Of a stretch of 64,000 bases of DNA, positions 1-64,000 are shown one piece after another (within the stretch, counting starts at the first letter, position 1; every line of letters begins with the position of its first letter). Both the position numbers and the translations under genes were made by a program. Source of the DNA: an uncultured bacterium. Lineage in GTDB: Bacteria > Planctomycetota > UBA8108 > UBA1146. The stretch covers positions 1 to 64,000 of the forward strand of contig CAJXMG010000008.1 of the NCBI GenBank assembly GCA_913056395.1, in the 5' to 3' direction. A model generated the notes under the pieces. That model was not told where the DNA came from, made no database searches, and saw nothing but the letters and a program-made list of their open reading frames with translations.

Positions 1-40
1 GAATCAGGGCATCAAGCCCGCGTCCGAGTTTGCGATTCAT
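1..40 (-). CDS. parB: ParB chromosome-partitioning protein, N-terminal fragment
   Basis: Only the first 13 codons lie in the window, and the gene runs off the left edge. Read on the minus strand from an ATG at 40 they give MNRKLGRGLDALI, the usual opening of chromosomal ParB/Spo0J proteins. ParB binds parS sites, spreads as a CTP-dependent clamp and stimulates the ParA ATPase. The start lies inside the 3' end of parA, overlapping by 29 nt, so the two are probably translationally coupled. Two parS palindromes just upstream of parA support the call. Nothing can be said about the DNA-binding or CTPase domains because they lie outside the window. Confidence 0.85.
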   Translation of the reverse strand, partial: MNRKLGRGLDALI

Positions 41-791
41 GTTTGAGGATCTCCTTTGCCAAATTCATGTAGGACCACGCTCCAGGTGAGCGGGTGTCAT
101 AAAGGGAAACCGGTTTCCCGTGGCTGGTTGCTTCCGCCAGCGTGGAGTCCCTGAGGATAGGGGTCTCCATCGTTTCTTGGGGGAAGTACTGTTTCACTTC
201 TCGTGCCACATCGTGGCACAAGTCTACCTCCGGGCTGTAAAGGGTTAAGACTAGGCCCTGAAGCTCAATATCGCGCTGTAGTTCCTGTTCTGCCTGTCGG
301 ATTCTTGCCAGCACCTGTGCAAGGCCTTCCATGGCGAAGTACTCACATTGGACAGGGATCAAAACCGAGTCCGCAAGCCCCAAGGCAAGATCGGTCATGG
401 GGCCGAGGCTGGGAGGGCAGTCCAGGATGACGAAGTCCAGATCCGCTTCTTCGGCAAGCCAGGCTTCTCTGAGCAAGCTGACACCCGTTCCTCTGGCCTG
501 TTGTTCATCGATGGGAACTTGGAGGTGAAGAGAGCTGGGGAGGCAACGGAGTCCTTCGATGGGCGTGGACCGACACGCCCGTTTCCAGGAGAGGCGCCCT
601 TCAAGGATGTCCGGAAGGTGGGATCTCTCCGGGCCTTCCAGGCCTATTCCGCTGGTGGCATTGCTTTGAGGGTCCAGATCCACCAACAAGACCTTGGCGC
701 CTGCCATTGCAAGGTAGGCGGAAAGGTTGATTGCAGTAGTGGTTTTGCCGACTCCGCCCTTTTGGCTGGTGACGGCGATGATTCTGGACAT
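12..791 (-). CDS. parA: ParA/Soj chromosome-partitioning ATPase
   Basis: This 259-residue protein has the deviant Walker A motif KGGVGKTT at residues 11-18. A Walker A' stretch (LLVDLDPQSN) lies near residues 35-44 and the Walker B-like VILDCPPSLG near 120. These define the chromosomal ParA/Soj/MinD family. In the known system, ATP-bound ParA dimers coat the nucleoid and ParB-parS complexes follow the gradient they create, which segregates origins. Length is typical for Soj, with no long N-terminal DNA-binding domain, so this is a chromosomal rather than a large-plasmid ParA. The stop codon lies within parB. The upstream region carries two parS sites, so ParB binding there could also affect parA transcription. 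Confidence 0.96.
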   Translation of the reverse strand: MSRIIAVTSQKGGVGKTTTAINLSAYLAMAGAKVLLVDLDPQSNATSGIGLEGPERSHLPDILEGRLSWKRACRSTPIEGLRCLPSSLHLQVPIDEQQARGTGVSLLREAWLAEEADLDFVILDCPPSLGPMTDLALGLADSVLIPVQCEYFAMEGLAQVLARIRQAEQELQRDIELQGLVLTLYSPEVDLCHDVAREVKQYFPQETMETPILRDSTLAEATSHGKPVSLYDTRSPGAWSYMNLAKEILKHESQTRTRA

Positions 792-881
792 TCCCTATGA
801 TTCCCCTTCATCAAGTCAGCCCCTGAGAGTATCCGGGGGGAGTTGGGGATCAAGATCCCGTTTTGTGTGATTTATGGATTT

Positions 882-897
882 TGTTCCACGTGGAACA
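882..897. promoter_or_regulatory. parS: parS centromere site 1
   Basis: TGTTCCACGTGGAACA is a perfect 16-bp palindrome and a close variant of the conserved parS consensus TGTTTCACGTGAAACA. The palindrome extends one base on each side. It lies 90 bp upstream of the parA start, where chromosomal ParB sites are often found. Confidence 0.93.
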
Positions 898-930
898 ATT
901 CGAGGTTGGCGATGGGGCAAGGCAGGGAGT

Positions 931-946
931 TGTTCCACGTGGAACA
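931..946. promoter_or_regulatory. parS: parS centromere site 2
   Basis: This is an identical copy of the 16-bp parS palindrome, 49 bp from the first (start to start), with the same flanking bases T and AATT. Two adjacent sites next to parA should form a strong ParB loading point. The pair sits between parA and the divergent phosphoesterase gene. Confidence 0.93.
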
Positions 947-1021
947 ATTTTGCAAAAAGCAGGATTGGTTTATATAGACTTGAATAAGGGTTAACATAAA
1001 GGGAGACAAGGAGTAGGGGAC

Positions 1022-1744
1022 TTGCGAATCGCTATCATCTCTGACATCCATGCAAACTTAGAAGCATTGGAAGCCGTCTACGAGTTTATCGACGGTCAAT
1101 CCATTGATCGTGTCCTGTGCTTGGGTGACGTGGTGGGATATGGACCAGACCCCTCACGTTGCTTAGAGATGATTCAGGAACGCTGTGAAGTCATTGTCGC
1201 AGGTAACCACGAACACGCAGTTCTCGGGCTTCTTGACCTGGATTACTTCAATCCTGTCGCACGTCATGCAACGCATTGGACTCGGGATGCCTTAACGGAG
1301 GCGGAATTAAAGGTCCTTCGCAGCTGGCCCCTGACTCACGTGGAAGAGAAGCTGACCCTCGTTCACGGAAGCCTCGACCAGCCAGACCTCTTTGATTACA
1401 TTCAGACCAGTTGGGAAGCCCATCTTTCTTTCCAACAGCTAAAGACCCCCGTGGCATTCATCGGCCACTCCCACGTCCCCATCACCTTCATGCTCACAGA
1501 CGTCGTTGACTATTCCCAAGAAGACCGGTTGCAGTTGGATCCTGGAGCGCAGGCGATCGTCAATGTGGGAAGCGTAGGTCAGCCCCGGGATGGTAACCCC
1601 GATTCATCGGTGGTGATCTTTGAACCTGAATCAGGAAACGTGGAGCGGCATCGGGTGCCGTATGATATTCAGACGGTTCAGGCGAAGATCCTCGAGTCGG
1701 GATTACCGGACTTTTTGGCCCATCGCCTTGCGGATGGAAGATAG
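1022..1744 (+). CDS. metallophosphoesterase (calcineurin-like, YfcE/ApaH-related)
   Basis: This 240-residue protein carries the calcineurin-like metal-binding motifs in order. They are DIHAN (residues 8-12), GDVVGYGPDP (near 37), GNHEHA (near 61), a histidine in VHGS (near 114) and GHSHVP (near 148). The family hydrolyses phosphomonoesters or phosphodiesters at a di-metal centre, and the substrate cannot be read from sequence. The start is TTG, chosen because AGGAG lies about 9 nt upstream and the motif-bearing N-terminus begins at once (MRIAIISDIH). It is transcribed divergently from parA across the parS sites and ends at a strong hairpin shared with tatA. It looks cytoplasmic, as no signal peptide is present. 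Confidence 0.9.
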   Translation: MRIAIISDIHANLEALEAVYEFIDGQSIDRVLCLGDVVGYGPDPSRCLEMIQERCEVIVAGNHEHAVLGLLDLDYFNPVARHATHWTRDALTEAELKVLRSWPLTHVEEKLTLVHGSLDQPDLFDYIQTSWEAHLSFQQLKTPVAFIGHSHVPITFMLTDVVDYSQEDRLQLDPGAQAIVNVGSVGQPRDGNPDSSVVIFEPESGNVERHRVPYDIQTVQAKILESGLPDFLAHRLADGR

Positions 1745-1832
1745 CCTAAGTCCTTATCAAATAGGTGTTTATGGCATCCCGGGGGTGGGTGTCACAGTTC
1801 GTTTCCTCCTACACAATTTCGCCAATTCAGAA

Positions 1833-1875
1833 AAAACCCGGCCCTCGCAACGTCAAGGTGCGAGGGCCGGGTTTT
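1833..1875. terminator. bidirectional rho-independent terminator
   Basis: A perfect 17-bp inverted repeat (arms 1833-1849 and 1859-1875) with a 9-nt loop forms a GC-rich stem flanked by A and T runs. It lies between the phosphoesterase gene and the convergent tatA, so it can end transcription from both sides. Confidence 0.92.
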
Positions 1876-1903
1876 GCATTCAAACTGAGGGAAAGATAAC
1901 GGA

Positions 1904-2143
1904 TCAGGAGTTGGAGTTCTCCCCGCGGTCTTCCTCCTCGACGCTCTTGTCGATGGTTTTCTGAATGTCCTGGCTGGTGTCCTTGATGCCTTTTTTAAAC
2001 TCGGTGATGCCGCGACCCATGTTGCGCATCATGTTCGGCAAGCGTCCGCCGAAAAGAAGCAGCGCGACGATGAGAATGACGCCCAGTTCAAAGGGACCCG
2101 GACTCCAGGCGAGTTGGATGAAAGGGGCGAGTGTTTCAAGCAT
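1904..2143 (-). CDS. tatA: Sec-independent translocase subunit TatA/TatE-like
   Basis: This 79-residue protein has one N-terminal membrane helix (ELGVILIVALLLFGG, residues 19-33). The Gly-Arg hinge and an amphipathic helix (RLPNMMRNMGRGITEFKKGIKD) follow, then an acidic tail. This is the TatA/MttA layout. TatA oligomerises to form the passage for folded Tat substrates. The start is the ATG at 2143 because GGAGG lies 6 nt upstream; the frame is open 18 codons further, but without a ribosome site. No tatB or tatC lies in the window. Electron-transfer and FeS proteins elsewhere in the window are the kind of cargo Tat often serves, but no Tat signal was verified. Confidence 0.93.
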   Translation of the reverse strand: MLETLAPFIQLAWSPGPFELGVILIVALLLFGGRLPNMMRNMGRGITEFKKGIKDTSQDIQKTIDKSVEEEDRGENSNS

Positions 2144-2320
2144 CGATGCCTCCAAGAAAACAGTGGAACGACTCCGAACTGTTGAATGAAATTTCAACGG
2201 ATTGGAGACGATGGATCAAGGTTGAAACCAAAGTTTCTGACCTTTAATCCACCTTTATTCTACCCTCTCCGGTCGTGGAAGGGCAAGGCTCAGATGGCGT
2301 TAAATCGCCGATTTAAGCCG

Positions 2321-2977
2321 TTATTCGGCCTCTGCACCACAAATAGCCAGAGCGATCAACTGCGACATTTGAGCGCGCAGGGCGGCCAGCAATTCCCGTT
2401 CAGAAGCTTCAAAGGAAACGTAGATCTTTCCCGATTCAGGATCTTCCGGAACGCGAACGCTGAACTCTCGTGAAGAGACTCGAGTACCATCGCTGACTTG
2501 ATAGACCCACCAGCGAACGACGTAACGACCCTGCAACATTCCCGGAGTTCGCGGGTCGCGAAAACTGATGCGTTCGATGCGTCCGGTGAGAACGTGGGTG
2601 GCGTCCACTGCGCGACCGATGTCAGACCATGGAACTTCATCGGTGTCGGTGTGAAAAACCTGATCTTCCACTTTACGATCGGAGATGGGAGTGACGGTGG
2701 GGCAGTTACCACTCATTTGCAATTCAAGTGATTGAGCAAGTCGGATTCCTTCTTGGGACTCGTAGTGCCAACGCAGCGCTGAAACCCTTTGGCCTTTTTC
2801 CTGAAAGGGAACGATCAGCAGTTTTGCTTCACCGAGATCGACTTCCGGAGGGAGTCTTTCTTCTGTGGATGAACACCCCACGCTGATCAAGAGGGGAAAG
2901 AGTAAAACGGCGTAAAAAGGCATTTTAAAGGCCGAATACGGACGTTTGGCAAAGGATTGAAAAAGTTTCTCGAGCAT
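2321..2977 (-). CDS. lipoprotein of unknown function, downstream of the LPS-transport gene
   Basis: This 218-residue protein has an N-terminal hydrophobic segment ending in a lipobox (LISVGCSS, Cys about residue 36), so it is predicted to be lipidated and envelope-bound. The start at 2977 was chosen because GGAG sits 8 nt upstream; the n-region is then rather long. A later ATG at 2923 would give a shorter signal peptide but has no clear ribosome site. The mature part contains a VPF..KG stretch and an alternating-strand region (VLTGRIERISF, GRYVVRWWVYQV) resembling TolB/FlgO-type small envelope domains. I do not recognise the family. It lies 84 nt downstream of the LptC/LptA-like gene, so a role beside LPS export (an LptE-like position) is possible but only by context. 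Confidence 0.75.
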   Translation of the reverse strand: MLEKLFQSFAKRPYSAFKMPFYAVLLFPLLISVGCSSTEERLPPEVDLGEAKLLIVPFQEKGQRVSALRWHYESQEGIRLAQSLELQMSGNCPTVTPISDRKVEDQVFHTDTDEVPWSDIGRAVDATHVLTGRIERISFRDPRTPGMLQGRYVVRWWVYQVSDGTRVSSREFSVRVPEDPESGKIYVSFEASERELLAALRAQMSQLIALAICGAEAE

Positions 2978-3061
2978 GGTCAGACTCCGTATCGGTTCCC
3001 GAAATGGGAACCCCATGATAGGCCGCAGGGCTCACAAGAAAAAGGGCGATTCCCCAAGGCT

Positions 3062-6007
3062 TCAGGGTGTGGGTCGACGATCCAGTCGACCCATGCGACC
3101 CAGGCTCGATTCAATTTCTCGAAGCGACCAGCCGCCGGCACTGGGCAATGATTCGACTCGATAACCGCGTGTGCTTTGTGTGAGTTTGACCGCTCTGGAT
3201 GGTGGAAGACTCGAAACACCATCGCGAAACACCTGCACTTGTTGACGGGGGCTGCCGGTCAATTCGACGGTGCGATTGCGTGCAAGGATGCGCGCTCTTT
3301 CTGAAAGGATGCGATACGGTCCACCACGAAGATCCACCGATCCCCAGGCGAGTGCTTCATGGGCACGGATCGTCGGATCATTAGAATCTTCCCTCAACAC
3401 CAGCAGCAGTTCATCGGAACGAAGGTCGACTTTTCCAGGGGCTTCCCTGCGGTCCCCCTCGAGGTGGATGACGGCACTCAAAACCGAGGAAAGGAGTGCT
3501 TCCAGTCTTTCCGAAGATGCCTCTCCTGGCCTCGTAGTCCTCACCAGGACCACTTCCCGGGCAACGACCTCATCCTTGGGAGAGGTGCCCCTGTGGAAGG
3601 TTTGAAGCCCCTGACCGTCCTCGGAAGTGAGGCTCAATCGTTGCTGGGCCACGTCCCAAAGGAAGACTTGCCCACGAAACTCGAGAGAGTTTTCTGCCTG
3701 GGTCAGAGTGATTCCTCCGGAGCCACGAACCGATTTCAGAAGAACGGGATCACTCTCGAAATCGATGTTCGCCTCGATGGTTTTTGCATCGAGTGTCCAT
3801 GACATCGGTTGATCAGAAAGTTCTCCATACTTGCCAGGATCACTGGCGAGATAGATGCGTGCGCGTGCTTCATCGGCAAGAGTGACTTTTGAAATTGAAC
3901 GCTCGATGGTGATGGTTTTTGCTTCGATGAAGCCAGGTGATTTTTCTGCGGAAGCAACCTCGACCCGCTGCTTTTCGGGACCCTGAAAACGGAAGGTGTT
4001 TTCGACTGCGTTCCACAAAAACTCCTGTCCTTGTGCGCGCAGATTTTCATGCTCAATTCGCACCGGTACCGGAACTGTTCCCAGCGCTCTTGCCAGTTGA
4101 ATGTCACCCCAACGGGGTGCAGTGGAGGAGCCCTCGGGGGTCTCCATTTCTTCAAACTGGACCACCAATTCAGAGCAGTACAGGCCCAGGCTGGGAGACT
4201 CCAATTCACCTCCAGGACCCCTCAGGAGGCCATCTACGGCCCCTTTGCCCCTGGCCTGCCCGTCCAGGGAGGAGAGTTCCAGTGTCTCTGCGGTGAGCCG
4301 AATGCGATCTCCCATGACGATCTCCTGGCGACCATCTCCGGAGAGTTGGAGGAGACCGTTCTGCCCTGTCCAGCGCAATCGATGACTGCGTACGGTGAGT
4401 TGCTCTTCACCCTCGATTTGCATCGAAAGAGCCTCATCGTTTCCGGAGGCTTCCAGCACTTCGAGACGCTGTCGTGCATCCCATGAAAGTGACAACTCAT
4501 CTGCACGCACTTCGCCGCGTGCATCATCACCGAGCCATTGACTGGCTTTTTGAGTGGGACCTTGTGGCCACTCGATGAGGTTGGCCTGAACCTCACCCAT
4601 GAAAGAAAGGCGCGGAGAGTTGTCGACGAAGGCAACCCTGTTGGCAGAGATGCGATTCTCTCCTTCAGAGAAAGTGGCGCGGTTGTCTGCGCTGGAGATG
4701 ATTTCCAATTGGCGATCGCGGGCATTCCAGATCAGGGCTTCCCCACGGATAGCTGCACCTTGTGGGCGTTGCTCATTGACGATCACCGGTTGCCCTGCTT
4801 TGCCGACCGCCCGAAGCGTTTCCAGGTTGCCATCGCCAAAGTCAAAAGTGGCTAAATCCGCCTCTATTGACCATTTCTGGCCACCTTCGGGGCCCAGATT
4901 GTCGGAGGTTCCCGTCGCCGGTCCCTGCAAAGAACCGCGGATTCCACCGTCGAGGATGCACCGTGAAGCACCCGTCATCACCTGCGCGCGCTGGGCGTTG
5001 AAGCGCCCCGCCGGGTGGACGATGACGACGTCATCGGTGAGCTCGACATGGTCCGCTCCTTCTTTCCACATCAATCGGCGACCTTCGATGCGTGTGTCTT
5101 CATCCACAAAAACGGTGATCGGATTTTCCCGTGCTTGCGACTGGATGCTCAACAGTCGACGGCTGACAGGATCCAGTTCCATGTCGAGATAGTCGGCAGC
5201 GATGTGTTGAAGGGGAACATCCACATCCGGGTTGAGAGGGCTGGTCGCCGGCACTTCAAAAATTTTCACGCCACCATCAAAGAGTGCACCGCGCCCTTCC
5301 TTACCGAGGACCATCGGTCCGCGACAGAGGATGCGTACCTGTCCATTGGAGTCCTCTTCGGAGCGATCGATAAAGGGGCCGCTACCCTCGGCGGTCAGAC
5401 CCATCAGGATCGGTGGAGAGATCGTTAATTGCTCCAGTCCGGAGCTCGATCCGACGTTGCCCGTGAAGCCGTTGTTTCCACGTAACTCCAGTTCTGGCCA
5501 AATCATACGAACAGCGGACTGGCCCTTGAGGAGGACGTCTTCGCCGTCTGACCAGAGGATTTCGATATCCCGGGTTTCAAGTTTGGGAGAGCCTCCCGCA
5601 CCCTCTGCAAAGAGGGCACCCTCGACGCGTGCGTTCTCTGAATCCTGATCGGTGATGACCTTGTCCGCTTCGAGAAGGATGCGGTCATTCGCTTCCTGCG
5701 CATCTCCTTCGTAGACCGGCAGCTCGATTTCGGCATCGATGAGAGTGGTCTGATTGACGAGGTTCTCAGGAGAGATCACCACTCCGGATGATGCATCCAT
5801 GTGACCCTTGAGAAGGAAGCGGAGTCGTCCGCGGATCATGTCGTAGGAGCGGTAGGACATCCGGTTCTGATCGACCGGTTCTAGATCGATCTCTTCGACG
5901 TCGACGAGATCACTGTTTTCCTGTGGACCACCGAACTGGCCGGTGAGACCGAGGAAGGCGACCAGGCCCACTGAAAAGATGCCGAGAAAGAAGGAAAGCC
6001 GCTTCAT
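3062..6007 (-). CDS. very large LptC/LptA (OstA-like) LPS-transport protein
   Basis: This 981-residue protein begins with a signal anchor (MKRLSFFLGIFSVGLVAFLG) and is otherwise built from repeating beta-strand blocks. Phrases such as ILLEADKVI, IEGRRLMWKEG, IRGEALIWNARDR and LRAQGQEFLWNA recur. They match the LptA/OstA repeat idea: a strand carrying a modification term, then an RL-W or ALIWN turn. LptC and LptA normally form a periplasmic beta-jellyroll bridge carrying LPS to the outer membrane and total about 350 residues. This single chain is nearly three times that. The start codon overlaps the kdsC stop as ATGA, so translation is probably coupled. The kdsC-lptC-lptA order matches the E. 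coli arrangement. The family call rests on repeat pattern plus synteny; exact domain boundaries are uncertain. Confidence 0.72.
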   Translation of the reverse strand: MKRLSFFLGIFSVGLVAFLGLTGQFGGPQENSDLVDVEEIDLEPVDQNRMSYRSYDMIRGRLRFLLKGHMDASSGVVISPENLVNQTTLIDAEIELPVYEGDAQEANDRILLEADKVITDQDSENARVEGALFAEGAGGSPKLETRDIEILWSDGEDVLLKGQSAVRMIWPELELRGNNGFTGNVGSSSGLEQLTISPPILMGLTAEGSGPFIDRSEEDSNGQVRILCRGPMVLGKEGRGALFDGGVKIFEVPATSPLNPDVDVPLQHIAADYLDMELDPVSRRLLSIQSQARENPITVFVDEDTRIEGRRLMWKEGADHVELTDDVVIVHPAGRFNAQRAQVMTGASRCILDGGIRGSLQGPATGTSDNLGPEGGQKWSIEADLATFDFGDGNLETLRAVGKAGQPVIVNEQRPQGAAIRGEALIWNARDRQLEIISSADNRATFSEGENRISANRVAFVDNSPRLSFMGEVQANLIEWPQGPTQKASQWLGDDARGEVRADELSLSWDARQRLEVLEASGNDEALSMQIEGEEQLTVRSHRLRWTGQNGLLQLSGDGRQEIVMGDRIRLTAETLELSSLDGQARGKGAVDGLLRGPGGELESPSLGLYCSELVVQFEEMETPEGSSTAPRWGDIQLARALGTVPVPVRIEHENLRAQGQEFLWNAVENTFRFQGPEKQRVEVASAEKSPGFIEAKTITIERSISKVTLADEARARIYLASDPGKYGELSDQPMSWTLDAKTIEANIDFESDPVLLKSVRGSGGITLTQAENSLEFRGQVFLWDVAQQRLSLTSEDGQGLQTFHRGTSPKDEVVAREVVLVRTTRPGEASSERLEALLSSVLSAVIHLEGDRREAPGKVDLRSDELLLVLREDSNDPTIRAHEALAWGSVDLRGGPYRILSERARILARNRTVELTGSPRQQVQVFRDGVSSLPPSRAVKLTQSTRGYRVESLPSAGGWSLREIESSLGRMGRLDRRPTP

Positions 6008-6513
6008 GCGGGGGTCTCCGTCAGTGCGAGAATCCAGTCGCAAACCTGCCGCACAGCCCCAAAACCGCCATTTTGAGGGGTGACCACGTCTGCCGCAGCG
6101 AGTACTTCTGGCACCGCATCCGCGGGGGCGACGGCGGTCCCGGCGACTTCAAAGGCGGGCAGATCGATGAGGTCGTCGCCGACAAACACCGTCTCCTCTG
6201 CGCCGACTCCGAGTTTTTCCATCACCGCTTTCAGGCATTCTCCCTTGTCACGGATACCGGTGTGCCACTCGGTGATGCGCAATTCCTTCGCACGCAGGTC
6301 GGTGCTCTCGCTGGGTCTGCCGGAGATCCAGATGACGGCGATACCCTGATCGAGGAGGCGACGCATGCCGGCTCCGTCGGGGATGAAGAAACTTTTCGAT
6401 TCGCTGCCGTCGGAGTGGATCGTCACCCGGTTGTCGGTGAGGACTCCGTCCACATCGAGGGCGAGCAGTCGGGGCCGCAGGGGGGCCAGATGGTCGGGAA
6501 TGGTGTGCTTCAT
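6004..6513 (-). CDS. kdsC: 3-deoxy-D-manno-octulosonate 8-phosphate phosphatase
   Basis: This 169-residue HAD-superfamily phosphatase has the C0-type, capless layout of KdsC. Motif I is DVDGVLTDN (near residue 22), motif II the SGR loop (near 60), motif III the lysine of RDKGECL, and motif IV GDDLIDLPAF (near 120). KdsC removes phosphate from KDO-8-P to give KDO for the LPS inner core. The ATG at 6513 was chosen because it gives the normal family length; the frame is open for 68 more codons with no recognisable domain. It overlaps the LptC/LptA-like gene by four bases, which ties KDO supply to LPS export in one transcript. A weak ribosome site makes the exact start less sure. Confidence 0.9.
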   Translation of the reverse strand: MKHTIPDHLAPLRPRLLALDVDGVLTDNRVTIHSDGSESKSFFIPDGAGMRRLLDQGIAVIWISGRPSESTDLRAKELRITEWHTGIRDKGECLKAVMEKLGVGAEETVFVGDDLIDLPAFEVAGTAVAPADAVPEVLAAADVVTPQNGGFGAVRQVCDWILALTETPA

Positions 6514-6666
6514 GACAACAGTCTGGCCTGCGATCCCTGACGGGCAAGTCAGAATTCCGGCCTTCCTGCTCCCATCGGGCCGGCTTCTGCTATCCTGCGG
6601 GGGGCAGAATCTGTCGTCAGGGGTGCGATCCCCGGGCAGACTCCGCCTGATCAGATGGAGGTTCGA

Positions 6667-7530
6667 TTGGAAACGGCAAGCATGACGACGGAAGAAAGCG
6701 GCTCCAATCCCGGTCACACCGGTGAAAACGCGGCAGAAAATCCGTCAACGGATGCGGACAGTCCCGCCCTGGCGCCGTGGGAAGATGGCTTCTGTACCGA
6801 ACTCGAGGAGTACTCCGGTCCCCTCGAATTGTTGCTCTATCTGATTCACAAAAATGAAATCGACATCCTCGACATCCCGATTGCGGAAGTTCTCGGGCAG
6901 TTTTTGGGTCACGTTTCCGAAGCACAGAAGAGGGGGCAACTCGACCTTCTCAGTGCCGGTGAATACCTGGTGATGTCGGCCCGCCTCATCGAGATCAAGT
7001 CGCGCATGCTCTCGCCGCAATTGCTGGACGAAGAGGATGATCTTCTCGAGGAGGAGCTCGAGGATCCGCGCAAGCATCTGGTGGAACAGTTGCTGGAGTA
7101 CCGCGATTTCAAGGAGCGGGCACTGCTGCTGCAGGAGGCCCATCGTCGCCGATCACTGGGTTACGAGCGGGTTCAGGATGGAATGCCACCACCTCCTCCG
7201 GGAACTCTCGATCTTTCGGAGGCCTCCTCTCTGGATCTGTCCGCCGCATTTCAGCGGGTCCTCGACATGCTTCGCGAGCGTTCCGCCTTCGCCGTGATTC
7301 AGGGGGAAGAGGTGCCGATCGAGCAGTCGATGGGCGAGATCCTCGGAGCCCTCAAATCGCGTCCGGACAGGGCGCTCTCCTTTGAGGAGCTGTTCCCGCT
7401 GGAGCGTGGAATGGCGGGGGCGATCAGTACCTTCCTGGCACTTCTGGAGCTGGCGCGCATGCACCAGTTGAAGATGGTCCAGGTGCACAGCTCTGATCCG
7501 CTGATGGTTCACCTGCGTACCGAGGAGTAG
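6667..7530 (+). CDS. scpA: segregation and condensation protein A
   Basis: This is an ScpA kleisin of about 287 residues. After an acidic, low-complexity N-terminus of about 40 residues comes the family signature: EYSGPLELLLYLI, then IDILDIPIAEV, then GEYLVMSARLIEIKSRMLSP. A C-terminal winged-helix region ends in LALLELARMHQLKMVQ. ScpA bridges SMC heads and recruits ScpB to form bacterial condensin. I prefer the TTG at 6667 because GGAGG lies 5 nt upstream. The in-frame ATG at 6655 has no ribosome site, and another ATG is at 6682. No scpB is present here. The gene is followed after 4 nt by fmt, so the two are probably co-transcribed. Confidence 0.92.
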   Translation: METASMTTEESGSNPGHTGENAAENPSTDADSPALAPWEDGFCTELEEYSGPLELLLYLIHKNEIDILDIPIAEVLGQFLGHVSEAQKRGQLDLLSAGEYLVMSARLIEIKSRMLSPQLLDEEDDLLEEELEDPRKHLVEQLLEYRDFKERALLLQEAHRRRSLGYERVQDGMPPPPPGTLDLSEASSLDLSAAFQRVLDMLRERSAFAVIQGEEVPIEQSMGEILGALKSRPDRALSFEELFPLERGMAGAISTFLALLELARMHQLKMVQVHSSDPLMVHLRTEE

Positions 7531-7534
7531 GCCG

Positions 7535-8533
7535 ATGCGCATCCTCTTTCTCGGGTCTGGCCCCTTCGGGATTCCGGCCCTGCGCCAACTGCAGCCGATC
7601 TGTGATGATCTGGTGGTGGGCACCGTTCCCGATGCTCCCCGTGGCCGCCAGCGCAAACCGGCTCCCTGTCCCCTCAAGGAAGTGGCTCTTGAGTTGGGAT
7701 TGCCCATCTTTGAGAGCGAGCGTCTGAAGGGGGCCGCGGGACGCGAGTTTCTCGAAACCACCGGCGCACAGTTGGTGATCACCGCAGATATCCGTTTGAT
7801 TCTCGGGCGCTCTTTTCTCGAATCGGTGCCGTTGGGATGTTTCAACCTTCACGGATCCATCCTGCCCCGTTGGCGTGGAGCAGCACCGATCGTGCGTGCT
7901 CTTCTCGCCGGCGATGAAGAGATCGGCGTCTCCCTCTATCGCATGGTGCCCGCCCTCGATGCGGGCCCGGTGGTTTCGATGTACCGGTGGACACCATCGG
8001 ACCGCATCACCGCCGAAGAGGCGGAGGAGTACCTCAGTGAGCGTGCGGCGGAACTGTTGGTGGATTCCCTCGAAGCCCTGAAATCGGGAGAGCCTCCCCT
8101 CGTTGAGCAGAATGATGCGGCAGCGACGTTGGCACCGAAGGTCGACAAGTCGGAAGGGTGGATCGACTGGGGGCAGAGTGCGGCCCGGATCGATCGGCAG
8201 ATTCGCGCCCTGCAGCCGTGGCCGCGGACCCGCAGCCACTGGCAGGAGGCGGATTCGACGGCAGAAGAAGGGGAGATCCTGATCATCCACAGCGGGATCC
8301 CGGAGGATTCAGCCCCGGATTCATCTGCCACAGATCTTCCGGGAACAGTGACGGATGTCTCTTCGGAGGGTATCTTGGTGGCATGCGGTGAGGGTTCCCT
8401 CCGCATCGGACGCCTGCAGCGTTCCGGCAAGAAACCGATGCCGGCGGCAGACTTTCTGCGCGGATTGCCGATGAAGCCCGGGGACCGATTTGTTACGCAT
8501 GCACCACCAGAGAAGGGCGACGAGCCACGATGA
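7535..8533 (+). CDS. fmt: methionyl-tRNA formyltransferase
   Basis: This 332-residue enzyme transfers a formyl group from 10-formyl-THF to initiator Met-tRNA. The N-terminal Rossmann part begins MRILFLGSGPFGIPAL. It holds the formyltransferase signature NLHGSILPRWRGAAPI near residues 108-123, with the catalytic Asn and His. It also has the Asp-containing PALDAGPV segment near 145. A C-terminal OB-like domain includes KVDKSEGWIDW and continues to a basic end (LQRSGKKPMPAADFLRG). Length is close to the usual 310-320. The gene starts 4 nt after scpA, and its TGA overlaps the rsmB ATG. The fmt-rsmB pairing is common in bacteria. Confidence 0.96.
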   Translation: MRILFLGSGPFGIPALRQLQPICDDLVVGTVPDAPRGRQRKPAPCPLKEVALELGLPIFESERLKGAAGREFLETTGAQLVITADIRLILGRSFLESVPLGCFNLHGSILPRWRGAAPIVRALLAGDEEIGVSLYRMVPALDAGPVVSMYRWTPSDRITAEEAEEYLSERAAELLVDSLEALKSGEPPLVEQNDAAATLAPKVDKSEGWIDWGQSAARIDRQIRALQPWPRTRSHWQEADSTAEEGEILIIHSGIPEDSAPDSSATDLPGTVTDVSSEGILVACGEGSLRIGRLQRSGKKPMPAADFLRGLPMKPGDRFVTHAPPEKGDEPR

Positions 8534-10203
8534 CCGGACACGGCAGCGACACGGGCCAGAGGCCTGCGAGAAATTCGGATCGCCCCGGTCGCCCCGAGGG
8601 TCGGGGTCGTCCTGATGGCCCCCGTCACGATGGCCCCCGTCACGATGGTCGCCGCCCCGATCGATCGGGACCATCCGGAAAAACCGATGCCGCCGATCAC
8701 GAAAATGAAGAAGCGGAAGTCGAGGAGATTCTCGAGCCGCCTTACACCGCACCGCTGTTGCAGGGGAGTGGGGTCAAGGGGGGCGAAGTCTTCAGTGCAC
8801 GGGCAGCAGCAATCCATCTGCTGACCCTCTGGGAGCAGTCCTCCTCAGCACCGATGGAATCCCTTCTCAGTGAGTATCTCGAATACACCGGTCTCGCCGA
8901 TTCGGATCGCCGTTTCCTGGTCGAGCTGTGCTACGGCAGCGTTCGCATGCGCGGCACTGTGCGGCATCTTTCGAATCATTTCATGGACCGGGATTTCACC
9001 GAAGCGGAACGCACCCTGCGCTCCGCCATCGCCATCGGAATCTACCAGCGTGTATACCTGAAGACCGCTGCCCACGCCGCGGTTTCCGCCACCGTCGATG
9101 CGTGGCGGGAGGTGGCGCGTTTCCTGCCGGAAGTGATCGGAGATCCGCCGGAGCGTCGCAATCCGAAGGCGGAGAGTGGCTACATCAATGCGGTTCTCAG
9201 GAGTGCCTGCGACGGTCTCGAGCATGTGACGGAAGAACTCGATGACCCCACCGATGCGGTCAGGGCGGCGAGCGGTTGGGTTCGCGTCCGCGACCTGCGA
9301 TTGCCCGGCGGCAACAAGGGCAAGATTCTGCGCCGGGGCCTCCAGTACAGCCACCCGCCGGAATTGCTGCGGCGCTGGTTGGAGCGTTATCCGGAGGAGC
9401 GGGTCCTCGAGATGTTGCAGCGCAACAATGAGGCTCCACCCCTCTTTATCGCTCTCAAATCCTCCCGTGAACCGGAGCACCAGCTGCGCATGATGGCGAC
9501 CATCGATCAGGAAGCACGCATCGCCCGTGGAGCACCCAGAACCCTGGAGGTTCTTGGAGGTGGCCGCATCGAACGGATCCCCGGATTCACCCAGGGCGAT
9601 TTCTGGGTTCAGGATCTGACCGCTCGCCGTCTCGCCCTGCGCATGCCGAAGGGTCAGGATGTGGAACTCCTCGACCTGTGCAGTGCACCCGGGGGCAAAC
9701 TGGCCACCCTTCTCGATCGCGGAGGCATCCGCAAGGCGCTCGCCTGCGATGTCTCGCAGGAGAAACTGCAGCTGATTCGTGAAAACCTGGATCGTCTCAA
9801 CCTGCTCGACCTGCATCAGACCGAGTTTTCCGAGGTGCCGAAGGATCCCACCAATCTGCGGTTCGATGATTCCTTCGATCAGATTCTCGTCGATGCCCCT
9901 TGTTCCAACAGTGGCGTGCTCAATCGAAGACAGGATGCACGCTGGCGTTTTCGTCCCGATGAAATTTCCGAGTTGGAGCAATTGCAGTCCGGTCTCCTGA
10001 AGACGGCGATTCGTCATCTTCGAAGGGGAGGGCATCTTTTGTATTCCACCTGTTCGGTTGAACCCCAGGAGAATCAGGATGTGATTCGCCGGGTGCTCGA
10101 GCAGAACACGGAGATCCGTCTCGTTGAAGAGATGGAAGTGCTTCCCGGTGATCTTGGGGGTGATGGCGGTTACGCCGCTTTGCTCCAGCGGGTGGATCGC
10201 TGA
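8530..10203 (+). CDS. rsmB: 16S rRNA (cytosine-C5)-methyltransferase RsmB-like, with disordered N-terminus
   Basis: This 557-residue protein has three parts. Residues 1-75 are low-complexity and rich in Arg, Gly, Asp, Pro and His, including a DGPRH tandem. Residues 85-230 form a NusB-like helical domain. The C-terminal part is a class I methyltransferase with motif I LDLCSAPGGKLATLL (near 380), motif IV VDAPCSNSGVLNRR (near 457) and motif VI with the catalytic Cys, YSTCSVEPQEN (near 507). This matches RsmB (Sun/Fmu), which makes m5C967 in 16S rRNA. Both Cys residues expected in the active site are present. E. coli RsmB is about 430 residues, so the excess is mainly the N-terminal tail. Coupling to fmt is by an ATGA overlap. 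Confidence 0.92.
   Translation: MTGHGSDTGQRPARNSDRPGRPEGRGRPDGPRHDGPRHDGRRPDRSGPSGKTDAADHENEEAEVEEILEPPYTAPLLQGSGVKGGEVFSARAAAIHLLTLWEQSSSAPMESLLSEYLEYTGLADSDRRFLVELCYGSVRMRGTVRHLSNHFMDRDFTEAERTLRSAIAIGIYQRVYLKTAAHAAVSATVDAWREVARFLPEVIGDPPERRNPKAESGYINAVLRSACDGLEHVTEELDDPTDAVRAASGWVRVRDLRLPGGNKGKILRRGLQYSHPPELLRRWLERYPEERVLEMLQRNNEAPPLFIALKSSREPEHQLRMMATIDQEARIARGAPRTLEVLGGGRIERIPGFTQGDFWVQDLTARRLALRMPKGQDVELLDLCSAPGGKLATLLDRGGIRKALACDVSQEKLQLIRENLDRLNLLDLHQTEFSEVPKDPTNLRFDDSFDQILVDAPCSNSGVLNRRQDARWRFRPDEISELEQLQSGLLKTAIRHLRRGGHLLYSTCSVEPQENQDVIRRVLEQNTEIRLVEEMEVLPGDLGGDGGYAALLQRVDR
8614..8643 (+). repeat. two-copy 15-bp tandem repeat coding for DGPRH
   Basis: GATGGCCCCCGTCAC occurs twice in direct tandem (8614-8628 and 8629-8643) inside the disordered N-terminus of the RsmB-like gene. 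It encodes DGPRH twice and begins a third, imperfect unit. The unit length is a multiple of three, so slippage would change tail length without a frameshift. Confidence 0.9.
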
Positions 10204-10350
10204 TTCCCTGATTTTCCGACTCTTTCCCTTGAAGCGGGCGAGCCCCTCTTGGTCCGCAATTGTAAAGATTAAATAAACATCTTAAAAAGAGATCGTGTAT
10301 TTCAGTCCGTTTTTGTGTAGATTGACAGAGGCAGGGCAAAGGGGCGAGTG

Positions 10351-11097
10351 ATGCAAGAGACTGTAATCAAACAAGTTATGGGATCCCGCCCGATTCCGGC
10401 CCCGCGACTCTTCACGTTCTTGATGTTCAGTGTTCTGTGTTCCCCGCTGGTTTTCTCCGCTCCGGCTGGAGACGGCGCCGGGGCTGCTCGCAGGCCTCTC
10501 GATCTCCCTTCAGGCGGGGCGACCCATTCTGAAGAGGAGGAGGAAGAGGCACCTGATCTGATCCACTTCTATGGCCATGATCACGAGGGAGACAACTTTG
10601 TTTGGGTCCTGGATATATCAGGCAGCATGGGCGACGAAACCGGTGGTGAACTGATCGATCAGTTGAAGATGGAGTTTTCCCAGGCGGTGACGTCCCTCAG
10701 TCGAACCAGTTCTTTCAGTGCCCTCGCTTTTGACAACAACCTTTATCCCTTCGATATGGTCAGTCGCATGGCCGTTCCATCGCGCAAGAATGCGGCGATC
10801 TCCTGGTGCAACGGGTTGATTGCAGAGGGTGCGACGTGCCTGACTGTGGCAACGATCACCGGGCTGGAAATTTCCCGCACTCGCCAGACTGATTCCACGC
10901 GCCTGATCATCGTCGGGGATGGAGTCCCATACTGCTATGGTGAGGTCGATCTTGAGCAGTCCATCAGTGATATTCAGAATGCCAACTGGGAACAGATCCC
11001 CATCGATGCGGTGTATGTTGGAGATCAGGAACTGGGCCTTCAGTACTTCCAAATGCTCACCGAGAGTTGCAACGGTCGCCTGACGATCTGCCAGTAA
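10351..11097 (+). CDS. secreted von Willebrand factor A-domain protein
   Basis: This 248-residue protein has an N-terminal export signal (LFTFLMFSVLCSPLVFSAP), then a Glu-rich linker, then a VWA domain opening with VWVLDISGSM. The DxSxS MIDAS motif (DISGS) is intact, so metal-dependent ligand binding is likely. The domain continues through LIIVGDGVPYC and IDAVYVGD. Several Cys residues in the second half suggest disulfides outside the cytoplasm. The ATG at 10351 was preferred over the GTG directly before it. A separate role in an envelope complex or in calcium-dependent adhesion is possible but not shown. It lies 57 nt before a secreted helical-repeat protein on the same strand. Confidence 0.8.
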   Translation: MQETVIKQVMGSRPIPAPRLFTFLMFSVLCSPLVFSAPAGDGAGAARRPLDLPSGGATHSEEEEEEAPDLIHFYGHDHEGDNFVWVLDISGSMGDETGGELIDQLKMEFSQAVTSLSRTSSFSALAFDNNLYPFDMVSRMAVPSRKNAAISWCNGLIAEGATCLTVATITGLEISRTRQTDSTRLIIVGDGVPYCYGEVDLEQSISDIQNANWEQIPIDAVYVGDQELGLQYFQMLTESCNGRLTICQ

Positions 11098-11154
11098 CCG
11101 GGCTCTCCGAGGCGAGTGCTTGACCTCTCCACGGTTCTTCCGTGTGATGGGGAC

Positions 11155-12102
11155 ATGCAAAAAAAGACCTTTTCGAAAACGCCGAATCTCTCTCGAATCG
11201 TCAGCATCGGACTGTTTTGTGCCGTAATGGTTCATATTCCGGCTCTCGAATCCCGCAGCCAGGAGAGCCCGGCCGGAGGATCGGCCACAGCTGATGGGGC
11301 AGTCGTTGCTGCGAATGATCTGGATCTTGCCATCGATCGGGAACTGGATCGGGTTGACCGTGAAGAGAACCAGGTGCGCTACCGGGGGCAATACCGTGCA
11401 CTCATTCCCCTTGGCCATCCGGGTGCGGAAAGATTGCTGGAGCGACTCCTGGATGAGTCGCGTCTCTTTGACCGCCGCCAGTCGTGTGCGAATGCCTTGA
11501 TGGATGTCGCCACTGCAAAGTTGATCCCGACCGTGGAGGAGGCTTTGCAAAAAGATGTTCTGATGGAGGTGTGGGTCGAACGGGAACTGGTGTTGCTGCT
11601 GGCGAAGCTGGGTCAGCGTCAGCGGGTGGATCGCTGGATGTTCGATCTGCAAAAGCGGGCGGACCAGGTTCCCAACACGGCGACACTGCCGGCGATTCTC
11701 GATGCTCTCACCCGTCTCGGAGATCTGCAGTTCCGCAGTGGACTGATCAGGGAAGCGAGCGAAACCCACCAGAAGCGCATCGACCTGCTTGGGGACATCG
11801 CCCGCAGGGTGCGGCCGGAATTACGCCCGGGTCTCGTCGATGAGCAGTGGGCGATCCACTACAACCTGGCGTGTTGTTTTTCACTGCTGGGGGAGGCTGA
11901 GAAGGGTTTACAGGCCCTGGAGACGAGTTTGGCCTCGACCACGATCCGTCTCGAAATGGCCCTGGTGGATGGGGATCTCAAGCTTCTCAGGGAACAGGAT
12001 GGATGGCCCTCATGGGTGGAGCGGATGAAGGCCGGGGAATCCGGACCGGAAGACGAGCAAAAAAAAGAAGCACCGGCAGAAGAGGATGGTGGAAAGCGAT
12101 GA
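11155..12102 (+). CDS. exported HEAT/TPR-like helical-repeat protein
   Basis: This 315-residue protein has an N-terminal hydrophobic segment (IVSIGLFCAVMVHIPAL) consistent with export. Helical repeats follow: GHPGAERLLERLLDESRLFDRRQSCANALMD resembles HEAT units, and the later YNLACCFSLLGEAEKGLQALETSL is a clear TPR-type unit. The C-terminus is charged and low in complexity. Such repeats usually bind other proteins; no catalytic motif is visible. The ATG at 11155 was chosen because the signal segment then follows directly; a GTG at 11116 is also in frame. The stop overlaps the next start as ATGA, so it is coupled to the sulfatase. Planctomycetes often carry such repeat proteins, with no known substrate here. 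Confidence 0.68.
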   Translation: MQKKTFSKTPNLSRIVSIGLFCAVMVHIPALESRSQESPAGGSATADGAVVAANDLDLAIDRELDRVDREENQVRYRGQYRALIPLGHPGAERLLERLLDESRLFDRRQSCANALMDVATAKLIPTVEEALQKDVLMEVWVERELVLLLAKLGQRQRVDRWMFDLQKRADQVPNTATLPAILDALTRLGDLQFRSGLIREASETHQKRIDLLGDIARRVRPELRPGLVDEQWAIHYNLACCFSLLGEAEKGLQALETSLASTTIRLEMALVDGDLKLLREQDGWPSWVERMKAGESGPEDEQKKEAPAEEDGGKR

Positions 12103-13652
12103 GAGGAAAGCGATGCCTCTGGCTGTTGCCGCTGTTGTTGGTTTGCTCTTCCCTTGCAGCCCAGAACTCTCCCGCCGAGAAAGAGGAAAAGCAGCCACCC
12201 AATATTCTCTTTTTCATCACCGATGATCTCGGGTGGCAGGACACGGCGGTCTCTCTTCACAAGGAGAGCGCTCCCTTCCAGCAACACTATCGCACCCCTC
12301 ACCTGCTCCGACTTGCCCGCGAGGGATTGGTCTTCACCAACGCCTACGCTTCATCGCCGGTGTGTACACCGACCCGTACCAGCATCATGACGGGGCGATC
12401 TCCGCAGGCGAATGGCATCACCTATTGGATCCTCCGCAAGGATCAGGACACGGGTGGCCCACGGGAGGGAACAGTCCCTCCGCAGTGGAATGTCAACGGC
12501 CTCCAGTCGGGAGATGTGACCCTGCCCGCATTGTTGCAAAAGGGTGGCTACCGGACGATTCATGCCGGAAAAGCCCATTTGGGGGCACGTGGAAGCAGTG
12601 GCGCTGATCCAAAAAATCTGGGTTTTGACGTGAACATCGCCGGCCATGCTGCCGGGGCTCCATCCGACTTCCGAGGGCGCAGGAACTTCGCCCGCGATCC
12701 GGAAAAACCGGGAGATCGCATCTGGGATGTTCCCGGTCTCGAAAAATATCACGGCAAGGATACTTACCTGACGGAAGCACTGGCACTGGAGGCTGCGACT
12801 GCAATCCATCAGGCGCACCAGGATGGCCAACGTTTCTTCCTGCACTTCTCACCCTACGCAGTTCATACACCGATCATCGCCAACGACCGTCACCTGGATC
12901 ACTACCCGGATTTGTCCAAGGTGGAGGCCGCCTATGCGACGATGATTGAATCGGTCGATGAGGCGCTGGGGGTCCTGCTCAAGACCCTCGAAGATTTGAA
13001 GATCCTCGATGAAACCGTGATCATCTTCACCAGTGACAATGGCGGGCTCTCCGCTCACACCCGTGAAAAACCGCATCACCGTCACAACCATCCGTTGAGT
13101 AGCGGCAAGGGCTCTGCGCTGGAGGGGGGCACGAGAATTCCGTTAATGGTGCGATGGCCTGGAGTGGTTGAGGCTGGGCGTCGTACCGATCTGCCCGTGA
13201 TCAGTCATGACCATTTTCCAACCTTGCTCGAGGTGGCCGGAGTCGAGGGACCGCAGGATCACATGACCCGGGTGGAGGGTTGGAATCTGTTGCCGATTTT
13301 TCGCGACGACGGTCGCGGGACGGAAACCGGAGGACTGCTGGAGGGTTGGGGCGAGCGGGTTCTCTGCTGGCACATGCCCCACTTCTGGGGCCCCAGAGGC
13401 CCGGGAATTCAGCCATTCAGCTCCATCCGTCGGGGTCCCTGGAAGATGATCTACTACTACCATCCCGAGCCAAAGCGGGTGCTCTATCACCTGGGCAAGG
13501 ATTTGGGAGAGAGTCGCGACCTTGCTGATCAGCAGGAGAAAATTCTCGAGGACCTCTCCGAAAAACTGGCGAGACATCTGCGTGAAACAGGGGCCTCACT
13601 TCCCAGCGTCAACGGACAGACCATCCCCCTGCCGGATGAACTCAAACAGTGA
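12099..13652 (+). CDS. secreted Cys-type sulfatase
   Basis: This 517-residue protein has a signal peptide (MRGKRCLWLLPLLLVCSSLAAQ). The sulfatase fold follows, with metal-binding Asp pair in ILFFITDDLGWQD (near 40) and the active-site motif VCTPTRTSIMTGR (near 87). There the Cys is the residue converted to formylglycine in the C-x-P-x-R family. Other markers are GKAHLG, the HTPI histidine region and FTSDNGGL. Sulfatases of this type remove sulfate esters, often from marine polysaccharides. Activation needs a formylglycine-generating enzyme, which is not in the window. The start overlaps the upstream stop by four bases. It is clearly related in layout to the lipoprotein sulfatase at 57915-59285, though its active-site sequence differs. 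Confidence 0.93.
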   Translation: MRGKRCLWLLPLLLVCSSLAAQNSPAEKEEKQPPNILFFITDDLGWQDTAVSLHKESAPFQQHYRTPHLLRLAREGLVFTNAYASSPVCTPTRTSIMTGRSPQANGITYWILRKDQDTGGPREGTVPPQWNVNGLQSGDVTLPALLQKGGYRTIHAGKAHLGARGSSGADPKNLGFDVNIAGHAAGAPSDFRGRRNFARDPEKPGDRIWDVPGLEKYHGKDTYLTEALALEAATAIHQAHQDGQRFFLHFSPYAVHTPIIANDRHLDHYPDLSKVEAAYATMIESVDEALGVLLKTLEDLKILDETVIIFTSDNGGLSAHTREKPHHRHNHPLSSGKGSALEGGTRIPLMVRWPGVVEAGRRTDLPVISHDHFPTLLEVAGVEGPQDHMTRVEGWNLLPIFRDDGRGTETGGLLEGWGERVLCWHMPHFWGPRGPGIQPFSSIRRGPWKMIYYYHPEPKRVLYHLGKDLGESRDLADQQEKILEDLSEKLARHLRETGASLPSVNGQTIPLPDELKQ

Positions 13653-13715
13653 TCCTGAAACCCTGAGTTGCGGCTCGGGCTTGTTGAGGGATGTGAGTAA
13701 CTGTGAAGCGCTGCT

Positions 13716-13991
13716 CTAGTTGGCGGGCTTGATCAGACCGGCATCGAGGAGAGTACGGTAAGCACCCTTCTTGCTGATGGTCTTGAGTGCACGTGCACTG
13801 AGGCGAACCCGAATAAAGCGGTTCAGCTCGGGAACCCAGATGCGTTTGCTTTGAAGGTTGACCTTGAAGCGACGCTTGGTCAGGCCGGTGATCTTGATTC
13901 CGACGTGGCCGGAGCGCTTGGATTTACCGCGGGTCTTTTTGCGATTTCCAGAGGCAGTACGGGCTCCGGTGATCTGGCAACGGCGTGACAT
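13716..13991 (-). CDS. rpmB: 50S ribosomal protein bL28
   Basis: This 91-residue basic protein opens MSRRCQITGARTASGN and continues with TKRRFKVNLQSKRIWVPELNRFIRVRLSARALKTISKKG, the bL28 signature. bL28 is a component of the large subunit. Only one Cys (residue 5) is present, so this is the form that does not use the CxxC zinc site. The ATG has AGGACAGGA about 10 nt upstream. It stands alone on the minus strand, convergent with the sulfatase gene. Confidence 0.97.
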   Translation of the reverse strand: MSRRCQITGARTASGNRKKTRGKSKRSGHVGIKITGLTKRRFKVNLQSKRIWVPELNRFIRVRLSARALKTISKKGAYRTLLDAGLIKPAN

Positions 13992-14399
13992 CGTTTCGGT
14001 CCTGTCCTAAGTCGGAGAATGGATCTCCGCGAGCAATCATTGTTCATTTCAATCGAGGACTGTGACAAACAGACCTGACCCCGGACAAGGATACGGAGAA
14101 ATCGATTCACCGATACACATCATCGACAGGGAGACCCGGAAGAGTCCTCTACCAAAGACGGAGCGTACCGATCTGCCCTGAAAGGGTCAACCAAACCCGC
14201 CCCTCTAACAGGCCCTGCCTGGAGGGCTGAAAACCGGTGAAAACCCTCAGATACAGGCGATATCGGGCCAAAAGAGCCAATTTGGGGTCATCCCGTGAAA
14301 GTTGCCAAAGTTGCCAAGAATCGTGGCTGTGCACTGGACCCGGAGGTATCCGGGCACATCATGACCCGGTGAATGATTCGACCGAATGGAGCGAAGCTG
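13992..14399. other. gene-free divergent region between rpmB and the mutarotase gene
   Basis: About 400 bp lie between the divergent rpmB and mutarotase genes and should hold both promoters. I see no tRNA or other RNA gene. The only structure noted is a short inverted repeat, CCCGGA-GGTA-TCCGGG, at 14339-14354, about 45 bp before the mutarotase start, and a tandem GTTGCCAA at 14300-14317. Their roles are unknown. Confidence 0.5.
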
Positions 14400-15587
14400 A
14401 TGGGAATTCTGCAAAAGCAGTGGGGTATGTGGCTTTTGGCACTGGTGATCTTGGCCAGCGGCTGCGTGGGCAGCTCGGAGTGGATCCGTGAACAGGGTGA
14501 GAGAGGTGCTTCCGTGGTGGACGGTGTGGTCGTGGAACCCTGGGGTGAAATCGATGGCGAAGAAGTTCTGCGATACACCCTCGACAACGGTTCGATGAAG
14601 GTGCGCATCATCAATTACGGAGCAACCGTCACCGAGTGCCTGGTTCCATCCGCAGCGGGGGGCGAACTGGTCGATGTAGTCCTCGGGTTCGATGATCTCG
14701 ATGGCTATCGCGAGAAGAGTCCCTACTTCGGTTGCATCGTGGGTCGTTGTGCAAACCGCATCGCCGCCGGCAAATTCGATTTGAATGACAGCAGTTACAC
14801 TCTGGCCACCAACAACGGACCTCATCACTTGCATGGCGGAAACAGGGGATTTGACAAGAGAATTTGGGAATCGAAACCGATTCAGAGTAACAGGGGGCCC
14901 GGTGTTGAACTGCGTCTGGTCAGTGAGCCCGGCGATCAGGGATACCCGGGAGAAGTACGGGCCGCGGTTCGCTACATCCTGACCGGGGCCAATCAGCTGC
15001 GTGTCGAAATGGCTGCTGAATCGAGCATGGAGACTCCGGTCAACCTCGCGCATCACTCCTACTGGAACCTTGCTGGTCACGAATCGGGAAGCACTCTCGA
15101 TCAGGAGTTGCTTCTCCGTTGTTCACGTTACACCCCCGCGCAGGACCTGATTCCGACGGGTGAAGTCGCCCCCGTTGCCGGTACTCCGCTCGATTTCACA
15201 ACCTCGAGGGCCATCGGCTCACAAATGGATCAATTGCCCAAACCGGGCGAGCCCTTTTACGCCGGAGGTTACGACCACAACTTTGTGGTCGATGGAGAAG
15301 AGGGCGCAGTTCGCGAGGTGGCGGTGGCACGATCGGGGAAGACCGGGATCGTCATGACCGTCTTCGCAGATCAGCCCGGTGTGCAGTTCTACAGCGGCAA
15401 CTTCCTCGATATCGCCGGTGGAAAAGGGGGAGCGTCTTACCCCCAATACAGCGGTTTCTGCCTGGAAAGCCAGATCTGGCCCGATGCCATCAATCGTCGG
15501 GATGTCGCAGGCTGGCCGGATGTCGTGCTCAAGCCCGGGGAACTTTACACCCACACCATGAGCCACAATTTTTCCATTGAGGAGTGA
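14400..15587 (+). CDS. galM: galactose mutarotase (aldose 1-epimerase), lipoprotein
   Basis: This 395-residue protein has family-1 aldose epimerase motifs. INYGATVTECLVP lies near 70, then GRCANRIAAGKFDL, NGPHHLHGGNRGFDKRIW with a catalytic His region, NLAHHSYWNLAG with the second His, and CLESQIWPDAIN with the catalytic Glu. The enzyme interconverts alpha and beta anomers of sugars. Unlike most GalM proteins, it has a lipoprotein signal peptide (LALVILASGC, lipobox Cys about residue 22). It is therefore expected to sit in the periplasm or outer membrane. The start at 14400 has GGAG 8 nt upstream; an earlier in-frame ATG at 14373 lacks one. It is followed by a small membrane-protein gene 7 nt later. 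Confidence 0.92.
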   Translation: MGILQKQWGMWLLALVILASGCVGSSEWIREQGERGASVVDGVVVEPWGEIDGEEVLRYTLDNGSMKVRIINYGATVTECLVPSAAGGELVDVVLGFDDLDGYREKSPYFGCIVGRCANRIAAGKFDLNDSSYTLATNNGPHHLHGGNRGFDKRIWESKPIQSNRGPGVELRLVSEPGDQGYPGEVRAAVRYILTGANQLRVEMAAESSMETPVNLAHHSYWNLAGHESGSTLDQELLLRCSRYTPAQDLIPTGEVAPVAGTPLDFTTSRAIGSQMDQLPKPGEPFYAGGYDHNFVVDGEEGAVREVAVARSGKTGIVMTVFADQPGVQFYSGNFLDIAGGKGGASYPQYSGFCLESQIWPDAINRRDVAGWPDVVLKPGELYTHTMSHNFSIEE

Positions 15588-15594
15588 GGTCTCC

Positions 15595-16050
15595 ATGATC
15601 GTTATTTTTCTGACACTGATTTCGATCTTCAATGTTGGTTTCGGGCTGTGGGTGATGCTCGATCCAGTGCAGGTCATGGAGATGATGCTGACCTGGCAGA
15701 CTCCTGAAAACCCGCTTCTCCCCGACCGTGAGGCGATCCAGCCGGCGACGATCGGCGAGTTTCGCGCACTTCTTGGAGGACTCATCCTGTCTCTGGGTCT
15801 GGTGACCCTGAGATGTCTCTGGAGCCCTGCCTATGCAATATGGCTCCAACCTCTCGCATGGTGCTTCCTGGGCCTGGCTCTGGCACGCTTTTCCAGCCTG
15901 ATGCTCGATGGAATTTCCACTTACACCATCGTGGCAGCATCGATCGAGGTGGTGACCGCATGGGCGCTGGGAGTCCACGCCCAAAGGCTGCTTTCCGGCG
16001 GGGTTGAAATGGAAGAAGAGCTCGAGGAAGAAGAAGTCGAGGATTATTAA
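15595..16050 (+). CDS. small polytopic membrane protein (DUF4345-like) with acidic tail
   Basis: This 151-residue protein has about four predicted membrane helices. These are IVIFLTLISIFNVGFGLWVM at the start, GEFRALLGGLILSLGLVTL, IWLQPLAWCFLGLALARF, and TIVAASIEVVTAWALG. The pattern resembles the DUF4345 family of small membrane proteins, whose role is unknown. The C-terminus is strongly acidic (EEELEEEEVEDY). The start at 15595 follows GAGG by 5 nt; a TTG 18 nt upstream is also in frame. It overlaps nothing but follows the mutarotase by 7 nt, so co-transcription is likely. No catalytic residues can be assigned. Confidence 0.72.
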   Translation: MIVIFLTLISIFNVGFGLWVMLDPVQVMEMMLTWQTPENPLLPDREAIQPATIGEFRALLGGLILSLGLVTLRCLWSPAYAIWLQPLAWCFLGLALARFSSLMLDGISTYTIVAASIEVVTAWALGVHAQRLLSGGVEMEEELEEEEVEDY

Positions 16051-16297
16051 CAAATCCGGCTTTCGCTGAGCCTTAGTGAGTAGGCCGTTTTAACAGGGGA
16101 GGCGTTCTGCCTCTTCGCTGTCTCATTGATATGTCTCTCCGGATTTATCGAACGAGGTCGACATAATATGGTGTTGGACTTTTCAAGATTTACACCTGAA
16201 AATCTCGTGAACAAAGGTTTTGAACCTCCATAAATCTGTTCAAGCATGGTCTGGCCGGGGTGGGACATTCCCGGGTCGGAACAGTGAAAGGTTTGAG

Positions 16298-18226
16298 ATG
16301 ATTTTGAAGAAATCTGCCTTTTTTCCGCTCTTCCTGAGAACGGGCGGCGCATTTCTGGTGATTGCCAGTGTTGTTGCCGCAACCCACCTGATCGAGAGTT
16401 CGGTGGCATTGACCCAGGATCCACCCGCAGAAGAAGAGTTGCTCGACGATGATTTGCTCGATGATGAGTTGCTTGATGACGACCTTCTCGGTGATGACCT
16501 CCTGGAGTCAGATGAGAAGGTTGCGGAAACCGGAGAAGAAGATGCCTTTTCGTCGATTGAGGCTCACGAAAAAGTCTTCGCCAAGAGCAACTTTCCCTCC
16601 GCAGACGAGTGCGCGTTGTGCCACCCGAAGCAATACAAGGAGTGGTCCGTTTCCCAGCACGCCTACTCCCAGTTGAGCCCGCTGATGATGTCGATGCAGA
16701 ACGCCATGAATGTGGGAACGAGTACCACCAATGGTGATTTCTGCCTGCGTTGTCATGCTCCTGTGGGATCAGACATTGGCGAGCCCTTCAGCGCCTCCAA
16801 TCTCGATCGCCATCCTGCTTCGAGAGAAGGGATTACCTGTGTGACCTGCCACCGCATGAGTGCGGGATATCGCAAGGTTTCGGGAAGAATCGGAATCGAC
16901 CAGGGTGACGTCTTCGACTCTGTCAAGGGTGCCTTGGGCAATGCGGAACTCGCCCGGGTGCTGGCCGACAAAAAGCAGTTCAAGGTCAATACCGATCGTG
17001 ATGGAGTGGGACGCGCGATCCACACGGAGATTGAACCCTTCTTCGAGTTGACGACTCCTGCATTCTGCGGATCCTGCCACGAGGTGTTTGCCCCCAATGG
17101 ACTTCGGGTTCATGAGTTGATGACCGAGTATCGCAATTCGCCCGCAGCGGAAGAGGGAATCACCTGCAACGACTGTCACATGGGCAAGGAGCAGGGCGTC
17201 CCCGCTGGATATGAGTGGGGTCCCGCCGCGATTGTCGGCGGCAAGGAAACCGCGCCGCGCAAGTTGACCAATCACTTCTTCGCCGGGCCCGATTATTCCC
17301 TGATTCACGAGGGTATATTCCCGGTCAACAAGAAAGCGAATGAGTTCAAGAGCCTCCAGGAGTGGTTGCTCTTTGATGTCGACGCCGGTTGGGGAACCGA
17401 TGAGTTTGAGGACAACTGTCCCGAGGATTTCCCCTTCCCGGAATCCTGGGTTTCCATCGATGACCGATACGAAGCGCGGGAAATCATCGCTGAGCAGCAA
17501 GAGTTGCTGGGTTGGGCGAAGGAGCAGCGAATCGAAGTTCTCAAGCGAGGCTTCGGGCTCTCGGACATCCGTGTGACCAACCATGATGAGAGTGGTCTCG
17601 ATTTTGAAATTGACGTTCGCAACCTGACGAGGGGGCACAACCTGCCGACCGGCTTTGATGCGGAGCGGGTTTTCGTGGTCCAGATCGATGTGAAAAATGC
17701 TGCCGGTGAAATCGTATTCCAGTCGGGAGACCGGGATCCGAATGGTGATTTGCGGGATACTTTTTCCCTTTATGTCCGCAATGGAGAAGTGCCTCTGGAT
17801 GAGCAGCTCTTTAACCTGCAATCCAAGTTCATGTCGCGAAACATTCGCGGGGGTGACCAGGAGCAAGTGCTGACCATCAACAGTTCCGTGTCGGCCTTGC
17901 CCTTCATTCGCCCCGCTTCTCGTCCCAACAATATCTACGGACACCCCAAGGGGATGCGCAAGCATCGCCGGGGCATTGAGCCGCTGGGGCACAGGACTGC
18001 GGAATACCATGTCAGCCCGGATCTGCTGAAGGGCGAAGGGCCCTTCACCATCGATGCCCGATTCGTTTCCCAGTCGGTGCCGGTGAACCTGATTCATCAG
18101 ACGATGCACGTTGGCTTCGACTACAACATGTCTCCACGGGCTCTTGCGGAGAAGTTGGTTGAGGGCGCAGTGGTAGTCGCTGAAAAGTCAGCGGTCACCC
18201 GTGCGGCAGAGAAGGCAGGACAATGA
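16298..18226 (+). CDS. secreted pentaheme cytochrome c with acidic DDLL repeat
   Basis: This 642-residue protein starts with an export signal (FFPLFLRTGGAFLVIASVVAA). A five-copy acidic repeat follows at residues 45-69. Five CxxCH heme sites lie at about 105, 149, 181, 257 and 290 (CALCH, CLRCH, CVTCH, CGSCH, CNDCH). The early layout resembles the cytochrome c554 family. The C-terminal half (about 400-640) lacks hemes and is beta-rich, with the GHNLPTGF phrase typical of a domain found after such heme regions. It is predicted periplasmic. The start has AAGG upstream and is the first gene of the redox locus; its stop overlaps the barrel gene as ATGA. The substrate or partner cannot be named from sequence. 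Confidence 0.9.
   Translation: MILKKSAFFPLFLRTGGAFLVIASVVAATHLIESSVALTQDPPAEEELLDDDLLDDELLDDDLLGDDLLESDEKVAETGEEDAFSSIEAHEKVFAKSNFPSADECALCHPKQYKEWSVSQHAYSQLSPLMMSMQNAMNVGTSTTNGDFCLRCHAPVGSDIGEPFSASNLDRHPASREGITCVTCHRMSAGYRKVSGRIGIDQGDVFDSVKGALGNAELARVLADKKQFKVNTDRDGVGRAIHTEIEPFFELTTPAFCGSCHEVFAPNGLRVHELMTEYRNSPAAEEGITCNDCHMGKEQGVPAGYEWGPAAIVGGKETAPRKLTNHFFAGPDYSLIHEGIFPVNKKANEFKSLQEWLLFDVDAGWGTDEFEDNCPEDFPFPESWVSIDDRYEAREIIAEQQELLGWAKEQRIEVLKRGFGLSDIRVTNHDESGLDFEIDVRNLTRGHNLPTGFDAERVFVVQIDVKNAAGEIVFQSGDRDPNGDLRDTFSLYVRNGEVPLDEQLFNLQSKFMSRNIRGGDQEQVLTINSSVSALPFIRPASRPNNIYGHPKGMRKHRRGIEPLGHRTAEYHVSPDLLKGEGPFTIDARFVSQSVPVNLIHQTMHVGFDYNMSPRALAEKLVEGAVVVAEKSAVTRAAEKAGQ
16430..16504 (+). repeat. 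five-copy 15-bp repeat encoding [E/D][E/D][E/D]LL
   Basis: Five consecutive 15-bp units encode EEELL, DDDLL, DDELL, DDDLL and GDDLL. Codon choice differs between copies, so the protein repeat is kept although the DNA has drifted. It lies between the export signal and the first heme of the pentaheme cytochrome. Confidence 0.9.
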
Positions 18227-19605
18227 TCAGAGTCATCGCATTTACCCTGCTCCTGTTCAGTCTTGTCTGTCTTCCTGTTGGAGCGCAGGAGGGGGAGAGC
18301 CCCAGCAGACTGCCGGACTACCCGATTCCTCTGGTCGACGAATCGTTGATCAAGCCTCACCCGCCCTTGATCCAGATTGGACCGGGGCTGGTTCAGACCG
18401 GGCGCCTTGAAAGAGGTTTCGATGTTCCTGGAGGTGCGGTCTGGCGACCGTCTTTCTGGGTCTATGGAAATCTTCGTTCCGGAATCAACCTCGTTGATCC
18501 CGGAGGCAGCGGAGACCGGATCGTCGAATGGGCTCAGCGCATGGACCTTTTTGGAAACCTGCAACTGAATGGCACCGAGAGATTTCTCATCGGTCTTTCC
18601 CCCCTGCATCAGCGGGGAAGTTTCAGTCGATATGTTTTCGAGCCGGAAAATGAAGAGGGTTGGGTCGACGAAACCAACACCAGGGTTACCACATTTTTCT
18701 TCGAGGGCGAGTTGTCTGAGCTGATACCGGCTCTCGATCCGGATGGCACCCGCAAGCTGGATTACGGGTTCAGTGTGGGCCGTTGGCGCGTGGATCTACA
18801 AGACGGACTGCTCGTCAATGACATGATGGATGCGGTTGGAATCACCCGCTTTGTGGCGGTTCCCGGGACGGCGACGACGCGGATGACGTTGATCGCCGGC
18901 TGGGATGAAGTGAGCCGGGACAACAACCTGCTCTCCGAGGAGTCCCGCTACCTTTCCTTCTCTGCGGAAGCGGATACCTACAAGAGCACCATCGACCTCG
19001 ATGTGGTCCATGTGGATGCACCTGTTGCGGAGGGCGGCTCTGCCTGGTTCCTCGGCTGGGGATCATCCCAGAGACTGAAATTTGGTGGGGAGAGTTACAA
19101 CACCACTTTCCGAATCTGCAGTTCCATCGCGGATGAGGACGACAACGCAGCGGTCAGTGACGGAACCCTGTTTTTTGCTGAGGCATCAAAAACTCCCATC
19201 GGGACACCCGATATGGCATATGCCACCTTCTTCTTGGGTATTGACCAGTTTGCATCCGCTGCCCGCGGTGAGACCAATGGTGGACCTCTCGGCAAGGCTG
19301 GACTGCTCTTTGCGGCTGCCGGTTTGGGAAGATATCGACCCGCATTGGGCAACCGTGCGGATGATTCCTATGGTGGATCTGTAGGTTACCAGTGGAGCTA
19401 CGATCAGGGTGCTTCGAACCTGGTTTTTGAGGGAGGTTTCAGATCCGCTTTGGAAGGGGACGGTCCGTCCACTGGAGCAGTAGGTGGCCGTTATCAGAAA
19501 AAACTGAATGGCCGAACGATGTTCCAGATGGATACCTATGTGAAAAAAGAGGAGAGCCTCGATGTGGGACACGGCCTCCGAGCCGAAATTCTGGTTCGGT
19601 TCTAG
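18223..19605 (+). CDS. outer-membrane beta-barrel (porin-like) protein
   Basis: This 460-residue protein has a clear signal peptide (LLLFSLVCLPVGAQ). It is then dominated by alternating beta-strand segments such as RFLIGLSPLHQRG, KLDYGFSVGRWRVDL and TTRMTLIAGWDEV, ending in a C-terminal Phe (AEILVRF). A terminal aromatic residue is the usual BAM signal of outer-membrane barrels. The length would fit roughly 16-20 strands, similar to the barrels of Geobacter-type porin-cytochrome complexes, although the sequence itself was not matched to them. Its start overlaps the pentaheme cytochrome stop, so the two are made together. That arrangement makes an electron conduit across the outer membrane plausible, but an ordinary porin is also possible. 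Confidence 0.75.
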   Translation: MIRVIAFTLLLFSLVCLPVGAQEGESPSRLPDYPIPLVDESLIKPHPPLIQIGPGLVQTGRLERGFDVPGGAVWRPSFWVYGNLRSGINLVDPGGSGDRIVEWAQRMDLFGNLQLNGTERFLIGLSPLHQRGSFSRYVFEPENEEGWVDETNTRVTTFFFEGELSELIPALDPDGTRKLDYGFSVGRWRVDLQDGLLVNDMMDAVGITRFVAVPGTATTRMTLIAGWDEVSRDNNLLSEESRYLSFSAEADTYKSTIDLDVVHVDAPVAEGGSAWFLGWGSSQRLKFGGESYNTTFRICSSIADEDDNAAVSDGTLFFAEASKTPIGTPDMAYATFFLGIDQFASAARGETNGGPLGKAGLLFAAAGLGRYRPALGNRADDSYGGSVGYQWSYDQGASNLVFEGGFRSALEGDGPSTGAVGGRYQKKLNGRTMFQMDTYVKKEESLDVGHGLRAEILVRF

Positions 19606-19614
19606 GTCCTGAAG

Positions 19615-20862
19615 ATGGAAATCGTTTACGTCACCGGACTGGTCCTGATGGGATTGGCGCTGCTGGATGCCGTGGCAGGGATTTTCGTGTCTATACGGCA
19701 ATCTTTCGCCCGGTCGAAGTTTCAACAGCGTCAGGCTGAGCAACTGAGAAGCATGATGGACGAGGGGCAGCACGGGCCTTCAAAAGAGTCTGTGGGGAGC
19801 TGGAAGGGTTTCCGCAGATTCAATATTGTGAACAAGGTGCTGGAAGCGGAAGACATCTGCTCCTTTTACCTGGGGCCTGTTGATGGTGAACCGATTCGAT
19901 CCTTCGAACCGGGACAGCACATCGGTTTTCGATTTACGGTACCCGGCGATTCCAAGCCGACGATCCGCAGTTACTCCCTGAGTTCAGGTGTTCTGGAAGA
20001 CAACCTTTACCGCGTCACCATCAAGAAAGTGCCAGCACCACCCGAGACCGATTTCCCACCTGGAAAAGGCTCCAGTTACTTTCATGAGGAACTGGAGATT
20101 GGATCGGTCATCGAGGTCAGTGCCCCCAATGGCAAGTTTTATCTCGACCGGGAAGATGATCGACCTGCTGTGCTCATCGCCGGCGGGATCGGAATCACGC
20201 CCCTTCTCAGCATGCTGGAAACGATCTGCAAGGAAGGCATTGAAAGAACCTGTTATCTGTTTCATGCCGTAAGGAGTCACCGGGACCATGCTTTTGCTGA
20301 GCGATTGAATGAATTGATGCAAGTGAGAGATCATCTGCATCTCCACACTTACTTCAGCCATCCGGAAGACGGTCATGAATTGCCGGAGGGTTCGAAGACG
20401 GGATTTTTGTCCGTGGATGCCATTCAGGAAACGGTCGGTCATCTGGAGGCTCAGTTCTACATCTGTGGGCCGCCACCGATGATGCAGGCACTGGTGCCAT
20501 CCATGGAGGCGGCCGGAATCCCGAGTCGGGATATCAAAATGGAAGCGTTTGGCCCAGCCTCCATCAAAAAGAAAAAACCTCCTGAAGATTCAGGGGCTGC
20601 CACAGAGAGTGACTCTGCGACCGTGATCCGTTTTTCAAAAACGGAAGTGAAATGGGACGGAGAGTCTTCGATTCTTGAAATGGCAGAGGAGAACAGTGTG
20701 GAGATTGACAGCAGTTGCCGATCGGGCAGTTGCGGAACCTGCCAGGTGAAAGTGCTCTCCGGAAAAGTTAAATATGAAGATGAGCCGGGTTTTGACCCGG
20801 ACGAAGGAAGTTGTTTGACCTGCGTCGGAATCCCCGACGGAGACGTCGAGCTGGACGTTTGA
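19615..20862 (+). CDS. membrane-anchored NAD(P)H:FAD oxidoreductase with C-terminal 2Fe-2S domain
   Basis: This 415-residue protein starts with one membrane helix (residues 3-25). A ferredoxin-NADP reductase-type module follows. The FAD motif is RSYSLSS (118-124), the nucleotide-binding loop AGGIGITPLLSML (189-201), and the ICGPPPMM end lies at 283-290. Residues 335-415 form a plant-type 2Fe-2S ferredoxin domain with Cys 368, 373, 376 and 403. Such chains move electrons between NAD(P)H, FAD and a one-electron carrier. The module is like those of Hmp/Hcr or aromatic oxygenase reductases, but the N-terminal anchor is different. No oxygenase partner is nearby; the neighbours are multiheme cytochromes and an FeS protein, so a membrane electron-transfer role is more likely. 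It starts 9 nt after the barrel gene. Confidence 0.9.
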   Translation: MEIVYVTGLVLMGLALLDAVAGIFVSIRQSFARSKFQQRQAEQLRSMMDEGQHGPSKESVGSWKGFRRFNIVNKVLEAEDICSFYLGPVDGEPIRSFEPGQHIGFRFTVPGDSKPTIRSYSLSSGVLEDNLYRVTIKKVPAPPETDFPPGKGSSYFHEELEIGSVIEVSAPNGKFYLDREDDRPAVLIAGGIGITPLLSMLETICKEGIERTCYLFHAVRSHRDHAFAERLNELMQVRDHLHLHTYFSHPEDGHELPEGSKTGFLSVDAIQETVGHLEAQFYICGPPPMMQALVPSMEAAGIPSRDIKMEAFGPASIKKKKPPEDSGAATESDSATVIRFSKTEVKWDGESSILEMAEENSVEIDSSCRSGSCGTCQVKVLSGKVKYEDEPGFDPDEGSCLTCVGIPDGDVELDV

Positions 20863-20914
20863 CAGATTCCCTTTGCAGACTGGCTAAGGTTGTTGCTTCG
20901 AAAAGAGGACTGGA

Positions 20915-21916
20915 ATGATTCAGAATTTGATTCCCTTGTTGTTGGTCGCAATGGTGGCTGTGGGTTTGGGCCAGGAGGCTGAAACCTCAAAGTTGCCCAC
21001 TGGTCCCGGCTTTGACCCGAAAGCCATCGTCGGTGCTTCGGAGTGCACTGAATGTCATACCCATTCAGGAGCGGTCTGGGAGCAGACTGTCCACCATGGA
21101 ACCATCACGGATATGCCCCGTACCGAGAAAGGCCGGGAGATCGCCAAGAAAATGGGGATTCGCCGGATCAAGAGTGAAAGCCTGTGCCTCGATTGCCATG
21201 CCACGAGTCATTGGGAGGATGAAAAACTGAAGCCCTCTTCGGGGGTATCTTGCGAATCTTGCCATGGCGCTGGAATGGGCTGGGTCAAACTCCATGGCGA
21301 GTTCAGCGGCAAGGAAGAGGGACAGGAAACGGCAGACGAAATTGCTCGTCGTTGGAAGGCCTCTGAAGCTGCAGGAATGTTGCGCCCAACGATGATCGCA
21401 GACATCGCGCGTAACTGCGTCAGTTGCCATGTCGTTCCCCACGAAAGCCTTGTCAATGTCGGTGGGCACCCGGCCGGATCTGACTTTGAGTTGGTCGCCT
21501 GGAGTCAGGGAAAAATGCGCCACAATAATTTTTACACCAAAGGCAAGGAAAACAAGGTCGCCTCGATTGAGCGCCAGCGTTTGCTCTACGCAGTAGGCAT
21601 CCTTGCTGAATTGGAATTGTTGCTGAAGGCCGTGGGCACTGCAGAGGAGATGGGCGACTATGCCAAAGCAAACGCACGCAGAGTCAGTGCGCTGCGCAAG
21701 AAACTGGCAACAGCTGCGAAGGCAACTCAACAGTCAGATCTCGTGAAAGCCCTTGAAGCGGTAGGATCGCTGAAGTTGAGTTTGAAAAACCAGCCAGCGA
21801 TGCTGGAGGCTGCCGCTGCCATCACGATTTCACTCGATAATCTGGCGGCAACATCCAACGGCGAAGACCTCGCAGGTCTGGATTCCATGTTGCCCAAAGC
21901 AGAAGACTACAAATAG
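20915..21916 (+). CDS. secreted tetraheme cytochrome c (c554-like)
   Basis: This 333-residue protein has a short signal (LIPLLLVAMVAVGLGQ) and four CxxCH sites: CTECH near 44, CLDCH near 92, CESCH near 113 and CVSCH near 169. The order and spacing, with HHG and SCHGAG phrases, match the cytochrome c554 family, known as electron carriers in hydroxylamine oxidation and in other periplasmic chains. After the heme half comes a helical, Ala- and Lys-rich C-terminal region without hemes. No hydroxylamine oxidoreductase is present in the window, so that specific role is not supported. It lies 52 nt after the reductase gene and 10 nt before the cNMP/ferredoxin gene. Confidence 0.9.
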   Translation: MIQNLIPLLLVAMVAVGLGQEAETSKLPTGPGFDPKAIVGASECTECHTHSGAVWEQTVHHGTITDMPRTEKGREIAKKMGIRRIKSESLCLDCHATSHWEDEKLKPSSGVSCESCHGAGMGWVKLHGEFSGKEEGQETADEIARRWKASEAAGMLRPTMIADIARNCVSCHVVPHESLVNVGGHPAGSDFELVAWSQGKMRHNNFYTKGKENKVASIERQRLLYAVGILAELELLLKAVGTAEEMGDYAKANARRVSALRKKLATAAKATQQSDLVKALEAVGSLKLSLKNQPAMLEAAAAITISLDNLAATSNGEDLAGLDSMLPKAEDYK

Positions 21917-21926
21917 GAGTTGATGC

Positions 21927-23612
21927 ATGTGCCCCGTCACCGGATCTGACATGAACGATTCGGAAGAGAATTCTCGTGATTATCGTTTCAGTAATGAAGC
22001 GATCCCACGAGAAGTTCTCGATTGGGCTCGGTTCAACTCAGTTCTTTCGATTGCATGGGATGAATGTGAATCTAGGGGGAAATCCATCGAGTCGATTTTA
22101 CAGATGGATGCCAGAGTCATTGAATATCAAAAAGCGGACATCATTATTCGTAAAGGCGATTATGGCGGCTCAGTCCTGATTCCCATCGAAGGGGAAATAC
22201 GTGCCAACCTCGACGAATCTGGGGAAAAGTTTTTTTTACGCAAAAACGTCACGCGTAGACGAAGTTGGCTTTCAGCGCTGAAGCAGTTTTTTCGGTGGCA
22301 AACCCCAGTGGAGCGTATCAGCTCTGATTCCTCAAATAGAAACTTATATTCTGAAAAATCCCGCGTTCCTCGTTTAGACATCAATATCGAAGAATACATG
22401 ACAAAATATCTTACGCGTAGGATCGGACTCGGGGAAATTTGTGGAGAAATTGCTGCCTTACGCAGGAGCCCAAGGACTGCCTCCGTCTTTGCAGAAACCG
22501 ATTGCAAGGTGTTGGAAATTAGGTGGCAGGGAATCCGCGAGATACTCAAAAACTCAAAAGAGCTCAGTTACTACCTTGAAGACCTGATAGGGGATAGGCG
22601 CCATCAGATTTTCAGCGGAATGAAAGTCCTGACCAATTTACCCGAATCGGTGCAGAGAACACTATCCGCGAGAAGTATTTTTGAGAGGTGGGGTTCGGAT
22701 CATTGGAATCGACACTTCCGAAAAATCATGCAGTCCAAATCTTCCATGATCGACCGCGAAGCAGTCGTCCTTCAACAAGGTCATCACATGGATGGCTTGT
22801 ATGTTCTTCTCAGTGGATTTGCACGAGTCACAAATAAAGAGGGCAGTGAAGAGAAGACTGTCGGGTATCTTCGTCCAGGTGACGTCTATGGTCTCAAAGA
22901 ACTGCTTAAAGATTCCAAGTCAAGTGTCAGCTCACCGGCTTTGAGAAGTATTCGTGCGGTAGGCGCCATCGATCTCGTGGTAATTCCCAGCAATGATTTT
23001 GTCGAATACGTGTTGCCGGAGTTGAAGAATCTGGACATCGATCAGTTGGGATCAGAGAAGGGCCTGATTTCCACGGAGCTGCTCAACTTCTTTCTCGATC
23101 GCAGGATCGTCAACGGTAACCAGACGATGGTGATCGATCTGAACCGCTGCACTGACTGTGATGATTGTGTCAAAGCTTGTGCTGTAACACACGATGGGAA
23201 TCCCCGTTTTATTCGTGAGGGATACCGTCATGCAAAGTTGATGGTGGCAACAGCCTGTATGCACTGTATTGATCCTGTCTGCTTGATCGGCTGTCCCACT
23301 GGAGCAATTCACAGGGAGCATACGACCGGAAATGTGGTGATTACTCGAAGTGAGTGCATCGGTTGTGCTTCTTGCGTTGAATCCTGCCCTTATGACAATA
23401 TTCGAACCGTCGAAGTTCAGGATGCAAACGGTGAACCTGTAATCGATCTTGAGACGGGGAAGCCTGTTCTTAAAGCAACCAAATGTGATCTTTGCATTGA
23501 TCAGCCTTCTGGGCCTGCGTGTGTCAACGCCTGTCCACATGATGCATTACATCGCATCAATTTTTCAGACGCTTCAGGAGTTTCCAGCATCGTTGAGAGG
23601 ATTACGGGATGA
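21927..23612 (+). CDS. fusion of two cyclic-nucleotide-binding-like domains with a four-cluster ferredoxin
   Basis: This 561-residue protein has two CAP/cNMP-type beta-roll domains. The first covers about 50-215, with IIRKGDYGGSVLIPIEGEI and a GLGEICGEIAALRRSPRTASVFA core. The second covers about 250-375, with VLQQGHHMDGLYVLLSGFARV and LRPGDVYG. A DmsB/NrfC-type ferredoxin follows at 395-545, with four Cys groups: CTDCDDCVKAC, CMHCIDPVCLIGCP, CIGCASCVESCP and CDLCIDQPSGPACVNACP. That is enough for four 4Fe-4S clusters. No signal or membrane helix is seen, so it is likely cytoplasmic or on the inner face of the membrane. Ligand binding by the cNMP domains cannot be confirmed from sequence. AGGAG lies 7 nt before the ATG, and the stop overlaps the next gene by four bases. 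Confidence 0.92.
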   Translation: MCPVTGSDMNDSEENSRDYRFSNEAIPREVLDWARFNSVLSIAWDECESRGKSIESILQMDARVIEYQKADIIIRKGDYGGSVLIPIEGEIRANLDESGEKFFLRKNVTRRRSWLSALKQFFRWQTPVERISSDSSNRNLYSEKSRVPRLDINIEEYMTKYLTRRIGLGEICGEIAALRRSPRTASVFAETDCKVLEIRWQGIREILKNSKELSYYLEDLIGDRRHQIFSGMKVLTNLPESVQRTLSARSIFERWGSDHWNRHFRKIMQSKSSMIDREAVVLQQGHHMDGLYVLLSGFARVTNKEGSEEKTVGYLRPGDVYGLKELLKDSKSSVSSPALRSIRAVGAIDLVVIPSNDFVEYVLPELKNLDIDQLGSEKGLISTELLNFFLDRRIVNGNQTMVIDLNRCTDCDDCVKACAVTHDGNPRFIREGYRHAKLMVATACMHCIDPVCLIGCPTGAIHREHTTGNVVITRSECIGCASCVESCPYDNIRTVEVQDANGEPVIDLETGKPVLKATKCDLCIDQPSGPACVNACPHDALHRINFSDASGVSSIVERITG

Positions 23613-24436
23613 AAATCCGCCCTCCTCATTCGGGTGCTCTGTTATTGATCCTGATCGGCATCGTTGTCAGTTTGTATTTTCTGGAGCAAGCAGACGCAAC
23701 GCTTGCCAATCCTGCTGTTACCAGCGGCTGGATCTTATTGGGAAGCTTTGTGCTCCTCTGTCTTTATGGGGCACGCAAAAAAGTTCCCTTTTTGCCGATT
23801 GGTAAAACGGCGACATGGTTACAGCTGCATCTGGGTTTTGGGGTGATCAGCACCTGGTTATTTCTGGAGCATGTGGGTTACAGATTTCCGACAGGACTGT
23901 TTGAGACCCACCTTTATGTGCTTTATTCATTGTTGTTGATCTCCGGATTTCTCGGCTGGTTGGTCATGAGGGCATTGCCTGAAACACTTCGAGCGGATGG
24001 CAGAGAAGTGAACCCCTTGCGCATACCTGACGAGCTGGCAGGAATGGTGAAGAAAAGTGACGACTGCATCGCCGGGCTCGAACCTGGAGAGTTGAATCCT
24101 GAGATACTCAAAGGGTACTTTGAGGTGGTTCGACCTTATTTGTGTTCAGGCTGCGGGGTACTGCCATCACGAATTCACCCGGAATTCGGAGTGCCCCAAA
24201 CTTTGATCCAGCGATTGCAGGATTACGAATCTCCGACAGTGCTCTTTTCTTCAGAGCCATTTCTTCCTGTACACAAGATTGTTAGGGAAAAAGCTGTTCT
24301 GGACCTTCATCAGGTACGCCAAAGGTGGATGCGCGGCTGGCTTTTTGTCCACGTGCCGGTGACCGGAGTGATGGTCCTGATGATCATTTTGCATGTCATT
24401 CTTGTGACAGCGTTCAAAGCCGGGGGGGCGCAATGA
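23609..24436 (+). CDS. five-helix membrane protein, cytochrome-b-like (NarI/DsrM-type pattern)
   Basis: This 275-residue protein has five predicted membrane helices near residues 9-26, 39-56, 70-88, 100-120 and 243-266. Histidines 74, 88 and 101 in or at the ends of helices 3 and 4, and 248 and 262 in helix 5, could ligate b hemes. That pattern recalls NarI- and DsrM-type quinol-handling subunits. A cytoplasmic-sized loop (about 125-240) holds CSGCG near 179-183. I cannot assign it to a family with certainty, and without the heme evidence a plain membrane protein is possible. It is placed directly after the ferredoxin gene, as the quinone-linked subunit is in many FeS/cytochrome b complexes. 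Both of its ends overlap neighbours by four bases (ATGA). Confidence 0.68.
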   Translation: MKIRPPHSGALLLILIGIVVSLYFLEQADATLANPAVTSGWILLGSFVLLCLYGARKKVPFLPIGKTATWLQLHLGFGVISTWLFLEHVGYRFPTGLFETHLYVLYSLLLISGFLGWLVMRALPETLRADGREVNPLRIPDELAGMVKKSDDCIAGLEPGELNPEILKGYFEVVRPYLCSGCGVLPSRIHPEFGVPQTLIQRLQDYESPTVLFSSEPFLPVHKIVREKAVLDLHQVRQRWMRGWLFVHVPVTGVMVLMIILHVILVTAFKAGGAQ

Positions 24437-26568
24437 ATATAAAGCCTCGTGGTGCCTTTGATTCACGAACAACGCGATATTTGCGTCCTGATCGTCCCTA
24501 CATTTGTGGCAACAGTTCCCAGCCTTGCTCAAGCGGTCCGACAGGATCCGGAGTCTGCCCCCATGGAGAGGCGGGCTGCTTTCCGCGCATGAGCGAAGGC
24601 TACCTTCGAAAGAGGGTCCAGCGCAGTCTTTTTCTCCTTTTTCTGGGCGGGTTGATGGTCACCCTTGCCGCTGGAGGAGATGAGAAGGGCCCCTTTGATC
24701 AGGAGTTGATCTCGCCGGGCCCCTTGTCCCATTTTCATTCCCAGTTTGATTGTAGTGATTGTCACTCCGCTGACTTGAATTCATGGCAAGGGCTTTTGTC
24801 CAGTGTTTGGGATGGAAGTGGAGACACCTTTGCCAGCGATGGTTGTCTCAAGTGCCATGATCAGGGCCCTCATGCGATGAGTGCCCATGGTGTTTCGCCG
24901 GAAGCTTTGCGTGAGAGAAGTGGTCTGCAGGGTGTCGCTCCCTTCCACGATCAAACAGAGTGTGCAGTTTGTCATACTGAACATGGTCATGGCAGTCATG
25001 ATGTTCAGCTCTCTGACTCCCGTTGCCAGACGTGTCACCAGCAGCAATTCGAAAGTTTTGTGTCAGGCCATCCTCCTTTTTCGGAAGACTTCGGAAATAA
25101 ACCGAGAACACTTTCTTTCAGTCACTCTGATCATGCATTGCGTCACTTCAAAACCATGCCCGAGTATGCTCCCCAATCCTGTTCGGGGTGCCACCAGTTG
25201 AATGAGACAACCGGAGCCATGACGGTCCTTCCCTATGAAGAGTCCTGCGGCCAGTGTCATACCGACGACATCATCAAGAGCGAGGCCGTGAAGTTTTTCG
25301 CACTGCCTATGATTTTTGGTCTGGAGGAGATGAAGGAAGAGGGGATGGGTGTCGGAGATTGGCCGTACATCGATATTCTCGATCTCACACCCTGGACTCG
25401 GCGCTGGTATCAAAGCAGTGAAATGGATTCTGAATTTTCCGAATTGATGAAACTGTCAGAGCTTGAAGGTGATGAACCTGGAAATCCGGCCAAAGTGCGG
25501 GAGGTTCAGGAGTTTGCCATGTCGATCAAGCGATCATTCATGAAAGACATGATCAGTGATTTGCGGTCATGGATAGGAAGACTGTTGCCGGGGGAGTACA
25601 GCGAATGGACCAGTGACGAACTGGCCCAGCTCTCAGGCCAATTCCCGATCGCCTTGCTGGTCAAAATGCAGGAGCGCTGGTTCCCAAATCTGGACGAAGA
25701 ACTGAACCGTTTCGACAGTGGCATGTTGGTTGAACCTCAGGCAAGTGAAGAGGGGATGACAGAAGAAAACACCGCTGTTGCTGCTGCTGTTGCCGAAGAG
25801 GATGATCTCCTCGCTGGCGGCGAAGATGATCTGTTGCTGGAAGATGAAGGCGATCTACTTGCGGATGAAGATGACCTGCTCATGGATGAAGAGGATCTGC
25901 TGGCGGAAGATGAGGACCTTCTTGCTGGATCCGAAGAAGATCTCTTGCTGGAAGAAGACGATCTTCTCTCAGGTGATTTGGATCAGGAGAAGGACGCAGA
26001 TAAAGAGGAGACAATTGTTCAGGAGCACTCCCTCGAAGAAACCAGTGTTGGTCGTGATTGGGCCAATCTCGGTGGTTGGTACGAGGAGGCAGGGGTGGTT
26101 TGGTACAAGCCTGTCCAACACGCTGACCCTTTCCTGAAAGCATGGATCGAAGCGGAAATCCGTCACGGAGCGGGTGAAGAAACCTCCGCAGAAATTCTGT
26201 CACTTCTGTTGGCAGATAACGCTCCCGGTAAATGCAGCAAGTGCCATTCCGGGGTTTCTGCTGAGAAGGGTGCCTTGAACTGGACCCCCGCTGCCAGGGA
26301 AGAAGCGGTTCGATTTTCGAAATTCAGTCATGCGGATCATGTGTTCAGCGACGCAGATCTTCAATGCACGAGCTGTCATCAGCCACGGGAGTCTCAATCC
26401 TCCAGTGGTCATGACTGGTTTCCTGTAAAAATGGAATCATGCACAGATTGCCACGGTCAGGAAGTCGCAGATGACTGTACTCTTTGTCATCAGTATCACG
26501 CTTCCCCTGGAATCAGAAAGCTCAAGTCTGCGAGTATCAATATTTTCCGCATGTCAGAAGAAAACTGA
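24433..26568 (+). CDS. membrane-anchored decaheme cytochrome c with internal acidic DLL repeat
   Basis: This 711-residue protein starts at an ATG overlapping the previous stop. A cytoplasmic-type N-terminus has four Cys spaced C-x6-C-x9-C-x6-C (residues 25, 32, 42, 49). A membrane helix follows (about 64-80). Six CxxCH sites come next (CSDCH, CLKCH, CAVCH, CQTCH, CSGCH, CGQCH). After a helical stretch and an acidic DLL repeat (about 455-516) there are four more (CSKCH, CTSCH, CTDCH, CTLCH), ten in all. The heme part is predicted periplasmic, tethered by the helix. Histidines in FSHSDH and FSHADH are candidate distal ligands. It is the last gene of the redox locus, coupled to the cytochrome-b-like protein, so receiving electrons from it, or giving them to it, is a natural inference. 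Confidence 0.88.
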   Translation: MNIKPRGAFDSRTTRYLRPDRPYICGNSSQPCSSGPTGSGVCPHGEAGCFPRMSEGYLRKRVQRSLFLLFLGGLMVTLAAGGDEKGPFDQELISPGPLSHFHSQFDCSDCHSADLNSWQGLLSSVWDGSGDTFASDGCLKCHDQGPHAMSAHGVSPEALRERSGLQGVAPFHDQTECAVCHTEHGHGSHDVQLSDSRCQTCHQQQFESFVSGHPPFSEDFGNKPRTLSFSHSDHALRHFKTMPEYAPQSCSGCHQLNETTGAMTVLPYEESCGQCHTDDIIKSEAVKFFALPMIFGLEEMKEEGMGVGDWPYIDILDLTPWTRRWYQSSEMDSEFSELMKLSELEGDEPGNPAKVREVQEFAMSIKRSFMKDMISDLRSWIGRLLPGEYSEWTSDELAQLSGQFPIALLVKMQERWFPNLDEELNRFDSGMLVEPQASEEGMTEENTAVAAAVAEEDDLLAGGEDDLLLEDEGDLLADEDDLLMDEEDLLAEDEDLLAGSEEDLLLEEDDLLSGDLDQEKDADKEETIVQEHSLEETSVGRDWANLGGWYEEAGVVWYKPVQHADPFLKAWIEAEIRHGAGEETSAEILSLLLADNAPGKCSKCHSGVSAEKGALNWTPAAREEAVRFSKFSHADHVFSDADLQCTSCHQPRESQSSSGHDWFPVKMESCTDCHGQEVADDCTLCHQYHASPGIRKLKSASINIFRMSEEN
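25795..25980 (+). repeat. acidic DLL-rich repeat in the decaheme cytochrome
   Basis: The region encodes about eight units built round DLL, flanked by Glu and Asp (for example EEDDLLAGG, EDEGDLLADED, DDLLMDEEDLL). It separates the first six heme sites from the last four. The composition resembles the five-copy DDLL repeat in the pentaheme protein of the same locus, although spacing is less regular here. Confidence 0.85.
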
Positions 26569-26569
26569 T

Positions 26570-27625
26570 TCAGGAAGCGGACAGCAGCCTATTTTGTTCA
26601 GTTCTGGCTCGGCGAATTCTCGAATTGAGTAAGGGGCGGCGCTGACGAATAAATTCAGTTAGACAGATGTCTAGCGAAGCGAAGAATCCGTTTTCCAATT
26701 CGTCCAATAAATCTCCCAGCAACAAAGCATCTTCAAGGTCCGAATCCACTCCTGAATATAGATCTGGCAATGTGGGGTGAGCTGCTTTGCCAATCAACAC
26801 CACATTGTCTTTGTGGAAGAAGCGGGGAAGTCTCCGGTCAGAACATTTGGATATTTCAACCGCATTGATGGCTTCCTCACTAAAGATCGGACGCAGCTCT
26901 TTGGGCCAATTGCGACTCCACTTGAAGATCAGTTTTCGGCATTCTTCGGAGGAGCTGTTGGAGTGGATGAGTAGCCCTTTGGCGTCCACTTGCAACCGCC
27001 AAGAGACACTTTCGGAATCGACAGGATAGATGATCAGTTCACCGAAAGTTTGTGGAATCTTGTATGAGAGAACTCGCTCGTTAAAGATGGCAGCGGTATT
27101 ACCAGTTGTTGAAGTCCCGCTTATTTGAATAGTATGCGACAATGAGAGTGCAGGCCCTGGTATGTGCATTTCTCTGATTACAGATTGAACACCGTCTGCA
27201 CCGACGAAGAGGTCTGCATTTGATCGTGTACCATTTTTAAAATGGGCAGATTCGATTTTATATCCCAAATACGGTTCAAAATGACTGAACTGAGCACCAA
27301 ACCGGTATCGGTCTTCTCCAACACACTTTTGAATTTCTTGATGTAGTCGCAATGCATCGGCAGTGAAAAGAAAGTTTCCAGATTCCGTCCGAAATTGATC
27401 TGAAACGGAGTAAGCCCTTCCCCCTCTCAGAGGGGTGACCCAATTGCGGAGCTTCAGGCCCAATGAAGATAGAGATTCCAAAGAGACCGAATTGAAAAGG
27501 TATCCGCTGCTACAGGAATCGAGTCCTGTTTCAGGAATGCAGATTTCTACTTCGTGTCTGGATTGAAGTAAGCGCAGTGCGAGCGCCATACCAGACAGGC
27601 AGGAGCCCAATATAGTGATTTTCAT
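26570..27625 (-). CDS. FAD-dependent monooxygenase homologue with degenerate cofactor motifs
   Basis: This 351-residue protein is a paralogue of the flavin monooxygenase at 29022-30110. Both have GADGV near 140-150 and a C-terminal block equivalent to GDAAHP followed by SALEDALLLGDLLDE. Here the first motif is LGSCLSGMALAL instead of the usual G-x-G-x-x-G, and GDAAHP has become GKAAHP, replacing the Asp that contacts the FAD ribityl chain. FAD binding may be altered or lost. The ATG at 27625 aligns with the paralogue's start; a TTG three codons earlier is also in frame. It lies downstream of the PLP enzyme on the same strand, with 170 nt between them. Substrate unknown. Confidence 0.75.
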   Translation of the reverse strand: MKITILGSCLSGMALALRLLQSRHEVEICIPETGLDSCSSGYLFNSVSLESLSSLGLKLRNWVTPLRGGRAYSVSDQFRTESGNFLFTADALRLHQEIQKCVGEDRYRFGAQFSHFEPYLGYKIESAHFKNGTRSNADLFVGADGVQSVIREMHIPGPALSLSHTIQISGTSTTGNTAAIFNERVLSYKIPQTFGELIIYPVDSESVSWRLQVDAKGLLIHSNSSSEECRKLIFKWSRNWPKELRPIFSEEAINAVEISKCSDRRLPRFFHKDNVVLIGKAAHPTLPDLYSGVDSDLEDALLLGDLLDELENGFFASLDICLTEFIRQRRPLLNSRIRRARTEQNRLLSAS

Positions 27626-27795
27626 ACTCTTCAAACGCCTCTGAATAAGAGATTGGGCCGCTCGCAGTTAGCATCGCTTTGAAATAGTCGGTCCTGATAT
27701 TAATAGCAGTAAAGTCGCAATAGTCACACCGAGTAATGGAGATAGGCAAAATTGACACAAATGACAGTTTAGTCATAAAAATATCGCTCACTCCT

Positions 27796-28995
27796 TTAGT
27801 AGACTCTGATCGAATCCCAGACAGTTTCGATTCTCATCAGTGCCTCATTCAGAATCTCCTGTGAAGTTGCAACGGAGAGGCGCAAGTGTCCCTCAGCACC
27901 CGGGCCAAACCATCTCGCAGCACCCGGAACGACACTGACTCGTGCTTCTTTCAAAATCTTTTCCGCCAGAGTTTCCATCTCTGTATTCGGAATTTGGATT
28001 TTGGGAAACAGCAGGAAGGTGCCCTCCGGAACGGGGCATTGGATCCCTTCCAGAGCTGAGAGTCGCTGGGCTGCAGAGGGGATTACCTGTCGCAAATGGT
28101 CGACAAAGGCTCTGCGCCATTTGCCCCCGTGTACCAGAGCCGCCTCAGCAGCCACCTGGGAAAGGGCAGTGGCGCCACCACTGGTATCGAGGATCCCTGA
28201 TTCTTCAGTGATTTTTCTGAAGAGATGATCATTACAAGTGTGCAGGTATCCGACCCGCAACCCTGACAAGCCGTCACTTTTTGAGAAGCCTGAAATTGAC
28301 ACCGTTCTCGCAGCGATTTCTGCAGAAAGAGAAGCCAGCGAGGTCATGGGTACATCCCCAAGGATGATTTCGGACCAGACTTCATCACTGACCAGCACCA
28401 AATCGTGTTTCTCTGCGAGATGGGCCATGGCTTGGAGTTCTTCAGTTCTCAAAACCCTGCCTGTGGGGTTGTGGGGATTACAAACCAGCAGGGCTTTTGT
28501 CTTGGCAGTGATCATCGACTCGAGCTGCTGAATGTCGAAAGCCCCCCCGATGGGTGAAACGGGACAGCGATGAACCTTTGCTCCGGCCAGCTCTGCACAG
28601 TGGGGAAGCAGAAAATCAACGGGGTCAAAAGTCAGGGCTTCGTCGCCAGGGTTCAAAATGGCGCGACAGGCAACCTTGAGTGCGGAAGCTGCTCCATCGA
28701 TGACGAGAACCTTGTCCGCGCTGGCGGGTATCCCCTTGCTGCACAAGCCTTCGGCGATGGCTTCCCGAAAACTTTCGAACCCCTGTGGAGGGCAGTAACC
28801 CAGATATCCCTGTTGGATGTGACGTCCTACGGCATCGGCAACCTCAGGGCAAATCGGATAATCCATTTCACCGGCAGTCAGAGGAATCACACCCTCTTCA
28901 ACCGTGGCCCAGCGCAGATTGAAAGCAGTTCTTCTGAGCGCTTTTTCATCGATCCGGTCATGACTGAACAATTCAGGGGTAGGGGTAATCTTCAT
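27796..28995 (-). CDS. PLP-dependent aminotransferase, MalY/PatB (cystathionine beta-lyase) type
   Basis: This 399-residue fold-type I enzyme has the Asn of CNPHNPTGRVL near 180 and Asp/Tyr-type residues in LVSDEVWSEI. The PLP-binding lysine lies in SISGFSKSDGLSGLRVGY near 240, and a C-terminal Arg in HLRLSVA. The closest well-known groups are MalY and PatB C-S lyases and related class I/II aminotransferases. The early phrase IPLTAGEMDYPICPEV resembles the MalY start, where W or E residues line the pocket. Reaction cannot be fixed without a substrate test. I chose the ATG at 28995; a TTG further upstream would overlap the monooxygenase stop. The gene lies between two related FAD monooxygenases on one strand. 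Confidence 0.87.
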   Translation of the reverse strand: MKITPTPELFSHDRIDEKALRRTAFNLRWATVEEGVIPLTAGEMDYPICPEVADAVGRHIQQGYLGYCPPQGFESFREAIAEGLCSKGIPASADKVLVIDGAASALKVACRAILNPGDEALTFDPVDFLLPHCAELAGAKVHRCPVSPIGGAFDIQQLESMITAKTKALLVCNPHNPTGRVLRTEELQAMAHLAEKHDLVLVSDEVWSEIILGDVPMTSLASLSAEIAARTVSISGFSKSDGLSGLRVGYLHTCNDHLFRKITEESGILDTSGGATALSQVAAEAALVHGGKWRRAFVDHLRQVIPSAAQRLSALEGIQCPVPEGTFLLFPKIQIPNTEMETLAEKILKEARVSVVPGAARWFGPGAEGHLRLSVATSQEILNEALMRIETVWDSIRVY

Positions 28996-29021
28996 CGGCG
29001 GGGCTTCTTTCTGATCTTTGT

Positions 29022-30110
29022 TCAGGCACAAACGGGGACTCGGTCAATGGAGTGTGATTCAAGACCCAGAAATTGTCTCTGCAGGCTTCGACCCTCTTCC
29101 AGTCGTCGCTGAAGAACCGGAATCCGTTTGTTGGCAAAATCCGTCAGGCGTCGATCGAGACTGTCGACGGAAGTGGAGTCCCAGTCACTCAGGGTATCCC
29201 CAAGATTCAGGCCATCCTCGAGTGCGGACCCGACTCCCTGACTGGTGAAGGTCAACAGGGGATGAGCGGCGTCTCCCACCAGTAGTACATTCCCCTTGTG
29301 AAAACGGGAGGGAAGATCCATGTCAGTGGTTCTCCAAAGATGACAGTGGCGCAGATCCCCGGATCCGACGACCTTTCTGACCAATGTTGGCCATCTCTGC
29401 AGTTCTGACTTCAGCCAATCGGATCTTGCTTCGGAATCCAGCAATGTCTGGGGCCATCGACGGAGGTCCCACTGGAAGTACCAGATCACCTTCTGGTCTG
29501 CGGTTGGAACCATCCCCATGGCAGCCCCCTCGCGACCATTCATGAACTTTTTGAAGGTGCCTTGCAACTCTGCTGGGATTTTTTCGAATTGAGTCATGCC
29601 GACGATCTCAACAGATTTGACGGAGCTCAAAGTCGATTCGGGGAAACAATCGCGGCGAATTTTCGACCGGACACCATCCGCACCAATGAAGAGATCCGCT
29701 TCGATGATTCTTCCATTCCTCAGGGCAGCAGCACGGGTAGATCCGTTTTTTTCCACAATGAAGTGGTCAAACTCAGACCCGAAGTGAATCGTTCCCGGCT
29801 GGAGCTGATTTCGCATCTGGCTAACCAGACGTTGCCTCTCAATTCCCTGGCAATCCTGTAGGGGCTGTCGGGAATGGAAGTTGTGGTTCAGATCGTGGAC
29901 GTGGTACTGCCCGATTGCGTGGGTATGGCCTGACACCGAAACGCCCAATTCCCGAAGATTCTGGCAAGTGTTGGCATCGAAGATCATTCCGAATCCACCA
30001 GAAGCAGCGGAGGATCTTCGCTCCAGTATTGAAACGCGGTGTCCGCTTTTCTGCAGGCCCAGGGCGCACGCCATCCCGGCAATACTGCCCCCTATGATAA
30101 CGATCCTCAT
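29022..30110 (-). CDS. FAD-dependent monooxygenase
   Basis: This 362-residue flavoprotein opens with the Rossmann motif MRIVIIGGSIAGMACALGL. ILER ends the second strand. It has GADGVRSKIR near 150 (the DG motif) and LLVGDAAHPLL near 290 with the FAD-contacting Asp. This is the PHBH/salicylate-hydroxylase-like group, which hydroxylates small aromatic or polyketide-like substrates with NAD(P)H and oxygen. AGAGAGG lies just upstream of the ATG at 30110. The gene is first in a minus-strand run with the PLP enzyme and the degenerate paralogue, so a small biosynthetic or detoxification pathway is possible. Substrate is not evident. Confidence 0.9.
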   Translation of the reverse strand: MRIVIIGGSIAGMACALGLQKSGHRVSILERRSSAASGGFGMIFDANTCQNLRELGVSVSGHTHAIGQYHVHDLNHNFHSRQPLQDCQGIERQRLVSQMRNQLQPGTIHFGSEFDHFIVEKNGSTRAAALRNGRIIEADLFIGADGVRSKIRRDCFPESTLSSVKSVEIVGMTQFEKIPAELQGTFKKFMNGREGAAMGMVPTADQKVIWYFQWDLRRWPQTLLDSEARSDWLKSELQRWPTLVRKVVGSGDLRHCHLWRTTDMDLPSRFHKGNVLLVGDAAHPLLTFTSQGVGSALEDGLNLGDTLSDWDSTSVDSLDRRLTDFANKRIPVLQRRLEEGRSLQRQFLGLESHSIDRVPVCA

Positions 30111-30338
30111 GATTCACCTCTCTCAGCGGGGTAAGGGAGGAAATCCGAATTTCCCTGTCCCGATATATCTGGAATCCGGATCTGGGGAAGAAGGGGACCG
30201 AAAAACTCCAAATTGTCGAGCAGGCCGTGTATTTGGCGTTTAACAGGGTTTTTTGAGTTGGGGATATACCAGAGGTCCTGGGGCGTTTTTCCATTGTCCG
30301 GGAATTGCCCAAAGATGTGAAGTGACAGAGGAGTGGTG

Positions 30339-32312
30339 ATGAATGATTCCACAGATCAGAAAACGGAATGGCCTTTTCCGATTCTGGAAGTTCTGAATGA
30401 AATCAAACTTTCTAGCGATCAGTACATAGATCTTTATTCCGGTGCATATATTCTTTGCGCTTCGATTTGCCTGATCATAGGCGGTCTGATTCTCAGCACT
30501 TCAGCTTCGAGAAAAAGTGGACACAGAAAACTGATCGCAAGCCACTGGGGATTTCTTGCGCTTTTCTATCTGGGCGCACTTGTGAGTTTGCAAGGTCGCA
30601 GTGCTGCTGGGTTTATAGATCCCTATTGGACCCCGAGGGTTGCCTCATTCTTTTCCCAGATTGGTTTTTATTTGTCATCTGCCTTCTTGCTGATGGGTCT
30701 TTGGGAAATGTTTCACTCCAGCAGATTTTCAAAGAAGGTAATCCAAGGCGTGGTTTTTACAGGATTGGCCATCGTATTTTTGTTTCAGGTCAGATGGGCA
30801 TATATGAATCCTGAGGGATTAGGCGAACAGCGCTTTTTAGAAAAAGTTCTTTTGCCGATGCTGTTAATGGGGAGTTCCTATGTGGCAGCAGGTCTGCTGT
30901 TTTGCCCTTGTTTGAATAAAACGCTTTCGAGGTTCAGGGAATTCAAATCCAGTTACTTTCTGAATATGCCTTTGCTCGCATTCGGCTTGATTAATTTCGG
31001 ATGGTTCACGCTGTATTTTGTTGGATACAGTCTTTTTGAAGTGCATGTAGTGAGAAATATGGGATTGTTTCTGTTTGGTATACAGACCCTGGTCCTGCTG
31101 TGCATCGGGTTAGGCCTCTTGAGAGTGGCCATGCTGATAGAACAAACACAATTGAACAAGGTCAGCCGCCTGGTCAGGCAAAATCAGATTCACGGTGAAT
31201 TGGGTCAGCTTTCCGCAGGAATCGTTCACGATATCAACAATTGCGTTTCTGTGATCAATATGTCCGCCGAACTGGCAAAATCCCAAGTGCACAAGGGCTC
31301 TTCTGCTGAAGCGATCGAAAAGAAACTCGACGTGATTATTGATCGGGCAAAAACCATTTCTCAAACTTCCGGTGAGATGCTCGATTCAATTCGTGCACAA
31401 ACAATCTCCGTAAACAAAAGATATCCGATTGCGCCTGATGAATCCCTGTCCCTTCTTAGGCCAGCGTTGCAGATGATCGTTCCCAACAATGTTCGTTTGG
31501 ATTTCGACCTCAAGACCCCGGTAAACAAGAAAATCTGTTGTGCCATTAATGATTTCGAAATGATCATCCTGAATCTGGTAAAGAATTCGGTGGATGCCAT
31601 CTCTGAAAAAGGTGGACTGGCCAACAAAGGTACGATCAAGATTCAATCGGAGTGGGTCTCAGTCGGCAGCGCTGTGGCTACTGGAATTGCCGAGGATCAG
31701 AATGAGTACATTCGAATTTCCATCGCCGACAATGGTTGCGGGATGTCTGAGGATGTTCTGCAGCAATCCACGGAAGTAGAGTTCAGTACAAAAGGTGATG
31801 ATGGTTCAGGATTTGGCCTGGCAAATGTGCAAAACTTTGTTCACGATTTGAAAGGCCGTCTCTCTATCCAATCGGAAGAGGGCCAGGGGACGACGGTAGA
31901 GTTGCTGATACCCGTGGATCTTCCATATGTCGTCGTGGCCACCGAAAGCAGTAATGCAGTGGCCCAAACCGTGAACTCTGCAAGCTGGAATACGGTCAGC
32001 ATCTCCAACGGAGATTTTTCCGACGTGAGTATGTCTGGTCAGGGTGGAGTGGTTTTGGTGAGCGACGAATCTGAAGTTTCCCCACGTGAATTGTTGGGAC
32101 AGTTGAACGGGGATTCAGAAATCAACCGCTGGAGCGTTCTCGAAGTGGTCAATGATTCTGAAGTGGATCGTTCAAGACGATGGCGAGATCGGGGAATCCC
32201 CTATGCCGGGATTCATGTGAGACACTCTGCTTTGGAGTTGCATGCCGCCATCCGAAATCTGTTGAACATGGAATGGGAAGGCGAGGCGAGGTCGCCTGAA
32301 GTCCAGTCCTGA
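30339..32312 (+). CDS. membrane sensor histidine kinase with a degenerate receiver-like tail
   Basis: This protein of about 657 residues begins with roughly seven membrane helices (about 30-275), a sensor layout without a recognised periplasmic domain. The dimerisation domain has LGQLSAGIVHDINN with the phospho-acceptor His near 291. The ATPase domain has an N-box (LNLVKNSVDAISE), G1 (IADNGCGM) and G2 (GSGFGLANV). The last 130 residues contain VVLVSDE, an internal helix pattern and a GIPYAGIHVRHSALEL end, like a receiver domain, but lack an obvious phospho-acceptor Asp. ATG 30339 has GAGGAG 5 nt upstream; two GTG codons precede it. No response regulator gene is adjacent. The kinase diverges from the monooxygenase and faces the interrupted lipoprotein gene. 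Confidence 0.88.
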   Translation: MNDSTDQKTEWPFPILEVLNEIKLSSDQYIDLYSGAYILCASICLIIGGLILSTSASRKSGHRKLIASHWGFLALFYLGALVSLQGRSAAGFIDPYWTPRVASFFSQIGFYLSSAFLLMGLWEMFHSSRFSKKVIQGVVFTGLAIVFLFQVRWAYMNPEGLGEQRFLEKVLLPMLLMGSSYVAAGLLFCPCLNKTLSRFREFKSSYFLNMPLLAFGLINFGWFTLYFVGYSLFEVHVVRNMGLFLFGIQTLVLLCIGLGLLRVAMLIEQTQLNKVSRLVRQNQIHGELGQLSAGIVHDINNCVSVINMSAELAKSQVHKGSSAEAIEKKLDVIIDRAKTISQTSGEMLDSIRAQTISVNKRYPIAPDESLSLLRPALQMIVPNNVRLDFDLKTPVNKKICCAINDFEMIILNLVKNSVDAISEKGGLANKGTIKIQSEWVSVGSAVATGIAEDQNEYIRISIADNGCGMSEDVLQQSTEVEFSTKGDDGSGFGLANVQNFVHDLKGRLSIQSEEGQGTTVELLIPVDLPYVVVATESSNAVAQTVNSASWNTVSISNGDFSDVSMSGQGGVVLVSDESEVSPRELLGQLNGDSEINRWSVLEVVNDSEVDRSRRWRDRGIPYAGIHVRHSALELHAAIRNLLNMEWEGEARSPEVQS

Positions 32313-32334
32313 TGCGGATCTTGAGTATTGTGGT

Positions 32335-33024
32335 TCAAAAAGGGATCGTCGTAGAGATGGTCGGGTCTTCTCCACCCAACAGGATGAAGGAAATATTGAC
32401 CCAATCTCCGCGCCAGGTCACCAACGGGTGAAGATTATCGCCGTCCCAGATCATTGATCCACTCAATGTATTGGTAAGGTTGTACTGCAGACTCCCCGGC
32501 ATTTTCCAACTTCCATCATCCGGGGTGTAGGAAATTGAAACAGATCCGCTGGTTCGGGAATTCAGTAATGTTGCTGCGGAGATAAAAAATGCATTGCCAT
32601 CCACTTCACCAGATGGCCAGGCAGAACTGGTTCCGGCAAAAAAAGCGGGCATTCCATCCTTGGCTTCTCTTAATCGATAATTCATTACCGGATAGTAGTC
32701 ATTGGAAGTGACCCCATGCTCCAATCCAATTTGAAGATCGGGTGTGAGCAGATGGGTCAAGCTGAATGTCAGTTCTTCCCTGTTCGTATCTTCGGCAAGA
32801 ACGTTTCTCATCGTGAAATTCCAGCCCCCTGTTTGCACTGCTCCTGAGCCCCAGACCGAGGCTCCTTCACCGGGTCAGCCGACTCACATGGGTACAGTGG
32901 GGGAATTGGAAAAGGGGGCCTTGGAGAAGCGGCCACTGGAAACTACCTCAGGGCCAGAGTGGCAACCTGAGAGGGTCGAAGCAGCAAGGGCACAGAAGGC
33001 TGTGATCCATATGAGTCGTAACAT
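32335..33024 (-). pseudogene. lipoprotein/barrel-like gene with two in-frame TGA codons
   Basis: From an ATG at 33024, with AAAGG 8 nt upstream, the frame encodes a lipoprotein signal peptide (IWITAFCALAASTLSGC, lipobox Cys 21). It stays in frame to the stop at 32335, except for TGA at codons 47 (32886-32884) and 50 (32877-32875). Beyond them the same frame holds 180 more codons with beta-strand-rich, exported-protein composition and a terminal Phe (ISTTIPF). The downstream part could also be translated alone from a GTG at 32838, but that start would leave out the signal peptide. The simplest reading is a gene with two nonsense changes. Recoding cannot be excluded. No known family was recognised. 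Confidence 0.6.
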
Positions 33025-33220
33025 AGAGCGGGCCTTTCATGTAAAGTCTTGGACCGAACGAAGGTCCCTACGAATTCATCGACGGGAAAGGTTCCGAAAT
33101 TTAGCCATATTTTGCGAAAATAGCGATTTAACTGGCCAGTCAGTGGGTTGACCGTCAGCCTCAATTCCATAACGCTTCGAGTTCTGCATGTTGAGAACAG
33201 ATTTGACAGGAGTTGGAGCG

Positions 33221-33982
33221 ATGGAGTCTAATTTTTCACTTTCCGGAAAAACTTTTTTAGTAACCGGCTCAACTACCGGTCTGGGACGTGCGATGGCCAA
33301 TGCACTCGGGGCTGCTGGTGCACGGGTTGCCCTGAATTATCAGAACAATGTTGAGAGAGCGGAGATCGCCTTCAGGGATTTCCAAAGCCTTGGTTACGAA
33401 GGGTCGTTGTATCGAGCGAATGTGATCGATGCTGGCGACATCGCCCGATTGAGACAGGATATCGAAAAAGACCTTGGACCGGTGGACGGTTTCATTGTCA
33501 ACGCGACTCCGGCTCAACCACTGAAACCGATTGAGGAATACGACTGGGATTTCTACCAGTCGATGATCGATTTCTTTATCAAGAGCCCCTACCTTTTGAC
33601 CCGCGAGTTTCTTCCCCATATGCGTCAACAGAAGTGGGGTCGCATTATCAACATCGCCAGTGAAGTTTTTACCCGAGGTGTGGCGCCCTTCAGTGCATAT
33701 GTGGCAGCCAAGGGCGGGCAGATCGGCTGGACCCGAAGTATGGCCAATGAGCTGGCTCCGGATGGCATCACCGTCAACGCGATTTCCCCGGGTTGGATCC
33801 CTGTGGAGAGACATGCGGATGATCCGGAAGAGGACAAACAGGCTTATCTGGATATCATTCCCATGCAAAGGTGGGGTGTCCCCAAGGATATGGCAGGGGC
33901 GACAGTTTTTCTTGCCAGTGACTCATCCAGTTTCGTGACAGGGCAAAATATTCACGTCAACGGTGGAACGATTCTTCCCTAG
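33221..33982 (+). CDS. short-chain dehydrogenase/reductase (FabG-like)
   Basis: This 253-residue SDR has the TGSTTGLG nucleotide loop near 16-23, a modified NATP in the place of NNAG, the catalytic Ser in NIASEVF, and the Tyr-Lys pair in SAYVAAKGG near 160. The end VTGQNIHVNGGTILP is typical of this family. The usual NNAG motif being NATPAQ suggests a divergent subgroup. It probably reduces or oxidises a sugar or a keto compound, because it directly precedes a sugar ABC importer by 19 nt. The ATG at 33221 has GGAG 5-9 nt upstream; an earlier in-frame start exists at 33188. NAD versus NADP preference is not clear. Confidence 0.88.
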   Translation: MESNFSLSGKTFLVTGSTTGLGRAMANALGAAGARVALNYQNNVERAEIAFRDFQSLGYEGSLYRANVIDAGDIARLRQDIEKDLGPVDGFIVNATPAQPLKPIEEYDWDFYQSMIDFFIKSPYLLTREFLPHMRQQKWGRIINIASEVFTRGVAPFSAYVAAKGGQIGWTRSMANELAPDGITVNAISPGWIPVERHADDPEEDKQAYLDIIPMQRWGVPKDMAGATVFLASDSSSFVTGQNIHVNGGTILP

Positions 33983-34001
33983 TGACCCGGAGGTGATTTC
34001 G

Positions 34002-34991
34002 ATGCGTTACCTGATGTTGTTGTTGTTTCTGGCTGGCTGTGGTGGTCCAGGACAACCCACGACTTCGGCGGAGCCGAAGGTGGCCTTTGTCACCAACGGG
34101 GTGGCAGACTTCTGGATTCTTGCAGGCAAGGGTGTCGAGGATGCCAGTGCGGACTTGAAGATCGAAGCCAGTTTTCATATGCCGCCGGATGGACTTTCCG
34201 ATCAGAAACGAATCATTGAGGACCTGTTGGTCAAGGGAGTGCAGGGCATCGCTGTCAGTCCCATTGACCCGGCCAATCAGACTCCTTTTCTGAATGAGGT
34301 CGCGTCCCGTACCAAATTGATTACTCACGATTCGGATGCTCCTGACTCCCAGCGTCTCTGTTTTGTCGGAGTCGACAATTATGAGGCGGGCTGGATGTGT
34401 GGAGAAGTGGTCAAGGAGGCGATCCCTTCCGGCGGCCGTATCGCTGTTTTTGTTGGCCGGCTGGAACAGGAAAATGCCCGTCTGAGAAGACAGGGAATGA
34501 TCGATTATCTGCTGGGGAGAGAAGCGGACCCAACCCGTTACGACGAGCCTGGAGAGAAGATCTCTGGTAACGGATATGAGATCGTGGCGACCCTGACCGA
34601 TCAATTCGACATGGCCAAAGGAAAAGCCAATGTGGAAGACACTCTGTCCGCATACGGTGATCTGGATTGCATGGTCGGTCTCTTTGCCTATAACACGCCG
34701 CTGATCCTCGAGGCCCTTGGGCAGTCCGGAAAACTGGGCAAGATCAAGGTCGTCGGATTCGATGAGGACGAGAGAACTCTCGATGGGATACGTGCCGGAA
34801 CGGTCCACGCCACAGTTGTTCAGGACCCCTACGAGTATGGAGCTCTTTCCATCGCTGTTCTCAAATCCCTGTTATCAGGGGATGACACTGTGATTCCACC
34901 GGGAGGGTTTCTGAAAGTTCCCGCCAAGGTGATCGGCAAAGATCAGGTCGATGAATTCCAGAAAGACATGCTCAAGAAATTGGGCAAGTGA
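34002..34991 (+). CDS. sugar ABC transporter substrate-binding lipoprotein (RbsB family)
   Basis: This 329-residue protein has a short lipoprotein signal (YLMLLLFLAGC, Cys near residue 12). The type I periplasmic-binding fold of the ribose/galactose family follows, with VAFVTNGVADFW, GVQGIAVSPIDP and GLFAYNTPLILEALG, and ending KVVGFDEDERTLDGIRAG. Lipid anchoring of the binding protein is unusual in Gram-negatives and common in Gram-positives. Ligand identity cannot be read from sequence; the family includes ribose, xylose and other pentose or hexose binders. The start has GGAGG 9 nt upstream. The GTG start of the ATPase overlaps its stop. Confidence 0.91.
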   Translation: MRYLMLLLFLAGCGGPGQPTTSAEPKVAFVTNGVADFWILAGKGVEDASADLKIEASFHMPPDGLSDQKRIIEDLLVKGVQGIAVSPIDPANQTPFLNEVASRTKLITHDSDAPDSQRLCFVGVDNYEAGWMCGEVVKEAIPSGGRIAVFVGRLEQENARLRRQGMIDYLLGREADPTRYDEPGEKISGNGYEIVATLTDQFDMAKGKANVEDTLSAYGDLDCMVGLFAYNTPLILEALGQSGKLGKIKVVGFDEDERTLDGIRAGTVHATVVQDPYEYGALSIAVLKSLLSGDDTVIPPGGFLKVPAKVIGKDQVDEFQKDMLKKLGK

Positions 34992-36487
34992 CGGCAGCGC
35001 CCGCGATTCTCGAAGCCCGATGTGTCAGCAAGGCCTTCGGTGGCGTGCAGGCTTTGAAGGAGGTCTCTCTTTCCCTGGGTGCGGGTGAGATCGTTGCCGT
35101 CATCGGTGAAAACGGGGCCGGCAAGAGCACTCTGCTGAAGATCCTCTGCGGCGTTTATGAAGCGGATAGTGGGGAAGTCTTCTGTGAAGGGAACCCCCGC
35201 AGATTTCTCGGTATTCACGATGCCATGCAACAGGGAATCGCCCGGATTCCCCAGGAACTCGAACTGTGTGAGTCGATGACGGTGGCAGAAAACCTGCTGT
35301 TGGGACGTGAGCCGACCCGAGGCTGGGGAGTGATCGATGAAGAGCCCGCACGGCAGATGGCCCGGCGTGCCCTCGATCGACTGGGATTGGATTTCCCCCT
35401 CGACCAGCCGGTTTCAGAACTGGGACATGGGCAACGGCAGCTGCTTTCCATCGTTCGTTCTCTCGATGCCGAAGCTCAGGTTCTTCTTCTCGATGAACCG
35501 ACGGCGACCCTCTCCCCTGCGGAAACCGACGTCTTGCTGCAAACCCTTCGGGATCTTCGCGAAAGTGGCAGCTCTCTCATTCTGATTACCCATCGTTTGG
35601 CGGAAGTGGAGGCGGTGGCGGATCGAGTCATCGTTCTTCGGGATGGATGTCACGTGGGAACTTTGGATAGAAAAGAGATCACGAGGTCGGCGATGGTTCA
35701 GGGGATGGTGGGCCGTGATCTGGAGCCCGTGATTCATCCTGAGCCCGTTTCAGGAGGGTCGGCCTTGACTCTGGATAAGGTGACGACTGCCGAGCACCCC
35801 GATCCGATCAGCCTGCAGGTGAATCAGGGTGAGTGCGTGGCTCTGGCCGGACTGGTGGGTTCAGGTCGCAGTGAACTGCTGGAAGCGGTCTTTGGATTAC
35901 GCCCCCGACAGGGTCTGGTCCATGTGGGAGATCGGCTGTTGTCACCCCAATGTCCGGTTCAATCGGTCGAAGCGGGTCTGTGCCTGATTCCTGAAGAGCG
36001 AGCAGAGCAGGGGTTGTCGCTGGATCAGAGCGTTGCAGAAAATGCGGCTCTTCCAGGCCTGTATCGTCAGGCGGGTTTCGCGGGTTTCCTGAAAGATGGA
36101 ATCACTCAGGAAGTCGCAACCCGGGTGGTGGATCATCTGAATGTTCAGCCACCCAAGCTACATGTTCCCATCCGCGACCTTTCCGGCGGCAATCAGCAAA
36201 AGGTGGTCATCGGCAAATGGCTCGACCTTGACCCTTCCGTACTGATTCTCGACGAGCCGACCCGGGGTGTGGATGTGGGCGCAAGGGAAGAGATTCACCA
36301 GCGTCTGCGAAAGTGTACCGCTGACGGAAAAGCGATCCTGTTTGCCTCCAGCGAAATGGAGGAGATCTTTGCCATTTCCGATCGCATCGTGGTCATGGCA
36401 GAGGGCCGGGTGATGGGATCCTGTCCGACAAAAGAGGCAACAGAGGAGTGGGTCATGGAGTTGGCAACGAAAGCGGGTCTTCGATGA
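34988..36487 (+). CDS. sugar ABC transporter ATPase, two nucleotide-binding domains (RbsA/MglA family)
   Basis: This 499-residue protein has two NBDs. The first has Walker A GENGAGKST near 37-45, a signature LGHGQRQ and Walker B LLLDEPTA. The second has the degenerate Walker A GLVGSGRSE, signature LSGGNQQ and Walker B LILDEPTRG. A degenerate second Walker A is the normal state for RbsA/MglA ATPases. The start is GTG at 34988, overlapping the upstream stop by four bases (GTGA), and the end overlaps the permease ATG (ATGA). Together the three genes form a complete importer in one operon. Confidence 0.94.
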   Translation: MTAAPAILEARCVSKAFGGVQALKEVSLSLGAGEIVAVIGENGAGKSTLLKILCGVYEADSGEVFCEGNPRRFLGIHDAMQQGIARIPQELELCESMTVAENLLLGREPTRGWGVIDEEPARQMARRALDRLGLDFPLDQPVSELGHGQRQLLSIVRSLDAEAQVLLLDEPTATLSPAETDVLLQTLRDLRESGSSLILITHRLAEVEAVADRVIVLRDGCHVGTLDRKEITRSAMVQGMVGRDLEPVIHPEPVSGGSALTLDKVTTAEHPDPISLQVNQGECVALAGLVGSGRSELLEAVFGLRPRQGLVHVGDRLLSPQCPVQSVEAGLCLIPEERAEQGLSLDQSVAENAALPGLYRQAGFAGFLKDGITQEVATRVVDHLNVQPPKLHVPIRDLSGGNQQKVVIGKWLDLDPSVLILDEPTRGVDVGAREEIHQRLRKCTADGKAILFASSEMEEIFAISDRIVVMAEGRVMGSCPTKEATEEWVMELATKAGLR

Positions 36488-37431
36488 AAAAGATCGTCGG
36501 CATTTTTGTCGTCCTTTTGTTGGTCATGCTGCTGACCGCCTGGATCAGCCCCGCTTTCTTCAGTGCCTACAACATCGAGAATCTGATGCGCAGGAGCGCC
36601 CTCTTCGGAATCATGGGGATCGGCGCCGCCTTTGTCATCATGACCGGGGGCATCGACCTGTCCATCGGCTCACTGATTTGTCTGGTGGGTTGTCTGACAC
36701 CGTGGCTGGTGACTCAGGGATTTCCCGTGCCGCTGGTGTTGCTGGCGATGCTGTGTCTTGCGATCGGGGCCGGTGGCCTGCATGGCTGGCTGGTCTCCAG
36801 AGTCCGGCTGCAGCCTTTTCTGGTGACGCTGTGTGGCCTGTTTATCTATCGGGGCATCACCCGCGGATTGCTGGCAGATCGCACTGTCGGCTTTGGTACC
36901 GAGGGAACCGCGTGGAAGTTTCTCGGTAACGGCCGAATCCCCATTACGGAGCAATTCGGATTACCGATTCCTCTGGTCATTCTGATTCTGGTCGCCGTGG
37001 GATCCGGCTTTCTGTTGAGAAAGACGGTGTGGGGCCGCCACTTGCTGGCCATTGGCAGCAACGAAACCGCAGCCCGTCACTGTGGTATCGATGTCGATCG
37101 GGTCAAAACCGGAGCCTATCTGCTCTGTGGATTTCTGGCCGGTGTGGCGGGGCTGCTTTTTGTGCTCGATACGGGCACTGCCCAGCCATCCAACTTCGGC
37201 AACTTTTATGAGCTCTATGCCATCGCTGCGGCTGTGTTGGGGGGGTGTTCCCTGCGAGGGGGTGAGGGAACGATTCTCGGTGTCCTGATCGGTGCGACGC
37301 TGGTTCAGGTGATTCGCAACTCCATCGTGCTCATTGACCCCATCCCCGACTCCATCGAGTTTGCGGTCATCGGCGGAATCATTCTTCTGGCGGTCATCGC
37401 CGATGAGACGATTCGTCGAAGAAGCGCTTGA
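36484..37431 (+). CDS. sugar ABC transporter permease (RbsC family)
   Basis: This 315-residue protein has about eight to ten membrane helices. It has the family phrase GAAFVIMTGGIDLSIGSLICLVG near 45-67 and the cytoplasmic GSNETAARHCGIDVDRVKTGAYLLCG segment, which is the ATPase contact region. The C-terminus has an IGATLVQVIRNSIVLIDPIPDSIEFAVIGG pattern, also usual for RbsC-like permeases. It would import the same monosaccharide as the binding lipoprotein. Only one permease is present, which is normal for this family. It overlaps the ATPase gene by four bases and is followed by a bidirectional terminator. Confidence 0.94.
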   Translation: MKKIVGIFVVLLLVMLLTAWISPAFFSAYNIENLMRRSALFGIMGIGAAFVIMTGGIDLSIGSLICLVGCLTPWLVTQGFPVPLVLLAMLCLAIGAGGLHGWLVSRVRLQPFLVTLCGLFIYRGITRGLLADRTVGFGTEGTAWKFLGNGRIPITEQFGLPIPLVILILVAVGSGFLLRKTVWGRHLLAIGSNETAARHCGIDVDRVKTGAYLLCGFLAGVAGLLFVLDTGTAQPSNFGNFYELYAIAAAVLGGCSLRGGEGTILGVLIGATLVQVIRNSIVLIDPIPDSIEFAVIGGIILLAVIADETIRRRSA

Positions 37432-37447
37432 ATCCTTCATACAAAAA

Positions 37448-37472
37448 CAGCCCGGTGCATAGCACCGGGCTG
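37448..37472. terminator. bidirectional terminator between the ABC permease and a cytochrome peroxidase
   Basis: CAGCCCGGTGC and its complement form a perfect 11-bp stem round a three-base ATA loop. A/T-rich tracts lie on the left and TGTT follows on the right. It separates the convergent permease and peroxidase genes and should serve both. Confidence 0.85.
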
Positions 37473-37500
37473 CTGTTGATCTTCAAAGTGAAGTACTCGA

Positions 37501-40008
37501 TCACTGACAGGCGTTGGCCTGAATGCAGTCGAGGGTGTCGTGACTCGGGTCTGAAGCGCAGTTGGGGTACGGCGCAGAGGGTGCCGGACCATTGGCGAAC
37601 AGGTAACCGAGGACGTTGATCGGGTCGGAAACATCCAGCTGACCATCGTCATTCCAGTCGGAAGCGTCCTCACAGGCGATCGGTGCGCCGGTAAAGATTC
37701 CGTCGAGAAGATCAATGGCGTCGCCGACGTTCAGCGTGCCGTCGAGGTTGGCGTCTCCACGAAGGAAGTAGGCCAGAGTGCCTGGGGTCATACCCTGGCG
37801 AACGAAGCAGGCCTCAGACTTCAGCTCCATACCCAGGTAGTACGGGGTCAGGAGGTAAAGAGTGGTCTTCGGACGGAAGCCGGTGTACTCGAAGGAGGTC
37901 TGCGAGCCGGGGACCATGAAGGTTTCCACGCCCATGATGCCGCCGTTGTCGACTTCAAGGATGTAGTTGGAAACAGCGGTGGTCGGAGTCCAGGAGATCT
38001 GGATCTTTCCATCCTGCTCGTAGCAGATCATGTCAGTGATCGGATCCGGAGTGGCACCGGTTCCACCGAGAGGTCCCGGTGATGGCATGGCCGGTGCACC
38101 GGTTCCAGTCTCAAGGAAGCCTTTGACGGGCGGGTGGCCGATTTCGGCACGACCCCCGGCACCCACGGCCGGCAAAATGATCATGTCATCGATGGCTTCG
38201 CCAGCGTTGACACCGCCTTCAGCGACAGCCTGGGAAGTTCCCAGATGTCCGTTCGGAAGGAACAGTTCCGGGTGATCGAAGGGAGCCATCTCCCAGCGTA
38301 CACGCTCATCAGTGAGGGCCTCCATGAAGGCAACCATCGCCTGCTGACGCGGAAGCTTGCCGTCCAGTTTTCCGATCGGATTGATGTACTTGTGAACATC
38401 CCCGGGGTTCATGTGAGTGAAGTCACCTCCACGGGTGTAGAACTGGACCACCTGCAACAGGGTGGCCTGGCTACCGTTATGCATGAAGGGGCCGGTCAGC
38501 TCGATATTACGGAGTGTCGGAGTCTTGTAGGCACCCACGTTTTTGTCCATGCCCGAAAGATCTTCGTCCGGATGAACAGGGCCGGGGAGGGCATTGGTCA
38601 TTCCCGACAGGTACTGGGCTGCCCAGGTCTGATCGCCGATTCCTGCACGACCGATGTCCTGACCACTCGGGCGAACACCGATGTTATAGAAACCCTTGTC
38701 TCCGTATCCGTCGTCTGCATTGGTCTCGACCTTTACAACAGGGCCGATTCCAACAGCAGTGTCATTATTCAACTCACCCCAGGTTGCAGCAGACAGCAGG
38801 GGACCTGAGTGGCACTTGGAGCACTTGGTTCCTCCACTGTAGAAGGCGTCCATGCCATTCTCTTCTTCAGGAGTCAGGGCATCCTCGTTACCGGCAAGGT
38901 ACTCGTCAAAACGGGTCTGATCAGAAACGAGAGTGGACTCGTAGCACATCACTGCCAATCCCCAAATCAGGGAGAAGTTCTGTTCCATCAGCGTGAACTG
39001 ATCGGGTCCATCCGGGTTGCCGTTGCCAATGTGGGCGCCGTTATTGTCGAAGAGGGCGTCGGAGTTCCAGTACTCGGGGCGGAATGCGGCCTGAATCATT
39101 TCCACATAGGAGATGTTCAAACCCTTGCCGTCTCCGGCGGGCACTGCGTAGGGTCCAAGAACGCTGTCCGTCATGGAAACCTGCTGGCGGCTGAGGGGCA
39201 TGACATTGCACATCTTCTTGCCAAGGTCATTCCAGTCACGACCCGCTCCAGACATCTCAACGGAGCTCAGCGGAGGTCCGATGGACTGGGAAGCGAGTGC
39301 AGCACGGTCCATGGAGATACCACAGGGAATGATGCTGCCATCGGTATCCACCTTGCGAATCATGGCATTGGGGTTGCCGTTACCACTGGGGTCGACACCG
39401 TTGAAATCGGAACGGGCACGACCATCCCAGAAAGCATCCACATAGAAGATGGCATTCACCGCATGAGGAGCGTTTCTGCCCGTGGTCTGACGGGTGTTGA
39501 TTCCCAGTACGTTGTGAACCGGATCGGGAATCGGAGAGCAGTCATCTTCCTCTTCGGATCCAGTGAGCCCGAGATCTAAACCATTGAAGACCTGCTTGGG
39601 AATTCCCTGGGAACCGACGACCTCGGTGGAGTCCCAGATCACGGAAGAAAGTGCGTCGTCGGGATCTGCGAGTTTGCGCAGAGGGAAATCCGAGTGCACG
39701 AAGGTGTGGTTCGGGCCAAATCTCTGGAAGGATCCAGCGACACCCGGGTGAGCCTGGTTTTTGTTGCGGGTATCCGCGCCTGCAGAATAGTGGCAGGTGG
39801 CACAGGCGGTCAGTCCGTCAGAACCGGCCTGCATGTCCCAGAAGAAAGCCTTGCCCAGCTCGACTGCGCGGTCCATGTCCTGAACAAACTCCAGGAGGTT
39901 GGATGGCAGTGGCGTAGTGGAAACATTCAGCGGACCGAAGTCTTGGGCTTCGGCCGTGGTGCTGAAAGAGACCATCAGGCAAACAGTAAATGAATAGAAG
40001 AGGCGCAT
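37501..40008 (-). CDS. secreted di-heme cytochrome c peroxidase with dockerin-like C-terminus (copy A)
   Basis: This 835-residue protein has a signal peptide (FYSFTVCLMVSFSTTAEAQ). The di-heme peroxidase (MauG/CcpA) core follows, with heme sites CATCH near 80 and CSKCH near 400. Its other blocks are GRNAPHAVNAIFYV, GPPLSSVEMSG, PTLRNIELTGPFMHNG and GKLDGKLPRQQAMVAFMEAL. After residue 660 it continues with a fibronectin-like region. Two EF-hand-like loops come last (DANLDGTLNVGD and DWNDDGQLDVSD), the dockerin-like pattern of planctomycete secreted proteins. The family reduces hydrogen peroxide in the periplasm, or oxidises other substrates in MauG-type members. The start has GCAGG upstream. 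Copy B lies 356 bp upstream on the same strand. Confidence 0.9.
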   Translation of the reverse strand: MRLFYSFTVCLMVSFSTTAEAQDFGPLNVSTTPLPSNLLEFVQDMDRAVELGKAFFWDMQAGSDGLTACATCHYSAGADTRNKNQAHPGVAGSFQRFGPNHTFVHSDFPLRKLADPDDALSSVIWDSTEVVGSQGIPKQVFNGLDLGLTGSEEEDDCSPIPDPVHNVLGINTRQTTGRNAPHAVNAIFYVDAFWDGRARSDFNGVDPSGNGNPNAMIRKVDTDGSIIPCGISMDRAALASQSIGPPLSSVEMSGAGRDWNDLGKKMCNVMPLSRQQVSMTDSVLGPYAVPAGDGKGLNISYVEMIQAAFRPEYWNSDALFDNNGAHIGNGNPDGPDQFTLMEQNFSLIWGLAVMCYESTLVSDQTRFDEYLAGNEDALTPEEENGMDAFYSGGTKCSKCHSGPLLSAATWGELNNDTAVGIGPVVKVETNADDGYGDKGFYNIGVRPSGQDIGRAGIGDQTWAAQYLSGMTNALPGPVHPDEDLSGMDKNVGAYKTPTLRNIELTGPFMHNGSQATLLQVVQFYTRGGDFTHMNPGDVHKYINPIGKLDGKLPRQQAMVAFMEALTDERVRWEMAPFDHPELFLPNGHLGTSQAVAEGGVNAGEAIDDMIILPAVGAGGRAEIGHPPVKGFLETGTGAPAMPSPGPLGGTGATPDPITDMICYEQDGKIQISWTPTTAVSNYILEVDNGGIMGVETFMVPGSQTSFEYTGFRPKTTLYLLTPYYLGMELKSEACFVRQGMTPGTLAYFLRGDANLDGTLNVGDAIDLLDGIFTGAPIACEDASDWNDDGQLDVSDPINVLGYLFANGPAPSAPYPNCASDPSHDTLDCIQANACQ

Positions 40009-40256
40009 TACGAACCTGCTTTCAAATGTCAACATCATCTCAACACTGGTGAGAATACGAACACACTTGTTATGGTTACTTAATGACTGAGTTTGTAATG
40101 AGAAAAAGCCCTTTCCCGAGAGCACTCCCCAAGATAATCAGTCAATATCCTTAATATTCGACACATCAGTTTGGAGGGATTTCCTCCTTCTGCACCGATT
40201 AAAAGGTTTACAGTGGCTTCTCGCAACCTGATTTGTTAGCAGTTATTGTTAATACG

Positions 40257-40273
40257 TAAGGCAGGTAAGTCAG
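40257..40273. promoter_or_regulatory. 17-bp element shared by the two peroxidase upstream regions, copy A
   Basis: TAAGGCAGGTAAGTCAG lies 248 nt before the start codon of copy A. A 15-of-17 match lies 247 nt before copy B (43153-43169). The close match in distance suggests a common regulatory site or a relic of duplication; which one cannot be told from sequence alone. Confidence 0.5.
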
Positions 40274-40282
40274 GAAAGACCG

Positions 40283-40322
40283 AAGCCTCCCCCATCGCCG
40301 TGAAAGCGATCGGGGAGGCTTT
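40283..40322 (-). terminator. hairpin downstream of peroxidase copy B
   Basis: Arms 40283-40298 and 40306-40322 pair (AAGCCTCCCC and ATCGC against their complements, one internal mismatch) with a 7-nt loop. It lies about 43 nt past the stop of copy B. There is no long T run on the minus strand, so a processive terminator is only moderately supported. Confidence 0.65.
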
Positions 40323-40364
40323 GGCAGTGTCCTCTGATTTTCACAGAATCATTCAAAGCGCCCT

Positions 40365-42905
40365 TCAGGGGCAAATACTCGAACTTTCGCAAGTGAGTGA
40401 GTCGAAAACAGGGTCCGTCCCACAGGCTGGATAGGGAGCAGCTGGAGCGAGCCCAGAAGCAAAAATGTACGACAAGGTGGCAATCGGGTCACTGATGTCA
40501 TGCTGGCCATCGTCGTTCCAGTCCGCCGCATCTTTACAGGCGACTGGAACACCCAGGAAGACCGATTCCAGTGAATAGATGGCATCTGCCAGATCCAGTT
40601 GGCCGTCATTACTGATATCACCCCGCAGGAATTGGGTGACCGATCCAGGTTGAGCTCCCCGGCGGATGTAACAGGCAGAAGACTTCATTTCAGACCCCAA
40701 TGTGAAGGGGGTCAGCAGGTATCCGGTGACGCCGGGCCTGAAGTTGGAATCGGTGAAGGAGGTCTGCCCTGCCGGAAGGACATGGGTCTCGGTTCCCATA
40801 ATACCGCCATGGTCGATCTCCAGCGTGATGCTCGTCACAGCCGGGGACTGGATTTCCCAGGTCAGAAGAACCTCGTCTCCGCTTTCAAAACAGGTCGGGA
40901 CAAGAACTTCTTCAACAACGGAAGACAGGGTTCCGGTTGTGTTGGTATTGGAAGAGTTTTCCTCAAGGAAACCCTTCACAGGAGGAAGGCCCTGGGCTGC
41001 ACGTCCGGACGCACCGACTGCGGGCAAGTTCAAAAGGTAGTCGTCGGAGTCATTCAGGTTCAGGGGACCCAGTTGTGCTTCGCCGTTTTCATCCAGTGCA
41101 GCACCATTCGGGATCAGCAATTCCGGGTGGTCGAAGGGGGCCATCTCCCAGCGAACACGCTCGTCGGTGAGAGCCTTCATGAAGGCGACCACTGCTTCCT
41201 GACGCGGCTCTTTGCCACGCAGTTTGCCGATGGGGTTCACGTACTTGTGAACGAATTGCGGCTCAATATGAGTGAAATCACCACCACGGGTGTAAAACTC
41301 TACCACCTGTTTGAGGGTGGCCTGACTGCCGTTGTGCATGAAGGGGCCATTGAGTTCGACGTTACGCAGCGTCGGGGTCTTGAAGGCACCGATGTTTCGA
41401 TCCGGATCTCCATTATCGATATCTTCGATCTGGTTGTCGGGCAAAAGGTAGTCATTCCCCGCGGCGAGAGCTCCGGCCCAGGTGTTCTCTCCGAGAGCGG
41501 CTCGACCGATATCTTCGGCAACCGGACGAACTCCAATGTTGAAGAAGCCCTTGTCAGCATTACCTTTACCGTCATTCATCGGTTGATTGACAACCGGACC
41601 CTCTCCCACCTTGTCATCGATGTTCAATTGGTCCCAGGTGGCCGCAGAAAGCAGAGGGCCGCTATGGCAGTGACCGCACTTCAGGCCGCCACTGTAGAAA
41701 GCATCCATTCCGTTTTCAGCTTCCGGAGAGAGGGCGTCCTCATCACCGGCGAGCCATGCGTCAAAGGGGGTCTGATCAGAAACGAGGGTGGCTTCATAGA
41801 GCATCACCGCCAATCCCCAGATCATGGAAAAGTTGATTTCCATCATGGTGAACTGGTCGGGACCATCGGGAGCGCCGGTCAACGGCTGACCTGTAGCGTC
41901 GAGCAACGGGTTGCCCTGCACATCAAAGAGTGCTTCTGAATTCCAGTATTCGGGACGGAATGCGCCCTGAATCATTTCCACATAGGAGATGTTGAGACCT
42001 TTACCAGCCATGCCGGTATTGGCCAGGTTTCCAAGGACACTGTCGTCGGTAGCGACGGTTTGCAGAGCCAATGGCTGAATGTTGCAGATTTTTTTACCGA
42101 GGTCGGCATAGGCTCTTCCGGCACCAGACATTTCGACACCACTCAACGGGGGGCCTACCGCCTGGGAGGCCAGGGAAGCTTTTTCCATGGTGATGCCACA
42201 CGGAACCACATTGCCATCCGCATCCAATTTCAAGATGGCAGCGTCCGGGTCAGTGAGTCCTCCCGGATTGACTCCGTTGAAATCGGAGCGTGCACGACCA
42301 TCCCAGAAGTTGTCGACGTAATGAATGGCGTTGACTGCACTGGGAGCGTTGCGTCCCGTGACCTGCCTCAGGTTGACGCCATTCAGGTTGAAGGTGGGGT
42401 CCTCGATGGGGAGTCCGTCAGCATCCAGATTGGAGCAGTCGTCTGCAGCGCCGGATTCCCCGAGAGCATTGAACGAAATCCCATTGAAATCCTGAATATG
42501 AATGCCGGCAGATCCACCGACCTCCGTGGAGTCACGCAGCACTGCTGACTCTGCGTCATCCGGGTCTGACAACTTGCGGAAGGGGAAGTCGTCTGCATTG
42601 AACACATGGTTGGGGCCCAAGTTGGAAAAGGTGCCCAGTGCACCGGGATGAGCCTGACCTACCGCTCGGGTATCGCCTCCCGCAGAAAAGTGGCAGCTGG
42701 CGCATGCTGTCAGGCCATCCGAACCCACCTGCATATCCCAGAAGAGGGCTTTACCCAGTTCGATGGCTTTGGATTCGTCGAGAATGAACTCACTCAGATT
42801 ACCAGGCAGCGGCGTTTGCAGTGAGCCCAGCGGGCCGAAGTCCTGAGCCGCCATAGGGGTAGCCAGGAACAGGGACAGAAAAAATACAATGAAGATGCGT
42901 TTCAT
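40365..42905 (-). CDS. secreted di-heme cytochrome c peroxidase with dockerin-like C-terminus (copy B)
   Basis: This 846-residue paralogue of copy A shares its order of parts. A signal peptide (IFIVFFLSLFLATPMAAQ) is followed by heme sites CASCH near 70 and CGHCH near 400. PTLRNVELNGPFMHNG and a matching FN3-like region come next. The dockerin-like loops near the end are DISNDGQLDLAD and DWNDDGQHDISD. Most core blocks are near-identical in sense to copy A, but the two diverge enough that this is an old duplication. AGGAGAG is 5-11 nt before the ATG. Function follows the family, peroxide reduction or MauG-like oxidation outside the cytoplasm. The two copies may respond to different conditions, but nothing in the sequence shows it. 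Confidence 0.9.
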   Translation of the reverse strand: MKRIFIVFFLSLFLATPMAAQDFGPLGSLQTPLPGNLSEFILDESKAIELGKALFWDMQVGSDGLTACASCHFSAGGDTRAVGQAHPGALGTFSNLGPNHVFNADDFPFRKLSDPDDAESAVLRDSTEVGGSAGIHIQDFNGISFNALGESGAADDCSNLDADGLPIEDPTFNLNGVNLRQVTGRNAPSAVNAIHYVDNFWDGRARSDFNGVNPGGLTDPDAAILKLDADGNVVPCGITMEKASLASQAVGPPLSGVEMSGAGRAYADLGKKICNIQPLALQTVATDDSVLGNLANTGMAGKGLNISYVEMIQGAFRPEYWNSEALFDVQGNPLLDATGQPLTGAPDGPDQFTMMEINFSMIWGLAVMLYEATLVSDQTPFDAWLAGDEDALSPEAENGMDAFYSGGLKCGHCHSGPLLSAATWDQLNIDDKVGEGPVVNQPMNDGKGNADKGFFNIGVRPVAEDIGRAALGENTWAGALAAGNDYLLPDNQIEDIDNGDPDRNIGAFKTPTLRNVELNGPFMHNGSQATLKQVVEFYTRGGDFTHIEPQFVHKYVNPIGKLRGKEPRQEAVVAFMKALTDERVRWEMAPFDHPELLIPNGAALDENGEAQLGPLNLNDSDDYLLNLPAVGASGRAAQGLPPVKGFLEENSSNTNTTGTLSSVVEEVLVPTCFESGDEVLLTWEIQSPAVTSITLEIDHGGIMGTETHVLPAGQTSFTDSNFRPGVTGYLLTPFTLGSEMKSSACYIRRGAQPGSVTQFLRGDISNDGQLDLADAIYSLESVFLGVPVACKDAADWNDDGQHDISDPIATLSYIFASGLAPAAPYPACGTDPVFDSLTCESSSICP

Positions 42906-43152
42906 AGGACTCTCCTCAAAATCGCAATAGGGCCGTCAAATCAAGTGGGAGTGTGATAGGGCAACTCCCCAACTTTGTAAAAAGAGGACTTTGATTCGTT
43001 TGGTCAGGATCTCTGTCCACAACGAAAACAGTGTCAGTTTCCTCACTACTGTCACTATCCGACTGCTCTTCTAATAACTGTCAGACAGGGTTGCACGAAC
43101 TTTTTGAGTGAAAGTTGCAAATAGAATCAATTTCGTAAATCAAACGGGATGT

Positions 43153-43169
43153 TAAGACAGGTGAGTCAG
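43153..43169. promoter_or_regulatory. 17-bp element shared by the two peroxidase upstream regions, copy B
   Basis: TAAGACAGGTGAGTCAG lies 247 nt before the start codon of copy B and matches 15 of 17 bases of the element upstream of copy A. Function is unknown. Confidence 0.5.
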
Positions 43170-43249
43170 AGTTGATCAGTTTTTCAAACAAATGTCGCTT
43201 GGATTCAGCGGTAGAAATCACAGACAAATCTTCAACTGTCTGAATGAAA

Positions 43250-43273
43250 AAGGCTGGCCAATCGGCCAGCCTT
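43250..43273 (-). terminator. rho-independent terminator of the peroxiredoxin gene
   Basis: A perfect 10-bp stem (AAGGCTGGCC with its complement, loop AATC) is followed on the minus strand by a T run. It lies 47 nt past the peroxiredoxin stop. Confidence 0.9.
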
Positions 43274-43319
43274 CTGAGTTTTCTTTCGGTGGTTTCCAGC
43301 TCGAAACAAGCGGGAAAAA

Positions 43320-43844
43320 CTAGCTCGCAAACTCTTCACCTTTTTTCCAATTTGCCGGGCAAAGACCGCCGGAAACAAAGGCTTGGGTCATGCGCAGCAT
43401 CTCCTCAGGGCTGCGGCTGACGGCGAGGTCATTGACGGAGTGCATGCGAATCGTTCCTTCGGGATCGATCAGCACCATGGCTCTGTAGGCAACCCCAAGA
43501 TCTTCCCGGAGGATGTCGAACGCCTTGCAGAAGGCGTGGGAGGTGTCTGCGATGATCGGGTGGGTGATGGGGCTGGAGAAGGTCTCGCCATCCTCAAACC
43601 ACTTTTTGTGAACGAGGAAGGAGTCTGCGCTGGCACCGATCACTTCAACTCCCTCAGCCTTGAAGTCGTCGAGCAGGTTTTGAATCCCCTGTATTTCCGT
43701 GGGGCAGAGCCCTGAGAAATTGAAGGGGTAGGAATAGATCATGTGCCATTTGCCTGCGAAATCCGCGTGGCTCAGGGCTTTGTTGTCGCCATTCAGGTAA
43801 GCGTTTGCATTCCACTCGGGGGTTTTATTTCCAACCATCGTCAT
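43320..43844 (-). CDS. 2-Cys peroxiredoxin (AhpC/Prx1 type)
   Basis: This 174-residue protein has the thioredoxin-fold peroxiredoxin layout. The peroxidatic Cys is in YPFNFSGLCPTEI near 48. The family Arg (SRSPEEMLRM) and a C-terminal resolving Cys (GGLCPANWKKGEEF) follow, the arrangement of typical 2-Cys enzymes. It reduces hydrogen peroxide and alkyl hydroperoxides in the cytoplasm. The ATG at 43844 was chosen because GGAG lies 6 nt upstream and the fold then starts normally; 38 more in-frame codons upstream look like leader. It ends at a strong hairpin. The reductant partner (AhpF or a thioredoxin system) is not visible here. Confidence 0.94.
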   Translation of the reverse strand: MTMVGNKTPEWNANAYLNGDNKALSHADFAGKWHMIYSYPFNFSGLCPTEIQGIQNLLDDFKAEGVEVIGASADSFLVHKKWFEDGETFSSPITHPIIADTSHAFCKAFDILREDLGVAYRAMVLIDPEGTIRMHSVNDLAVSRSPEEMLRMTQAFVSGGLCPANWKKGEEFAS

Positions 43845-44045
43845 GGGTTTCTCCAAATACTGTTTTTGTGCGAGATTTGCACCGCTAATGATCTCCATGT
43901 AAATTTCAAACTCTCCCAATATCATGAAGCCGCTGCTGCCGATTTGAAACCCCAACACGCAAATAGGTCATCGATTCTTGGAGTTGTCCAATCTTGACCA
44001 TAATCCCGTTTTTGAATAGTTTCAGAAGCCGAGAGGGGCTGTTGA

Positions 44046-45575
44046 TTGAGTCTATCAAAGCAATCGAAGCACAAAAAATCCCGTTCAGGCAAGACCGAAG
44101 AGACCTATGCTGCGATTGATTTAGGTTCGAATTCATTTCATCTGATCGTTCAGAGCATTTCCAGTCAGGGCATTCGCACCCAAGACCGTCTTCGTGAAAG
44201 AGTGCGGTTGGGAGAGGGCATCAATTCTTGCAACTCCCTTACTCAGCAGGTCAAAGATAGAGCAGTGGAATGCTTGAAAAGATTCTGTGAGAGAATCAGG
44301 CCTGTGAAGCCGAGAAACATTCGTGCTGTCGGAACCCAGGCACTTCGCAAACTCGAATCTGATGACCAGTTATTGACAGAATTTGAATCTCATTTGGGGT
44401 GTCCTATCGAGATCATATCTGGAGTGGAAGAAGCCCGTCTTATTTGGTTGGGAGCGAGATCAGAATTTACAGAAGAGCATGAAGAGGTGTTGCTGATCGA
44501 TATAGGAGGCGGCAGTACGGAGTTGGTTTCGGGAAAAGGTGGTGTTTCAAGCCAACTGGCCAGCCTGGAAGTCGGTTGTGTTCAGATCATGAACAGCTTT
44601 TTCAAGGGCGGAGATCTCAGTAAAAATAAATATCAGGATGCGAAGTTGGCGATCGCCATCGAATTGGAGCCTGTGATCAAGAGATTCAAAAGCAGGCCCC
44701 TTCAGAATTATTTTGGCACTTCAGGATCCATTCTCGCTATTTCTAAAATTCTTGGAACATGGGAGGAAGGCCGGCAGATCACCTTGAGAAATTTGAAGGA
44801 GATCCGCGAAAAACTCTTTTCACTTGGAAACGTCAGTGAAATCGATTTGCCGCAGATATCCATGGAGCGAAAAAAGGTATTACCCGGAGGTGTTATAATC
44901 CTTGAAGTCTTGATGCGAGAGTTGAAAATTCAATCTCTAGAGGCGATTCCCGGTGGTTTGCGGGAAGGAATTTTAACAGATCTGATTGGCAGGGATGAGG
45001 GTCTCGATATCCGTGAGCAGACCATTTTGTCAAAGATGAAGAACTTTGGCATTGACGAATCACATGCACTAAGAGTGTCCGATTTGGCGCAACAGATTTA
45101 CCGTTCAACGAAAAAGCCCTGGGGTATTGATACTCTCCAAGTGGCCAACTGGATCCGTTGGTCAGCGTTGCTCCACGAGGCAGGCCTTAGCCTTGGGCAC
45201 GATTCACATACAAGGCATGGCGAATACCTGATTCGAAATTCCGACATGCCTGGATTTTCCTATACAGATCAAAAAATGATGTCATTTCTGGTCAGGAATC
45301 AGAAAAGAAAGATCAATGAGCAGAACTTTTTTGGCCTGGGTCCTATTCAGGTGGCAGACCAGTGTCGACTTCTGCTGATTATTCGATTGGCTGTGTTGTT
45401 GAACCGGTCACGAATAAGTTTGTCCATACCTTTGGAAGTCTCAGCCAGTACAAACACTATCAGCCTTTTCTTTGACAGGGATTGGATAGACGAGCGACCT
45501 CTGACTCAAGCATTGCTGGATCGTGAAAAAGAGCTCTTTGGTAATTTGGGCCTTAATTTGGATTGGAACAGTTAA
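44046..45575 (+). CDS. ppx: exopolyphosphatase / pppGpp phosphohydrolase
   Basis: This 509-residue protein belongs to the actin-fold Ppx/GppA family. YAAIDLGSNSFHL lies near 22-34, LIDIGGGSTELV near 150 and the SGVEEARLIWLG motif near 125. The C-terminal half is a helical HD-like domain (LLHEAGLSLGHDSHTRHG). The length and this second domain match long Ppx such as the E. coli enzyme. Ppx degrades polyphosphate from the chain end and the family also hydrolyses pppGpp. The start is TTG with AGAGGGG 7 nt upstream; no in-frame ATG lies nearby. It is convergent with ppk, with only 8 nt between the two stops. Confidence 0.93.
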   Translation: MSLSKQSKHKKSRSGKTEETYAAIDLGSNSFHLIVQSISSQGIRTQDRLRERVRLGEGINSCNSLTQQVKDRAVECLKRFCERIRPVKPRNIRAVGTQALRKLESDDQLLTEFESHLGCPIEIISGVEEARLIWLGARSEFTEEHEEVLLIDIGGGSTELVSGKGGVSSQLASLEVGCVQIMNSFFKGGDLSKNKYQDAKLAIAIELEPVIKRFKSRPLQNYFGTSGSILAISKILGTWEEGRQITLRNLKEIREKLFSLGNVSEIDLPQISMERKKVLPGGVIILEVLMRELKIQSLEAIPGGLREGILTDLIGRDEGLDIREQTILSKMKNFGIDESHALRVSDLAQQIYRSTKKPWGIDTLQVANWIRWSALLHEAGLSLGHDSHTRHGEYLIRNSDMPGFSYTDQKMMSFLVRNQKRKINEQNFFGLGPIQVADQCRLLLIIRLAVLLNRSRISLSIPLEVSASTNTISLFFDRDWIDERPLTQALLDREKELFGNLGLNLDWNS

Positions 45576-45583
45576 GGCCCAGC

Positions 45584-47710
45584 TCAATAGCCATATTTTT
45601 CAAGTAGCCATTGCTGAGCTGAGTGGGGAGTTTCATCCACAATAATTTTTGAATATTGGGTATTGGGGAGCAACTCCCAGCTTCCCTGATTGTCAGCAAG
45701 GTAGGTCTCGATTCCTTCTTCGATGACCTTGGCCTTGAGTTTCTTGGAACGGATCGGGAACACCAGTTCGAGACGTTTGAAAAAGTTCCGCGGCATCCAA
45801 TCAGCGCTGGCCAGATAAACCTTTTCTTGACCCTGAGCAAAAAACGCAAAAATTCTGGGGTGCTCAAGGAACCTTCCCATCACTGACTTGATGCGTATGT
45901 TTTCCGAGATACCCGGAATTCCAGGTTTCAAAGCGCATGCCCCACGGACGACAAGATCGATCTGGACCCCGGCCTGGGAGGCACGGTACAAGGCCTTTAT
46001 CACTTCGGGTTCTATAAGCGAGTTCATTCTGGCCTTGATCCAGGCTTCCCCTCCCGCTCTAGCGTAATCTGCCTCCTCATTGATCAGTGCCATTATTTTT
46101 TCATGGAGGTGAAAAGGTGCCTGAATCAATGAGTTCAGCTTCGCGACTTTTCCAAGCCCTGTTATCTGTTGAAAAACCTGATGAACGTCCTCGCCGATAG
46201 CATCATCACATGTCAACAGGCCCATGTCTGTATAGGCTTTGACGGTGCCCTCATGGTAGTTTCCGGTGCCCAGATGACAGTACCGTTTAATTTGCCCATG
46301 TTCTCTCCGAACGATCAACATGGTCTTGGCATGGGCTTTATATCCGAAAATTCCGTAGACGACAGTTATGCCCACTTCCTGAAGTCGTGTTGCCAAGTCA
46401 ATATTTGCGACCTCGTCAAAACGTGCGCGCAATTCAACGACAACCGTCACTTCTTTACCGGATTTGGCGGCCTCCATAAGGGCATTAACCAACTTGGAAT
46501 CTTTTGAGGTTCTATAAAGCGCAAGTTTGATTGCCAGAACATCGGGGTCAGTAGAGGCTTCCTTTACCAAGTTGATGACGGGGTCGAAGGATTGGAAAGG
46601 ATGGTGCAACAGGATGTCTTTTTTACGAATGATGTCGAAGGCTGATTTGTCTGAGAGTAATGCTGCTGGCGTTGAGGGCGCAAACTTCCTGAATTTCAGG
46701 TCAGGGCGATCAACCAGATCGTAGAGCATTGCCAATCGGTGCAAATTTACAGGACCATCACAGCGATACAGGTCCTGAGGTTCCATACCAAATTGATTGA
46801 GCAGAAAGTCGACATTTTCATCAGAGCAGTTGTCAGCAACCTCAAGTCGAACCGTTTCACCAAATCTTCTTTGATCCAGCTTTCCCTGGAGTGCTTTCAT
46901 GAGGTCGACAACTTCTTCTTCTTCCACCCACAGGTCACTGTTGCGGGTAACCCGAAACTGAAAGCAGCCCTTGATTTCCATCCCCGGAAAAACAATGTCA
47001 AGATTGGCGTGGATGATCGAAGACAGGAGAACAAACTCCTGCACATCTTTATCAGGGCTTGGAAGTGCAATAATCCTGGGAAGAACTCTTGGAGCCTGGA
47101 CAATGGCCACGCGACTGCTTCGATGAAAAGCATCCTTGCCTTTTAGATTGATGATGAAATTCAGGCTTTTATTGGGAATATTCGGAAATGGATGTGCAGG
47201 ATCGAGGCCTATCGGAGTCAAGACCGGCAAAACCTGTTCAATAAAGTATTTTCGAACCCAATCCTTCTGAGTCGCGTTCCAACTTTGCCGACGAAGAAGG
47301 AAAACACCCTTCTGTTCCAGTGCTGGCAACAAGTTTCGGTTTAATTCCTGATATTGTGCCTCAATCAGGGCCTTCGCTTTTTCTGAAAGAAGAGAATGTA
47401 GAGTGGATGCCTGAATACCGTCGGGTGATTTCAAATCGATATTATAGGCAAGGTGCTCTTTCACACCCGAAACCCTGATTTCAAAAAACTCATCCAGATT
47501 GGAAGTGCAAATCGTCAGGAACCGCAATCTTTCCAGAAGTGGAAAAGATGTGTCTCTGGCAAGATCCAGAACCCGTTGGTTGAACTCCAAAAGTGACAGT
47601 TCCCGATTGATGTACAGTTGTGGATCATCAAGATTTGAATCAGTACCGATCAATTCGCTGAGTCGAGCGGATGGGTAATCCGGGACATTACTTGCTTGAT
47701 AAGAGTTCAT
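45584..47710 (-). CDS. ppk: polyphosphate kinase 1
   Basis: This 708-residue enzyme makes polyphosphate from ATP. The N domain begins YINRELSLLEFNQRVL, the family start. The phospholipase-D-like core holds the autophosphorylated His in RYCHLGTGNYHEGTVKAY near 435, and a second conserved block lies in RGACALKPGIPGISENI. ASADWMPRNFFKRLE comes near the end. Length is standard. The ATG at 47710 has GAGG about 10 nt upstream; a TTG 15 nt earlier is also in frame. The ppx gene faces it, so synthesis and breakdown of polyphosphate are placed side by side, with 3' ends possibly affecting each other. Confidence 0.96.
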   Translation of the reverse strand: MNSYQASNVPDYPSARLSELIGTDSNLDDPQLYINRELSLLEFNQRVLDLARDTSFPLLERLRFLTICTSNLDEFFEIRVSGVKEHLAYNIDLKSPDGIQASTLHSLLSEKAKALIEAQYQELNRNLLPALEQKGVFLLRRQSWNATQKDWVRKYFIEQVLPVLTPIGLDPAHPFPNIPNKSLNFIINLKGKDAFHRSSRVAIVQAPRVLPRIIALPSPDKDVQEFVLLSSIIHANLDIVFPGMEIKGCFQFRVTRNSDLWVEEEEVVDLMKALQGKLDQRRFGETVRLEVADNCSDENVDFLLNQFGMEPQDLYRCDGPVNLHRLAMLYDLVDRPDLKFRKFAPSTPAALLSDKSAFDIIRKKDILLHHPFQSFDPVINLVKEASTDPDVLAIKLALYRTSKDSKLVNALMEAAKSGKEVTVVVELRARFDEVANIDLATRLQEVGITVVYGIFGYKAHAKTMLIVRREHGQIKRYCHLGTGNYHEGTVKAYTDMGLLTCDDAIGEDVHQVFQQITGLGKVAKLNSLIQAPFHLHEKIMALINEEADYARAGGEAWIKARMNSLIEPEVIKALYRASQAGVQIDLVVRGACALKPGIPGISENIRIKSVMGRFLEHPRIFAFFAQGQEKVYLASADWMPRNFFKRLELVFPIRSKKLKAKVIEEGIETYLADNQGSWELLPNTQYSKIIVDETPHSAQQWLLEKYGY

Positions 47711-47891
47711 TTCTCGGTTCCTCAAGGATCAAAGTGGGCACTGACCTCAAAATAGAGTCGAAAACAGATAAAAATCATGCTCGATAGAAATCACCGGCAC
47801 CTCTTACCCTATCGACTCAACAATCCCAGATATACTTGATTCTAGCAGTTTTATTTGGCGACCCGCGGGGGGGGGGCCGGATATGGCTGGA

Positions 47892-48692
47892 TTAACGCGA
47901 ATCGCGGTAGGAGGATCCGGTGCTGGCGACCAATGCCCTCCTCAGACTGGCGGGAATCAGGCCAAGGAGAGTCAACAGTGAGCGATAGAAGAAACCGGGA
48001 ATGCAGTAAACGTTGCCCCGCTCACAATCTTCGAGAGCTTCGCGGGCGACCCGGTCCGAGTTGAGCCACATGAATCCGGGGATGCCTGACATACGCTCAC
48101 GGGTGCCATTGACATCGTGAAACTCGGTCAGCGTAAAGCCCGGGCACAGTGCGGTGACATTGACTCCGCTGCCCTTGCATTCGAGGGACAGGCATTCGGT
48201 AAAGAGATTCATGGCAGTTTTCACTGCGCCATAAAGGGTGTGCCCTGCGGTCCCTGGAATAAACCCGGCAAAGGATGAAACCTGAATGATGCGGCCCTTG
48301 CCCCGTTCTTTCATGCCTGGCAAAAGACGGTGGGTCAATTCGCAAACGGAGAGCAGCAGCACCTGCAGAAAGTCCTCATGCTCTTTCCAGGTTCTGGAGA
48401 GAAATGCACCCGACAACCCGTAACCGGCGTTGTTGATCAGTACCTCAACTTCAACCCCATCCGATTCGAGTCGCTCAACCAGAGGTTCAATTTCCTCGGA
48501 GCGAGCGAGATCCACGGTTTCCACCCGGCACTGAATTCGGTGTTCCCGTTGCAACTCTTCTGCGATCGATTCGAGTCGGTCCTTGCGGCGTGCAACGAGA
48601 ACCAGATCGTAACCGCGGGTAGCGAGCTCGCGGGCGAAGCTGAGGCCGATTCCGGAACTGGCACCGGTGATCAGGGCGACGGGTGTAGACAT
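47892..48692 (-). CDS. short-chain dehydrogenase/reductase (classical SDR, DltE/YqjQ-like)
   Basis: This 266-residue SDR has the TGASSGIG nucleotide loop near 10, NNAGYG near 87, the catalytic Ser in QVSSFAGF and the Tyr-Lys pair in HTLYGAVKTAM near 155. The hydrophobic C-terminal region (FFYRSLLTLLGLIPASLRRALV) is like membrane-associated members. The substrate is unknown; many of this subgroup are annotated as short-chain ketoreductases without proof. The ATG at 48692 with a GGGG-type site upstream was taken as start; 44 earlier codons are open but have no SDR homology. A 10-base G run lies about 20 bp past its stop. Confidence 0.9.
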   Translation of the reverse strand: MSTPVALITGASSGIGLSFARELATRGYDLVLVARRKDRLESIAEELQREHRIQCRVETVDLARSEEIEPLVERLESDGVEVEVLINNAGYGLSGAFLSRTWKEHEDFLQVLLLSVCELTHRLLPGMKERGKGRIIQVSSFAGFIPGTAGHTLYGAVKTAMNLFTECLSLECKGSGVNVTALCPGFTLTEFHDVNGTRERMSGIPGFMWLNSDRVAREALEDCERGNVYCIPGFFYRSLLTLLGLIPASLRRALVASTGSSYRDSR

Positions 48693-48859
48693 GGAAACCC
48701 CAATTCTGAAATGCGGGTCGGGAATCGAACTCCGGAAGCGGGTGATTCCGGCGGAGAGTTCTGGTCTCCCCCCGATCTGTCTGGCAATTTGCTCTCTGGG
48801 TGACGTTGCAGGGGAAATCTCCAACGATTCAGAGGACTGTCAAGGAAACGGTTTAACCG

Positions 48860-49450
48860 ATGCTGAGTGGAATCTACAGACACCTGTTCCGGTCAAACCT
48901 GCATCCTCTGGATCCGCCCCATGTCTGGCGAATCGCCCGTGGCTCAGGTTCCGCGCGCTGGTTTGAGGGAGTTCTGAAGTCCCTGAAGATACGGACCGCC
49001 ATCGATCTTCGTCGCCCCGAGTCCTCCGATGGTACCCGCGGAGAGATCGACTTCTCGGGTTTGGGTGTGACTTATCACAATCTTCATTTGAGATCGTCCC
49101 GATTGCCAAGGCCGGAAGCGGTAGCCCGTTACCTGGAACTGCTTCGCACCTGCGAACGGCCCCTGTTGCTCTATTGCAAAAGGGGGAAGGACAAGACCGG
49201 GTTTGGCTCAGCCCTGTATCGTCACGTCTGTCTGGGGGAGAGCCTGGAGGAGTCGTGGCAGGAGCTGCGGCGGATCCCCTACGGTCATCGAAAGCGGGGG
49301 CATGAAGGCCCCCATGATTTCAAGGCTTTACTGGATCAGCACCGCGCTGCCAATCTGGATCAGTGGGATCTGGATCAATGGGTGAGAGAGGTTTACCCGG
49401 CGATCTTTGAAGACCTCACCGGAGAGCCTGCCGTGATCGACAAGCCCTGA
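48860..49450 (+). CDS. protein tyrosine / dual-specificity phosphatase-like protein with Lys in the P-loop
   Basis: This 196-residue protein resembles small PTP/DSP phosphatases. It has an RxxxAIDLRRPE block near 43 and a P-loop LLLYCKRGKDKTGFGSALYR near 98-118. The canonical loop is HCxxGxDRTG; here the invariant Arg is Lys (KDKTG) and the leading His is Tyr. The nucleophile Cys is kept. The end (RIPYGHRKRGHEG) is like DUF-type phosphatases acting on lipids or nucleotides. Whether it is active is open. The ATG has only a moderate ribosome site. It is divergent from the SDR gene and stands alone on its strand. Confidence 0.72.
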   Translation: MLSGIYRHLFRSNLHPLDPPHVWRIARGSGSARWFEGVLKSLKIRTAIDLRRPESSDGTRGEIDFSGLGVTYHNLHLRSSRLPRPEAVARYLELLRTCERPLLLYCKRGKDKTGFGSALYRHVCLGESLEESWQELRRIPYGHRKRGHEGPHDFKALLDQHRAANLDQWDLDQWVREVYPAIFEDLTGEPAVIDKP

Positions 49451-49481
49451 GTGCATCCCTTCTCTGTTCTCCATAAAAAAC

Positions 49482-49514
49482 CAGGGCCACCGGACGTTGC
49501 ATCCGGAGGCCCTG
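49482..49514 (-). terminator. strong minus-strand rho-independent terminator
   Basis: The arms (49482-49494 and 49502-49514) pair through CAGGGCC and CCGGA with one A-A mismatch and a 7-nt loop. On the minus strand a TTTTTTA run follows. It lies 190 nt beyond the histidine phosphatase stop, so it may end that transcript or an undescribed RNA. Confidence 0.8.
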
Positions 49515-49705
49515 CGAGGAGGTGTGTGCATTTTGAACAAGGGTTGGGGGGGATCGCCAGCCCGCCTTCGGCGCCCCCCCTCCCCATGACCTTAGATCCG
49601 GTCGGGACAGAGGGTCGGACAGGTATTTTCAAAAAAAACCTGATTAGGCGAATTCTGTGTCTATTGGCTGATTGGCGTCATTCTGGCACAAGGGGAATCA
49701 GTGTC
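49515..49705. other. GC-rich potentially structured spacer between phosphatase genes
   Basis: Inside this spacer a G7 tract (49554 and before) and a C7 tract (49574 and after) flank a small GCCTTCGGC hairpin, so either strand could fold strongly. It lies between a plus-strand phosphatase-like gene and a minus-strand histidine phosphatase gene. I searched by eye for SRP, tmRNA, RNase P and 6S hallmarks and found none. No promoter was identified. Confidence 0.4.
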
Positions 49706-50194
49706 TCAATCGCAGGAGGCACCAAATCGGAGTTCCAGAGTTTGGCCGTTTCGCTGATCCCGGGATTCCCCCGGTTGCCAGCTGACCACGTACAAACGGT
49801 CGAAGATGTGTCCGGGGATCCACGGCTGCCCCGACAGCATCTCCATGCCGGAAATCTCGCCACCCGCTTCCTCGACGAAGAGGGGAACGGTGTTTTGGTG
49901 ACCACAGATGACGATGGTTTCACCCGCTTCCACTTCACTGACGACCCTTCGCCAGCGGGGAGCGTCTTCTGCAGAAATTGTCTCGATTCCTGCGCCATTG
50001 ATTGCAGACAGTGGCTCGAGGGTCTGCCGGGTACGGATGTACTCGGTGCAATACATCCGGTGGATAGGGACCCCTTTGAGCAGTTGGGTCAGATCCTTCG
50101 CTCTTTGGCGCCCCTGTTCAGTCAGATCCGGATCTGCTCCGGTACCCTTCTCGGCGTGGCGCAATACGATCATCGTGCAGGGTTTAGGGTTCAT
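49706..50194 (-). CDS. histidine phosphatase-family protein (SixA-like)
   Basis: This 162-residue protein has the RHAE motif (VLRHAEKG near 13) and a second catalytic His in ICGHQNTV near 100, the marks of the histidine phosphatase superfamily. DLTEQGRQRAKDL and YIRTRQT fit SixA-type and broad phosphohistidine or phosphoglycerate-mutase-like phosphatases. The length is near that of SixA. It could act on phosphoproteins or small phosphate esters; sequence does not decide. The ATG at 50194 has AAGGA 6 nt upstream, which is why it was preferred over the longer frame from 50248. It diverges from the RimK-like gene. Confidence 0.85.
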   Translation of the reverse strand: MNPKPCTMIVLRHAEKGTGADPDLTEQGRQRAKDLTQLLKGVPIHRMYCTEYIRTRQTLEPLSAINGAGIETISAEDAPRWRRVVSEVEAGETIVICGHQNTVPLFVEEAGGEISGMEMLSGQPWIPGHIFDRLYVVSWQPGESRDQRNGQTLELRFGASCD

Positions 50195-50350
50195 ACTGTT
50201 CCTTCTCACCAGTGAAGAAGTTGCCAAATTAAGCGATTTTTCCTTCAAAACTTTGCAAAAAATGGCTTAATTACGCCGCACTCATATGCCCCGATTCCAG
50301 CCGGGAAAGAAGGCTGGTTATTCCACCCCGTTTTGGTGGGGAGAATCAAA

Positions 50351-51316
50351 ATGAAAACATGGATCCTCTACAGACTGAATGGCAATCAGATCAGTTCTGA
50401 GTTCTACGAAGTCAATCGCTTGCGGGAAGTTGGCTCTGCCAGAGGTTTTGATCTCGAAGTGATTTCACCGGAACAGGTCGAACTGATCGTGACTCGGGAT
50501 GACCCCAAGTCGATTCGAGTCGACGGTTCAGTGGTCACTCTTCCTGATGTTCTCTTGCCTCGGATGGGAGCGGGAACCACCTACTTTGCATTGTCGGTGA
50601 TTCGGCAGCTGGAACGGTTTGGGGTTCCAACCTATAACGCCTCGACCGCGATCGAGACGGTGAAAGACAAGTTGCATACCCATCAGGTTCTTTCAGCAGC
50701 CAAGTTGCCGATTCCCAGAACCATGTTGGCCAAATTCCCCATCGATCTCGATTTGGTTGGAAGTGTTCTGAATTTTCCGTTGGTCGTCAAAACTCTTTCT
50801 GGATCACAGGGGAGTGGTGTCTTCCTGTGTGAATCCCGCTCCAATTTCAGGGATCTGATGGAGTTGATTCAGGCTACCCAGGCCAACGCCAACTTCATCT
50901 TCCAGGAGTTTGTGGCAGCCAGCCGCGGTTCAGACATTCGTGTGCTGGTGATCGGTGGAAGAGTTGTCGCAGCCATGGAAAGAACGTCCCAGGGTGATGA
51001 CTTCAAGGCCAACTTTTCCCAGGGGGGGACTGTCCGGGAGTTTGCCATCGATCGGGAAGCGGAGTGGTTGGCTTTGGAGAGTGCAAGATTGCTGGGCCTC
51101 GATATCGCCGGAATCGACCTGCTGAAAGATGAGGATGGATACAAAATCTGCGAGGCCAACTCCTCGCCGGGATTTGAAGGCATTGAATCATGCTGCGACG
51201 TCGATGTAGCCTCTGAGATCTTTCAATTCATTGAGTTGCGACTTCACGGCACGCGTAGCAAACCGCAAATCACGTTGCCCAAGTCTGCTCCCGGATTGGT
51301 AAAGTCTGAAGAATGA
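50351..51316 (+). CDS. rimK: RimK-family ATP-grasp ligase
   Basis: This 321-residue protein has the RimK/LysX ATP-grasp pattern. STAIETVKDKLHTHQVL lies near 95, the PLVVKTLSGSQGSGVFL glycine-rich loop near 140, DIRVLVIGGRVVAAM near 195 and the metal-binding LLKDEDGYKICEANSSPGFEGIE near 250. Family members add Glu to ribosomal protein bS6 or join Glu or Asp to other carriers. The bS6 role is the usual assignment, but LysX- or coenzyme F420-type roles need more evidence. The ATG at 50351 has GGGGAG upstream. It precedes ychF by about 50 nt on the same strand. Confidence 0.85.
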   Translation: MKTWILYRLNGNQISSEFYEVNRLREVGSARGFDLEVISPEQVELIVTRDDPKSIRVDGSVVTLPDVLLPRMGAGTTYFALSVIRQLERFGVPTYNASTAIETVKDKLHTHQVLSAAKLPIPRTMLAKFPIDLDLVGSVLNFPLVVKTLSGSQGSGVFLCESRSNFRDLMELIQATQANANFIFQEFVAASRGSDIRVLVIGGRVVAAMERTSQGDDFKANFSQGGTVREFAIDREAEWLALESARLLGLDIAGIDLLKDEDGYKICEANSSPGFEGIESCCDVDVASEIFQFIELRLHGTRSKPQITLPKSAPGLVKSEE

Positions 51317-51367
51317 TCAGTTTCCGGTCCAGTTGACCGGGAAGTCCCAAGGAGTTCAGGAGGCCTG

Positions 51368-52474
51368 ATGGAAGCTGGTATCGTTGGTTTGCCCAATGTA
51401 GGCAAATCCACATTGTTCAATGCGCTGACATCGGCGGGTGCCCATGCGGCGAACTACCCGTTTGCGACCATCGAGCCCAATGTGGGAGTGGTGCCGATTC
51501 CCGATCCGCGCCTGGCGACACTGGAAGAGCATATTCCGACCCAGAAGGTGATCCCCGCATCCCTGAAGATCGTGGATATCGCGGGTCTGGTGCGTGGAGC
51601 CAGTACCGGTGAGGGACTGGGTAACCAGTTCCTCAGTCACATCCGTGAAACCGATGCCATCGTTCAGGTCGTGCGTTGCTTCGAAGAAGCCCCCGGCGGC
51701 GAAGAGATCACCCACGTGGATGGCACCATCGATCCCCTGAGGGATATCGAAACCATCGAGATCGAATTGGTGCTCGCCGATTTGCAAACGGTGGAGGGAT
51801 CCCTCGAGAAGGCGAAACGTTCCGCACGCAGTCAGGAAGAAGAAGCGCTGTTGCGCCTGGAGCTTCTGGAGAAGTTGCATCCTGTTCTGGCAGAGGGGCG
51901 TCCTGCCCGCGAAGCGGACATCGGCAGTAACCCCAAGTCACCAGGACTGCTCAAGGGATTGGGACTGATCACCACCAAACCGCAGATGTTCGTGATGAAT
52001 GTCAGTGACGACGATGTTTTGGGCGAGGGCCCTCTGGCCCAGAAGGTGCGCGAGCTGGCGGAGGAGCGCGGCAGTGAAGCGGTTCCGGTTTGTGCCCGCA
52101 TCGAGGAAGAACTGTCGGAATTGGACGAAGCAGACCGGCTCGAGATGCTGACCGATTACGGCATGGATGAGCCGGCTTTGGCAAAACTGGCCCGGGCTGT
52201 CTATTCCCTGTTGGGACAGCAATCCTTCTACACCGCCGGCGAAAAAGAGATCCGCGCCTGGACGGTGCATCAGGGTGCTTTGGCTCCGGAAGCCGCGGGG
52301 GTCATCCATACCGATTTCCAACGCGGTTTCATTCGCGCAGAAATTTTCTCGGTCGCTGATCTTCAGGAATATGGCAGTGAGAAGTCAATCCGCGAAGCGG
52401 GCAAGTTGCGGGTGGAAGGCAAGGATTACGTCATGCAGGATGCGGACGTCTGCCACTTCCTGTTCAACGTCTGA
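51368..52474 (+). CDS. ychF: redox-related/ribosome-linked P-loop ATPase-GTPase YchF
   Basis: This 368-residue protein has the OBG/YchF order. GLPNVGKST (near 7) and the G2-type [13 protein letters not shown] come first, then G3 [20 protein letters not shown]. The NVSD block (near 218) takes the place of the Ras NKxD motif and is the known YchF change that favours ATP. The C-terminal TGS-like domain ends with the family tail [19 protein letters not shown]. It is universally conserved, ribosome-associated, and linked to oxidative stress control in some bacteria. AGGAGG is 6 nt before the ATG. It is followed by a small membrane-protein gene 14 nt later. Confidence 0.97.
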
Positions 52475-52488
52475 TTCGAGGACTGTCG

Positions 52489-52719
52489 ATGAATGAAGTC
52501 CCTGGTGTGTTTATGATCCTGTGGCTCACACTGAAGGGCAGGCGAGACGACGTCTTGGAGATGGCCGAATGGGTCTCCCAATCGAATGGCACCCTTTCCA
52601 CTCCAGTTCAATGGGCCATCAATTACGGGTATCAATTCTGGTTGCTGATTTTCGCCAGCATTCTGTTTGTTCTGTACAGGTTGCTGAGCAAAAGAAGAGA
52701 AACTGCGTCCGAAGGATGA
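52489..52719 (+). CDS. small single-pass membrane protein
   Basis: This 76-residue protein has one strong membrane helix (YQFWLLIFASILFVLYRLL, about residues 48-66) followed by a basic end (SKRRETASEG). The N-terminal half is soluble-like. AGGA lies upstream of the ATG. It starts 14 nt after the ychF stop, so it is probably in the same transcript. I do not recognise a family, and the gene is short enough that it could be spurious, although the ribosome site, the helix and spacing argue for it. Confidence 0.6.
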   Translation: MNEVPGVFMILWLTLKGRRDDVLEMAEWVSQSNGTLSTPVQWAINYGYQFWLLIFASILFVLYRLLSKRRETASEG

Positions 52720-52751
52720 ACGGGATCTCCCGTTCATCCGCTGCAGTGCGA

Positions 52752-53327
52752 TCAGGGTTCAGTCCGCTTGCGTCTCTGCCACCGGAACCAGCCGTAAGCA
52801 AGGCCTCCGACCAGCAGTATCGGCAGCAGAGGCTGTGTTGTTCTCCACGCTTTGATCGACAAGGAAGTGTTGTCCTGAACTTCACCGGGATTGGCGGATT
52901 TCTCAAGAATGGTGTATCCGTTGGGCGCGAGGACCGGGTAGACGGTGGTGCCGTCGTCCATTTTGGCCGCTGCTTCCAAGTGTGCCCGGACCCGATCACC
53001 GGTATCGGGGATGGGAAACTGACTGGGTCCGCAGAGGATCATCGTCGATCCATCAGTCGTGTTGAAGGTGGTGACGATCTCAGTCGCAGAAAGCTCACCT
53101 TTTTCCACTTTTGAAACGCGCATGCGAACCTGCCACAGGTAAATCCCGCTATTGGCATCGCTCGCCATCATCGCTTTTTCCATCGCCAGAATTTCGCCGA
53201 TTGCGATGATCTCAGAGGAAGCGACCAACTGTTCCGCTGAATACGGTGCCTTGCTCGCCTCGAGGGTGGGCGAGACCAGGGAAACCAGCAGTGCCAGAAT
53301 CAGGTAAACGCTTCGCTGAACCATCAT
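52752..53327 (-). CDS. exported membrane-anchored protein of unknown function
   Basis: This 191-residue protein has a signal sequence (VYLILALLVSLVSPTLEA) and a C-terminal helix (PLLPILLVGGLAYGWFRWQRR) with basic residues after it, so the middle part should face the periplasm. The central region (EIIAIGEILAMEKAM to MILCGPSQFPIPDTGDRVRAHL) looks like a small beta fold with a Cys. I do not recognise it. Its start overlaps the stop of the hydrolase gene as ATGA, so the two should be made together. Confidence 0.7.
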   Translation of the reverse strand: MMVQRSVYLILALLVSLVSPTLEASKAPYSAEQLVASSEIIAIGEILAMEKAMMASDANSGIYLWQVRMRVSKVEKGELSATEIVTTFNTTDGSTMILCGPSQFPIPDTGDRVRAHLEAAAKMDDGTTVYPVLAPNGYTILEKSANPGEVQDNTSLSIKAWRTTQPLLPILLVGGLAYGWFRWQRRKRTEP

Positions 53328-54622
53328 TCCTGCTTCATTCGGGTTCCGACCTGCTCCATCGATTTCATCTCCGTGCCATCTGGCAACACGCTGAACATGT
53401 CAAAGCGGAATTGATCTTCGGAGAGGATGGTTTCGACCGCCCGCATCTTTGAATCCAGACCAGTCATGGGATCGGTCAGTGTCCAGGTCCACTCGATCAC
53501 CGGAGGCATGTTGATCCCTCTCTCGGTTGTTTTCCCGATTCCCGTTGCAATGCCGGTACCAAAACTGTCGATCCAGGAAGAGACATACGATTTTTTGCCA
53601 TTATCAAATCCAATGAATCCCCGTGCTTCAAAGGGCATGCCGTTGTAGTCCATCGGCAGCACTCTCTGCAGCAGGTAGCGGCCACCCATCGTCAGCTCGT
53701 ATTCGGTGACCATCGTGGTTTCGACCGGTTCCTGATCGGGCGCCATCCACTGTCGATTTTGCATCTTCCAACGGCCGACACGCTGCTTCAGGAACTCATG
53801 CTCCTGACCCGGAGTCATGAACTCCATCCACTTTTGCATAGGATCGACAGCATCCGTCTTTGTTTTGGATTGCTCGAAGATCCACTCCCACAGTTCCATG
53901 TCGCCGTAAGTCTGTCTGAGTATGTTGTGTCCAGCACCCGGGTACTCGGTGTACTTCACATTTCCATCGACAGCCTTGAGAGCCTCGACCATGACTCTGG
54001 AGCGTTCTGCAGGAATGACGCGATCGTTTTCACCGTGGAAAACCCACGTCGGAACATCTTTGAATGCGGCAACAGAGGCAGGATCTCCCCCTCCACAAAG
54101 GGGAACCGCTGCGGCGAAGAGGTCTGGCCTTTTGGCGATGATGCCGAAGGTGCCGATCCCGCCCATCGACTGCCCGGTGACGTAAATGCGAGTGGGGTCG
54201 ATGGGAGAACTCTGAATCATGCCTTCGATCAGGGCGATCACATCGGGGTTCCTCTCCTGGCGATCGAGCCAGCGCTCCTCTTCCCAGGATCCCGGTTTCG
54301 CCCACACCGCTTGTCTGCCTGAAACGGGAGCGATGACAAAGCAGGGGAACTGTGCGCGCATCTCATCCTTGGCCAGCACATCCGCGGCCACCGACTTGCC
54401 ACCCCTTCCATGGAGAACGACGACGAGGGGGTACTTCTGATCGATCCTCAGGTTTTCGGGAATCATGATCTGGTAGGAAAGGGCTCCGCCATCCGGGTTG
54501 GTGTAATAAGCCTGTTTGAAGTAGGGGCTGCTGACCGGGACATCCTGTGCACTGATCAACAGGGGAGATCCAAGAAGGCACAAGCACATCATCACGATAA
54601 AAAAGGATGACACTGGTTTCAT
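53324..54622 (-). CDS. secreted alpha/beta hydrolase fused to a DUF1579-like domain
   Basis: This 432-residue protein has a signal peptide (FIVMMCLCLLGSPLLISAQ) and an esterase-type alpha/beta hydrolase. The nucleophile Ser is in GQSMGGIGT near 160, an Asp region in FHGENDRVIP and the His in YPGAGHNIL near 230. The oxyanion loop HGRGG lies near 60. After about 270 the chain continues in a second domain (GRWKMQNRQWMAPDQEP to GTRMKQE) matching the general pattern of DUF1579, a lipocalin-like fold. The hydrolase part is like PHB depolymerase or LpqC-type esterases. The ATG at 54622 has AAGGAT 7 nt before. It sits 38 nt after the amidase gene and overlaps the next gene by four bases. Confidence 0.85.
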   Translation of the reverse strand: MKPVSSFFIVMMCLCLLGSPLLISAQDVPVSSPYFKQAYYTNPDGGALSYQIMIPENLRIDQKYPLVVVLHGRGGKSVAADVLAKDEMRAQFPCFVIAPVSGRQAVWAKPGSWEEERWLDRQERNPDVIALIEGMIQSSPIDPTRIYVTGQSMGGIGTFGIIAKRPDLFAAAVPLCGGGDPASVAAFKDVPTWVFHGENDRVIPAERSRVMVEALKAVDGNVKYTEYPGAGHNILRQTYGDMELWEWIFEQSKTKTDAVDPMQKWMEFMTPGQEHEFLKQRVGRWKMQNRQWMAPDQEPVETTMVTEYELTMGGRYLLQRVLPMDYNGMPFEARGFIGFDNGKKSYVSSWIDSFGTGIATGIGKTTERGINMPPVIEWTWTLTDPMTGLDSKMRAVETILSEDQFRFDMFSVLPDGTEMKSMEQVGTRMKQE

Positions 54623-54660
54623 TTCACGATCCTTATCAAGCTCGGGTATGGACACCCCAT

Positions 54661-56301
54661 TCATTTTCCGGAGTCTTCCAGTGGTTTCAATGGGGGCCTC
54701 TGCTCGTGAAAATCGCCCAATTCCTGCCAGGCTCTGCCAAGAGCGATCAATCGGGATTCGTCGAAGAGTTGTCCGTTGAAAGTCAGCGATACCGGCATGC
54801 CATCCCGGAAGCCACAGGGGGCGACCAGAGCGGGGTGCCCGGTCAGATTGGTGATCCCCAGAGTTTCAAAGTTTCCTGCGGGTGAGACAAACGCAACAAG
54901 GTCCCGGAAGGTCTCTGCGATCTCACGCATCAACAGGGTACGAATTCTCTGGGCGCGGATGTAGTCGACGGCGGGAATCAGTCGTGCCACGCGGAAGGTG
55001 TTGGGCCATGCGTTGGGGCCCTGTTCGACCAACTTGTCATCCAGATTGCTGCGGGTCAGATCATCGAAAGCGGCGGCACATTCGGCGAAGAGGATGATCA
55101 TCATTGGCCACACGGGATATTTCGGTAACTGAACCTCTACCAGTTCCACACCCAGTTCACGCAACTGTTCCAGGGCCGCCTGGTGTTTGGGACTGTTTTC
55201 AAAATGGGAAGGGGAATAGCCGACCTTCCAGCCTCGAACATCGGTTCTTCCGGGAATTGCAAAGTCGGTGGTGACCGCCGCGAGATCCTTGCCATCCGCT
55301 CCGTGAATGGCGTCGAGAACAAACGCGGTATCCTGCAGGGTTCTGCACATCGGTCCGAGCTTGTCCATCGTCCACGAGAGTGCCATCGCACCGGTGCGCG
55401 AGACTCTTCCGAAGGTGGGTCTCAGGGATGAATTTCCGCACAGGGTCGATGGGCTGACGATGGAACCGAGGGTTTCCGATCCGATAGCAAAGGGGAGTGC
55501 ACCCGCCGCCACGGCAGCAGCAGAACCGGCGGAGGACCCGCTTGAGCCGACAGCGGTGTTCCAGGGGGACCGGGTTTTCCCGCCGTACCACACATCACCC
55601 ATTGCGAGAGCACCGAGGGTCGTTTTGGCGATGAGAACCGCACCCGCGGATTCCAACTTCTTCACGACGGCAGCGTCGTTTTCGATCCTCTGGTCCTTGA
55701 AGGGGTTGGCTCCCCAGGTGGTTTTTGTTCCGCGCACAGCGCAGAGATCCTTGAGCCCATAGGGGATTCCATGCAAGGGTCCGCGCCAGCGTCCCTGAGC
55801 CAACTCTTCATCCCTTTGCTGTGCCTGAGTCAGGGCGATCTTCTCGGTGAAGGAGGTGACGCAAAACAGGGTTTTGTCGACCTCTTTCAGGCGTTCGAGA
55901 AACAGCTCGGTCAGTTCAAGGGACGTTACCTGACGATTCTTCAGCAATGCCGAAAGTGTCGGAATGTCTGCCCAATAGAGGTCTTGCAGATTTTCAGGTC
56001 GCAGGGCATTCGGTAACGGATCCTGCTTTGCCACCCGGGAGGATCTGTTTCCCTGTTGCAAGGGCATGAAGATGGTTGCAGGTGCAATTCCGTTTTCGAG
56101 TTCGACTCCGCGCAAGACCTCGAAAGAAGCGATGTTGTCGGTCGCCCATGGCAGCAGTTGGGCCAGCTCTTCATCAGTCATCGACAGTCCGGCAAATTTC
56201 ATGGCGGATTGAATCGGCTCGAGATCATTGCCCGGTTTTGAATCCGCAGGATCTTGCGGGGTCCAACCCAATAGGGCTGTTACCAACACAGTCAGGATCA
56301 T
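54661..56301 (-). CDS. secreted amidase-signature-family hydrolase
   Basis: This 546-residue protein has an export signal (MILTVLVTALLGWT). An N-terminal extension of about 90 residues precedes an amidase core. The catalytic Lys is in GIPYGLKDLCAV near 215, the cis-Ser in VGSSGSSAGSAAAVAAG near 295 and the nucleophile Ser in FAIGSETLGSIVSPS near 310, so the Ser-cisSer-Lys triad is complete. Such enzymes cleave amides, from GatA to indoleacetamide or peptide amidases; an exported one is more likely to act on outside substrates. The ATG at 56301 overlaps the upstream stop (ATGA) and has AAAGGAA upstream. It is part of a minus-strand run with the hydrolase and the NUDIX gene. Confidence 0.92.
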   Translation of the reverse strand: MILTVLVTALLGWTPQDPADSKPGNDLEPIQSAMKFAGLSMTDEELAQLLPWATDNIASFEVLRGVELENGIAPATIFMPLQQGNRSSRVAKQDPLPNALRPENLQDLYWADIPTLSALLKNRQVTSLELTELFLERLKEVDKTLFCVTSFTEKIALTQAQQRDEELAQGRWRGPLHGIPYGLKDLCAVRGTKTTWGANPFKDQRIENDAAVVKKLESAGAVLIAKTTLGALAMGDVWYGGKTRSPWNTAVGSSGSSAGSAAAVAAGALPFAIGSETLGSIVSPSTLCGNSSLRPTFGRVSRTGAMALSWTMDKLGPMCRTLQDTAFVLDAIHGADGKDLAAVTTDFAIPGRTDVRGWKVGYSPSHFENSPKHQAALEQLRELGVELVEVQLPKYPVWPMMIILFAECAAAFDDLTRSNLDDKLVEQGPNAWPNTFRVARLIPAVDYIRAQRIRTLLMREIAETFRDLVAFVSPAGNFETLGITNLTGHPALVAPCGFRDGMPVSLTFNGQLFDESRLIALGRAWQELGDFHEQRPPLKPLEDSGK

Positions 56302-57104
56302 CGGTTTTTCCTTTCTTCGAGTGCGAGAAGCTCCAGCAATCGGGTTTCGATTTGTTGCCACTCCACGGGGTCTCCGGAAATCGCAATCGCGGGAGATCTC
56401 TCGGGAATGGGCTTCATGTCGTTGGAAATTATATCCGCAGGTATCAGTCGAAGAACAGGGGGGCCCAATCTCACTGTCAGTTCTTCCGAGAGGGAGATCA
56501 GATCCGTTTCGGGAAAGATCACACTGACCGGAAAGGAGTGAAGGTCCCACCATTGGCGAAAGAGGGGCAGTTGGTCCTCCTGGAGCCGGGTCGAGCAGAC
56601 GATGACCGCATGCTGGGAGAGTTGGAGCAGTCCGTCGAGAACCGGCGTGTGGGGCAGGGGGGGGTCATCTGTTCCGAGTGAACTCCAGGGGCGATCGGCG
56701 ATGAAGGGATCGATGTCGACGGCAATCCACGGTGATTGGGGATCGAGGATGGTGAGGGTGCCGTTGGAGATGGCCGCAGGGGCTTCACCGGTGGCGGGCA
56801 GAGCGGACCACAGATGCATTCCGTGGGATCCCACCCCTTCCGGAATCGCAACACGAGTCTGCATGCGACCGTTCTTTACGGCGACCGGCGTCGGAGGAAC
56901 CAGGCCCGGAGCAGTGGTGGCGATGCGCACGCGATAACCGTCTTTGAGAGGGACCACTGCTTGCAGATCGATGAAGTGGGTGTTGCGGGTGATGGCATCC
57001 CGGGCAATCCAGACCGGTGCTGGCTGATTCGACAGGAACATCATGAAGGTGAGCCCGGCAGCCCAGGCAATCAGAAGGAATCGGATCCAGCGACTCGCAG
57101 GCAT
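56298..57104 (-). CDS. single-pass membrane protein, possibly a degenerate LNS2/HAD-like domain
   Basis: This 268-residue protein has one N-terminal helix (WIRFLLIAWAAGLTFMMFL). Two regions follow: a beta-rich part with PVAVKNGRMQTRVAIPEG, and a part with WIAVDIDPFIAD, then HAVIVCSTRLQEDQLPLFRQWW and PVSVIFPETD. The last pattern resembles the DxDG, TaR and domain-end blocks of lipin/LNS2-type HAD phosphatases, but the DxDG is DIDP and the other acids are not clear, so catalysis is doubtful. The link is weak, and the function is unknown. The ATG at 57104 has GGAAG upstream. The end overlaps the amidase start. Confidence 0.55.
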   Translation of the reverse strand: MPASRWIRFLLIAWAAGLTFMMFLSNQPAPVWIARDAITRNTHFIDLQAVVPLKDGYRVRIATTAPGLVPPTPVAVKNGRMQTRVAIPEGVGSHGMHLWSALPATGEAPAAISNGTLTILDPQSPWIAVDIDPFIADRPWSSLGTDDPPLPHTPVLDGLLQLSQHAVIVCSTRLQEDQLPLFRQWWDLHSFPVSVIFPETDLISLSEELTVRLGPPVLRLIPADIISNDMKPIPERSPAIAISGDPVEWQQIETRLLELLALEERKNR

Positions 57105-57115
57105 GTTGCTTCCGC

Positions 57116-57796
57116 TCAATCCTGTGAAAGGTCTTTCCCGGACAGAAGCGGCCAGGACTGCAGGTCGGACAGATCGTAGTTGTCGATGTCGAGGGGCGAT
57201 CCCTGTTTGTTCCAGGCAAGAGTTCCACGATGGAATCGCCCTTGTCCCAGAGCCCGGTCCTCCATGCGCAAACGCAAGCTCCAGTGGGTCACCGGGAATG
57301 CCAATTCATCCCAGGGGATCTCGGAATAATTGAACCAGCGCACTTCGAGGCTTTCGGGACCCGCTTCAAACTCGTCCGATTTCATCTTTGCCAGATATTT
57401 GACATGAATCTGGCCGATACGGGTCAGGTCGATGGAGACGAGGGGCTGCACCACTTCCACCTTCGCCCGCGCCTCTTCCCATGTTTCGCGGATGGCGCCG
57501 TCGACGGTGGATTCACCGACTTCCAGGAAGCCGGCGGGGGGTGTCCATTTGCCATGGGCCGGTTCGATGGCGCGTCGGCAGAGAAGGATGCGATCTCCCG
57601 ATTCGATCACGGTACCGACCACCACCCGGGGATTGATGTAATGAATGTTGCCACAGGAAGTGCAGACTCCCCGGGGACGGTCTTCCCCATCCGGGATCTT
57701 GTGGGTCAGGGTTTCCCCACACTGGTGACAGAATTTGGGATCCGGGTCGATCAATGGGCCTCGATTTCCATGCCATGAAGGTGGCAGAGAGCCCAC
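57116..57796 (-). CDS. NUDIX hydrolase with N-terminal zinc ribbon
   Basis: This protein of about 226 residues has a Cys-x2-Cys pair (FCHQC) and a second pair (VCTSC) near 22-48 that form a zinc ribbon. The NUDIX box follows (GFLEVGESTVDGAIRETWEEA near 89-110), with the metal-binding Glu residues in place. Pairing a ribbon with a NUDIX domain is seen in NADH pyrophosphatase NudC and relatives. The box G-x5-E-x7-R-E-x2-E-E is intact. NudC-like proteins act on NAD(H) or NAD-capped RNA; that is an inference. The start is uncertain: a GTG at 57796 is the longest, and a TTG in frame lies 42 nt inside. It diverges from the sulfatase gene. Confidence 0.87.
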   Translation of the reverse strand: MGSLPPSWHGNRGPLIDPDPKFCHQCGETLTHKIPDGEDRPRGVCTSCGNIHYINPRVVVGTVIESGDRILLCRRAIEPAHGKWTPPAGFLEVGESTVDGAIRETWEEARAKVEVVQPLVSIDLTRIGQIHVKYLAKMKSDEFEAGPESLEVRWFNYSEIPWDELAFPVTHWSLRLRMEDRALGQGRFHRGTLAWNKQGSPLDIDNYDLSDLQSWPLLSGKDLSQD

Positions 57797-57914
57797 TCCG
57801 AGGCAAGGAGTCCAATGGCTGACAGAGAGGAATGGTCACAAACGGTGGCGGGGTTTCCGGTTGGACAAGGGTCGAGATGCCTGTCTAATTTGGCCCATCT
57901 GAAGAGGGGGAGCG

Positions 57915-59285
57915 ATGAAGCTTTCGAGATCACTGCTGGGCCTGATGTCGTGCCTGATCCTGGGGGGTTGTGCACAGATTCCTCAAAAGAGTGAATCTTC
58001 TCCGCCATCGGTGATTCTCGTCTTGGCAGACGATCTGGGCTGGGCAGATATCTCCTGTCAGGGAAGTGCGTGGGCGACCCCCGCCATCGACCAGCTGGCA
58101 GCTGAAGGGGTACGACTGACGAGGGCTTATTCCAATGGACCCAATTGTGCACCGAGTCGTGCCTGTCTGATGACGGGACTCGATGTCGCTGAGCATGGAG
58201 TTTTCACGGTGGCCCCCGCGGCTCGCGGCAAAAAAGAGAATCGCAAACTGATTCCGCCGAAAACCCGCCGCACCCTCGAGGATGATGAGATCACCATCGC
58301 CGAGATGCTCAAGGACAGCGGTTATCGCAGTGCGCATATCGGCAAGTGGCACCTGGGTGATGATCCCCGCTCACAGGGATTTGATGTCTCCATCGCCGGT
58401 GATCGCCGCGGTCACCCCAAGACACACCTGGCACCGTGGAAGTTGCCCCATCTTCCGGAGCAGGAGGATGGGACCGAGTTGGCGGATGCGCTGACCGACC
58501 ACGCCATCGACTTTATCCGTGAGTGTGGAGACCAGCCGTATCTGCTGGTTCTGTCGCATTACGCCGTGCACACACCGGTTCAGGTTTCCGAAGCAGCTCT
58601 GAAAAGGTGGCAGAAGATCTGGCCTGAAGGGACGCGGAGACAGCAGAAATATGCAGCCCTCGTCGAGAGTGTGGATCGATCGGTCAGTCGGTTGATGGAT
58701 GAAGTGCGAGCAGCTGGCGAAGGCCGCGAGACGGTCATCCTCTTCACCAGCGACAATGGTGGTCTGGAAGGCTTTACCGATAACGGACCCCTCCGCGGTG
58801 GCAAGGGCATGCTCTACGAGGGGGGAATTCGCGTACCGATGATTGTGTGGGGCGAACGCATCCCGGGGGGAAGAGTGAACACTCAGGACCCGGTTCAGCT
58901 GACCGATCTGGTGCCGACCCTTCTGGAGTGGTCGAGAACCCGGGCTCCGGAATCGTTGCCCCTGGCGGGAACCAGCCTCGTCTCCCTGTTGGAAGATGGG
59001 ACTCCTCTTCCGCAGAGGGATCTCTATTGGCACTTCCCCGCCTACCTGTCCGGTGCAGCCAAGCGTCATGGACTTTGGAGAACCACCCCGGTCTCCGCCA
59101 TCATGCGGGGGGATGACAAATTGCTGGAGTTCTTCGAGTCGGGAGAACGGCAACTGTATGACCTCTCCGACGTGTCAGAGGAGAGGAATCTTTCAGAGGA
59201 GCGACCTGAACAAGCCCTGAATCTGCATCAACGCCTGATTCGCTGGCGTGAAGATCGCAAAATGCCCATGCCATCCACCCCCTGA
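57915..59285 (+). CDS. Cys-type sulfatase, lipoprotein
   Basis: This 456-residue protein has a lipoprotein signal (LMSCLILGGC, lipobox Cys near residue 19). The sulfatase core follows, with the metal-binding Asp pair in ILVLADDLGWAD near 35, the active-site motif NCAPSRACLMTGL near 77 (C-x-P-x-R, Cys to formylglycine) and GKWHLG near 141. HYAVHTP and FTSDNGGLEG complete the core. It is related to the sulfatase at 12099-13652 but is lipid-anchored and about 60 residues shorter. Expected to remove sulfate esters outside the cytoplasm. Start at 57915 has AGAGGGGGAG upstream. No sulfatase-modifying enzyme is in the window. Confidence 0.94.
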   Translation: MKLSRSLLGLMSCLILGGCAQIPQKSESSPPSVILVLADDLGWADISCQGSAWATPAIDQLAAEGVRLTRAYSNGPNCAPSRACLMTGLDVAEHGVFTVAPAARGKKENRKLIPPKTRRTLEDDEITIAEMLKDSGYRSAHIGKWHLGDDPRSQGFDVSIAGDRRGHPKTHLAPWKLPHLPEQEDGTELADALTDHAIDFIRECGDQPYLLVLSHYAVHTPVQVSEAALKRWQKIWPEGTRRQQKYAALVESVDRSVSRLMDEVRAAGEGRETVILFTSDNGGLEGFTDNGPLRGGKGMLYEGGIRVPMIVWGERIPGGRVNTQDPVQLTDLVPTLLEWSRTRAPESLPLAGTSLVSLLEDGTPLPQRDLYWHFPAYLSGAAKRHGLWRTTPVSAIMRGDDKLLEFFESGERQLYDLSDVSEERNLSEERPEQALNLHQRLIRWREDRKMPMPSTP

Positions 59286-59384
59286 GGGGGCTGTTCGCTC
59301 GACAACACCGCTCTCAGGGTGGATTCTTGATCAGGATAAAGGCCACCCCATTTCGGGATTCACCCGACAGGATCAGGAGAGCGC

Positions 59385-61139
59385 TTGTTTCCGTTTCGTG
59401 CTTTCCGGTTTCTGGCCCCGCTGATCCGTGAGCAACGGCCGATCTTTGCCATCGGCGTCGTCCTCATCCTGCTGACGAGTCTCTCCCAGGTGGCGGTGCC
59501 ACGTCTGGTGGGCCTGGCCATTCAGAAATTGGAGTCCGGGATCGGCGTCGACCTGATTGGTCCGATTGCTCTGGCGATGGTGGGCGCAGTCCTGATCCGC
59601 GGTCTGACATCTTTCTGGACCCGGGAAACGGTGATCGCCTCCAGCCGTCGCATCGAGAAGAAACTTCGCGACCAACTCTATGAGCATATCTCGGGTCTCG
59701 ATGGATCTTTCTATTCGAAGACTCACACCGGTGATCTGATGAGTCGATTCACCAGTGACATCGAAGCGGTGAGGATGGTCTTCGGGCCAGCGGTGATGTA
59801 CTCGGTACAGACCGCTTTCACTCTCATCTTTGCGTTATCGATGATGATCCAGATCGACTGGCAACTGACGCTGTACTCGCTGATCCCGCTTGGTTTTCTC
59901 ACCGTCGCGATCCGGGTGATCGGACCGAAGGTGCATCGGGAATCGATGCGTGCCCAGGAGATGCTTTCTGGTATCTCGGTACACTCCCAGGAAAACTTCG
60001 CCAACGCCCCGGTGATCAAGGCATTCGTGGTTGAGGATGCGGAAGTCGAGCGGATGCAGCGCTTGAGCCACGACTACTTCCGCCAGAATCTGCGCATCGC
60101 CCGATTGCGAGCCATCTCCGGCAGTGCCATGTGGCTCTTCGGCGATCTGGCACTGGTCACGCTTTTGTTGATCGGCGGGATGCGCATCCTTCAGGGAGAT
60201 CTGGGTCTCGGTGACTTCGCCACCTTCAACGGTTGCCAGCTGTTGTTGATCTGGCCGATGATTGCCCTTGGCTGGGTGATGAACCTGTTTCACCGCGGGG
60301 CTGCCAGTGCGGAAAGATTGCAGGCGATACTCGATGCCAAGCCCCTCGTCGATGATTCCCGCGCGACCGGATTGACCGCTGTTCAAAAGGGTAGTGTCGA
60401 GTTTCAGAACGTTTCCTTCCGTTATCCGGAGGGAGAAGTGCCGGCACTGGAAAACGTTTCTTTCGATCTTCCACCAGGGGGAACTCTGGGCATCGTCGGT
60501 GTGACCGCCAGTGGAAAATCCAGCCTCCTCAATCTGATTCCACGATTGTCGCCGGCAACATCCGGTCTGGTCCTGATCGACGGCAAACCGATCGAGGAGT
60601 ACCCCCTCAAGGTATTGCGCGATTCGATTTCGATGGTCCCACAGGAACCGTTCCTCTTCAGCGCCACCATCGCCGAGAACATTGCGTTTGGAGTCGGTGA
60701 TGCTTCGGAGGAACAGGTGCGGGCGGTGGCTAGACTGGTTCGTATCGATCAGGAGATCGACAAGTTCCCGAACGGTTACGAGCAAAGAGTCGGTGAGCGG
60801 GGCATCACCCTCAGTGGTGGACAAAAGCAGCGCATCGCTATCGCCAGGGCAATCTTGCAAAAGCCGAGGATTCTTCTACTCGATGACGTGCTCTCCGCCG
60901 TCGATTCGGAGACGGAAACTTCCATCCTTGAGGGACTCAAGGACTGGACCCGTGACCTGACCGCTCTGATCGTTACCCACCGCCTCAGTGCGGTGACCCA
61001 TGCGGATGAGATTCTCGTTCTCGATGGGGGCAAAGTGATCGAGCGCGGTACCCACTCCGAGTTGCTGGAAAAGAAGGGCAAGTACTCCGAGTTGTGGCGC
61101 AAGCAAACCATCGAGAGTGAGTTGGAGGATCTGGAATGA
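59385..61139 (+). CDS. ABC exporter subunit with degenerate catalytic site (heterodimer partner 1)
   Basis: This 584-residue half-transporter has six membrane helices and a C-terminal ATPase. Walker A is GVTASGKSS, the signature is the intact LSGGQKQR, and Walker B is ILLLDDVLSAVDS, where the usual catalytic Glu is Asp. The layout is MsbA/LmrA-like. Start is TTG with AGGAGAG 4 nt upstream. The ATG of the next transporter overlaps its stop by four bases. Such a pair often forms a heterodimer with one active and one weak site. The substrate (lipid, drug or peptide) cannot be told. Confidence 0.93.
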   Translation: MFPFRAFRFLAPLIREQRPIFAIGVVLILLTSLSQVAVPRLVGLAIQKLESGIGVDLIGPIALAMVGAVLIRGLTSFWTRETVIASSRRIEKKLRDQLYEHISGLDGSFYSKTHTGDLMSRFTSDIEAVRMVFGPAVMYSVQTAFTLIFALSMMIQIDWQLTLYSLIPLGFLTVAIRVIGPKVHRESMRAQEMLSGISVHSQENFANAPVIKAFVVEDAEVERMQRLSHDYFRQNLRIARLRAISGSAMWLFGDLALVTLLLIGGMRILQGDLGLGDFATFNGCQLLLIWPMIALGWVMNLFHRGAASAERLQAILDAKPLVDDSRATGLTAVQKGSVEFQNVSFRYPEGEVPALENVSFDLPPGGTLGIVGVTASGKSSLLNLIPRLSPATSGLVLIDGKPIEEYPLKVLRDSISMVPQEPFLFSATIAENIAFGVGDASEEQVRAVARLVRIDQEIDKFPNGYEQRVGERGITLSGGQKQRIAIARAILQKPRILLLDDVLSAVDSETETSILEGLKDWTRDLTALIVTHRLSAVTHADEILVLDGGKVIERGTHSELLEKKGKYSELWRKQTIESELEDLE

Positions 61140-63070
61140 CCTCCAAAAAAACCGCAGAGAAGAATAAGGAAAAAGACGACGCAGAAGACTTCTACGTCGA
61201 AGAGGTGATCGATCGCCCCTTCAGCCGGGAGCTGGCGGGTCGATTGATGCGCTACCTGCGCCCCTACAAGGGGCTGGTTCTGCTGTCGGTGATGTTGATT
61301 CTCACCAACACCGCTCTCTCGTTGATCGGACCCTTGCTCATCAAGGAAGCAGTCGATGGTCCCCTGGCACTGCCCACGGAAGAGACGGAGTCGAGAGAGT
61401 TGACCGGGATCGGCCAACTCATCACCGATCTGGGAGAGGGTGCGGGCCTCAGTCCCATCGCAGTGGGTTCTTCCATCGATGAGCGAACCCAGTGGCTGTG
61501 GGTGCTTGTCGGAATCTACGCTTTCACTCTGCTGATCCAGATACTGATGCGCTACGGCGAAACGATGGTGCTCAATCGCACCGGTCAAAATGTCATGCGC
61601 GATCTGCGATTGCAGATCTTTGACCACCTGCAAAAACAGAGCGCGTCCTTCTATCACAAAAATCCGGTTGGTCGCCTGGTGACCCGTGTCACCAGTGATG
61701 TGGAAGCACTCAACGAACTCTTCACCAGCGGATTCGTCACACTGGTCGGTGATATTCTGGCGATCACCGGAATCGTGATCATGCTCTTCTGGACCAATGC
61801 GGAATTGGCTTCGATGGTACTGGCGACTGCCCCTCTGTTGTTGATCTCAACGACCATCTTCCGCCGGTTTGCCCGCAAGCACTATCGGGAGGTTCGTCGA
61901 AGACTCGCACATTTGAATGCCTTCACCCAGGAGTCGATCAGTGGCATGGAGGTGATTCAGGTTTGTCGCAGGGAGGAAGAGCAGGCCCAGCAGTACTCGG
62001 GAATCAACGGCAAACTTCAGGATGCCCATCTGAAGAGTATTTTCTGGTACGCCCTTTTCTTCCCGACGGTGGAACTGTTGTCTGTGGTTGCCCTTGGAAT
62101 CATCGTTGTCCAGGGCGGAGAGCGGATTGAGATGGGCACGGCCACCTTTGGTGAGTTCTTCCTCTTCTGGACTTATCTGACGCGACTCTTCACGCCGGTC
62201 AGGGATTTGGCAGAAAAATACAATCTGCTGCAATCGGCGATGGCTTCCAGCGAGAGAATCTTCACGGTTCTCGATACGGATACCACTTTTGCCGAGGTCG
62301 ATTCAAAGAGCGAACCGGCGACGAACAGCGAGCAGGATTCTCTCGATGAGATCCGTTTTGAAAATGTCTCATTCTCCTACGACGGAGAAACCCCGGTGCT
62401 GGAGGATGTTTCCTTCTCCGTCAAAAGGGGCGAGACCCTCGCCATCGTGGGTGCTACCGGTGCCGGCAAGAGCACGATCATCAACCTTCTTTTGCGTTTC
62501 CACGATCCGGTCGGCGGACGCTTGTTGGTCAACGGTGAAGATATCCGTGAGCATTCTCTGGAAGAACATCGACGTCGCTTTGGCCTCGTGCTTCAGGATG
62601 TCTCGGTGATGACCCGTAGCCTGGGCGAGAACATCCGTTTTGATCGGGATATTTCACGACAGCGGATCAGCGAAGCACTCGAGCAGGTCAATGGAACCGA
62701 AATCGTCGAGCGGCAGAAACTGGGCCTCGACGAACCGATGATGGAGCGGGGTCGTACCCTCTCCAGCGGTGAGCGGCAGTTGATCTCCTTTGCCCGTGCT
62801 CTCGCCGGCGATCCGGAAGTTCTCGTTCTGGATGAGGCCACCAGCCATGTGGACACGGAGACTGAGGCGAAAATCCAGGAGGCCATCGATCGAATGGTGG
62901 AGGGAAGAACTTCCGTCATCGTCGCCCACCGCCTGAGCACCGTACGCAAGGCGGACCGGATTCTGGTTCTGCACCACGGTCATTTGCGCGAGTCGGGAAC
63001 CCACGACGAACTGGTCGAAAAGGGCGGAATCTACGCACGTCTGGTCAAGTTGCAGTTCCAGTCACGCTGA
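61136..63070 (+). CDS. ABC exporter subunit with canonical Walker B (heterodimer partner 2)
   Basis: This 644-residue half-transporter has six helices and an ATPase with Walker A GATGAGKST and Walker B VLVLDEATSHVDT (the Glu present). The signature has changed to LSSGERQ. The canonical ATP site would be formed by this Walker A/B and the intact signature of the partner; the other site, made from the partner's Asp and this changed signature, should be weak. This is the pattern known from heterodimeric exporters such as BmrCD or TmrAB. A basic, Lys-rich N-terminus and a 60-residue loop in the first external region (ETESRELTGIGQLITDLGEG) are extra. Coupled to the first subunit by an ATGA overlap. 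Confidence 0.94.
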   Translation: MTSKKTAEKNKEKDDAEDFYVEEVIDRPFSRELAGRLMRYLRPYKGLVLLSVMLILTNTALSLIGPLLIKEAVDGPLALPTEETESRELTGIGQLITDLGEGAGLSPIAVGSSIDERTQWLWVLVGIYAFTLLIQILMRYGETMVLNRTGQNVMRDLRLQIFDHLQKQSASFYHKNPVGRLVTRVTSDVEALNELFTSGFVTLVGDILAITGIVIMLFWTNAELASMVLATAPLLLISTTIFRRFARKHYREVRRRLAHLNAFTQESISGMEVIQVCRREEEQAQQYSGINGKLQDAHLKSIFWYALFFPTVELLSVVALGIIVVQGGERIEMGTATFGEFFLFWTYLTRLFTPVRDLAEKYNLLQSAMASSERIFTVLDTDTTFAEVDSKSEPATNSEQDSLDEIRFENVSFSYDGETPVLEDVSFSVKRGETLAIVGATGAGKSTIINLLLRFHDPVGGRLLVNGEDIREHSLEEHRRRFGLVLQDVSVMTRSLGENIRFDRDISRQRISEALEQVNGTEIVERQKLGLDEPMMERGRTLSSGERQLISFARALAGDPEVLVLDEATSHVDTETEAKIQEAIDRMVEGRTSVIVAHRLSTVRKADRILVLHHGHLRESGTHDELVEKGGIYARLVKLQFQSR

Positions 63071-63084
63071 TTCGAACCGGTGGG

Positions 63085-64000
63085 TCAAACAGAACCGATC
63101 TTCGGCAACTCTCCCACCAGCGGTGCGACATAACTCAGGAACTCGTCGGTGACATCGCACCCATCCTGAATCCACGATGCGGGCATCACCTTGGTTTTCC
63201 GTGCCACTTCCTGGAGCGGTACCGGAACGTATTCGATGGTGTAGGGATCATCCGAAGTTCGACGCAGGGTCAGGCTGGCACCTTCATGGCCATCGAGGGC
63301 GGCCTGAACCGCTGCGCGACCACTCTCCCTGGCTTCCCGGCGATCACTTTCACTGACGCAATCGGCAAAAGATCGCTGCAGATAACCGAAGGTATCCGCA
63401 CGAACACGCAGCTTTTCACCGAGTCGTTCACGGATCAGGCGTGCGAGGTAATCTCCCAGGGCACCGCTGCCGGAGAGTTGAACATTGCCGTGGGCATCCC
63501 GCTCCACTGAACCGGAGAGTTGTTCCGCCAGCATCTGGGTGATGGAAGTGCCATCGGCATCGTGAATTCCCTCGCTGACGGCGATCATGCAACGGCCCTC
63601 TTTGCTGTAAACACGATCCACGTCGGCGATAAACCGATCGATCTCAAAGGTCGATTCGGGCAGGTAGATCAGGTGCGGCCCGGTTCCATGCTCTGTCCGT
63701 GCCAGTGCACTGGCGGCGGTCAGGAAACCGGCGTGACGACCCATGATGATGTCGATCTTGATTCCCGGAAGTGCGCGGTTGTCGAGGCTGTCACCGAGAA
63801 GGGCACAGGCGACAAAGCGTGCTGCGGAGCCAAATCCGGGGGTGTGGTCATTGAGAACCAGATCGTTGTCGATGGTTTTGGGAACGTGGAAAGCGCGCAG
63901 CTCATAACCGGCCTGTTGGGCCACTTCGGAAACGATGCGACAGGTATCAGCGCTGTCATTGCCGCCGATGTAGAAGAAGTAGCGGATGTCCCGGGCTGAA
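63085..64000 (-). CDS. 6-phosphofructokinase, probably pyrophosphate-dependent (C-terminal part)
   Basis: The gene enters from the right edge and ends at 63085; the start is outside. The visible part opens ...RYFFYIGGNDSADTCRI, then HVPKTIDNDLVLNDHTPGF, MGRHAGFL and SEGIHDADG. Phosphofructokinases with PKTIDND (Lys in place of the Gly of the ATP-using enzymes) usually take pyrophosphate as donor, and GGNDS fits that group. The reaction is fructose 6-phosphate to fructose 1,6-bisphosphate, reversible with pyrophosphate. Donor preference is an inference from the motif. It is convergent with the ABC exporter, with 14 nt between stops. Confidence 0.9.
   Translation of the reverse strand, partial: SARDIRYFFYIGGNDSADTCRIVSEVAQQAGYELRAFHVPKTIDNDLVLNDHTPGFGSAARFVACALLGDSLDNRALPGIKIDIIMGRHAGFLTAASALARTEHGTGPHLIYLPESTFEIDRFIADVDRVYSKEGRCMIAVSEGIHDADGTSITQMLAEQLSGSVERDAHGNVQLSGSGALGDYLARLIRERLGEKLRVRADTFGYLQRSFADCVSESDRREARESGRAAVQAALDGHEGASLTLRRTSDDPYTIEYVPVPLQEVARKTKVMPASWIQDGCDVTDEFLSYVAPLVGELPKIGSV

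Follow-up and report, generated by a model that had tools for sequence, protein, structure and literature searches.

A kdsC-linked planctomycete protein that very probably joins LptC and several LptA units in a single chain

Introduction

What is the protein of 981 residues that a planctomycete encodes directly behind its kdsC gene? The two genes lie in a stretch of 64,000 nucleotides from an uncultured bacterium, which was analysed as a whole and is here called the window. An earlier note on this DNA took the product for an oversized bridge of the LptC/LptA type. We come to a similar answer. Very probably, the protein is a single-chain LptC-(LptA)n periplasmic bridge within an Lpt system that is ordinary in other respects, and this reading is backed by the fold, the profiles, the gene order and the remaining Lpt parts of the genome.

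Proteins of a related kind are on record. Fusions with several OstA domains, 'as many as four' per chain, have been noted in Pfam (PMC3944529). Like the bridge, they line up several OstA domains in one chain (PMC3944529); the bridge differs from them in having about seven units, the LptC position included, in its membrane anchor and in its linkage to kdsC. No account of planctomycetes joining LptC and LptA in a one-chain bridge was found in the literature searched, which is mostly that of non-subscription journals. The automatic naming at NCBI may already label deep members of the family as LptC.

The gene pair

The product of kdsC belongs to the Kdo pathway. It scores 133.5 bits against the KdsC/YrbI phosphatase subfamily model TIGR01670 (cut-off 106.95) and retains the DVDG and GDD motifs. 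Its stop codon is overlapped by the ATG of the bridge gene in a four-base junction, ATGA, so that the kdsC-then-lptC/lptA order claimed in the earlier note holds for the window; the range of 3062-6513 that it had given covers both genes correctly, with the bridge starting at 6007 (Table 1). The overlap probably couples translation of the bridge to Kdo synthesis, which is what one has to expect of a descendant of a kdsD-kdsC-lptC-lptA locus. The bridge gene is a real gene, since homologues of equal length and with an intact reading frame occur in the genus and the family, at 46-97% identity.

Table 1. Features of the bridge locus in window coordinates; residue numbers refer to the 981-aa bridge
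Feature	Position	Strand	Basis and remarks
kdsC, 3-deoxy-D-manno-octulosonate 8-phosphate phosphatase (Kdo synthesis)	6004..6513	-	169 aa + TGA; TIGR01670
Bridge gene (LptC-(LptA)n-like, single chain)	3062..6007	-	981 aa, 107 kDa; Pfam LptD_N, AF2 + Foldseek, profile match to LptC+OstA family
Predicted N-terminal membrane helix, LptC-like anchor position	5942..6001	-	residues 3-22; helix in AF2 model; hydrophobic, conserved in family alignment
First beta domain, LptC position of deep homologue L135	5300..5872	-	residues 46-236; 14 strands; limits approximate
About six further beta units, ~100-130 residues each	3143..5299	-	DSSP of AF2 model and repeat period; limits drawn from predicted strands: residues 237-365, 376-478, 495-598, 604-722, 733-850, 857-955
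Pfam LptA/LptD_N (OstA) stretch	4301..4513	-	residues 499-569
Conserved lipoprotein gene 3' of bridge	2321..3016	-	real start probably at or after 2974

Fold and repeats of the bridge protein

The AF2 model of the bridge (mean pLDDT 80.8, pTM 0.60) starts with an N-terminal helix, continues with 69 strands and is almost wholly beta. The predicted helix gives the protein the single N-terminal membrane anchor that is typical of LptC, and the strands of the model form a beta-jellyroll with a groove of the LptA type. When the model was compared with the PDB by Foldseek, LptD chains were the best matches (5iv9_A, E 7.7e-8, probability 1.00), and LptA led the single-domain matches (2r1a_C, TM 0.78 over the length of LptA, probability 1.00). 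A different fold, which the earlier note had named as an outcome that would speak against its reading, did not emerge from the modelling of the repeat domain: the fold is LptD/LptA-like. The whole-chain TM-scores are low (0.17 to LptD). Superposing a long curved repeat on a shorter protein is expected to give such values, which are also compatible with a looser resemblance. Teneurin and DDB1, which are unrelated beta proteins, reached E-values similar to those of LptD and LptA, but at low probability.

The repeats can also be seen in the family profile. When non-overlapping profile segments of 130 residues are compared with one another, they align at multiples of about 116 residues. A score of at least 30 is reached by 38% of the segment pairs and by none of the 153 reversed controls. 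Both the length of 981 residues and the many repeats that the earlier note had reported are thus confirmed. The residue spacing gives about seven units, the LptC position included. Taken from sequence and model together, the protein is composed of one predicted N-terminal inner-membrane helix, one beta domain in the position of LptC and about six LptA-like units in the same groove-forming fold.

Individual domain models see little of this. The one stretch of the bridge that Pfam recognises is LptD_N (PF03968, the LptA/OstA domain), with 28.7 bits at a cut-off of 20.4; the same model matches 6 of 16 family members at E <= 0.01. The LptA equivalog TIGR03002 stays below its cut-off of 71.7 with 23.5 bits, and the LptC models PF06835 and TIGR04409 do not recognise the 981-aa protein; one family member matches at E 0.0075. 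If the family profile is run against all PDB sequences, LptA comes out on top as the one plausible match (8onu_A, profile positions 487-595), with a weak E-value of 0.19. The direct match between the family profile and that of planctomycete LptD is weak too (probability 22, E 0.00094).

Length of the bridge

Is the bridge really oversized? The earlier note had set 981 residues against about 350 for LptC plus LptA and had thought of a wider periplasm. This comparison ignores the stacking of LptA copies (PMC3944529, PMC10208570). The E. coli bridge is believed to contain one LptA or several, in a number still not known because the copies are separate molecules (PMC3944529, PMC10208570); one proposal has the periplasm spanned by four OstA domains, those of LptC and LptD included (PMC3944529). 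Since LptA copies are thought to be stacked there, 981 residues are not clearly longer than the E. coli bridge. Counting strands in a two-layer stack, we arrive at a length of about 14-17 nm or roughly four LptA equivalents; the estimate is crude.

One might still assume that the LPS route is the same and that the bridge is longer in order to cross a wider planctomycete periplasm, which would be an addition to the single-chain bridge and not an alternative to it. We regard this as unlikely. The chain certainly exceeds LptC plus one LptA in length, and about seven units face the four OstA domains suggested for E. coli (PMC3944529). The 14-17 nm derived from the strands, however, are close to LptC plus several LptA and call for no unusual envelope, the complete frames of the relatives vary from 793 to about 1195 residues, and an envelope measurement of this lineage was not found in the literature. 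A wider periplasm is possible, then, but not needed.

Relatives and gene order

Of the 29 genomes of the class that were searched with the family profile, 24 gave long bridge homologues, the full-length frames having about 990-1250 residues. In the remainder of the phylum the profile matched in 6 of 129 genomes. With the single protein as query, relatives were found in marine Planctomycetia MAGs, e.g., TMED53.

The distant relatives are the more telling ones. Several of them are recognisable fusions of LptC and OstA. In the homologue of locus L135 (793 aa), Pfam LptC covers residues 9-171 with 42.4 bits (cut-off 21), and C-terminal to it LptD_N is repeated in four stretches (84.8 bits, above the Pfam cut-off); L134 combines Pfam LptC with three LptD_N stretches. 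The NCBIfam cut-off for LptC, 38, is passed by L135 (45.6) and L136 (39), and with 71.5 L135 falls just short of the 71.7 required by the LptA equivalog TIGR03002. The window family and this deep LptC+OstA family are related according to hhalign (probability 99.8, E 7.4e-29, 674 columns), the alignment beginning at the N-terminus of both. Residues 46-236 of the bridge thereby align with the N-terminal part of L135, in which the LptC domain resides.

Gene order tells the same. In E. coli the locus reads kdsD-kdsC-lptC-lptA. L135 has kdsD-kdsC-bridge, L136 has kdsD-bridge, and kdsC directly adjoins the bridge gene upstream in 22 of the 26 loci inspected. In locus L026 an acetyl-CoA synthetase gene takes this place; loci L133 and L139 end at contig ends. 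As far as sequence can tell, the planctomycete locus is the E. coli arrangement with lptC and lptA replaced by one gene.

These relatives also bear on another identity. The protein could belong to the bridge-like lipid transfer proteins, be it of the AsmA/TamB/YhdP or the VPS13 kind, which carry phospholipids, and lie beside kdsC by chance. TamB and YhdP each consist of a single long chain that forms a beta groove and carries an N-terminal membrane helix, and, as do VPS13-type proteins, they share with the bridge the principle of one long beta-groove chain spanning two membranes. Foldseek indeed matched the bridge model to a chorein-domain viral protein (E 2.8e-5, probability 1.00) and to LPD-3 (E 2.8e-4, probability 0.16). 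A relation in sequence was, however, not detected: the Pfam and NCBIfam models for AsmA, DUF748 and TamB do not match the bridge up to E = 1, nor its relatives at 0.01. The LptD_N scores of the bridge, the PDB matches led by LptD and LptA, the recognised LptC domain of the deep homologues, the kdsC/kdsD linkage kept across a wide phylogenetic range and the Lpt proteins as partners all argue against a phospholipid carrier, which we therefore hold to be very unlikely.

The rest of the Lpt machine

A single-chain LptC-(LptA)n bridge needs company, and the genome provides it. The search for lptB, lptF, lptG and lptD that the earlier note had proposed found all of them: LptB (335.7 bits, cut-off 240), LptF and LptG, which are encoded in tandem, and LptD (G000:C24:33338-35560, an 830-aa frame, E 2.4e-119). 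A lack of these parts, the other outcome that the note had named against its reading, did not come about. LptE is encoded as well (C18:7056-7433, 44.7 bits, cut-off 23). The Pfam model PF04453 misses this LptD; it was detected with a profile built from 17 planctomycete LptDs, which also finds LptD in 30 of 32 relatives. LpxC, beside skp- and lpxA-like genes, and a Kdo transferase are encoded too. With all other Lpt parts present, a different LPS export route, which the earlier note had also considered, is not supported.

A shorter LptD candidate at G000:C26:13384 (PF04453 E 0.008, a frame of about 240 aa) was dropped in favour of the full-length LptD on C24. The locus of the latter (L142, 4627-7719, minus strand) adjoins a coaD-like gene, as it does in L069. 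The window further contains two adjacent ABC exporter half-transporters of 584 and 644 aa (59385-63070, plus strand), which may be an MsbA-like LPS flippase or a heterodimeric exporter.

LptD had been found in all planctomycete genomes published at the time of an earlier survey (PMC3422733), and a profile survey called the planctomycete Lpt system 'largely reduced' (PMC8871954). At least in the lineage with the bridge, LptC and LptA seem not to be missing but to have fused and diverged.

A second LptA or LptC was not found when the whole genome was searched with the deep lineage profile; the sole match was the 981-aa bridge gene. A genome scan with PF03968 missed even this gene, and its silence was not taken as absence. 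A separate LptC or LptA could be too divergent for the profiles or lie outside the assembly, which may lack about 5% of the genome. That the bridge might be a paralogue serving as a scaffold or outer-membrane tether, beside an ordinary LptA and LptC that escaped detection, gains something from the blindness of Pfam searches to divergent members (PF03968 as mentioned, and PF04453 with its weak, probably spurious match although a real LptD exists), yet it is highly improbable in view of the more sensitive lineage profile finding the bridge gene only, of one bridge gene per genome by the family profile, and of the kdsD-kdsC-lptC locus that this gene occupies.

The exception to this count is genome G015, with two bridge genes in one assembly (L010 and L021). 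The pair includes a near-copy of the bridge gene of G009 (L014), and the presence of both genes is probably due to bin contamination.

Proposed mechanism and implications

How would the single-chain LptC-(LptA)n bridge work? By analogy with E. coli, from which the steps between groove and LPS transfer are borrowed, the N-terminal anchor and the first domain most likely play the part of LptC and would take its place on LptB2FG. The units in the middle would stand in for stacked LptA copies, and the chain would end at LptD. LPS would slide along the continuous groove, driven by ATP hydrolysis at LptB.

The bridge has something of each of its counterparts. With LptC it shares the N-terminal inner-membrane helix, the periplasmic beta domain and the gene position directly after kdsC, or after kdsD-kdsC in L135; LptC, however, has about 190 aa and one beta domain, to which the bridge adds about six units, and the LptC models recognise the deep homologues and not the bridge itself. 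With LptA it has the open-groove beta fold in common, its units repeating as LptA copies stack. LptA, in contrast, is a separate soluble protein that has a signal peptide of its own and stacks on itself, whereas the units of the bridge are covalently joined and fixed in number. The N-terminal domain of LptD belongs to the OstA superfamily, and LptD chains are the best structural matches, but a beta barrel is not recognised in the bridge and the LptD gene is separate.

A bridge made of one chain lets one ask how many units are needed to cross the cell envelope. In such a chain their number is set, so that one can insert or delete units genetically and follow the consequences. The contacts at which thanatin-type peptides disrupt the bridge, LptA-LptA and LptA-LptC (PMC10208570), join separate chains and would be lacking in a fused bridge.

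The downstream lipoprotein

Behind the bridge gene follows a conserved gene for a lipoprotein, in the class and also in at least two further families (L132, L133). The lipobox cysteine is invariant in 13 of 13 aligned homologues. The model (pLDDT 82.9) matches FlgT, PelC, GNA1162, LpoB and CsgG by Foldseek, and a fold of the CsgG/PelC/LpoB/FlgT type is predicted. That the protein might be LptE is ruled out by this predicted fold and by the clear LptE on C18.

It is the gene linkage that suggests a functional tie to the bridge. Speculatively, the lipoprotein may assist where the bridge reaches the outer membrane. One can go further and imagine the covalent bridge with its fixed units as a ruler that sets the distance between inner and outer membrane and is held at the latter by this dedicated PelC/CsgG-type lipoprotein; we offer this tentatively and consider it rather doubtful.

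The lipoprotein gene is followed in the window by a TatA-like gene (1904-2197, minus strand). Locus L026 keeps the order of bridge, lipoprotein and TatA-like gene.
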